From IMG/VR virus record IMGVR_UViG_3300031851_000097, positions 1 through 32,211 of that record: a stretch of 32,211 nt of DNA. One strand, given 5' to 3'. This DNA is from a virus. The translations under genes and the position numbers were made by a program. Each line of letters begins with the position of its first letter. The stretch's first letter is position 1. The notes under the pieces were generated by a model. The model searched no databases and had not been told where the DNA came from. It was given only the letters and a program-made list of their open reading frames with translations. Below are positions 1 through 32,211 of the stretch, one piece after another.

Positions 1-2
1 AA

Positions 3-305
3 GCTTATTACGTTGTTAAGGTGGTTAGTGACACTCAACTTACTCTTAGCTCTGGTACAGCAGGTGGTGCTGCTGATGAGTATACCATTTATACTAAAGC
101 TACTGTAGGATGTATTTTATTTGTAGGTACAGGTGGTGATGTTGTGGTACAGATGGCTGAAAAAAATGGTAATACGAGTTTTGCAGCAACACCAGCAAAT
201 TTTGAAACTAATTTCAAAAACATTTCATCAGGCTGCTGGATGCCAACTCAAGTTGTAAGAGTAGCTGCTTTTACTACAGCTGAAGACATTATAGCACTCT
301 GGTAA
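3..305 (+). CDS. Small phage protein, 5' end cut by the window edge
   Basis: The reading frame is open back to the first bases of the window, so the gene probably starts upstream; a GTG at 21 is the first possible internal start, but nothing favours it. The visible 100 codons are rich in Gly, Ala, Thr and Val with an alternating beta-strand pattern, and end in a short hydrophobic strand (AEDIIALW) of the kind seen at the C-terminus of small phage virion or fibre-tip proteins. No catalytic motif is visible. The stop lies one base before the next ATG, so it is co-transcribed with the LamG adhesin gene. I infer a virion surface or decoration role from composition and position only; the function is unknown. 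Confidence 0.6.
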   Translation, partial: AYYVVKVVSDTQLTLSSGTAGGAADEYTIYTKATVGCILFVGTGGDVVVQMAEKNGNTSFAATPANFETNFKNISSGCWMPTQVVRVAAFTTAEDIIALW

Positions 306-306
306 T

Positions 307-1257
307 ATGCCAACAGGAATAGGAGCAGGCATAGCGGGAAGAGTATTTAAAAGTAATTGCTGTGGAGGCACTCCTCCAGTAACACCTTCATGGAATTGTG
401 GAGCAGCAGGCTGTACAGATCCAGGAGATGGTAGTGGAACATATAGTAGTTTAGCTCTTTGTCAAGCTGCTTGCGGTCAATCATGTCCTAATGTATATTC
501 CTGTGATTTTATAAATTCTGTACAAGGAGTTGCTAATGAGTGGTTGAATAACAATACAAGTGCATTATCTGTAGGAGTAAATGGAGAAGAGAACTTTACT
601 ATTGCATTTTGGGTAAAGTTTGACAGTGTAACTACTGGTAATCCAAGAGGTATAATTAGTTGGGGAGCAGGTAATGATCCAAAAATGCAAATGTATTTAT
701 TAACTAATGGATCAGGAATTCAGTTCAATATGACAAATATTAGTGCAGGAGGAAATACTTGGAATGATGGTACTGGAGTTATAAACCCTCCTGCTAATAC
801 ATGGATTCATTATGCTTATGTTGCGGATAGAGAAAGTGATCCATTTGATATGACTGGTGAGTGGTTCCAAAATGGAATATCTGTAGGATCTAAATCAGGA
901 CCATTTCCTGTAGCTACTAATGATATGAATTTCCCTGCTGGTGATAATTTATATTTTGGGAGAAGACAATCAAGTCCTACTACTGAATCACTTCAAGGAA
1001 ACTTAGATGATTTTACTATTTGGAATAAAGCTTTAACTGCAGCCGAAATACAACAAGTTATGGCAATAGGACAATCGCAAACAGACTGCATGAGCAGCCT
1101 TTCTTTTTATGGATTACTAACACACTGGTGGGAGATGGGAGATAATCACACTCCTCCAGGACCATCAACATTCCCAACAATTGTTGATTCAAAAGGATCT
1201 ATTGATTTAACTATGGTTAATATGGCTGGAACTAATATAGTAGCAGATACACCTTAA
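307..1257 (+). CDS. LamG / concanavalin-like domain virion adhesin with Cys-rich N-terminal module
   Basis: A 316-aa protein. Residues 15-75 form a cysteine-rich module with the pattern W-N-C...C-x-D-P-G-x-G-x-G-T-Y...C-x-x-A-C, which I recognise from repetitive surface and tail proteins of Bacteroidota phages. Residues about 95-255 look like a Laminin_G_3 / concanavalin-like jelly roll: an FTIAFWVKF strand, an NTWIHYAYV strand, a GNLDDFTIWNKAL strand and an A-E-I-Q-Q helix start, all typical LamG landmarks. The tail contains a WWEMGD segment, also usual after this fold. LamG domains bind glycans or proteins, so receptor or glycan binding at the virion surface is the likely role. No signal peptide is visible, consistent with a virion protein. 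It follows the upstream gene by one base. The fold is fairly secure; the ligand is unknown. Confidence 0.72.
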   Translation: MPTGIGAGIAGRVFKSNCCGGTPPVTPSWNCGAAGCTDPGDGSGTYSSLALCQAACGQSCPNVYSCDFINSVQGVANEWLNNNTSALSVGVNGEENFTIAFWVKFDSVTTGNPRGIISWGAGNDPKMQMYLLTNGSGIQFNMTNISAGGNTWNDGTGVINPPANTWIHYAYVADRESDPFDMTGEWFQNGISVGSKSGPFPVATNDMNFPAGDNLYFGRRQSSPTTESLQGNLDDFTIWNKALTAAEIQQVMAIGQSQTDCMSSLSFYGLLTHWWEMGDNHTPPGPSTFPTIVDSKGSIDLTMVNMAGTNIVADTP

Positions 1258-1266
1258 AAAAAAATT

Positions 1267-1704
1267 ATGCCAGATAAGAAAAAAACAAACGCTGTTAATT
1301 TAAAAGACATGACTCCTGCCCAAAGAAAGGAGCAGATGGCTACATGGAAACAGGAAAGGACTAAAAGTCAACTAAAGAAAAAGTGGGCCAATCAACAAAC
1401 TAAGGGCAATAATAAGACAAACAAAAATCATCGTAATACAGTTAAAAATAAAAAAAGAATGGTTGATAAGTTTGGTAATCCTACAAAACACAATAAAGCT
1501 ACTAATCCTAATTTAGATCTTGTTAAAAAGACTGGTAATCAGGTATTAGCAGGAAAAGATCCAATTAGTCAGGGATTTAGTCTGGTTGCAGGAGGTGCTT
1601 TAGTAGGGGGATTGTCTGCTGCAGCAAAAGCAAAAGGATTAATCAATGTTGCTAAAACAATTAAAACTGCAGGTAAAATTAAGAAAGCAAAATCATTATC
1701 ATAA
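1267..1704 (+). CDS. Basic protein of unknown function
   Basis: A 145-aa protein with two parts. Residues 1-75 are strongly basic and Gln/Asn-rich (many Lys/Arg, few acidic residues, likely helical or disordered). Residues 95-145 contain a Gly/Ala-rich hydrophobic stretch (VAGGALVGGLSAAA) that could touch or cross a membrane, followed by a Lys-rich amphipathic tail. I do not recognise a family. A basic N-terminus with a small apolar C-terminal segment would suit a DNA-associated or membrane-associated virion component, but that is a guess. It sits ten bases behind the LamG gene and is the last gene before a promoter-containing gap. Confidence 0.6.
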   Translation: MPDKKKTNAVNLKDMTPAQRKEQMATWKQERTKSQLKKKWANQQTKGNNKTNKNHRNTVKNKKRMVDKFGNPTKHNKATNPNLDLVKKTGNQVLAGKDPISQGFSLVAGGALVGGLSAAAKAKGLINVAKTIKTAGKIKKAKSLS

Positions 1705-1710
1705 ATTTTA

Positions 1711-1718
1711 TATCTTTG
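1711..1718 (+). promoter_or_regulatory. Bacteroidota-type promoter -7 box (TATCTTTG)
   Basis: TATCTTTG matches the TAnnTTTG consensus used by the primary sigma factor of Bacteroidota. It lies directly behind a stop codon and upstream of the lysis genes. No clear TTG -33 element is visible at the usual distance. It sits four bases before an ATG at 1723, so a transcript would have almost no leader. Confidence 0.65.
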
Positions 1719-1722
1719 TAAA

Positions 1723-1800
1723 ATGAACTGGACTCAAACATCAACTTCAACAGGGAAAATAGTATACGTAAAAACATGTACTTATAATTTAAAAAAATGA
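1723..1800 (+). CDS. Possible 25-aa leader peptide, near-leaderless
   Basis: A 25-codon open frame starts five bases after a good promoter box and ends in TGA overlapping the ATG of the next gene by three bases, an arrangement typical of translational coupling. The peptide is polar, Thr/Ser-rich at the start, Lys-rich at the end, with one cysteine; no family is recognisable. It could be a real micro-gene that couples translation to the small membrane protein, or simply an open stretch of the leader. Only the position relative to the promoter and the overlapping start argue for it. Confidence 0.3.
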   Translation: MNWTQTSTSTGKIVYVKTCTYNLKK

Positions 1801-1952
1801 ATGTAGAAATGAAAGACACAGTAGAAGTAGTAGCTGCCAACGGAGGAGCTTTGGGATTAACATTAATGCAGGCTAACGAAATACTTCAGTTTGTTTCGCT
1901 TTCACTTGCTATTGCATTTACAATTTATAAGTTTATAAAAAAGAAAAAGTAA
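1797..1952 (+). CDS. Small one-TM membrane protein, candidate holin or lysis accessory
   Basis: A 51-aa protein. Residues 1-25 are polar with a Gly/Ala-rich patch. Residues about 28-46 form one transmembrane helix (ILQFVSLSLAIAFTIYKF) ending in a cluster of lysines, which by the positive-inside rule places the C-terminus in the cytoplasm. Small size, a single helix, a basic C-terminus and a position two bases before the peptidoglycan peptidase gene fit a holin or holin-like lysis protein. Its ATG overlaps the stop of the preceding mini-ORF. Small phage holins are too diverse for sequence alone to prove the role. Confidence 0.55.
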   Translation: MNVEMKDTVEVVAANGGALGLTLMQANEILQFVSLSLAIAFTIYKFIKKKK

Positions 1953-1954
1953 TC

Positions 1955-2323
1955 ATGAAATATTTTACCTACAGCGAGTTTGATTCTCCTGATGAACCTG
2001 GTTCAGGGAAAAATATGAGACATGACTTTTTAGAGATGTTAGACTTTGCCAGAGAAGAATCGGGTATACCTTTCAAAATAACATCAGGATTCAGAACAGA
2101 AGCATACAATAAAGATTTAATAAAAAGAGGATATCAAGCAAGTCCTAATAGTGCACACTTAAAAGGATGTGCTGCTGATATTGCTTGTGGAAACTCAGCA
2201 AAAAGATCTATAATGGTAAGGGCATTAGTTAATGTCGGGTTTACTCGTTTGGGGATTTCAAAGACCTTCATACATGTGGACAACGATCAGGCTAAGTCTG
2301 ACGCAATTTGGTTATACGCATAA
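1955..2323 (+). CDS. M15-family peptidase (D-Ala-D-Ala carboxypeptidase-like), probable endolysin
   Basis: A 122-aa zinc peptidase of the Peptidase_M15_3 type. The metal site is complete: S66-x-H68-x-x-G71-x-A73-x-D75 supplies His68 and Asp75, and the IHVD motif supplies His107, with Asp109 following. Arg47 in the SGFRT motif is the usual substrate-positioning arginine. The length matches single-domain M15 phage enzymes, with no extra cell-wall-binding domain and no signal peptide, so access to peptidoglycan would depend on a holin. Such enzymes cut peptide bonds in the peptidoglycan stem or cross-bridge. It lies between a one-TM protein and a second holin-like gene. The fold is clear; the exact bond cleaved is not known. 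Confidence 0.88.
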   Translation: MKYFTYSEFDSPDEPGSGKNMRHDFLEMLDFAREESGIPFKITSGFRTEAYNKDLIKRGYQASPNSAHLKGCAADIACGNSAKRSIMVRALVNVGFTRLGISKTFIHVDNDQAKSDAIWLYA

Positions 2324-2475
2324 TGGCAAAGAAAGGAAGAACAGGGAAAAAAATATGTTGGGAGTACGGTAAAGGAAAATACTGTGGTACACTAATACCG
2401 AGTAAAGAAACTAAAACTCACAGATACGCAAGAACAGAAAACGGAAAGATTAAATCATTACCTAAGAAAAAATAA
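2323..2475 (+). CDS. Small basic Cys-containing protein of unknown function
   Basis: A 50-aa protein starting on the last base of the peptidase stop codon (TAATG). It is strongly basic (Lys/Arg in about a third of positions) with two cysteines (ICWEYG...KYCG) spaced as in a compact knuckle, plus a Lys-rich tail. I do not recognise the family. It forms a chain of one-base overlaps with the genes on either side, so its translation is probably coupled to theirs. The composition resembles that of the next protein, and both may bind nucleic acid or membrane surface; this is inference. Confidence 0.6.
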   Translation: MAKKGRTGKKICWEYGKGKYCGTLIPSKETKTHRYARTENGKIKSLPKKK

Positions 2476-2729
2476 TGGCAAGACCAAGAAAAGGGAAAGC
2501 TAAAGTAAAAATTACTGCAAGTGGCAGGAAGATTAGTTATGGTCAAGCTGGTAAAGCTAAGGGTGGAGGCCCAAGAGTAAAGCCTGGCACCTCTAAAGGT
2601 GATGCATATTGTGCAAGAAGTTATGGGATAAAAATGGGATTACCTATTGGAAAAAGAAATGATCCTAATACTCCAAACAACTTATCTCGTAAGAGATGGA
2701 AGTGTGTAGGAAAAAAATCAAGACGATGA
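2475..2729 (+). CDS. Small basic phage protein with conserved GDAYCARS motif
   Basis: An 84-aa basic protein. The N-terminal third is Lys/Gly-rich and probably flexible. The rest carries the pattern KPGTSKGDAYCARSYGIK...NDPNTPNNLSRKRWKC, which I recognise from small uncharacterised proteins common in aquatic phages, often near structural or lysis genes. Two cysteines (in AYCARS and WKC) are part of that pattern. Function is unknown; a small virion or DNA-associated role is possible. Its start overlaps the previous stop by one base, and its stop overlaps the next ATG (ATGA). Confidence 0.68.
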   Translation: MARPRKGKAKVKITASGRKISYGQAGKAKGGGPRVKPGTSKGDAYCARSYGIKMGLPIGKRNDPNTPNNLSRKRWKCVGKKSRR

Positions 2730-3133
2730 TAAAAAATTTATTAGGAGGTCTTTTTGGAAAGGTTGTTGAGAATGCTGAGGGAATATTAGATGAAATCATT
2801 ACAACAGATGAAGAGCGTGATCAAGCTAAACTTGCTATAAAAAAAATAATGTTGGATGCTGAAAGAGAGGCTTTCAATAAAGAGGTAGAAGATCGTAAAG
2901 ACGCAAGGTCATTATATAAAGACGATGCTTTCATTCAGAAAATATTAGCTTCATTATTTACTATAGCTTATTTTCTACTTACATACACTATGTTTAAATA
3001 CTTCGTTCTGCACGAAGTTGTTTTGTCTGAATATGAGATAGGTTTTATATCTACGGTATTCGGAGCAATGTCGGCTAAAGTAAATACTATAGTTGACTTT
3101 TTCTTTGGAGGAAGCAGTAAAGAGAATAAATAA
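2726..3133 (+). CDS. Holin-like membrane protein
   Basis: A 135-aa protein beginning at the ATG that overlaps the previous stop (ATGA); an earlier in-frame ATG at 2696 is less likely because it would overlap the upstream gene by 34 bases and add a Lys-rich stretch. Residues 1-70 form a charged amphipathic helix region. Two hydrophobic segments follow, about residues 73-94 (ILASLFTIAYFLLTYTMF) and 102-125 (GFISTVFGAMSAKVNTIV). The protein ends DFFFGGSSKENK, a tail typical of the phage or gene-transfer-agent holin group with 2-3 TM helices. It closes the lysis cassette. Identification rests on topology, the end motif and context. Confidence 0.62.
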   Translation: MIKNLLGGLFGKVVENAEGILDEIITTDEERDQAKLAIKKIMLDAEREAFNKEVEDRKDARSLYKDDAFIQKILASLFTIAYFLLTYTMFKYFVLHEVVLSEYEIGFISTVFGAMSAKVNTIVDFFFGGSSKENK

Positions 3134-3154
3134 AAAACATTCCATAACTTTTGT

Positions 3155-3162
3155 TATCTTTG
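3155..3162 (+). promoter_or_regulatory. Bacteroidota-type promoter -7 box (TATCTTTG)
   Basis: TATCTTTG in the 61-base gap between the holin-like gene and the next gene, 32 bases before its ATG. It matches TAnnTTTG. No further promoter box is evident in intergenic DNA until 13138, so it may drive the ten-kilobase fibre-chaperonin-terminase-portal operon. A weak ATAAC/GTTAT inverted repeat (3144-3157) overlaps it. Confidence 0.7.
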
Positions 3163-3194
3163 TATAAAATTAATAACCAATTAAATTTATTCAA

Positions 3195-3446
3195 ATGAAA
3201 AAGATTTCAGATCAAGAATTAACAACATTACAAACTCTTACGGAAGAGTTTAACAAATTAAAAACAAACTTAGGTGATTTAGAATTACAAAAGCATGGGA
3301 TTTGTTTGAGAGTAGAACAATTAAAAAGAGAATTCCAGTCTTTAGAAAAAGATCTAATGGAAGCTTATGGAAATGACTCTGTAATAAATATGGAGACAGG
3401 AGAGATAACAAAAAAAGAAAAAGAAAAAGATGGCAAAGATAAGTAA
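3195..3446 (+). CDS. Coiled-coil protein of unknown function
   Basis: An 83-aa, highly charged, almost entirely helical protein with heptad-like spacing of Leu and Ile through residues 5-60 (EELTTLQTL...FNKLKTNLGDLELQKH), followed by YGNDSVINMETGEI and a Lys/Glu-rich tail. Proteins with this LGDLELQKH core and the INxxTGEI ending are frequent and uncharacterised in aquatic phage genomes. It is the first gene behind the 3155 promoter and overlaps the next gene by 17 bases. Function is unknown; an oligomerising structural or assembly helper is plausible. Confidence 0.65.
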   Translation: MKKISDQELTTLQTLTEEFNKLKTNLGDLELQKHGICLRVEQLKREFQSLEKDLMEAYGNDSVINMETGEITKKEKEKDGKDK

Positions 3447-3966
3447 TACTACAGCATACCCTAAAATATTACCGACTCCAAATGATTTCGTTGTATTAAC
3501 GGATGTTGATGACAAGGATTCTACTAAGACTTGTACTATAGAGGGAGTAGGTCAGGCTTTAGGAACTTCTGTTGCACAGATTACTTTAACACCTTTTGAT
3601 ATATTAAATTCTTTTACGAACCCTGTTGTATTAGTCCCAGCTCAAGGGCTTAATAAATATATTGTACCATTTGGAATTCCAATCGTAAGGAATCTTGCGG
3701 ATGCTGCAGTTCCAGCAGCTTATAATTTTGGGGGATCAAATCCAAGAATTAGATATGACAGCACTTTTTTTGCAGAAATACCTTTTGGAATTTTTAACCA
3801 AGTTTCCCAATACACTGGCTATGGTCAAATGACATATCCATTTGTTGGAGCTGGTAATATAGATGATAATCAACCTTTACTATTTATGGCTCAAGGAGCT
3901 AATCCTACTGCAGGAAATAGTAATGTAGTTATAAATATACAATATAGAATAGTAGAAATAGCATAG
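3430..3966 (+). CDS. Fibre or decoration protein with shared N-terminal anchoring module
   Basis: A 178-aa protein. Residues 1-45 (MAKISNTTAYPKILPTPNDF...) closely resemble the first 45 residues of the next, much larger fibre protein, suggesting a common virion-attachment module. The remainder starts with an LTPFDILNSFTNPVVLVPAQG segment and is rich in beta strands, resembling the small beta-sandwich trimer domain found at the tips of many phage fibres. It ends with a strand, NVVINIQYRIVEI, usual for that fold. It overlaps the preceding gene by 17 bases and is followed after two bases by the paralogous fibre gene. I infer an alternative or accessory fibre head. Confidence 0.65.
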   Translation: MAKISNTTAYPKILPTPNDFVVLTDVDDKDSTKTCTIEGVGQALGTSVAQITLTPFDILNSFTNPVVLVPAQGLNKYIVPFGIPIVRNLADAAVPAAYNFGGSNPRIRYDSTFFAEIPFGIFNQVSQYTGYGQMTYPFVGAGNIDDNQPLLFMAQGANPTAGNSNVVINIQYRIVEIA

Positions 3967-3968
3967 AT

Positions 3969-6587
3969 ATGGCAAAAATTGAAAACACTACCGTATACCC
4001 TACGGTAACACCAGCAGCAAGTGATTTATTAATAGCAACTGACGTTAGTGATAATAATAAAACTGTAACTTTTTTAGTTAGTTCTATTGTTGGGGGAGGT
4101 GGTGTTCTTCAAGATTTACAATCCGTTTTAGACACAGGAAATACGGCTGTTCAAAATATAAACCTTACAGGTAATATGACTATTATTGGGACTGCAGCTC
4201 CTACTACTATTACAGCTGCAGGATCTACAGGAACAGCAGGTCAAATACTAAGCTCTACAGGAACAGGTTTAGCTTGGATTACTCCTGGTACAAAAGCATG
4301 CTGTGGTTGGGAGGAAACTTTAGTAATAGATCCTGCAACTTCGGTGGATGCTTTTATTCAGGGCTCAAAGCTGATTGTTTCTGCATTTGCAGGTGGAGGA
4401 ATAGATATTCTTGCACCCTCAACTTTAACAAATTCAGGAACAAGTACATTTACAGGTATAACAAATATTAATGGAACAGAATTATCTTTTAACGCTACAG
4501 GACAAATTAATGATTCTACAGGATCAATAGGAGTAGCAGGGCAGTGGTTAACATCACAAGGCCCAGGTCTTGGGGTTGCATGGTCAAACACAAAACCTCC
4601 TGGATCTTCTAACACTTTACAAGAGGTTTTAAATGCAGGAAACACTTCTATTAGTACAGGGATGACATTTACTGGAACATCAGTAATTTCTTTAGGTACT
4701 ACTGTTAGTATTTCTTCTTCAGGCAGTAATGAATGGTACGGTAATAATACCTTTAGTATGAATGGTAATACTGCTACAACATCTGGTATTGCATTAACTG
4801 GAACTTTATGGGATGGAACAAGTATAGGTACTGCGGGGCAAGTATTAACCTCTACGGGTACAGGAGTTCTTTGGGCTGCTGCTGCGTCAGGCGGAGGAAA
4901 TAATTTACAACAAGTTTTAGATTTAGGGAATGTTGCTACAGGAGCTAATGCAAATATAAGTATTACAGGATCTCTTACTACGGGAACTATAATTGATTCA
5001 TCAGGATCTGCAGGTGCGATAGGACAATATCTAAGTATAAATGGATCTGGATTATCTTGGGTAAATAATGCTTGTTGTAATCTGCAGGATGTATTAACTG
5101 TAGGAGCAACAGCAACTACAAGTATAGTTTTATCAGGGGCAGGAATAAGCTTAACAGCACCTACTGTTATTCCAGGTCTTATACAGGATGGTGGTGGTTC
5201 AGTAGGTTTGGCTAATCAAGTGTTAACTATTAATGCTGCAGGTACTGCATTAGAATGGAATAACGCTCCAGCAGCTGGGGTGTCAAGTTTAACTCCTGTA
5301 ATTGCACCATCTATAGGAGCTCCATTAAGTCTAAGTTCAACTACAGGTGCTATTGTACTTACGTCTCATGAATACGCAGGAGGTAATAATGTAGGTTATG
5401 TTCCTGCAGGAGGAAATAATGATCCTCTTCTTTTCTTAAATGGAGCTGGTAACTGGACTGCAGCAGCTGGTGGTGGAGCAGTTACTTCTGTAAGCACAAC
5501 AGCAGTAGCGGTTTCAACAGGAAATCCTTTAGTAATAACACCTACTACAGGTGCGGTACTTGTAACTCCTCAGAGATATAATGGATTTACAAATGAAGGA
5601 TTTGTTCCGAGAGGCGGAGGAGCGACAACATTTTTAAGAGGCGATGGAAGTTGGGCTATCCCTCCAGGTGGTTCAGGGGTTACAAGTTTAACCGCTGCAT
5701 ATGCACCATCAACAGGATTACCTATGGATCTTTCGGCAGCAACAGGTGCTATAACTATATCTTCTTATGCTTATACTGGAGGCACAAACGTAGGACATGT
5801 TCCAACAGGAGGGCTTGGAGATCCAAATAGAAGTTTACGTGGAGATGGTACTTGGGCTGTGCAAGATGTTACTTCTGTAACTGCAGGTGCACCATCAGCA
5901 TCAACAGGATCACCGATTACTATAGCTCCTACTTCAGGAGCAGTTGTAGTCACTTCTAAAGAATACGCAGGAGCAAATAATGTAGGTCATGTACCAACTG
6001 GAGGTACTCTTACAACTTATTTGGCAGGAGATGGAACTTGGTCAGCACCAAAACAAACATTTCAGATAGATAACAGATTTTACGGACAAAAAATTACAGC
6101 AGGAACATCTTATTTTGCATTACCTGGGGCTGTAAAAGTTAATGCAAGTTTTGATCCATCAGGATTACAACCTGTATCTACTTCTGCTCCATCAACAGGA
6201 ACTTGGTCTTATGATGAATTGCAAGGGGCTGTTGTTCATACAAATAGTAATATTCCAGCAGGGTGTGGTTTTGATTCGCAACAGTTTTGTAGTGCAAAAA
6301 TAGTTACAACAACTACAACTCCTGGAATTTATGTTACAGAATTATGGAAGGTTTCACCATGCAGTGCTATAGTACCAGTTCTTGTGGCTACAGCTACAGA
6401 CACTTTTTCAGCACCATTCCCTACTACTGCAGTAGCTCAATGTAGGGATTTTGTTTTAACCGCTGTACCAGCTGATTTAAACATGGCTGCAGGTGATCAA
6501 ATAATAGTTACTCAAAGGTATAACTTTGCAGTAATCTTTAGTGTAGTAAATAATGTAAGTATAACATTCGTACAAATACCAGCATAA
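3969..6587 (+). CDS. Repeat-containing trimeric tail fibre protein
   Basis: An 872-aa protein built of repeats. Residues 1-45 match the N-terminus of the upstream 178-aa protein. Residues about 47-433 hold five degenerate copies of a unit starting near LQxVLxxGN and ending near GTAGQxLxSxGTGLxW. Residues 438-696 hold four copies of a 63-67-aa unit starting VTSL/V, passing through a GTNVGHVPTGG-like loop and ending FLRGDGTW. The last ~175 residues are non-repetitive, contain four or more cysteines and a beta-rich ending, and are probably the receptor-binding head. Ser/Thr/Gly/Ala/Asn-rich composition with few charges is typical of triple-stranded beta shafts. No depolymerase or intramolecular chaperone motif was recognised. 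Confidence 0.78.
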   Translation: MAKIENTTVYPTVTPAASDLLIATDVSDNNKTVTFLVSSIVGGGGVLQDLQSVLDTGNTAVQNINLTGNMTIIGTAAPTTITAAGSTGTAGQILSSTGTGLAWITPGTKACCGWEETLVIDPATSVDAFIQGSKLIVSAFAGGGIDILAPSTLTNSGTSTFTGITNINGTELSFNATGQINDSTGSIGVAGQWLTSQGPGLGVAWSNTKPPGSSNTLQEVLNAGNTSISTGMTFTGTSVISLGTTVSISSSGSNEWYGNNTFSMNGNTATTSGIALTGTLWDGTSIGTAGQVLTSTGTGVLWAAAASGGGNNLQQVLDLGNVATGANANISITGSLTTGTIIDSSGSAGAIGQYLSINGSGLSWVNNACCNLQDVLTVGATATTSIVLSGAGISLTAPTVIPGLIQDGGGSVGLANQVLTINAAGTALEWNNAPAAGVSSLTPVIAPSIGAPLSLSSTTGAIVLTSHEYAGGNNVGYVPAGGNNDPLLFLNGAGNWTAAAGGGAVTSVSTTAVAVSTGNPLVITPTTGAVLVTPQRYNGFTNEGFVPRGGGATTFLRGDGSWAIPPGGSGVTSLTAAYAPSTGLPMDLSAATGAITISSYAYTGGTNVGHVPTGGLGDPNRSLRGDGTWAVQDVTSVTAGAPSASTGSPITIAPTSGAVVVTSKEYAGANNVGHVPTGGTLTTYLAGDGTWSAPKQTFQIDNRFYGQKITAGTSYFALPGAVKVNASFDPSGLQPVSTSAPSTGTWSYDELQGAVVHTNSNIPAGCGFDSQQFCSAKIVTTTTTPGIYVTELWKVSPCSAIVPVLVATATDTFSAPFPTTAVAQCRDFVLTAVPADLNMAAGDQIIVTQRYNFAVIFSVVNNVSITFVQIPA
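4107..5267 (+). repeat. Five degenerate ~65-85-aa shaft repeats inside the fibre gene
   Basis: In protein sequence, units pair an LQxVLxxGN opening with a closing G-x-A-G-Q-x-L-x-S-x-G-x-G-L-x-W motif. Closing motifs are seen in all five units (the fifth drifts to GLANQVL...EW). The second unit lacks the opening motif. Conservation is at protein level, not nucleotide level, so the array is old. Confidence 0.7.
5280..6056 (+). repeat. Four 63-67-aa shaft repeats inside the fibre gene
   Basis: Units begin at about 5280, 5481, 5679 and 5868. Each opens with V(T/S)S(L/V), has a T-x-G-A-(I/V) strand in the middle, a G-x-N-x-G-(H/Y/F)-V-P-x-G-G loop, and ends in a G-(D/A)-G-x-W motif. Units three and four are the most alike. 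Confidence 0.8.
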
Positions 6588-6609
6588 AAATAAATTAAAA
6601 TTAAATGAA

Positions 6610-6828
6610 ATGGATATCAGAAAAATCTCAATTGGCTCAGACTATAAGTCTGGAGCTATGCATTATATTGTAGGCCAAGATGTATTAGGAGGATCTCACA
6701 GTATACATCTTATACAGGCTAATGAACTTTCTTTTAGAATATGGATTCAAAAAGGAGATGAAGTGTATATGTGGAAAGAATTTCTTAAAACACTACCAAT
6801 ATCTTTAGAATATAATATAAACTTTTAA
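6610..6828 (+). CDS. 72-aa protein of unknown function
   Basis: A compact 72-aa protein with mixed alpha/beta character. It has conserved-looking stretches (GSDYKSGAMHYIVGQDVLGG and a WKEFLKTLP helix) that I have seen in uncharacterised proteins of aquatic phages placed next to GroES-like genes. No catalytic or membrane segment is visible. Its stop overlaps the next ATG by one base, which couples it to the co-chaperonin-like gene. The function is unknown; the tight linkage suggests the two act together or are inherited together. Confidence 0.65.
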   Translation: MDIRKISIGSDYKSGAMHYIVGQDVLGGSHSIHLIQANELSFRIWIQKGDEVYMWKEFLKTLPISLEYNINF

Positions 6829-7391
6829 TGAGATCTCCATATAACTTTATTGTTACCCCTTCACAAGATAGGAGGTATAGCAATATTAAAGATATAGGTG
6901 ATACTGAGTTTATTACAAGTGTGTCTGAAGAAGATCACGAATCATCTAATAGATTTGCTACCGTTGTGTCTTTACCTATAAATTATAATGGTCCTATAAA
7001 GGAAGGAGATACTTTATTAGTTCACCATAACGTATTTAAATTTTATAACGATATAAAGGGAAGACAAAAAAGTGGTCGTAGTTTTCTGAAAGATAATTTA
7101 TTTTTAATAGACTACGAACAGTTTTTTTTATACAAGCAAGATAATGAATGGAAGGCTTATGGAAAATATTGCTTTATAAAACCAGCACCTCTTCAAGAAT
7201 CATATATTTTTAAAGGAGGAAATGAAGAGCCTCTTTTTGGCACTATTAAATACATCAATCAAGAACTTTTAGATTTAGGTGTTAATGTAGGAGATAAAAT
7301 TTCTTTCACTCCAGATAGTGAATACCCTTTTACAATAGATGATGAGAAACTATATAGGATGTTTACTAATAATATAACAATGATATTATGA
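6828..7391 (+). CDS. GroES-like co-chaperonin with two tandem domains
   Basis: A 187-aa protein that reads as two GroES-like beta-barrels in a row. Domain 1 (about residues 5-102) has an FIVTP start strand, a polar loop in the place of the GroES mobile loop (residues 12-40), RFATVVSLP, then KEGDTLLVHHNVF. Domain 2 (about 112-187) has KYCFIKPAP, FGTIKY, NVGDKISFTPDSEYPF and the ending KLYRMFTNNITMIL. Both follow the GroES order: first strand, loop, G-x-V strand, V-G-D-x-V-x-F, a loop, then I-x-x-x-D-I-x-A-x-x. Phage co-chaperonins such as T4 gp31 replace GroES on host GroEL to fold the capsid protein; I infer an analogous job here. It overlaps the oxygenase gene by four bases. The GroES assignment is moderately sure, the duplication somewhat less. 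Confidence 0.66.
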   Translation: MRSPYNFIVTPSQDRRYSNIKDIGDTEFITSVSEEDHESSNRFATVVSLPINYNGPIKEGDTLLVHHNVFKFYNDIKGRQKSGRSFLKDNLFLIDYEQFFLYKQDNEWKAYGKYCFIKPAPLQESYIFKGGNEEPLFGTIKYINQELLDLGVNVGDKISFTPDSEYPFTIDDEKLYRMFTNNITMIL

Positions 7392-7963
7392 TATATACAG
7401 TAGATAATTTTATAGAAAAAGATTTATTTAAAATTGCTACAGATTATTTAGATAAAGGAAAATTTATAAAACATACAGTGGGAGATAAAAACTTTTATAT
7501 TCAAGAGTCTCCAGATTCATTTAATGAATATGTATTAAGGAAACTATCCCAAATAGAAAACAAACCTTTAGAAAATATATTAAGTTTTTTTAGGGTATCT
7601 ACTGATGAGTTAGATAACACATGGAGAATTCATTCAGATCTAAATATAAAAGGAGAAAAGCCAGATCGAGCAGCTGTTCTTTATATGGGATTAAGAGAAA
7701 GAGAAGAACTTCATGGTACAGCTTTTTGGGAGCATGAGATTTATGGAGATAGTTTGCCATCTCATATATCAGACGAAGAATATAATAGAACTATAAAGGA
7801 GGATTCAGAAAACTTAGATATGTGGAGATTAGTTTCTGTTTCTGGATATGAACAAAACAGAATAATATCATATCCTGCTAATTACTTTCATAGTAAGTAT
7901 CCTAATAAATCATGGAAAGAAGGGAGACAAGTATACGTAATATTTTATAAATTTAAAAATTAA
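7388..7963 (+). CDS. 2-oxoglutarate/Fe(II)-dependent oxygenase-like protein
   Basis: A 191-aa protein with the facial triad of the 2OG-Fe(II) oxygenase superfamily: H82-x-D84 in the WRIHSD motif, a distal His168 in the NYFHSKYP motif, and Arg180 twelve residues later, where the arginine that binds 2-oxoglutarate normally sits, followed by the strand QVYVIFYKF. The length suits a single double-stranded beta-helix domain. Such enzymes hydroxylate proteins, nucleic acids or small molecules; the substrate cannot be read from the sequence. The gene overlaps the GroES-like gene by four bases (ATGATATTATGA region), so the two are probably co-translated. Phage copies have been proposed to act on virion or host proteins; that is speculation here. 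Confidence 0.75.
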   Translation: MIYTVDNFIEKDLFKIATDYLDKGKFIKHTVGDKNFYIQESPDSFNEYVLRKLSQIENKPLENILSFFRVSTDELDNTWRIHSDLNIKGEKPDRAAVLYMGLREREELHGTAFWEHEIYGDSLPSHISDEEYNRTIKEDSENLDMWRLVSVSGYEQNRIISYPANYFHSKYPNKSWKEGRQVYVIFYKFKN

Positions 7964-7966
7964 ATC

Positions 7967-8176
7967 ATGGGACTACAAAAAAATGTTGGATTATTAAAAG
8001 CTAAAAATGAGCAAGTAACAGAAAATTTAAAAAAATTAATTCTGGAAGAAAAGAAAACAAGAGAGCTTGTTATTGGATGTTTAGAATTATTAAAATTAAT
8101 GCCAGGTTATGATGAGGCATTAAAGCAATTAACACAAGTGTCTGAAGAACAAAACACTCCATTGAAAAAAGTTTAA
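7967..8176 (+). CDS. Small helical protein of unknown function
   Basis: A 69-aa protein, nearly all predicted helix with Leu/Ile heptads and many Lys/Glu residues (residues 1-50), consistent with a coiled-coil. It lies three bases behind the oxygenase gene and one base before the next gene. No family is recognised. Being two genes upstream of the large terminase, it might contribute to a terminase small-subunit function, but nothing in the sequence shows a DNA-binding motif. Confidence 0.6.
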   Translation: MGLQKNVGLLKAKNEQVTENLKKLILEEKKTRELVIGCLELLKLMPGYDEALKQLTQVSEEQNTPLKKV

Positions 8177-8177
8177 A

Positions 8178-8456
8178 ATGGATATAAAAGAAATTAAGAT
8201 AAGTATAATAGAGGCGGGAGAAAAAGCTGTTAAACAATTAGTTAAAGTTGCTAAAGAAGATATTATTAAATATGAAGCTGAAGATCCGTTAGCAGCAGAT
8301 AGATTAAAAAATGCAGCAGCAACTAAAAAGTTAGCAATATTTGATGCTTTTGAAATACTAAAAAGAATAGAAGAGGAAAGAGCTATGTTAGATGGTAATG
8401 TTGCCGAAAAGAAAAGTAATACCCCTAAAGGATTTGCAGAGTCAAGATCAAAATAA
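8178..8456 (+). CDS. Small helical protein next to terminase, possible small-subunit candidate
   Basis: A 92-aa mostly helical protein, with residues 1-70 charged and amphipathic (including AADRLKNAAATKKLAIFDAFEIL) and a short polar tail. Related-looking proteins are found directly upstream of large terminase genes in aquatic phages, usually unannotated. Its 3' end overlaps the terminase gene by 65 bases in another frame, so the two are tightly coupled. Position makes it the best candidate for a small terminase subunit, but no helix-turn-helix is evident, so the role is inferred from context only. Confidence 0.6.
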   Translation: MDIKEIKISIIEAGEKAVKQLVKVAKEDIIKYEAEDPLAADRLKNAAATKKLAIFDAFEILKRIEEERAMLDGNVAEKKSNTPKGFAESRSK

Positions 8457-10680
8457 ATTATATACTGAAGTAACAAAACTTATTTCAAAATCTGTTATAG
8501 CTAATAAAAACAGGGGTAGAAGTTGGTTGTATGGGTATAATGAAAAATATGACGTAGTTGTTATATCTAAAACTGGTCAGATAGGATCTATTATTAATAT
8601 TAATGGATTAAAGATAGCATTACCTAAACCTCCAAAAAATATATATAAAAGATCTAAAGATAAAAAAGAACAGTATTGGGAATCATCTCCTATATCTAAA
8701 GAGTTAAATAGAGTAAAGTCTATATTTCAGTGGCATGAAACTCCAGATCAATTTAAATCACAGTGGGTTGATTATATAGAAGAAGAGTTTAATAGAAGAG
8801 AGCAAGGATACTGGTTTATGAATAATGGAGTACCAACATATATAACAGGTACACATTACATGTACTTACAATGGACAAAGATTGATGTAGGTAATCCAGA
8901 CTTTAGAGAAGCTAATAGGATTTTTTATTTATTTTGGGAAGCGTGTAAGGCTGATAAAAGAAGTTTTGGAATGTGCTATTTAAAAATAAGACGTTCTGGA
9001 TTTTCATTTATGAGTTCTTGTGAAGGAGTTAATCAAGCAACCATAACTAAAGATGCTCGTATAGGAATACTTTCTAAGTCAGGATCAGATGCAAAAAAAA
9101 TGTTTACTGATAAAGTAGTACCTATATCTAATAACTATCCATTCTTTTTTAAACCTATTCAGGATGGTATGGATAAACCTAAAACTGAATTAGCATATAG
9201 AGTTCCTGCATCTAAGATTACTAAAAAAAATATGTTTAACCTTGCTGATGAAGAGCTTGAAGGTTTGGATACTACTATTGATTGGAAAAACACAGGAGAC
9301 AATAGTTATGATGGTGAAAAATTACAATTATTATTACATGATGAAAGTGGAAAGTGGGAGAAGCCAGATAATATTTTAAACAACTGGCGGGTAACAAAAA
9401 CATGTTTAAGATTAGGTAGCAAGGTTATTGGAAAATGCATGATGGGTTCAACTTCTAATGCTTTAGATAAAGGAGGTAGAAATTTTAAATCTCTTTTTGA
9501 TGATTCTCATCCTTCTAAAAGAAATGCAAATGGTCAAACAAAAAGCGGATTGTATTGTTTGTTCGTCCCTATGGAATGGAACTTTGAGGGATATATAGAT
9601 AGATATGGAATGCCTGTTTTTAAAACCCCTATTAAACCTATAATAGGGATAGACGGAGAAGATATTAATATGGGGGCTATAGACTATTGGGAAAATGAAG
9701 TAAATTCTTTAACTCAAGATCCTGATGCATTAAATGAATTTTATAGACAATTTCCTCGTACTGAGTCACATGCGTTTAGAGATGAGAGTAAACAATCTAT
9801 ATTTAATTTAACTAAAATATATCAACAGGTAGATTATAATGATTCTTTAATAATGGATCATCATATTACACGAGGATCTTTTTCTTGGGAGAATGGAATA
9901 AAAGACACAAAAGTAATATGGTCTCCTAATAAGAACGGAAGATTTTTAGTTAGTTGGACACCACCTTCTCATTTACAAAATAATATAATTAATGTAAGAG
10001 GACAAAAGAAGCCTGGTAATGAAGATATTGGATCTTTTGGTTGTGACTCTTATGATATATCAGGAGTAGTAGTAGGTAAAGGATCTAATGGGGCACTACA
10101 TGGACTTACTAAATTTAATATGCAAGAGGCTCCAAGTAATGAATTTTTTTTAGAATATATAGCAAGACCTCAAACTGCAGAGATATTTTTTGAAGAGGTT
10201 TTAATGGCTTGTATTTTTTATGGCATGCCTATACTTTGTGAAAACAATAAACCTCGTTTATTATATCATTTTAAAAATAGAGGATATAGAGGTTACTCAC
10301 TAAACAGGCCAGATAAAACATATACGAAGTTATCTAAAACAGAAAGAGAATTAGGAGGTATTCCTAATACTTCAGAGGACGTAAAACAATCACATGCTTC
10401 AGCTATAGAGTCCTACATAGAAAAACATATAGGAATAGATTTTAATGGAGATTATAGAGATGCAGGAGATATGGGGACAATGTTTTTTGGTAAGACTTTA
10501 GAGGATTGGGCTAAGTTTGATATTAATAATAGAACTAAGTTTGATGCAGCTATTAGTTCAGGGTTAGCTATTATGGCTAATCAAAAGCACTTATACACAC
10601 CATCTAAACAAAAATCAAAAATAATCATTAACTTTGCAAGATATAATAATACCAGTAACTCAAGCCAAATAATTACATGA
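8392..10680 (+). CDS. terL: Terminase large subunit (packaging ATPase-nuclease)
   Basis: A 762-aa protein, long for TerL because of an extended N-terminus. A conserved region at 138-185 (GYWFMNNGVPTYITGTHYM...FWEAC) precedes the ATPase. The P-loop is a deviant Walker A, KIRRSGFSF at 198-206. Walker B is LLLHDES at 313-319 with Asp317/Glu318. A coupling-type motif GSTSN is at 352-356. The C-terminal RNase H-like nuclease is suggested by GCDSYD (550-555), LCENNK (615-620) and the SEDVKQSHASAIES segment (661-674). It cuts concatemeric DNA and pumps it through the portal. A second ATG six bases downstream (8398) is an equally possible start. The gene overlaps the upstream gene by 65 bases and its stop overlaps the portal start (ATGA). 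Confidence 0.9.
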   Translation: MVMLPKRKVIPLKDLQSQDQNKLYTEVTKLISKSVIANKNRGRSWLYGYNEKYDVVVISKTGQIGSIININGLKIALPKPPKNIYKRSKDKKEQYWESSPISKELNRVKSIFQWHETPDQFKSQWVDYIEEEFNRREQGYWFMNNGVPTYITGTHYMYLQWTKIDVGNPDFREANRIFYLFWEACKADKRSFGMCYLKIRRSGFSFMSSCEGVNQATITKDARIGILSKSGSDAKKMFTDKVVPISNNYPFFFKPIQDGMDKPKTELAYRVPASKITKKNMFNLADEELEGLDTTIDWKNTGDNSYDGEKLQLLLHDESGKWEKPDNILNNWRVTKTCLRLGSKVIGKCMMGSTSNALDKGGRNFKSLFDDSHPSKRNANGQTKSGLYCLFVPMEWNFEGYIDRYGMPVFKTPIKPIIGIDGEDINMGAIDYWENEVNSLTQDPDALNEFYRQFPRTESHAFRDESKQSIFNLTKIYQQVDYNDSLIMDHHITRGSFSWENGIKDTKVIWSPNKNGRFLVSWTPPSHLQNNIINVRGQKKPGNEDIGSFGCDSYDISGVVVGKGSNGALHGLTKFNMQEAPSNEFFLEYIARPQTAEIFFEEVLMACIFYGMPILCENNKPRLLYHFKNRGYRGYSLNRPDKTYTKLSKTERELGGIPNTSEDVKQSHASAIESYIEKHIGIDFNGDYRDAGDMGTMFFGKTLEDWAKFDINNRTKFDAAISSGLAIMANQKHLYTPSKQKSKIIINFARYNNTSNSSQIIT

Positions 10681-13112
10681 AGAATGTCAACATAAACATA
10701 AAATCTGCTGCGTTTCCTGATCAGTTTGCTACAGACAAACAAAAAGCTACTGATGAGTTTGGATTACAGGTTGGGCAGGCAATACAATACGAGTGGTTCA
10801 GAAAGGATGGAAATAGTTGTAGGTTCTATAATCAGTGGGGAGAATTTCACAGATTAAGACTTTACGCAAGAGGAGAGCAATCAGTTGCTAAATATAAAAA
10901 TGAATTAGCAGTAGATGGAGATTTATCATATTTAAATTTAGACTGGACTCCTGTTCCTATTATACCAAAGTTTGTAGATATAGTAGTTAATGGAATGGCT
11001 GACAGAATGTTTAAAGTTAACTGTATAGCTATGGATGCTATGTCATCTGAAAAAAGAAATCAATATCAGGAGATGGTGGAAACAAATGTGGTGGCTCAAG
11101 ATCTATTTCATCAAATTGAGAAAGACTTTGGAATGCAAGTTTTTCAAGTTGATCCACAAACTCTACCTACAAGTGATGCAGAAATGGAATTGTATATGCA
11201 GCTTAATTATAAACCAGGTATTGAGATTGCTAATGAAATTGCAATTAACACTATGTTGGAAGAAAATCATTATTCTGATATTCGTAAAAGAGTAGATTAT
11301 GATATTACAACTTTAGGTATAGGGATAACAAGACATACTTTTCAATTAGGAGATGGTATAAAAGTGGATTATGTTGATCCTGCTAATGTAGTGTATAGCT
11401 ATACAGAAGATCCTTATTTTAAAGATACTTTCTATTGGGGAGAAATTAAAACCCTACCTATTGGAGAGTTAGTAAAAATAGATCCAGATATCACTAACGA
11501 AGAAATGGAGGAGATATCTAAATATAGCCAATCTTGGTATGACTACTATAATACAGCTCAAATGTATGAAAACAGTATGTTCTCCAGAGATACTTGTACT
11601 TTATTATATTTTAATTACAAAACAACAAATAGTTTTGTATATAAAAAGAAAAAAATGTCAGATGGCAATTTTAAAGTTCAAGAAAAAACTGACGAGTTTA
11701 ATCCTCCGCAAGAAATGATGGATGAAGGAGAGTTTGAAAAAGTAGAAAAAAGAATTGATGTATGGTATGAAGGAATAATGGTAATGGGAACTAACATTAT
11801 TTTGAAATGGGAGATGATGGAAAATATGGTTCGTCCTAATTCTGCAAATCAATTTGCAATGCCAAATTATGTAGCGTGTGCACCAAGAATGTATAAAGGA
11901 GTGTTAGAATCTTTAGTTAGAAGAATGATTCCTTTTGCTGATCTTATTCAAATAAGTCATTTGAAAATACAGCAAGTAGTTGCTAAAGTAGTTCCTGATG
12001 GTGTGTTTATAGATGCTGATGGATTAAGTGAAGTTGATTTAGGAACAGGAGCGGCCTATAATCCAGAAGATGCATTAAGGTTATATTTCCAAACAGGATC
12101 TGTTGTTGGTAGAAGTTTTACTCAAGACGGTGAGTTTAATAATGCTAAAGTTCCTATTACTCAACTAACCTCTAATAGTGGACAAAGTAAAATGCAAATG
12201 CTTATAGGTAATTATAATCATTACTTAGGAATGTTAAGGCAGGTTACGGGATTAAACGAAGCAAGAGATGGAACAATGCCTGATCCTAATTCATTGGTAG
12301 GTGTTCAAAAATTAGCTGCTTTAAATTCTAATGTAGCTACACGTCATATATTAAATGCAAGTTTATATATAACTAAAACTATAGCCGAATGTCTATCTAT
12401 AAGAACTGCTGATGTTTTGCAATATGCAGACTTTGCTGATGAATTTGCTATGCAGATAGGTAAGTACAACATGGGAATATTAGATGAAATTAGAAATCTT
12501 TATCTTTATGACTTTGGTATATTTATAGAGATGAGTCCAGATGAAGAAGAAAAACAGCAGTTAGAAGCTAATATACAAATGTCTTTACAAAACGGAGGTA
12601 TTGACTTAGAAGATGCAATTGACATTAGAACCATTAATAACTTAAAAATGGCTAATCAATTATTAAAAGTTAAGCGTAAACAAACTGCAACAGAAAAACA
12701 ACAACAAGCTCAACAAGCTCAAGCAATGCAAGGACAACAGGCTCAACAATTACAACAGCAAAAAGCTCAAGGTGCAATGGCTCAAAGCCAACAAGAAATG
12801 CAAGCTAAGATCCAAATTAAACAAGCAGAGATTGCTTTTGAAATAGAGAAACAAAAAAATGAAGCAGACCTTAAACGTAGATTAATGGATGTTGAGTTTA
12901 ACTATAACATGCAAATAAGAAGTATGGATCAACGGGGACTTCAACAAAGAGAAACCGAAAGAGAAGATGCTAAGGCTAACCGTATAAGCCAAGGCAACAC
13001 TCAGCAATCCAAAATGATTGAGCAAAGAAAAAGAAATCTTCCTCCGATTAACTTTGAATCAAATGAGGATAGTTTAGATGGATTTGACTTAGCTGAGTTC
13101 AATCCAAGATAG
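10677..13112 (+). CDS. Portal protein
   Basis: An 811-aa protein directly behind the terminase with a four-base overlap. The N-terminal half has the portal-like segment FVDIVVNGMADRMFKVNC (residues ~99-116), which I associate with portals of crAss-like and other Bacteroidota podoviruses, plus conserved WGEIKTLPIGEL and YKGVLESLVRRMIPFADL segments. The LNEARDGTMPDPNSLVGVQK region (about 535-555) resembles the clip/crown part of long portals. Residues ~660-760 form a Gln/Ala/Lys-rich coiled-coil, as in long C-terminal barrels of podovirus portals, followed by an acidic tail. Twelve copies would form the DNA channel at one capsid vertex. Length and position support the call strongly. Confidence 0.86.
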   Translation: MKNVNINIKSAAFPDQFATDKQKATDEFGLQVGQAIQYEWFRKDGNSCRFYNQWGEFHRLRLYARGEQSVAKYKNELAVDGDLSYLNLDWTPVPIIPKFVDIVVNGMADRMFKVNCIAMDAMSSEKRNQYQEMVETNVVAQDLFHQIEKDFGMQVFQVDPQTLPTSDAEMELYMQLNYKPGIEIANEIAINTMLEENHYSDIRKRVDYDITTLGIGITRHTFQLGDGIKVDYVDPANVVYSYTEDPYFKDTFYWGEIKTLPIGELVKIDPDITNEEMEEISKYSQSWYDYYNTAQMYENSMFSRDTCTLLYFNYKTTNSFVYKKKKMSDGNFKVQEKTDEFNPPQEMMDEGEFEKVEKRIDVWYEGIMVMGTNIILKWEMMENMVRPNSANQFAMPNYVACAPRMYKGVLESLVRRMIPFADLIQISHLKIQQVVAKVVPDGVFIDADGLSEVDLGTGAAYNPEDALRLYFQTGSVVGRSFTQDGEFNNAKVPITQLTSNSGQSKMQMLIGNYNHYLGMLRQVTGLNEARDGTMPDPNSLVGVQKLAALNSNVATRHILNASLYITKTIAECLSIRTADVLQYADFADEFAMQIGKYNMGILDEIRNLYLYDFGIFIEMSPDEEEKQQLEANIQMSLQNGGIDLEDAIDIRTINNLKMANQLLKVKRKQTATEKQQQAQQAQAMQGQQAQQLQQQKAQGAMAQSQQEMQAKIQIKQAEIAFEIEKQKNEADLKRRLMDVEFNYNMQIRSMDQRGLQQRETEREDAKANRISQGNTQQSKMIEQRKRNLPPINFESNEDSLDGFDLAEFNPR

Positions 13113-13137
13113 CTTAAAAAAAGAATTAAATTAGTAT

Positions 13138-13145
13138 TAACTTTG
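13138..13145 (+). promoter_or_regulatory. Bacteroidota-type promoter -7 box (TAACTTTG)
   Basis: TAACTTTG matches TAnnTTTG and lies in the 53-base gap between portal and putative scaffold genes, 20 bases before the ATG at 13166. It would let scaffold and capsid be transcribed independently of the upstream operon. Confidence 0.65.
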
Positions 13146-13165
13146 TAAAAATTAAATTAAATAAA

Positions 13166-14287
13166 ATGGAAGAACAAAAATTTACAGTAAAAGATGTGTC
13201 TGGGGTTGAAAAATCCAAAGTAGAAGTAGAAGAACAACTACTTAAACAGCATGAAGAAAAGTTTGAGTCAACAGAAAATGTAGATTCATCAGTAGAAAAA
13301 GTAGAATTAAAAGAGAAGGATCAACAAGAAGTAGAAACTCAAGCGTCAGAGTTAAAAGATGCAGACGTTCTTTCTTATATTAAAAATAGATACGATAAAG
13401 ATATCGAATCTGTCGATCAGTTGTTTGATACAAAAGAATCAAACGATGATTTACCAGAAGATGTTGCAGCGTATTTTAAGTACAAAAAAGAAACTGGAAG
13501 AGGAATTAATGATTTTGTAAAAACACAACAAGATTATGATGAAATGGACAGTGATAAATTGTTATCTCAATACTATTCTCAAACTGAAGAAGGTTTAGAT
13601 AGTGAGGATATTAAAGACTTAATGGTAGATAAGTTTGGTTATGATGAAGATTTAGATGAGCCAGCTGCTATTAAAAAGATTGAGAGAGCAAAGAAAAGAG
13701 AACTTGTAAAGGCTAAAAAGTTTTTAAATGAACAGAAAGATAAATACAACACTCCTCTTGAGTCAAGCGGGGGTGGATTATCTGGAGATCAATTAGAACA
13801 ATTTAATAGCTATAAAAGTTATGTAGAGGAATCTAACACTACAAGAGAAGCACAGAAGAAGAGGTATGATTACTTTTTAAATAAGACTGATGAGGTCTTT
13901 AACGATGAGTTCAAAGGTTTTGAGTTCAAGGTCGGGAATAAAAGTATTACCTATAAACCTGGTGATAGAGATGAGTTGAAAAGTAAACAATCTAACGTAA
14001 ACAACTTTGTAGATAAATATATGGACAAAGAAAGTGGATTGATGAATGACGCTCAAGGATATCATAGAGCTATATCGGTTGCTATGAATATTGAAAAATT
14101 TGCTGAATTTTTTTACAACCAAGGAATGACAGACACTGTAGATAATGTTTCTAAAAAATCAAAGAACATTAATATGGATGTACGTAACACTCCTCAAAAC
14201 TTCAGTAAAGATGGATTAAAGATTAGATCGATTGGTGATCAAAGTAGTGGTAAAGGACTCAAAATTAGAAGTATTAAAAAATTATAA
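13166..14287 (+). CDS. Putative scaffolding protein
   Basis: A 373-aa, very hydrophilic protein placed between portal and major capsid genes, the usual site for a scaffold. The first ~80 residues are Glu/Lys/Val-rich and probably disordered; the middle (about 80-200) is strongly acidic with many Asp/Glu-Leu helices, and residues 205-310 are predicted helical. The C-terminus is basic (GLKIRSIGD...GLKIRSIKKL, a duplicated GLKIRSI motif), which suits the capsid-binding end of scaffolds such as those of P22-like phages. There is no catalytic motif, so a protease role is unlikely. The assignment is by position, composition and the basic tail. Confidence 0.68.
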   Translation: MEEQKFTVKDVSGVEKSKVEVEEQLLKQHEEKFESTENVDSSVEKVELKEKDQQEVETQASELKDADVLSYIKNRYDKDIESVDQLFDTKESNDDLPEDVAAYFKYKKETGRGINDFVKTQQDYDEMDSDKLLSQYYSQTEEGLDSEDIKDLMVDKFGYDEDLDEPAAIKKIERAKKRELVKAKKFLNEQKDKYNTPLESSGGGLSGDQLEQFNSYKSYVEESNTTREAQKKRYDYFLNKTDEVFNDEFKGFEFKVGNKSITYKPGDRDELKSKQSNVNNFVDKYMDKESGLMNDAQGYHRAISVAMNIEKFAEFFYNQGMTDTVDNVSKKSKNINMDVRNTPQNFSKDGLKIRSIGDQSSGKGLKIRSIKKL

Positions 14288-14307
14288 ACTAAAAAAATTA
14301 AAAAAAA

Positions 14308-15750
14308 ATGGCAGTAATTACACCTCCAGGCTTTGATCTACAACCAAGTGGACAACAAGTAGCCCTGGCAACAAACTACATTACTAACTTTGATTTTCTT
14401 AATCAGTATCTTCCAGATACATATGAGAAAGAATTTGAAAGATATGGTAATAGAACAGTAGCATCATTCTTAAGAATGGTTGGTGCTGAAATGCCTTCTA
14501 ACTCTGACCTTATCAAATGGGCTGAGCAAGGAAGGTTACACACTAAGTATACAGCATGTACGTCTGCAGCAGCAGCAGCGGCTAACGTAGCAGTATGGAC
14601 TATTCCTGCAGCTCAAGTTAACCCAGCTTCTCCTCCAGCATCATCAGCTCCAGCAAATGGTTTTGCAGCAATCAGAGTAGGTCAAACTGTAATGATTTCT
14701 GACGAGACTGCTGGTTCAGTATTAAGTAACAAAGCAATTGTAACAGCTGTTTCAAACGTAGCTCCGTTTACAGTAACTGTAGCTTACTATGAAGCAGGTG
14801 GTCAAGCAGTAGCGGCAGGAGTAAATTCTACAATCTTTATTTATGGATCTGAATTTGCAAAAGGTCAATTAGGAATGCAAGGTTCTATCGAATCTCAAGA
14901 TTATATCTTTGAGAACTCTCCAATTATCATTAAGGACACTTACGAAGTAAATGGTTCTGACATGGCACAAATTGGATGGGTAGAAATTGCTACTGAAAAT
15001 GGTGGTACAGGATACTTATGGTACTTAAAATCTGAGCATGAAACAAGACTTCGTTTTGAAGATTATCTTGAGACTGCAATGGTTGAAGCAGTTCCAGCTG
15101 AAGTTGGTTCTGGAGCTATTGCAGCAGCAGCTCCAGTAGGTAACAAAGGATCTGAAGGAATTTTCCACGTGGTTAACACAAGAGGAAATGTATGGAGTGG
15201 TGGTAACCCAACTACTTTAGCTGGTTTTGATTCAGTTATCCAAAGACTTGATAAGCAAGGTGCTATTGAGGAAAATGTAATCTTTGTTAACCGTCAGTAC
15301 TCATTTGATATTGATGATATGTTAGCTGCTCAAAACTCTTACGGAGCGGGTGGTACTTCATATGGTTTATTTGATAATGACGAAGAGATGGCTTTAAACT
15401 TAGGATTTACAGGATTCCGTAGAGGTTATGATTTCTACAAGTCAGACTGGAAATACTTAAACGATCCTACAATGAGAGGTGGTTTAGTTGGTGGAGCAAT
15501 CAATGGGCTTATGGTTCCAGCTGGTTCTACAACTGTATATGACCAAATCTTAGGTAAGAACGCTAAGAGACCATTCTTACACGTTAGATACAGAGCTTCT
15601 GAAACTGAAGATAGACGTTACAAAACTTGGATCACTGGTTCTGCTGGTGGAGCAAGAACATCTTCTTTAGATGCGATGACAGTTAACTTCTTATCTGAAA
15701 GAGCTGTATGTACTTTAGGTGCAAACAACTTCTTCTTATTTAGAGACTAA
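14308..15750 (+). CDS. Major capsid protein
   Basis: A 480-aa protein. The segment around residues 38-82 (YEKEFERYGNRTVASFLRMV...SDLIKWAEQGRLH) matches what I know of capsid proteins of crAss-like and related Bacteroidota phages. Residues ~85-190 are a Ser/Ala/Val-rich beta insertion that probably forms a surface domain. The C-terminal half (LRFEDYLETAM, GLFDNDEEMALNLGF, TWITGSAGGARTSSLDA) has the mixed alpha/beta pattern expected of an HK97-type P and A domain. Codon use differs from its neighbours: C-ending codons for Asn, Phe, Asp, Tyr and Ile are frequent, as expected for the most abundant phage protein. A strong terminator follows. HK97 fold is inferred, not shown. Confidence 0.85.
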   Translation: MAVITPPGFDLQPSGQQVALATNYITNFDFLNQYLPDTYEKEFERYGNRTVASFLRMVGAEMPSNSDLIKWAEQGRLHTKYTACTSAAAAAANVAVWTIPAAQVNPASPPASSAPANGFAAIRVGQTVMISDETAGSVLSNKAIVTAVSNVAPFTVTVAYYEAGGQAVAAGVNSTIFIYGSEFAKGQLGMQGSIESQDYIFENSPIIIKDTYEVNGSDMAQIGWVEIATENGGTGYLWYLKSEHETRLRFEDYLETAMVEAVPAEVGSGAIAAAAPVGNKGSEGIFHVVNTRGNVWSGGNPTTLAGFDSVIQRLDKQGAIEENVIFVNRQYSFDIDDMLAAQNSYGAGGTSYGLFDNDEEMALNLGFTGFRRGYDFYKSDWKYLNDPTMRGGLVGGAINGLMVPAGSTTVYDQILGKNAKRPFLHVRYRASETEDRRYKTWITGSAGGARTSSLDAMTVNFLSERAVCTLGANNFFLFRD

Positions 15751-15765
15751 TAACTAACAATCATT

Positions 15766-15795
15766 AGGGGAGGATTAACCTCCTCCCCTTTTTTT
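15766..15795 (+). terminator. Rho-independent terminator behind the capsid gene
   Basis: A nine-base-pair stem, AGGGGAGGA (15766-15774) with TCCTCCCCT (15781-15789), a six-base loop and a run of seven T (15789-15795). It is very GC-rich for this AT-rich DNA and lies 16 bases after the capsid stop, so it is a strong terminator. Confidence 0.92.
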
Positions 15796-15802
15796 AACTT
15801 TA
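15795..15802 (+). promoter_or_regulatory. Possible promoter -7 box (TAACTTTA)
   Basis: Seven of eight positions match TAnnTTTG (last base A). It begins within the T-run of the capsid terminator and 16 bases before the next ATG. Its placement between a strong terminator and a gene makes a promoter necessary, but the match is imperfect. Confidence 0.4.
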
Positions 15803-15817
15803 ATTAAATTATATAAA

Positions 15818-16570
15818 ATGAAAAAGACAAACAAAGCTGTTGCAAAACAGTACAAATTAAAAAGAGATGTAGCACCATTGTGCTTTATGCTAAACTCTCA
15901 CCACAACAAAAGATCCCCATTACTTTATTTTGATGAAGAAACAGGAACAAACAGACCACTTCGTTATGCTAAAAACCAAAAGAGCCCATTTGAAGATGAG
16001 CAAGATGGTAATGCTATTATGGAGCCTATTGTTTTTGAAGATGGCTTTTTAGCTGTTGAAAGAAGTAATCAAGTTCTGCAAGAATTTTTAAAACTCCATC
16101 CTTCTCGTGATATGATATTTGAGGAAATAGATGATGCTAAAGATGCAGCTGAAGAGTTAGAATTAGAAGAATTAATTTTAGATGCTCAAATTTTAGCAAG
16201 AGAATTAGATATTGAAATGCTGGAAACAGTAAGTAGAGTTTTATTAGGTCGTGATATAGATAAAATGAGTACTGCAGAACTTAAAAGAGATATTTTAGTA
16301 TTCTCAAGAAATCATCCTATGGAATTCATAGAGGTTTTAAATGATCCTGCATTAAAAATTGCAGATGATGTAGTTAAGTTCTTTAGTGCTAACTTATTAG
16401 GATTAAGAAATAATAGAAGAGACGTTTACTTTAATATGTCTAAAAATAAAAGTAAAATGTTAACTGTTCCTTTTGGAGAGGATCCTTATGATATAGTAGG
16501 ATCTTACTTACAAACTGATGATGGAGTTGAGACTTATAAGATGCTAAAAAAATTATTAGGTAAAAAATAA
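15818..16570 (+). CDS. Conserved phage protein of unknown function, own transcription unit
   Basis: A 250-aa protein. Residues 30-75 carry KRSPLLYFDEETGTNRPLRY and FEDEQDGNAIMEP, patterns I recognise from uncharacterised proteins near capsid genes of aquatic phages. A short hydrophobic stretch at 75-95 resembles a binding motif, and residues 105-130 are strongly acidic and helical. The C-terminal part (about 200-250, RRDVYFNMSKNK...LTVPFGEDPYDIVGSYL) resembles the same family. No catalytic residues are evident. It is isolated between two terminators, so its expression is set separately from the capsid gene. A head-associated virion role is inferred from position. Confidence 0.68.
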   Translation: MKKTNKAVAKQYKLKRDVAPLCFMLNSHHNKRSPLLYFDEETGTNRPLRYAKNQKSPFEDEQDGNAIMEPIVFEDGFLAVERSNQVLQEFLKLHPSRDMIFEEIDDAKDAAEELELEELILDAQILARELDIEMLETVSRVLLGRDIDKMSTAELKRDILVFSRNHPMEFIEVLNDPALKIADDVVKFFSANLLGLRNNRRDVYFNMSKNKSKMLTVPFGEDPYDIVGSYLQTDDGVETYKMLKKLLGKK

Positions 16571-16592
16571 TAGTTAAATATATAATTAAAAG

Positions 16593-16619
16593 AGCACCTT
16601 AATAGGGTGCTTTTTTTTT
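16593..16619 (+). terminator. Rho-independent terminator
   Basis: Stem AGCACC (16593-16598) with GGTGCT (16606-16611), a seven-base loop, and a T-run to 16619. It lies 22 bases after the stop of the 250-aa gene. A promoter box follows within four bases. Confidence 0.88.
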
Positions 16620-16622
16620 ATG

Positions 16623-16630
16623 TATATTTG
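16623..16630 (+). promoter_or_regulatory. Bacteroidota-type promoter -7 box (TATATTTG)
   Basis: TATATTTG matches TAnnTTTG, directly behind a terminator and 33 bases before the ATG at 16664. Confidence 0.65.
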
Positions 16631-16663
16631 CACTTTATTAACCCATTAAAACCTTTTTATAAA

Positions 16664-16942
16664 ATGGAAAAATTTCTTAAAGTTACAAATGCTCCTGTCA
16701 CTGGTCAATTGATTAGTTTAAGCGGAGTAAAAACAATTGCTACAGCATCTGCTACAGCAGCAACAGTTACAGTCAAATATTTTGATGGTACTACTACTAC
16801 AGTAACAACTGCAGCACAAGTTGGTCATGATGTTTACACAGCTATCTTAAATGCAGCTGAAGATGCATTAGCAACAAGCTGGCAAAAAGCTTATTACAGT
16901 CTATCTTTACCTAAAGCTGTAACGAGTATTTTAAATGCTTAA
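16664..16942 (+). CDS. 92-aa Thr/Ala-rich virion-type protein, own transcription unit
   Basis: A 92-aa beta-rich protein with a TATVTVKYFDGTTTTV-type strand pattern and a C-terminal helix-strand ending. The start at 16664 is chosen over an in-frame ATG-type start upstream because the latter would lie inside the terminator T-run and precede the promoter box at 16623. Small proteins with this shape are frequent beside capsid genes in aquatic phages. I infer a decoration or minor capsid role from location and its private promoter and terminator, but I do not recognise a named family. Confidence 0.66.
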   Translation: MEKFLKVTNAPVTGQLISLSGVKTIATASATAATVTVKYFDGTTTTVTTAAQVGHDVYTAILNAAEDALATSWQKAYYSLSLPKAVTSILNA

Positions 16943-16969
16943 TTAGCTTAAGTATATTAGTAAGTAAAG

Positions 16970-17004
16970 AGAGGTCTACAAAAAAAGTAGGCCTCTTTTT
17001 TTTT
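16970..17004 (+). terminator. Rho-independent terminator
   Basis: Stem AGAGGTCTAC (16970-16979) with GTAGGCCTCT (16987-16996), ten pairs with one G-T wobble, a seven-A loop, and a T-run through 17004. It ends the 92-aa gene's unit; a promoter box starts three bases later. Confidence 0.92.
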
Positions 17005-17006
17005 AT

Positions 17007-17014
17007 TATCTTTG
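17007..17014 (+). promoter_or_regulatory. Bacteroidota-type promoter -7 box (TATCTTTG)
   Basis: TATCTTTG, three bases behind the T-run of a terminator and 18 bases before the ATG at 17033. It is the only obvious promoter for the 10-kb connector and tail operon. Confidence 0.72.
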
Positions 17015-17032
17015 TAAAAATGTTTATATAAT

Positions 17033-17986
17033 ATGGCCGCATCAATAAATGAAGTAAGGAATACTGTATTAGCTATAGCAAATAAAAATAACTACGGGTA
17101 CATATCACCGCAAGATTTTAATTTATATGCTAAACAAGCACAGATAGATATGTTTGAGGATTACTTTTATTCTTATAATAATTGGATTAACAAACAAAAT
17201 GGCAGGCAATCAGGAACTGGATATGCAGATATAACTAAAGGGTTAGTAGAAGTAATGGATAGTTTTTCTACTCAAGTTTTTTTACCTCAAGTTAATTCAA
17301 ACGTATACTCTTTACCTGCAGATTATTATTTAATAAATAAACTATTTTATTATTCTACTCCTACTTTTACAGGAACCTCAACTGCTGTATCTGCTAATCA
17401 ATTAATAGATGCGGCTGCAGTAGGGTGGACAACTATACCTGCATCAGCACCAACACCTAATATAGGAAGTATAATAGTTAATACTACAACCTTCCAAGAA
17501 GCTTATGTTACAGGTGTAATTAATGCAACAACAATTACGTTAAGTGCAGATATATTTTTAGCTGTGGGAGAGACTTATGTTATATATGTAAACACTAAAA
17601 TTAGAGAAGTAGAAAGAGTAAGTCAGAATAAAATATTTCTTTTAACTAATTCTATGTTGGCTGCACCTACAACCACTTACCCTGCTTACGTATTAGACGG
17701 TAATAATATTACAGTATACCCTACTACTATATTACAACCAGGAGCTATAAGATCTCAATATATTAGATATCCAGCTGTACCAAGATGGACTTGGCAAAAT
17801 TTAGGTTTAGGAGAGCCGCAGTTTGATCCAACTCAACCAGGGTTCCAAGAATTTGAATTGCCAGATTCTGACGAGCCTACATTGATAGCAAAAATTTGTC
17901 AGTATGTAGGTATAGAAATTAGAGAACCAGATGTTTTTAATTTCGGAAAAGCAGAAGAAACTAATGAAACCCAAGAAACAAGTTAA
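17033..17986 (+). CDS. Head-tail connector / tail ring protein (tail-tubular-A-like)
   Basis: A 317-aa protein. The N-terminus (residues 1-60), with INEVRNTVLAIANKNNYGYI, SPQDFNLYAKQAQIDMFEDY and YNNWINKQN, is a characteristic opening of connector proteins in aquatic Bacteroidota podoviruses: helices that dock on the portal. A beta-rich middle insertion (about 115-190) follows, then TSNMLAAP-type loops and RSQYIRYPAVPRW (about 240-255). The acidic end (PDSDEPTLIAKICQYVGIEIREPDV) is helical. Location directly upstream of a second connector and the giant tail protein supports a ring in the neck. The assignment is by resemblance and order; the copy number and exact ring are unknown. Confidence 0.72.
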   Translation: MAASINEVRNTVLAIANKNNYGYISPQDFNLYAKQAQIDMFEDYFYSYNNWINKQNGRQSGTGYADITKGLVEVMDSFSTQVFLPQVNSNVYSLPADYYLINKLFYYSTPTFTGTSTAVSANQLIDAAAVGWTTIPASAPTPNIGSIIVNTTTFQEAYVTGVINATTITLSADIFLAVGETYVIYVNTKIREVERVSQNKIFLLTNSMLAAPTTTYPAYVLDGNNITVYPTTILQPGAIRSQYIRYPAVPRWTWQNLGLGEPQFDPTQPGFQEFELPDSDEPTLIAKICQYVGIEIREPDVFNFGKAEETNETQETS

Positions 17987-17988
17987 TT

Positions 17989-18909
17989 ATGGCATATATT
18001 ACAGATTATCAATATTATGAAAATGGAGGTATAGTTCCTGAAGATTCTAACTGGGGATCCTATCAGTATGTTACTTTAGAAGATATTGTAAATAACTTTA
18101 TGTTAATGTTTCAGGGTAATAATGAAATTATTAATAATATAAATAGATATCAAGTTTTATTTCATGCAAAGAGAGGAATTCAAGAATTGAATTATGATGC
18201 TATGAAAGAAATTAAAATATTAGAATTAAAGGTATGTGATCAATTAAGATTTGTTCTTCCTCAAGATTATGTTAATTGGGTTAGAATAAATTTAGAAGAA
18301 GATGGAATGCTTTACCCTTTAACGGAAAATATTCAAACTAATTGGAGTGGAGCTTACTTACAAGATAATGACTGTAGAATTTTATTTGATATAGATGGAG
18401 CTGTTTTAAAACCAGCTGATTCTTGGTTTGATATACAAAGATTAGATGGTACTCAAAAAAATATGTATCCTGGCAATGGCCCTTATGCAGGTAAGATGGG
18501 TTACTGTATTGATGGGAAGTGGTGTTTTGATTATTCAGTAGGAAAAAACTTTGGTATGAATACAGAAACAGCAAATGTAAATCCTACTTTTAGTATAAAT
18601 AAAAAAGCAGGAGTTATTAATTTTAACTCCAGTATGATGGATAAATTTGTTGTGTTAGAATATGTTTCAGATGGTTTAGAATCAGGTGATGATTCGAGTG
18701 TAAGTGTTAATAAATTATTTGAAGAGTTTATATATGCATATATTAAATACTCTATTTTAAATGGTAGATTTGGAGTTCAGGAATATGTTATAAATAGAGC
18801 AAGAAAAGATAAGTCTTCTCTTCTTAGAAATGCTAAATTAAGATTAAGTAACATTCATCCTGGTAGACTCTTAATGAATATGAGAGGCCAGAATAAATGG
18901 ATAAAGTAA
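17989..18909 (+). CDS. Second head-tail connector / tail ring protein (P22 gp4/T7 gp12-like)
   Basis: A 306-aa protein two bases behind the first connector. It carries the pattern NWGSYQYVTLEDIVNNFML, NRYQVLFHAKRGIQELNYDA and RFVLPQDYVNWVRI (residues ~20-105), which I associate with tail tubular or neck proteins of Bacteroidota short-tailed phages. Later regions contain CRILFDIDG, a Trp/Tyr-rich loop region and KSSLLRNAKLRLSNIHPGRL near the C-terminus. No enzymatic motif is seen. It probably forms the ring between connector and the tail barrel protein that follows after one base. Confidence 0.74.
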   Translation: MAYITDYQYYENGGIVPEDSNWGSYQYVTLEDIVNNFMLMFQGNNEIINNINRYQVLFHAKRGIQELNYDAMKEIKILELKVCDQLRFVLPQDYVNWVRINLEEDGMLYPLTENIQTNWSGAYLQDNDCRILFDIDGAVLKPADSWFDIQRLDGTQKNMYPGNGPYAGKMGYCIDGKWCFDYSVGKNFGMNTETANVNPTFSINKKAGVINFNSSMMDKFVVLEYVSDGLESGDDSSVSVNKLFEEFIYAYIKYSILNGRFGVQEYVINRARKDKSSLLRNAKLRLSNIHPGRLLMNMRGQNKWIK

Positions 18910-18910
18910 T

Positions 18911-21900
18911 ATGGGAAAGACTAATACAAATTTCATAGCTGGTAAAATGAATAAAAGCGTTGATGAACGCTTATTACCACCAGGAGAATATATAGATGCA
19001 GAAAATGTAAGATTAGGATCTACTGAGAATACTGAAATAGGAGCGGTAGAAAATTCTTTAGGGAATACAATACTTACTGACTTGCAATTTGCAGGAGAAC
19101 CTTTAACGGGAGACATTAGATGTATTGGAGTGTATGAAGATGGTATGAGTGAAACTCTTTACTGGTTTGTTCATAACGAAAACAATCCATTCTCTACAAC
19201 TACAGGGGTTGTTGATCTTATTGTTTCTTATAGTACTAATACTGGATCATTAACATATCATGTAATTAGTACGTCAGTATTAAACTTTGATTTTAAATAT
19301 CTTATAACTGGTGTTAGTAAAATTGAAGACTTATTATTTTTTACAGATGATTTAAATCCTCCGAGAGGAATAAATATAAAAAGAGATTATGCATATCCAG
19401 GGCCTGGACAAGTAGATGATGTTTTTGAAGAGGAGGATGTAAGTGTTATAGTAAAACCCCCTGGATTTGAAGACGTTATATTTGATAATGCAGGATTGCC
19501 TATTACTCCAGTTCCTTTAGGAAGCCCTCACGTAAAGTTAATAGCTTTACCTTCTACAGAAAATTATATGGAGACAAGATTTTTGTCTTTTGCTTATAGA
19601 TATAGATATGAGGATGGACAATACAGTGCTACTTCTTTATTTACTACACCAGCTTTTGAACCCCAACCATTTCAGTTAAGTATTCAGAACTACTGGAATG
19701 CAGGTATGAAAAACAGGTATAATGCTTGTGATGTTACGTTTTCTACAGGTAGTAGAAGAGTAGTAGAAGTAGATTTATTATACAAACAAACAACTTCTAA
19801 TGTTATATATGTAATTAAAAGATATAAAAAAAGTAATGAAGGTTGGGGAAATAATGAATTTAGAAAAGTTCAGTTTACTAACGCAGAAATATACACTACA
19901 TTAGGTTCAGACGAACTTCTTAGGCTTTATGATAATGTACCTCGAATTGCAAAAGCACAAGTTATAAAGGGAAATAGACTAACATATGGTAATTATGTAG
20001 ATGGTTATGATATGACTCTTACAGAAGGAGGATCATTAATTCAATTAGACTATCGTGCTGAGCCATCAAGTGGAACAATAGCTGGAGTGGAATTAGGGGG
20101 TGATACTACTAATATAAACCCTCAAGGATCTCCTGGAGTGTATTCTATTGGTGGGGCACATACTGAAGCTAACTCAATTCTTACATGGGACTTAGCCGAT
20201 GTTCAGCCTGCTGTTGGTCCTATTGGAGCGGGGACTACTATAACTTTTAATTTTGCACTACAGCAGACTACAACAACAGTATGTACGGATGCTGGTGGTA
20301 GTGCTCAATGTATTAACACTTCTAATCAATCAAGCCCTTTTAATGTAGGGTTTACTTTTACTTGCCCTATCGATTACGTTGATGTAAATACAATGCTTTC
20401 TTCTCAAGCTTTTAAAAACAGAATAGGGGGTAGTATTGCTCAAGGGTTTTCTCCTCCTTTTGTAGTTCAAGATTTATACGCTTGTAATAATTCTGCAGCA
20501 GGGGGTACTTTAAGTGATAAGTTTTATTCTAAATCTGAAAGCCCAATGACGGGTAGCACATTATATTTAGTTAGTGGTGGGATAAATAATGCACCTTGTC
20601 CTCCTGCTTCTTTAATTAGCAACCCCTTTCCTGCAGCTTGTAGTTCTGCTATTTTATTAGATGGAACTACACTTTGTGATGCAGGTCAGCCTTCTCCTCC
20701 TCCAACTCCTTGTACAGCAGGACAAATGACAGTTGATGGATTTGACTTTGGTTCTATGACTTTACCTTTAGCTGTTGGTAATATAGTAACAGATCAAATA
20801 ACAGGACTTACAGCTTCTGTTGCGGCAGTACCAGTTGTAGGTGATAACTTTGTACTGTTAACAGATATAGATGGTGGTTTAGCTACATTAGAAACAAATG
20901 GAACAATTTTTCAAATAACTTCTGGATCATCATCAATTGTACCTTGTAGTCCAGATGGATTTGGATATACTAATACAGGAACTCAATTCTCTATTCAAGT
21001 ACCTGCAACCGAATACTTTTCGGGAGATCCAGCAGGAGCGGCAGGAGTTTATAGTCAAGCGTATAGATATTATAACTTTATACCTTTTAGCTGTACTGCA
21101 GCATTTTTATTAGACGACAATACAGGAAGTTTACATTCAAATAGAGATTACGAAACAGGTATTGTTTATATGGATGACTTTGGTAGAGCATCTACTGTTC
21201 TTACAAGTAATGAATGTACAACATACTTTGAGCCAGTTACTTCTGTTTATAAAAATAAAATAAAAGTAACATTAGATAGTTTACCTCCTTATTGGGCTAC
21301 TAAATATAAATTTGTAGTTAAACCAAGTCAAGGAACTTATCAGACTGTTTACTCTAATATATTTTATCAACAAGATGGAACAGCAACTTCTCCTGGTGGA
21401 GGATTACCTATTGCTGAGTCTAACGATCCAAGTCAAGTATGGTTTAAATTAGATGGACAAAACCAAAACATATTAAAAGTAGGAGACGAACTTTATGTAA
21501 AACAAGATACTCAAGGTCCTATCGAAAGTGAGGCTAAATCTGTAGTATTAGCTATACAGGCTTTTTCAGGAAAAGCAATTACATCTACTTCTTTAACTGG
21601 TTTATATATGCTTTTAAAACCTTCAGGATGGAGTATAGAAATACCAGATGATGTATTTTATTTTAGAGGTAAAAAAGAGAAAAAGAATTCAAGTGGTAGT
21701 AGTACAACAGGATCTTGTATTAATGATTATAATTTAAATGATTCCTCTGGTATACCTTACTCTATACCTGTTGGTTCTACCATTAAGATATCTGGTAAAT
21801 CATGGAGAGGGGGATCTAAATGTTCAAAATCGCTTACTTATTCAAGAACCTTTACATCTACTGCTGACTATGGCTCTTTTCATCAATGGGCAATAGGAGA

Positions 21901-24193
21901 TGATTTACAATCTCAAATGACTACAACTGGACCTGGTACAAGTGGTGTTAATGGGATGAGTATTAGCTTTAATAATACATTACATACAAGTACCTCTGCT
22001 GCATGTTCTTCAGGACAATATTCTATTGAATGTTCTATTCGTACAAATGGTACTGGACAGTTTTTTGTTTGGAACGGAGCTTTAAAAGAATGTGCAGAAG
22101 TTGGATGGAGTGATACTGGTTATTTTCCAGGGAGAGCAAGATTAACAATTGAGGTTACAAGAGCAGGAGGTGTTTTTGTTTTTGAAACAGAACCTCAAGA
22201 AGTTGATCCAAACTTATTTTATGATGCTTCAGATTTATTAGCTATTGAGCCAGAAGTTCCAGGAGGACAAAAATATCATTTAACTAAAAGAAATTTTGTA
22301 CCTGATGCGTCTACTCCATTAGGTTATTATAGTATACCTAAAGGAGGTCAAGATCAAGATTCCACAGGACTTCCGATGGTTTGTGAGTTAGATGCTTATA
22401 ACTGTTATACTTTTGGTAATGGTGTAGAAAGTTTTAGAATATATGATAGTCCTGCAGGTAAAACTTTTAATTTAGGTGAAAGAGTTCTGGCTGTATCTAA
22501 TCAAGATTTTCAAGAAGCAGATAGATTTGCTGGCATGACTTATAGTGGAGTTTATAGTAGCTCTGCAAATAGCAATAACTTAAATGAATTTAATTTAGGA
22601 TTATTAAATTTTAAAGATTGTGAAACTTCTTTTGGTCCAATTCAAAAGATGCATGCAAGAGAAACAGATATACTTGTTCTTCAAGAAGACAGAATATCTT
22701 ACGTATTGGTAAGTAAAAATGTTATATCAGACTCAACAGGAGGTGGGGCTATTGCATCTGTACCTCAAGTTTTAGGAACGCAAATAGCAAGAATAGAAGA
22801 GTTTGGAATAAGCTTTAATCCTGAAAGTTTTTCTTCTTGGGGTTATGATATGTTTTTTACAGACACTAAAAGAGGGGCAGTTATTAATCTTAGAGGATCA
22901 GGTCAAGGTAATGATCAGTTGCAAGTAGTCTCAAGTTATGGGATGAATAGTTGGTTTAGATCTTCTTTTAATTCACAACTTACAACTCAAAAATTAGGAG
23001 GATACGATCCATACATGAAGGAGTATGTTTTAGGAACTAATTTAAGAGCTGTTCCAGTTCCTTTAAATGAGGTTCCTTGTGGGACAACAATAACCCAATT
23101 AAATAGCACACAAATCATTACTTACGAAGTAGATTTAGGAGTTGTAATAGGATCTGTAAATATACCATACACTGTTAATACTGGAGGTAATGTTAATATT
23201 AGTATAGAATGGAATGGATCAGTAGTTGCCTCTATTGCAGGAGCAACTACAAATGGATCTTTATCTTTCATGAAAAGTTTAAATAGCCCAGATACTGCAA
23301 CAGTAACTCTTACTCCAGTTGTTGCGTCTACATATAGTGTAACAGTAGAGTGTCCACCTGAAATCCCTTTAACAGTAATACAGGTAGTAACTAATACTCC
23401 TAATTATAATGGAGAGTTTATTCATACTTCTTACAATTGGACTGATGGAGTAAACATAAGCCCTTATACAGGGTTCTCATCAGCTGGATTAGTAACAGTG
23501 CAGGCTTCAGAATATCAATCCAATGTAGGTGTTCGTTCAGTTGGGGTTTTCCCTTATTCAGGCAGTGATATAAAATTAAGAACTCAAAAATTCGGTATAG
23601 ACACTTTTGATTTTAATCCTGCTATACATAAATTTAGAATACTTTCTTCTAATACTTTATATAGCAATACCGCTGTAGACCTCCAAGCATTATTAACAGC
23701 TTCAACAATAGTTGGTGGTGGGGTTATAACTAATCCTTCTGTTGGGGAATACCAAAGTATAGAGCCTGCATTTAATATGCCAATAGGAAATCAATATTTA
23801 TATTTGATTTGGGATTTAAGATTAATAGGATCAATGAATATTTGCTACTGTTCTTCTCCTTCTACAGCAAGTGAAGTTTGTTGCGACTGTACAGTTGTTT
23901 GTAATACAGCTTTCTTTGGACCTTATAATGGATCAATTGCAGCGGCTTGCTCTACAGATGTAGATTCTCCTGGAGCTTTAGGTATTCAAGGTTTTTATGG
24001 AAATGGAAGTATACCTTCAATAGGTGATGTTTGTTATGTAGATCAAACCTGTAGTATTGGATCTGGTTCTGCGGCTGCATTTACTCCTGAAGGATTTTAT
24101 ATTGTATCATCTTCCGCAACAGGCCCAACTGTTCCAAAAAAATGGGTTGAAATAAATAGTTTAGGTAATGTAATAGCAGAAGGGTTTTGTTAA
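18911..24193 (+). CDS. Giant tail stabilisation / muzzle-type protein
   Basis: A 1760-aa protein. The N-terminus FIAGKMNKSVDERLLPPGEY (residues 8-27) with GAVENSLGN (43-51) is a signature of the tail stabilisation proteins of crAss-like and related Bacteroidota podoviruses. Residues ~30-380 and ~1205-1385 (the latter with DILVLQEDRISYVL, YDMFFTDTKRGAV and GYDPYMKEYVLG) look like beta-propeller blades interrupted by insertions: a Cys/Pro-rich domain near 600-700, and a Ser/Gly linker plus beta domain near 920-1080. Residues ~1664-1760 are a Cys-containing C-terminal module (IGDVCYVD...PEGFYIV...W) resembling the start of the next protein. It would surround the tail exit and carry fibres. No enzyme motif is evident. 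Confidence 0.8.
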   Translation: MGKTNTNFIAGKMNKSVDERLLPPGEYIDAENVRLGSTENTEIGAVENSLGNTILTDLQFAGEPLTGDIRCIGVYEDGMSETLYWFVHNENNPFSTTTGVVDLIVSYSTNTGSLTYHVISTSVLNFDFKYLITGVSKIEDLLFFTDDLNPPRGINIKRDYAYPGPGQVDDVFEEEDVSVIVKPPGFEDVIFDNAGLPITPVPLGSPHVKLIALPSTENYMETRFLSFAYRYRYEDGQYSATSLFTTPAFEPQPFQLSIQNYWNAGMKNRYNACDVTFSTGSRRVVEVDLLYKQTTSNVIYVIKRYKKSNEGWGNNEFRKVQFTNAEIYTTLGSDELLRLYDNVPRIAKAQVIKGNRLTYGNYVDGYDMTLTEGGSLIQLDYRAEPSSGTIAGVELGGDTTNINPQGSPGVYSIGGAHTEANSILTWDLADVQPAVGPIGAGTTITFNFALQQTTTTVCTDAGGSAQCINTSNQSSPFNVGFTFTCPIDYVDVNTMLSSQAFKNRIGGSIAQGFSPPFVVQDLYACNNSAAGGTLSDKFYSKSESPMTGSTLYLVSGGINNAPCPPASLISNPFPAACSSAILLDGTTLCDAGQPSPPPTPCTAGQMTVDGFDFGSMTLPLAVGNIVTDQITGLTASVAAVPVVGDNFVLLTDIDGGLATLETNGTIFQITSGSSSIVPCSPDGFGYTNTGTQFSIQVPATEYFSGDPAGAAGVYSQAYRYYNFIPFSCTAAFLLDDNTGSLHSNRDYETGIVYMDDFGRASTVLTSNECTTYFEPVTSVYKNKIKVTLDSLPPYWATKYKFVVKPSQGTYQTVYSNIFYQQDGTATSPGGGLPIAESNDPSQVWFKLDGQNQNILKVGDELYVKQDTQGPIESEAKSVVLAIQAFSGKAITSTSLTGLYMLLKPSGWSIEIPDDVFYFRGKKEKKNSSGSSTTGSCINDYNLNDSSGIPYSIPVGSTIKISGKSWRGGSKCSKSLTYSRTFTSTADYGSFHQWAIGDDLQSQMTTTGPGTSGVNGMSISFNNTLHTSTSAACSSGQYSIECSIRTNGTGQFFVWNGALKECAEVGWSDTGYFPGRARLTIEVTRAGGVFVFETEPQEVDPNLFYDASDLLAIEPEVPGGQKYHLTKRNFVPDASTPLGYYSIPKGGQDQDSTGLPMVCELDAYNCYTFGNGVESFRIYDSPAGKTFNLGERVLAVSNQDFQEADRFAGMTYSGVYSSSANSNNLNEFNLGLLNFKDCETSFGPIQKMHARETDILVLQEDRISYVLVSKNVISDSTGGGAIASVPQVLGTQIARIEEFGISFNPESFSSWGYDMFFTDTKRGAVINLRGSGQGNDQLQVVSSYGMNSWFRSSFNSQLTTQKLGGYDPYMKEYVLGTNLRAVPVPLNEVPCGTTITQLNSTQIITYEVDLGVVIGSVNIPYTVNTGGNVNISIEWNGSVVASIAGATTNGSLSFMKSLNSPDTATVTLTPVVASTYSVTVECPPEIPLTVIQVVTNTPNYNGEFIHTSYNWTDGVNISPYTGFSSAGLVTVQASEYQSNVGVRSVGVFPYSGSDIKLRTQKFGIDTFDFNPAIHKFRILSSNTLYSNTAVDLQALLTASTIVGGGVITNPSVGEYQSIEPAFNMPIGNQYLYLIWDLRLIGSMNICYCSSPSTASEVCCDCTVVCNTAFFGPYNGSIAAACSTDVDSPGALGIQGFYGNGSIPSIGDVCYVDQTCSIGSGSAAAFTPEGFYIVSSSATGPTVPKKWVEINSLGNVIAEGFC

Positions 24194-24219
24194 AAATAAT
24201 AATTAAATAAAATAAAGAT

Positions 24220-26370
24220 ATGGCTTGTAATAATGCATATACAGTATATTGGGCGGGGACAAGTTTTACTTCAGCTACTCAAATTTATACTGACGGAAAT
24301 TTAACTACAGTAGCTCCTGATGGATTATATTCTGTAGGCGGTATAGTAAGAGAAATGACAGGTGGTATTTTAGGATCTCCTCAACCATGCCCTACATGTG
24401 TTATTCCTTGTGGACAACCATTTAATTTTGGTGGAGGCGGTACAGGTGAGTATACAATATATTTTGATTTGGGCTCATCTCCAGGTGCGGCTATTCTTAC
24501 TTTTAGTCCAGGAGTAAATAACACTACTTTATTCCCTATTCCTGATGGATGTACATGGATATATGATGGTGTTACTGCCTCTGAGTACAGCTCTTTATTA
24601 GGTGGTTATCAAACTGGTATTATTGGTGCTCCAGATCCAGGCCCTCCTTCTGGGTTCGGTACTCCATGTAATATAACTCCTGATCTTGGGACTAATGGAT
24701 TTCAAGCAACTGGGGTTTCCTATCTTTGGGATCAAGCAGCAAGTAATTTTGTAGCTGGACCAACTATACTTATGGGATCTAATGTACCTCCAACGGGATA
24801 CACAGGAATAACAAATAATACAGGAGCTTATCAGACTACATTATTAGATTGGAATTGTGCGGATCAAGCTGCTGGCTTAAATGTATGTACTGGTGGAGGT
24901 TTATTTGTACCTCCATCTCCTTATAATTCTAATGTACCAGTAGCACCAAACTTAGCTCCTTTTACTCCTGCAGGTACTCAATGGCCTTTAGCAGGAGGAG
25001 CGTATAGAGGAGCAACAATGGTAATACCATCTCCTCCATCTACAGCTTCCACTGTTTTAAAATTAATAATAGATGGTCCTTGTCCTGGCACTTGGTGGGG
25101 GCTTGATCTTCAATGTCCTATACAACTTCCTTCAATATTAGGAAGTCCAGCAGAACCATTAGGAACTCCAATTGCAGATGTATGTAACTTAGTTTCAAAT
25201 ATAGATTACTATCATGTTCCAGTAGATGCTTTTGGTAATTCAAACCCTAACTCAAAATACTTTGCGGGGACTCAATTTCCTGGTACACCAGCAGGTCAAC
25301 CTGGTGGAGTTTTAGGTTTACATGATTGGATATTTACAGATCCTAATGGAGAATTTCCTTTAGCAAATGGGGTTTATAAAATGTCATTTGATGCTCAAGA
25401 TGGTGGCGGTTTTCAAGACTGGGCGGTAGAAGTTGGGGTTTTAGAATATAAAGATATTGGTACTTATGCACCTCAAACTAATGTTCATGCATTACCTCCA
25501 GAAGTTTATGTGGCTGATCCTGGAGCAACGCAGGGAGTTCAGAATTCAGGGACACGAATACCTGGTATAGTAAAATCAATAACTTTATGTTCAGGAGCTA
25601 CAGTATCATGCGGAACTTCAATTGCTGGATCTGGAGGGACAGGACAATATAATTTACAGTTTGATGCAACTGCAGCAACAGGAGCTATTGTTATTAAGTT
25701 TCAACCTCTTAGTGTTCCTGATAGATGTGTTTGGACATATGATGGTGTAACTGCTTCAGAATATTCTTCTGCTTCTCAAGGTTACTTACAGGGAGTTGTT
25801 GGAGCATATAGTTCAGCAGCAGATGGAGGCTCAAGGAATTGTGGAACTTTTACATTATCTAATGATTTTGGTAGTGCTGGAGGAACAAATAGTGGAAATA
25901 TTTATGATTATGATGGTTCAACTTTTATAAATAGTGGTCTACCTGCTACTATGGGACCTTACTTAAACAATGCTTCAGGCGGTACAAGTTTAACAGCTCC
26001 AGCTCCAGGAGATTGTACTATGGTTATACCAAAACCAAATGCCACTCCAAATTTAGTAGACTTATTAATAGATGGGCCTTGTGGAGGAACTGTTTGGACT
26101 ATAGATATATTTTGCCCTGTTGACTGTAATAGATTTGATGCAGGTGTTAAGAGTGGTGCATGTGGAGTTTACAGTACATCACTTTATACAATTTCTGTTC
26201 ATACTAATAATGGTGTTTCGGCACAAATTCAACTACATGACTGGGTGTTTACAGATATAAATGGAGTTAATCAATGTGGTACTGGAACATTTCCTGTAAC
26301 ATTTGGTGGTAATAATTATTTAATGACAGTATCTGGAGATGGAATTTGCACTGCAATAACTGCATGTTAA
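24220..26370 (+). CDS. Duplicated Cys-rich tail adhesin of unknown receptor
   Basis: A 716-aa protein. Residues 1-55 are a short module (ATQIYTDGNLT...APDGLYS) like the C-terminus of the giant tail protein before it. Two long units follow. Domain A copies span 60-300 and 457-633, each with a GGTGxY strand, a C-x-W-x-Y-D-G-V-T-A-S-E-Y-S-S motif and the ending IDGPCxGTxWxxDxxCP. Domain B copies span 322-409 and 636-716, each with a LHDWxFTDxNG motif. Paired cysteines at equivalent places suggest disulphide-like or structural pairs. There is no signal peptide. Composition (Gly/Thr/Pro, few charges) fits a tail-tip adhesin; the target is unknown and no named family is recognised. Confidence 0.7.
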   Translation: MACNNAYTVYWAGTSFTSATQIYTDGNLTTVAPDGLYSVGGIVREMTGGILGSPQPCPTCVIPCGQPFNFGGGGTGEYTIYFDLGSSPGAAILTFSPGVNNTTLFPIPDGCTWIYDGVTASEYSSLLGGYQTGIIGAPDPGPPSGFGTPCNITPDLGTNGFQATGVSYLWDQAASNFVAGPTILMGSNVPPTGYTGITNNTGAYQTTLLDWNCADQAAGLNVCTGGGLFVPPSPYNSNVPVAPNLAPFTPAGTQWPLAGGAYRGATMVIPSPPSTASTVLKLIIDGPCPGTWWGLDLQCPIQLPSILGSPAEPLGTPIADVCNLVSNIDYYHVPVDAFGNSNPNSKYFAGTQFPGTPAGQPGGVLGLHDWIFTDPNGEFPLANGVYKMSFDAQDGGGFQDWAVEVGVLEYKDIGTYAPQTNVHALPPEVYVADPGATQGVQNSGTRIPGIVKSITLCSGATVSCGTSIAGSGGTGQYNLQFDATAATGAIVIKFQPLSVPDRCVWTYDGVTASEYSSASQGYLQGVVGAYSSAADGGSRNCGTFTLSNDFGSAGGTNSGNIYDYDGSTFINSGLPATMGPYLNNASGGTSLTAPAPGDCTMVIPKPNATPNLVDLLIDGPCGGTVWTIDIFCPVDCNRFDAGVKSGACGVYSTSLYTISVHTNNGVSAQIQLHDWVFTDINGVNQCGTGTFPVTFGGNNYLMTVSGDGICTAITAC
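24397..26367 (+). repeat. Two-fold internal duplication (A-B-linker-A-B) in the 716-aa adhesin
   Basis: A1 is 24397-25119 and A2 25588-26118; B1 is 25183-25446 and B2 26125-26367. The best-conserved stretch is YDGVTASEYSS, present identically in both A copies. A1 is about 65 residues longer than A2, mainly through an insertion before the IDGPC ending. Confidence 0.82.
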
Positions 26371-26387
26371 TTAATAAAAAATAAATT

Positions 26388-27251
26388 ATGTCAAAAAAAA
26401 GAGAAAGACAAACAACTGATCCATGGACAGTATCCTATAGTGAAGACGTAAAAGGGTGGCCATCTTTTTATTCTTTTTTACCTGATTTCATGAGAGGTAT
26501 GAATGGGTTTTTTTATTCTTGGAGTGGAGGAAATTTGTATAGACACAATACAAATCCTGCAAGAAATAATTACTATGGTGTTCAATACACCTCTACTATA
26601 AATTCTGTTTTTAATATGGAGCCTATGACTATTAAACTATTTAAGACTATGTCTTATGAAAGTGATGATAGATGGGAATGCACCTCTTTATTTTCTGATT
26701 TAAACACAGGCTCAATGTTGTCTACATTTTTTGAAGAAAAAGAAGGAGAGTGGTTTACTTATTTAAGAGAAGATGAAGGTACTATAGAGTGGAGAAATAG
26801 ATCGGCAAATGGTTTTGGAGTTTGTAATAATATTTCAGGACCTCCTAATGCTATAGTTATTGAATTTCCTGTAGATATATGTAGTATTCCTACTGTTGGA
26901 GATGCTATGTATTGGGTTGTTCCTACGGTATTTCCTGCACCTGCTGGAGCACCTACTTTTGGTGGTCGTATTACAGCTATAGTGAGAAATAGTACAACAA
27001 GTGTTGCGGGTATAGTAACTCCTGCATCTATTACTGTAGATACAGTTGGTCCTGTTCCAGTTGGAGCTCCACCACTTCCATTCCCTGGTGTAATACCTGC
27101 TGTTGGAACCTATATAACTTCTATAAAAAATGCAGTTGCAGAATCACATGGAGCACGTGGATATTTTTTAAATTTTTCATTAGAAAACACCAACACAAAT
27201 GCAGTAGAACTTTTTTCAGTCGGGAGTAGTATGATGAAATCATATCCATAG
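26388..27251 (+). CDS. Tail protein matching the C-terminal part of Bacteroidota podovirus tail proteins
   Basis: A 287-aa protein. Residues 10-100 (TVSYSEDVKGWPSFYSFLPD, MNGFFYSWSGGNLYRHN, RNNYYGVQY, IKLFKTMSYES) are a pattern that I associate with the end of large tail stabilisation proteins in Bacteroidota phages, where it follows the beta-propeller region. Here it is a separate gene, placed after the duplicated adhesin. Residues ~160-240 are a Pro/Val-rich beta insertion, and the end (GYFLNFSLENT) returns to the conserved pattern. I infer it completes the tail structure as a separate subunit, or is the split-off tail of the giant protein. Function is assigned by resemblance only. Confidence 0.7.
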   Translation: MSKKRERQTTDPWTVSYSEDVKGWPSFYSFLPDFMRGMNGFFYSWSGGNLYRHNTNPARNNYYGVQYTSTINSVFNMEPMTIKLFKTMSYESDDRWECTSLFSDLNTGSMLSTFFEEKEGEWFTYLREDEGTIEWRNRSANGFGVCNNISGPPNAIVIEFPVDICSIPTVGDAMYWVVPTVFPAPAGAPTFGGRITAIVRNSTTSVAGIVTPASITVDTVGPVPVGAPPLPFPGVIPAVGTYITSIKNAVAESHGARGYFLNFSLENTNTNAVELFSVGSSMMKSYP

Positions 27252-27258
27252 ATTTTAC

Positions 27259-27266
27259 TATCTTTG
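27259..27266 (+). promoter_or_regulatory. Bacteroidota-type promoter -7 box (TATCTTTG)
   Basis: TATCTTTG in the 20-base gap before the acetyltransferase gene, whose ATG starts five bases after the box. Transcripts would be leaderless or nearly so. Confidence 0.66.
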
Positions 27267-27271
27267 CATAA

Positions 27272-27682
27272 ATGAAATTAAATATAATACCATTACAACA
27301 AGGAGACTATGAAAATATCCTCTGTCAGTGGTGGAAAGATTGGAGATGGGATCCCCCTTCTAAAGATTTTTTACCCGAAGATGGTATGGGTGGTTTTATT
27401 GTATATGATAATAACACTCCAATTTGTGCAGGATTTATGTATATAACTAATTCAAAAGCAACATGGTGTGATTGGATAATATCTAATATGCAATATAAAG
27501 ACAGGCAAAAAAGAAAAGAGGCTTTAGAATTATTAATACAAACAATAAGTGATAAGGCCGAAAGATTAGGTAAAAAATATATATATGCCTTAATAAAAAA
27601 TAAACCATTAATTAATGTGTATAAAAAAATAGGATTTATTGAGGGTGCTACCTACACTCATGAAATGATTAAAAAAATATAA
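27272..27682 (+). CDS. GNAT-family acetyltransferase-like protein
   Basis: A 136-aa protein with a GNAT fold outline. Strand 1 is at 3-8, helix DYENILCQWW at 12-21, and beta hairpin GGFIVYDNNTPICAGFMYIT at 40-59. The acetyl-CoA strand WCDWIISN (65-72) is followed by the loop-helix YKDRQKRKEALELLIQ (75-90), which replaces the usual Q/R-x-x-G-x-G/A pyrophosphate loop, and late strands KKYIYALIKN and helix LINVYKKIGF. Proteins of this WWKDW...PPxxDFLP type are common in structural regions of aquatic phages. The substrate is unknown; acetylation of a virion or host protein is possible. The gene opens the ejection-protein unit, with its own promoter five bases upstream. Confidence 0.75.
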   Translation: MKLNIIPLQQGDYENILCQWWKDWRWDPPSKDFLPEDGMGGFIVYDNNTPICAGFMYITNSKATWCDWIISNMQYKDRQKRKEALELLIQTISDKAERLGKKYIYALIKNKPLINVYKKIGFIEGATYTHEMIKKI

Positions 27683-27683
27683 T

Positions 27684-28397
27684 ATGGCAGCAGTAACAAC
27701 AGCAGTAGTAGGAATTGCCTCAGGAGTAGCGAGTGCTGCATCTGGGTTTAAAGCAGCATCAGATGCAAAAAATGCACAACAGAAAGCAGATGCTGAAGCA
27801 AAAAAAGCAATGAATGAGGCTAAGGCTAAAGCTCAAGTAGATAATTATGCGGGACTATCTGTTCCTTTAGATGCTTATGAAGCTGAGTTTGAAAATAATT
27901 TAGCAGTTGCACAACAAAATACTGAAGCATTACAAGAAGGTGATGCAAGAGCTTTAGCAGGTGGAGTTGGAAGAATAGGTGCAGCGGCAGGAGCAAATGC
28001 AGAAAAGACTCGTATAGCTATGGGTGAAGAAATATCTGACCTTAATAAAATGAAGGCTGACTCTAAAGATGCTATAAATCAACAACTTATAAGTATGGAT
28101 GTTGCATATGCAAAAGAACAAAACCAAAGAAGTAGAGATGCAGAGGCTGCACGAAGTGCTGGAATATCACAAGGTATTGCGGGAGTAAGTGGGGCATTAA
28201 CTTCAGCTGCATCATTAGCTCCTTTATATAGCAAAAATAAAGCCGACAGACAGATAGCAAAAGAAGAAAGCCAAGGTCTTTATAGAAACTCGGAAGGAGG
28301 ACAATCTTCTTTAGCAAAAGATCAAGGTTCTTGGTATGAAGATAAGTATGGTGGGGAAGTTGAAGATTCGGGGCAATACTCTTTTACAAATCCTTAA
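27684..28397 (+). CDS. Putative internal virion protein (small ejection protein)
   Basis: A 237-aa, mainly helical, Ala-rich protein. Residues 1-24 are a hydrophobic Gly/Ala stretch (TAVVGIASGVASAASGF) that could insert in a membrane, followed by a long Ala/Lys/Glu helix (25-150) and a second Gly/Ala-rich patch (GISQGIAGVSGALTSAASLA, 160-179), then a polar acidic tail. This layout is typical of the small internal (T7 gp14-like or crAss cargo-like) virion proteins placed between tail genes and the largest virion gene. It starts one base after the acetyltransferase stop. No enzymatic motif is seen. Role inferred from composition and position. Confidence 0.65.
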   Translation: MAAVTTAVVGIASGVASAASGFKAASDAKNAQQKADAEAKKAMNEAKAKAQVDNYAGLSVPLDAYEAEFENNLAVAQQNTEALQEGDARALAGGVGRIGAAAGANAEKTRIAMGEEISDLNKMKADSKDAINQQLISMDVAYAKEQNQRSRDAEAARSAGISQGIAGVSGALTSAASLAPLYSKNKADRQIAKEESQGLYRNSEGGQSSLAKDQGSWYEDKYGGEVEDSGQYSFTNP

Positions 28398-28413
28398 TTA
28401 GAAAATAGATAAC

Positions 28414-30441
28414 ATGGCAAATCAATTTAAGAAAGATAAAATAGACTTTGATGTATATGAAAGACGGGATCCTGATTCGCAAGTAAATTGGGCAAAAGCT
28501 GCTCAAGATATTACAAAAACTTTTGAAGGAATTCGTGATGAAAGACAAGGGAGAAAAGATCAATTAGAGGCTATGATTACTGAGCAACAAAATGCTCTTA
28601 ATGATATAGGTTCTTATGATTCACCTACACTACAACAAGTTGCTTTAGATGCTTCTAATGACTCTGCTAATAAACTAAATGATCAAGCTAATTTAATGAG
28701 AAGAGGGCTTATCAAGCCTCATGAAATGCAAAAGTTTAAAGCAAACCAATCTGCTGGTTGGACTCAATTTAAAAAGAATGCTGAGGGTTGGAACAATAAA
28801 TATAATGAGTATACAAAGCGTACTACAGATGGTACTAATTCTAAAATAGAACAAGAGATTGCTACTCAATTATCAGGGTTTAATAATTTAAAAAACTTAC
28901 AGTTTATGTCTAATGCAGAAACTGGAGAAATGTCTTATGCCCGTACTGATGATGAGGGTAATATTCTTCCTGGAGAGTCTGTTAGTATAAACCAAATGAC
29001 AAATCTTCTAAATCAAAAGGTAGATGCTTTTGATCTTAATGCATCTGTATTAGAAACTAAAGGTAGATTAGGAACAATTATTACAGCTACTATTGATCCT
29101 CAAGGAATAAGAACAGATATTACTACTGAAGAAATGAGTAGAGCTGAGTCTGATTACTTTGGTACTGACGCAGGTAAAGAAACCTTAAGGTTAGAAGCAG
29201 AGGCAATGATATCAATCCCTATGAATGCCGCTACTATGTTAGTTACAAATGTAACAATGGATGATGGATCTCAATATATTACTGATTTAGGAGGAGGAAA
29301 ACATGATGAGTTTGCAAAAGCTAATCCTGGAAAACCTAATCCTTATGTTGCTTTAAGATATGATGGTAATCAATATGTGCCTGATATAACTAAAGATCAG
29401 ATGGGAGCTGCACAACAATATGCAGAGAATAAACTTAAAAATTCTTTAGACATTAAAGAGACAGCTAAGAGTCAGAAGATTGAAAAGAATGTTCAGCCAC
29501 AACCATCAGCAGCAGCTTTAGCAGGTAAAAAAGAAGATGATGCTAAGTCAAGTAAGTTGGGAGACTATATTACTATGCTTACAGATCCAGATCCAGTTAA
29601 AAGAAGTGCTATAGAAAAAACATTAAGAACAACTCGTAATGATGCTATAGATAAATTTAATGCTAAGGTTTCTAATGAAGAAGATAAATTACCTTTAATT
29701 GAAAATATTACTAAAGGCACAACATCAATAGCAACTCAAGCTGATGTGGATGCAGGGCGGGCTGAAAAGATAGGAGATGAAGTTATTACTAATAGAAAAA
29801 TCATACTAAGTGATGGTAAAGAAATTGATATTAAAGGAACATTCACTGAGCAGACTCGAATATTAGAAGCTGTATATGATCCTGATAATCAATTAACAAC
29901 TGATGATATTGAAAAATTAGCTAAAGGAAGAGGGTTTGATTTAGATACAGAAATTACAAGTACAGAAGATGAGGGTAAAACTTCTAAAGCTGCTTTTGCT
30001 ACTCCTAATTATAATAAAGAACTTCAAATTGGAGATAGTACAATTACAGCTATAGATTATATAGATGCAGAATTTGGGTATGGATCAGGAGGAGAATTTA
30101 ATTCTTCTGTAGACACTACGGAAGGTATTGCTGATGGTTTTGAAAACTTAATTAAGGGAGCTATTGATCCTGCTATCCTGGACCAATTTAATAAAACTCC
30201 AGGTATGGAATTTAGTATTGACTGGAAAGGAGAGGATTCAAAAAATAATGATATAATAGTATTTAATTTTGGAGGTGAGACTTATGAAATAGGGAATACA
30301 GATAAAAATCAGGTAGATCTGTATGCTATGAATGGACAAGATTTATGGAAAGATTTACAGAAAAATTTACTTAATCCAGCTATTAAAAAATTAAATAAGA
30401 GTAGAACTGGAGGTGGTAAATCAAATGCAGAATTAGATTAA
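28414..30441 (+). CDS. Putative internal virion / cargo protein
   Basis: A 675-aa hydrophilic protein. Residues 1-175 are helical and charged (IDFDVYERRDPDSQ near the start; repeated Gln/Asp/Lys-rich helices). The middle (about 180-320) has mixed strands, residues 345-380 are a Lys/Ala-rich linker, and the rest is acidic with alternating strands and helices. No transmembrane segment, signal peptide or catalytic motif was recognised. Its place between the small Ala-rich protein and the giant membrane-interacting protein matches the ejection-protein cluster of short-tailed phages. I do not recognise a family, so cargo or ejection function is an inference from position. Confidence 0.62.
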   Translation: MANQFKKDKIDFDVYERRDPDSQVNWAKAAQDITKTFEGIRDERQGRKDQLEAMITEQQNALNDIGSYDSPTLQQVALDASNDSANKLNDQANLMRRGLIKPHEMQKFKANQSAGWTQFKKNAEGWNNKYNEYTKRTTDGTNSKIEQEIATQLSGFNNLKNLQFMSNAETGEMSYARTDDEGNILPGESVSINQMTNLLNQKVDAFDLNASVLETKGRLGTIITATIDPQGIRTDITTEEMSRAESDYFGTDAGKETLRLEAEAMISIPMNAATMLVTNVTMDDGSQYITDLGGGKHDEFAKANPGKPNPYVALRYDGNQYVPDITKDQMGAAQQYAENKLKNSLDIKETAKSQKIEKNVQPQPSAAALAGKKEDDAKSSKLGDYITMLTDPDPVKRSAIEKTLRTTRNDAIDKFNAKVSNEEDKLPLIENITKGTTSIATQADVDAGRAEKIGDEVITNRKIILSDGKEIDIKGTFTEQTRILEAVYDPDNQLTTDDIEKLAKGRGFDLDTEITSTEDEGKTSKAAFATPNYNKELQIGDSTITAIDYIDAEFGYGSGGEFNSSVDTTEGIADGFENLIKGAIDPAILDQFNKTPGMEFSIDWKGEDSKNNDIIVFNFGGETYEIGNTDKNQVDLYAMNGQDLWKDLQKNLLNPAIKKLNKSRTGGGKSNAELD

Positions 30442-30451
30442 ATAAATAATT

Positions 30452-32211
30452 ATGGATAATTTACAAAAATTATATAATGTTTTACAAAGAGATGGGTATA
30501 TTACTAAATCTTTTGATGAATTTATTGATCAAGCAACTCAGGATAGCGAATATCAGGATAAAATATTTACTGTAGTAAGTCGTGATAATTTATTTACTGG
30601 AAGCCAAGAAGAGTTTGCTGAAAAATATTTTTCAGAACTTGCTACTTCTCCTGTTGAAGGAGTAAAAAAAAAAGACGATTCTCAGGTTACTTCTCAAGAG
30701 GAAGTTATGGTATCCGATACAGAAGTGGTGGAACAACCTGGCTCATCGGAGCCTTCTCCTCAGATAAATCCTAATCAAACTGAAGAAGTTGTTGATGAAA
30801 GAGTAACTGAAGAAATTCAAGATCCAGAAACCCTACAGGCAATAGCACAAATTCAAGAGGTTCCTAATAGAACTGGTGCAGCTGATGTTCAAATTTTTGA
30901 TGATGCTATAGAAACAGAAACACAAGTTACAGGAGAAGAAAATACAGACTTAGAAGACTTCTTTGGTAAAAACTTTCTTACTGATTTTCTGGGTGATATA
31001 TATAGAGCGGGTGCTCAAGGGCAAGCTCAGGGTGGTTCATTAGATGAATCATTAGAACTCTTTACTAAAGGTAAAGATGTGACAGATGAAGATATCCAAG
31101 ACTTTATTATTGCTCAAGAAAAAATGGCTAACCAAGGACAGTCAGATGAGATGCGTGATTTTAATAAAATATACCAATCGGATGGTGGCGGATGGTGGGG
31201 TTTTATAAAAGGAGTTGCTAATAATCCCAGTATTATACCTCAGTTATTTGTGTCATCTGTAAGTGCTATGGTTAACCCTACAGTTATTGCGGCAGCAGGT
31301 GTTGGTGCTGGTACAGGTGCGGCTATTGGATCTACTGGATTTAGTGCTGGGCCATTAGGAGTTTTTACTACAGCAGGAGGTGCTATAGCAGGAGCTATGG
31401 GTGCAGCTGGAGGTACATTAGAAACAGGCTTAACATTTGCAGAATTACTTTTAGAGCAGCTTGATGGTAAGCCGATGACCAAAGAGAATGTAAGAGAAAT
31501 ATTAGAAAGTGAAGAAAAAATGCAAGGCATTAGATTTAAGTCTGCTGGTAGAGGCTTTGCTATTGGTATGGTAGATGCTATATCTGCAGGAGTTGCATCT
31601 AAAATTACTGCTAAAGTTGCGGGCTTAACAGGAAAAAAATTAGTAGCAGCTACAGCTGGTGGTGCTATTGAGGCAGGAGGTGGTTCGGTAGGAGAAGTTG
31701 CTGGTAGATTAGTAGCAGGTCAAGAAATGGATATTGCTGAGATAGGATTTGAAGGAATAGCGGGAACCGCAACAGCTCCTCTTACAGTAGGTTATGGTTT
31801 ATATAAGGCTCCTAAATATTATATTAATCCACAAAATGGAGGCGAAGTAGCACAAGTAAGTGGGCCAGAAATGGCTAAATTTATTAGAGAAGCATCTCCA
31901 GAAGATTTAGCGGGAGCAACATTAGAAATAGAAAATGATCCTGAATTAAAAGCGATTGCTGAACAACGTAAAAAAGATGTTAAGCAAGATGCTGGTATAA
32001 TTAAACAACTTAAAGAAGCTGGTGTAACTGATGATGCTGTTATAGTAAAATTAGTAGAATTAGAAAAAAGAAAAGATGCTCTTGCAGGAAATACAACACG
32101 AGCAGGTAAAAGGAAATTAGCAGAAATAAATAGTCAGATAGATGATTTAATGGACGGAGTAGATGTTGATATAACTCAAACTACTGATGCAGATGGGAAT
32201 ACAACTACTGA
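30452..32211 (+). CDS. Giant internal virion / ejection protein, 3' end cut by the window edge
   Basis: The frame runs open to the last base, giving at least 586 codons. Residues 7-28 and about 38-60 are two copies of a short helical motif (x-Y-x-x-x-x-x-D-x-(Y/L)-x-T-x-S-x-(D/E)-E-F) known from the N-termini of very large virion proteins of Bacteroidota phages. Residues 65-160 are an acidic, probably disordered spacer. Residues ~248-336 and ~375-455 are Gly/Ala-rich hydrophobic stretches able to enter a membrane, and residues 460-586 are highly charged helix. In this family the C-terminal half, outside this window, often carries further enzymatic or coiled-coil domains. The start ATG is preceded by an A/T-rich leader without a Shine-Dalgarno. 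Confidence 0.72.
   Translation, partial: MDNLQKLYNVLQRDGYITKSFDEFIDQATQDSEYQDKIFTVVSRDNLFTGSQEEFAEKYFSELATSPVEGVKKKDDSQVTSQEEVMVSDTEVVEQPGSSEPSPQINPNQTEEVVDERVTEEIQDPETLQAIAQIQEVPNRTGAADVQIFDDAIETETQVTGEENTDLEDFFGKNFLTDFLGDIYRAGAQGQAQGGSLDESLELFTKGKDVTDEDIQDFIIAQEKMANQGQSDEMRDFNKIYQSDGGGWWGFIKGVANNPSIIPQLFVSSVSAMVNPTVIAAAGVGAGTGAAIGSTGFSAGPLGVFTTAGGAIAGAMGAAGGTLETGLTFAELLLEQLDGKPMTKENVREILESEEKMQGIRFKSAGRGFAIGMVDAISAGVASKITAKVAGLTGKKLVAATAGGAIEAGGGSVGEVAGRLVAGQEMDIAEIGFEGIAGTATAPLTVGYGLYKAPKYYINPQNGGEVAQVSGPEMAKFIREASPEDLAGATLEIENDPELKAIAEQRKKDVKQDAGIIKQLKEAGVTDDAVIVKLVELEKRKDALAGNTTRAGKRKLAEINSQIDDLMDGVDVDITQTTDADGNTTT

Follow-up and report, generated by a model that had tools for sequence, protein, structure and literature searches.

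Does a short gene lying ahead of the terminase and portal genes of a marine phage encode a doubled GroES, and if so, which chaperonin does its product serve? The question is raised by the open reading frame at positions 6828-7391 (+ strand, ATG start, 187 aa) of IMG/VR record IMGVR_UViG_3300031851_000097. The stretch analyzed here (the window) comprises positions 1 to 32,211 of that record and is a fragment from a phage of marine flavobacteria. The original prediction interpreted the product as two GroES-like barrels fused head to tail and named T4 gp31 as the precedent for a phage GroES substitute.

Conservation and distribution of the gene

In this work, we found relatives of the window protein encoded in 561 IMG/VR stretches, the best 80 of which were kept as loci. 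Named relatives occur in the Flavobacterium elemo phages, Cellulophaga Calle, phi38:1, phi19:3, Maribacter Panino, and the metagenomic podovirus MW202828; the window protein and the proteins of the isolates share 23-57% identity. In all pairs with computable dS, dN was 0.06-0.22 and dS approximately 0.6-3 in both halves of the gene, with several of the dS values near saturation. Purifying selection acts on both halves. Because of the 561 relatives and a dN far below dS, this is not a chance reading frame.

A search of PHROGs matched residues 1-183 to phrog_13932, annotated as "co-chaperonin GroES" (E = 9e-22). This is the protein's own family, which includes the proteins of Calle, phi19:3, elemo, and Panino and occupies the same place before terminase. 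The GroES label is thus already in databases (phrog_13932; elemo, Calle), and the phrog_13932 annotation is silent on the two-domain architecture. A tandem GroES gene and a terminase gene were also observed at approximately 873,600 of CP070801.1, a 1.05 Mb contig labelled as an Aenigmatarchaeota archaeon. This contig is probably a chimeric assembly or a binning error, rather than evidence of an archaeal provirus.

Two GroES-like domains in one chain

The AlphaFold2 model of the full-length protein, based on 45 family members, has a pLDDT of 89 and a pTM of 0.82. In the Foldseek search of this model against PDB, the top two ranks were taken by 7ekq_R and 7ekq_Q (210-214 columns; E = 1.7e-5 and 2.5e-4; TM 0.55-0.58), which are the Chlamydomonas tandem co-chaperonins Cpn20 and Cpn23. 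Single GroES chains followed, with gp31 at rank 33. Since tandem chains are on top, this search ruled out a gp31-like single-domain protein and makes chloroplast/apicoplast Cpn20 a better precedent than gp31.

The C-terminal GroES-like domain (residues 108-187; 7149..7388) was readily recognized by profile methods. It matched GroES by hhalign (96.9%, E = 1.5e-10) and PDB GroES by hmmsearch (E = 6e-4), and the C half of the family profile picks up a relative's own single GroES. The single-GroES family phrog_3188 matched the C halves of Calle (E = 9e-7) and phi19:3 (E = 1.7e-8). Pfam Cpn10 (PF00166) also hit the C half only, with 28.0 bits in Calle and 31.7 bits in phi19:3 (cut-off 21.1). The corresponding score in the window protein was 13.0 bits, and no Pfam or NCBIfam model matched that protein above its cut-off; matches to 4HBT and MJ0548_C were below the cut-offs and were taken as chance.

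The N-terminal domain (residues 1-107; 6828..7148) is divergent, and its third barrel strand is followed by an insertion. When modelled alone, it had a pLDDT of 84.8, and its 16 best Foldseek matches in PDB were all GroES, Cpn10, gp31, or Cpn23, with modest values (best E = 0.013; rmsd 7-9 Å). Foldseek of the predicted models therefore returned GroES-type barrels for both the full length and the N half alone, as the original prediction had expected of a structural check. Its expectation that each half would match in separate profile searches held for the C half and was borne out only marginally for the N half: in the window's clade, hhalign gave the N half 26% against GroES, in register and above all 150 column shuffles. 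Elsewhere in the family, phrog_3188 matched residues 14-64 of the elemo protein, which belong to the N half (E = 3e-4). Aligned in register to a GroES profile, N halves from the elemo and phi19:3 clades scored 8.5-12.6 bits (best of 900 shuffled controls, 5.5; reversed, 2.7). Between the two halves, the hhalign alignment was confined to the VKxGD turn, such that the tandem repeat is invisible by self-comparison.

The absence of a Cpn10 match in the N half of the window protein and the 26% profile match of that half could be taken to mean that only one half is a GroES domain and the other an unrelated beta domain. We consider this very improbable, because co-chaperonins alone top the N-half fold search, phrog_3188 reaches the elemo N half, and the in-register matches exceed all 900 shuffles. 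The N half, although marginal by profile in the window's clade, is best described as a divergent GroES-like domain on the agreement of several weak tests. Taken with the full-length model, the predicted arrangement of two GroES-like barrels head to tail is well supported, with the N half as its weaker part.

Loops, turns, and the insertion

Both motifs named in the original prediction could be placed at equivalent turns. KEGDTLLVHH (residues 58-67; 6999..7028) forms the third-strand turn of the N domain, and G60, D61, V65, H66, and H67 of this region are at least 90% conserved. VGDKISFTPD (residues 154-163; 7287..7316) forms that of the C domain and aligns with VKVGDIVIF of GroES. The insertion in the N domain (residues 66-90; 7023..7097) adds short strands at residues 72-74, 80-82, and 86-88 in the model, and its N68 and G78 are invariant.

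Confidence of the model is lowest at residues 21-40 (pLDDT 62 for residues 31-40), the place of the GroES mobile loop. A putative GroEL-binding mobile loop may accordingly be assigned to residues 19-40 (6882..6947), with the hydrophobic pair F28-I29; residues 28-29 are hydrophobic in nearly all 45 members aligned. The loop reads GLIL or GLVL in the elemo members, similar to SGLLLS of the phage single GroES. In the window it reads EFITS, which is less hydrophobic than GIVL or GLLL, and FIT or LIT is found in the window's clade. The loop at the mobile-loop position of the C domain (7185..7241) is SYIFK-like in the window's clade, and no such motif is present in the elemo phages. The long roof hairpin of bacterial GroES is absent from both halves in the alignments.

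Neighboring genes

The tandem gene was predicted to lie just upstream of terminase and to be translationally coupled to a 2OG oxygenase. Across the family, the first of these statements is correct: in 96 of 121 loci, a homolog of the window's terminase is encoded no more than 3 kb downstream. In the window itself, an oxygenase-like gene and two small ORFs intervene before the genes for the terminase large subunit (8392..10680, + strand; phrog_6681, E = 8e-175) and the portal protein (10677..13112, + strand; phrog_6547, E = 2e-147).

The oxygenase-like gene (7388..7963, + strand) does overlap the tandem gene in the window, where an ATGA at 7388 joins the stop of one to the start of the other. 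This arrangement is not general, as the gene follows the tandem gene in only 60 of the 121 loci that could be tested, 59 of which share the overlap, and was not found next to it in MW202828, Panino, elemo, or Calle. Given this distribution, the gene is a clade-specific accessory and lies outside the core design. Its product is a 2OG-Fe(II)-oxygenase-like protein (HSD82 ... H ... R; phrog_1644, E = 8.5e-9) with a DUF6445 match just below the cut-off and no match in PDB; the HxD...H motif is kept in 12/12 members read. In Panino (PP540027), a phrog_1644 protein is encoded at 4502-5068, two genes from groEL.

On the other side, a TAATG joins the stop codon of a 72-aa ORF (6610..6828, + strand) to the start codon of the tandem gene. 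This ORF immediately precedes the tandem gene in 113 of the 122 loci that could be tested and has no PHROG or Pfam match; its product is a possible partner of the co-chaperonin. Further upstream, the adjacent ORFs 3430-3966 and 3969-6587 have a similar N-terminal stretch (MAKIxNTTxYPxxxPxxxD...TDVxD), which is probably a shared attachment domain of tail-fiber-like proteins, the second of them long and repetitive.

Phage-encoded GroEL and single-domain GroES

A phage GroEL (PF00118) was found in 18 of the 19 records that bear a tandem gene, and a separate single-domain GroES likewise in 18 of the 19. The one record without the latter (G010) ends inside its groEL. In phi19:3 (NC_021789), the tandem and single GroES genes are present and GroEL was not found by the PF00118 search; this phage either uses the host GroEL or has lost its own. 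In every record where the two were both found, groEL and the single groES are near each other; the single groES lies beside groEL or one gene away from it in elemo, Calle, Panino (where it is annotated as hypothetical), and MW202828. In elemo, for example, gp44 (GroES) adjoins gp43 (GroEL), and gp30 is the tandem protein. The groEL and groES genes are approximately 10-12 kb from the tandem gene in close relatives, and in the elemo phages the tandem gene is on the opposite strand.

Direct search of the 32 kb window found no groEL. The absence of groEL and groES here can be explained by the extent of the fragment, because, in close relatives, approximately 10 kb separate the end of groES from the tandem gene downstream of it, and the window includes only 6.8 kb ahead of the tandem gene, ending about 3 kb short of where these genes lie. 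The presence of groEL in the window's own genome is thus extrapolated from the relatives.

Outside this lineage, our comparison spans seven GroEL phages, namely, phi14:2 and cr108_1 (both crAss-like), DAC20, immuto, two Vibrio phages, and EL. The tandem protein is absent from all seven, and a single GroES was found above the cut-off in four of them. Co-occurrence with GroEL within the lineage together with absence from these seven phages represents a lineage linkage, which fits a chaperonin role without proving it.

The phage GroEL keeps D52, D87, D398, GDGTTT, and N265 and does not have the GGM tail. At position 234, which belongs to the GroES-binding helix, most of these phages have E instead of L. 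Its closest PDB match is a reconstructed ancestral GroEL of the Bacteroidetes group. Expression of such a GroEL is established for phi38:1, since its peptides were identified both in infected cells and in samples of released virions (PMC13288928). As a separate observation, several contigs of an Aliivibrio MAG (G023) contain divergent groEL-groES pairs with groEL first, which suggests that many phage fragments were binned into this MAG.

Comparison with chloroplast and apicomplexan Cpn20

Two GroES-type domains arranged head to tail are likewise found in Cpn20 of Arabidopsis, in Chlamydomonas Cpn20 and Cpn23, and in Plasmodium cpn20, and Cpn20 is the best fold match over both halves of the phage protein. 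The company is also similar: plant and algal Cpn20 coexists with single-domain Cpn10 and its cognate Cpn60, and the phage relatives have GroEL and a single GroES. Chloroplast Cpn10 and Cpn20 assemble into functional hetero-oligomers with a total of seven GroES domains, and Plasmodium cpn20 by itself substitutes for GroES in Escherichia coli (PMC3542282, PMC5780408). However, the phage protein differs from Cpn20 in having a far more divergent N half with an insertion, short roof hairpins, a C loop that is not kept as a GroEL-binding loop in all clades, and a gene located in a late/packaging operon. Apicomplexan cpn20 retains a mobile loop and roof in both domains (PMC3542282), whereas the phage protein does not have this combination. 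As the phage halves are without the roof and the C loop of elemo is without the motif, the likeness that we propose is one of working mode and not of orthology. The identity to Cpn20 in the structural alignment is 13%, and the tandem arrangement probably arose independently.

Possible functions of the tandem protein

Our preferred reading, to which we assign a probability of roughly 0.6, is that the tandem co-chaperonin acts in the manner of chloroplast Cpn20 and contributes to the lid of the GroEL encoded by the same phage. Because the relatives encode both GroEL and a separate single GroES, the protein is most likely a third component beside these two. The N domain loop would dock on the GroEL apical domains, and the C domain would occupy a second ring position. 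Lids could be tandem-only, with six or eight domains, or mixed with single GroES; for example, three tandem chains and one single chain would give 3 x 2 + 1 = 7 domains. As its gene is found together with those for terminase, portal, and capsid, such a lid would adapt the folding cage to a structural protein of the phage, and the client is most likely a late one, since the gene precedes terminase and portal. Several observations count against this reading: the lack of groEL in the window itself, the weak sequence match of the N half in the window's clade, the EFITS sequence of the N loop, E234 of most phage GroELs, the distance of groEL and groES together with the opposite strand in the elemo phages, and the lack of a detected GroEL in phi19:3.

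Other roles for the protein are less probable. The core of the original prediction, a tandem GroES-like co-chaperonin within the late operon, is supported. As a gp31-like substitute, the tandem protein would take the place of host GroES on host GroEL and give the capsid protein a larger cage, with no part played by a phage GroEL. T4 gp31, the lid with which T4 widens the GroEL chamber for gp23 (PMC5780408), is among the Foldseek matches of both the full length and the N half. A phage-encoded GroES-like fold, a link to virion production, and a short roof are shared with gp31 and the phage single GroES; the missing roof hairpin in both halves and the example of phi19:3 are also consistent with this role. 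Yet gp31 has one domain, acts in seven copies, and works on host GroEL, whereas the protein studied here has two domains per chain, and genomes of its relatives encode a GroEL. With a GroEL in 18 of 19 records and a single GroES likewise in 18, host GroEL is not the obvious partner, and we regard simple substitution on it as unlikely. Slightly more credible, although still improbable, is a repurposed GroES fold that no longer works with a chaperonin and acts in packaging, in head completion, or as a cap. The location of the gene near terminase and portal and away from groEL would suit this role, as would the conserved insertion in the N domain; moreover, the solved tandem chains (Chlamydomonas Cpn11/20/23) come from a ClpP complex (entry 7ekq). 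Against it, the tandem gene co-occurs with phage GroEL and is missing from the seven other GroEL phages, and the hydrophobic pair of the N loop is kept across the family, as GLIL-type in elemo.

Within the Cpn20-like reading, a more specific proposal can be made only tentatively. This widespread lineage of marine flavobacterial podovirus-type phages might have a three-part group I chaperonin, consisting of GroEL, single GroES, and tandem GroES, that builds a mixed seven-domain lid. If so, the chloroplast Cpn10/Cpn20 design might have been reinvented independently, and the outcome might be a defined, asymmetric cage specialized for a phage structural protein.

Phage-encoded GroEL-type chaperonins are also known from Pseudomonas EL, Vibrio phages, and others, and the EL chaperonin does not interact with E. 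coli GroES (PMC7185714). GroEL was reported in phi38:1-like environmental genomes in 2017 (PMC5332604), and a 2024 study described both GroEL and GroES for Panino (PMC11590407); cpn10 is a core protein of Pervagoviridae (PMC8776804). In the open-access literature, we found no description of the phage tandem architecture or of a three-part set, and an earlier mention is possible.

For chloroplast chaperonins, it has long been debated how a tandem lid with an even number of domains can be matched to sevenfold symmetry (PMC3542282, PMC5780408). With one GroEL, one single GroES, and one tandem GroES in phages of cultured hosts (elemo, Calle, and Panino), this lid-symmetry problem would become directly testable. 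If the proposed role is true, these phages would carry a whole private folding machine with a specialized lid, rather than borrowing one from the host.
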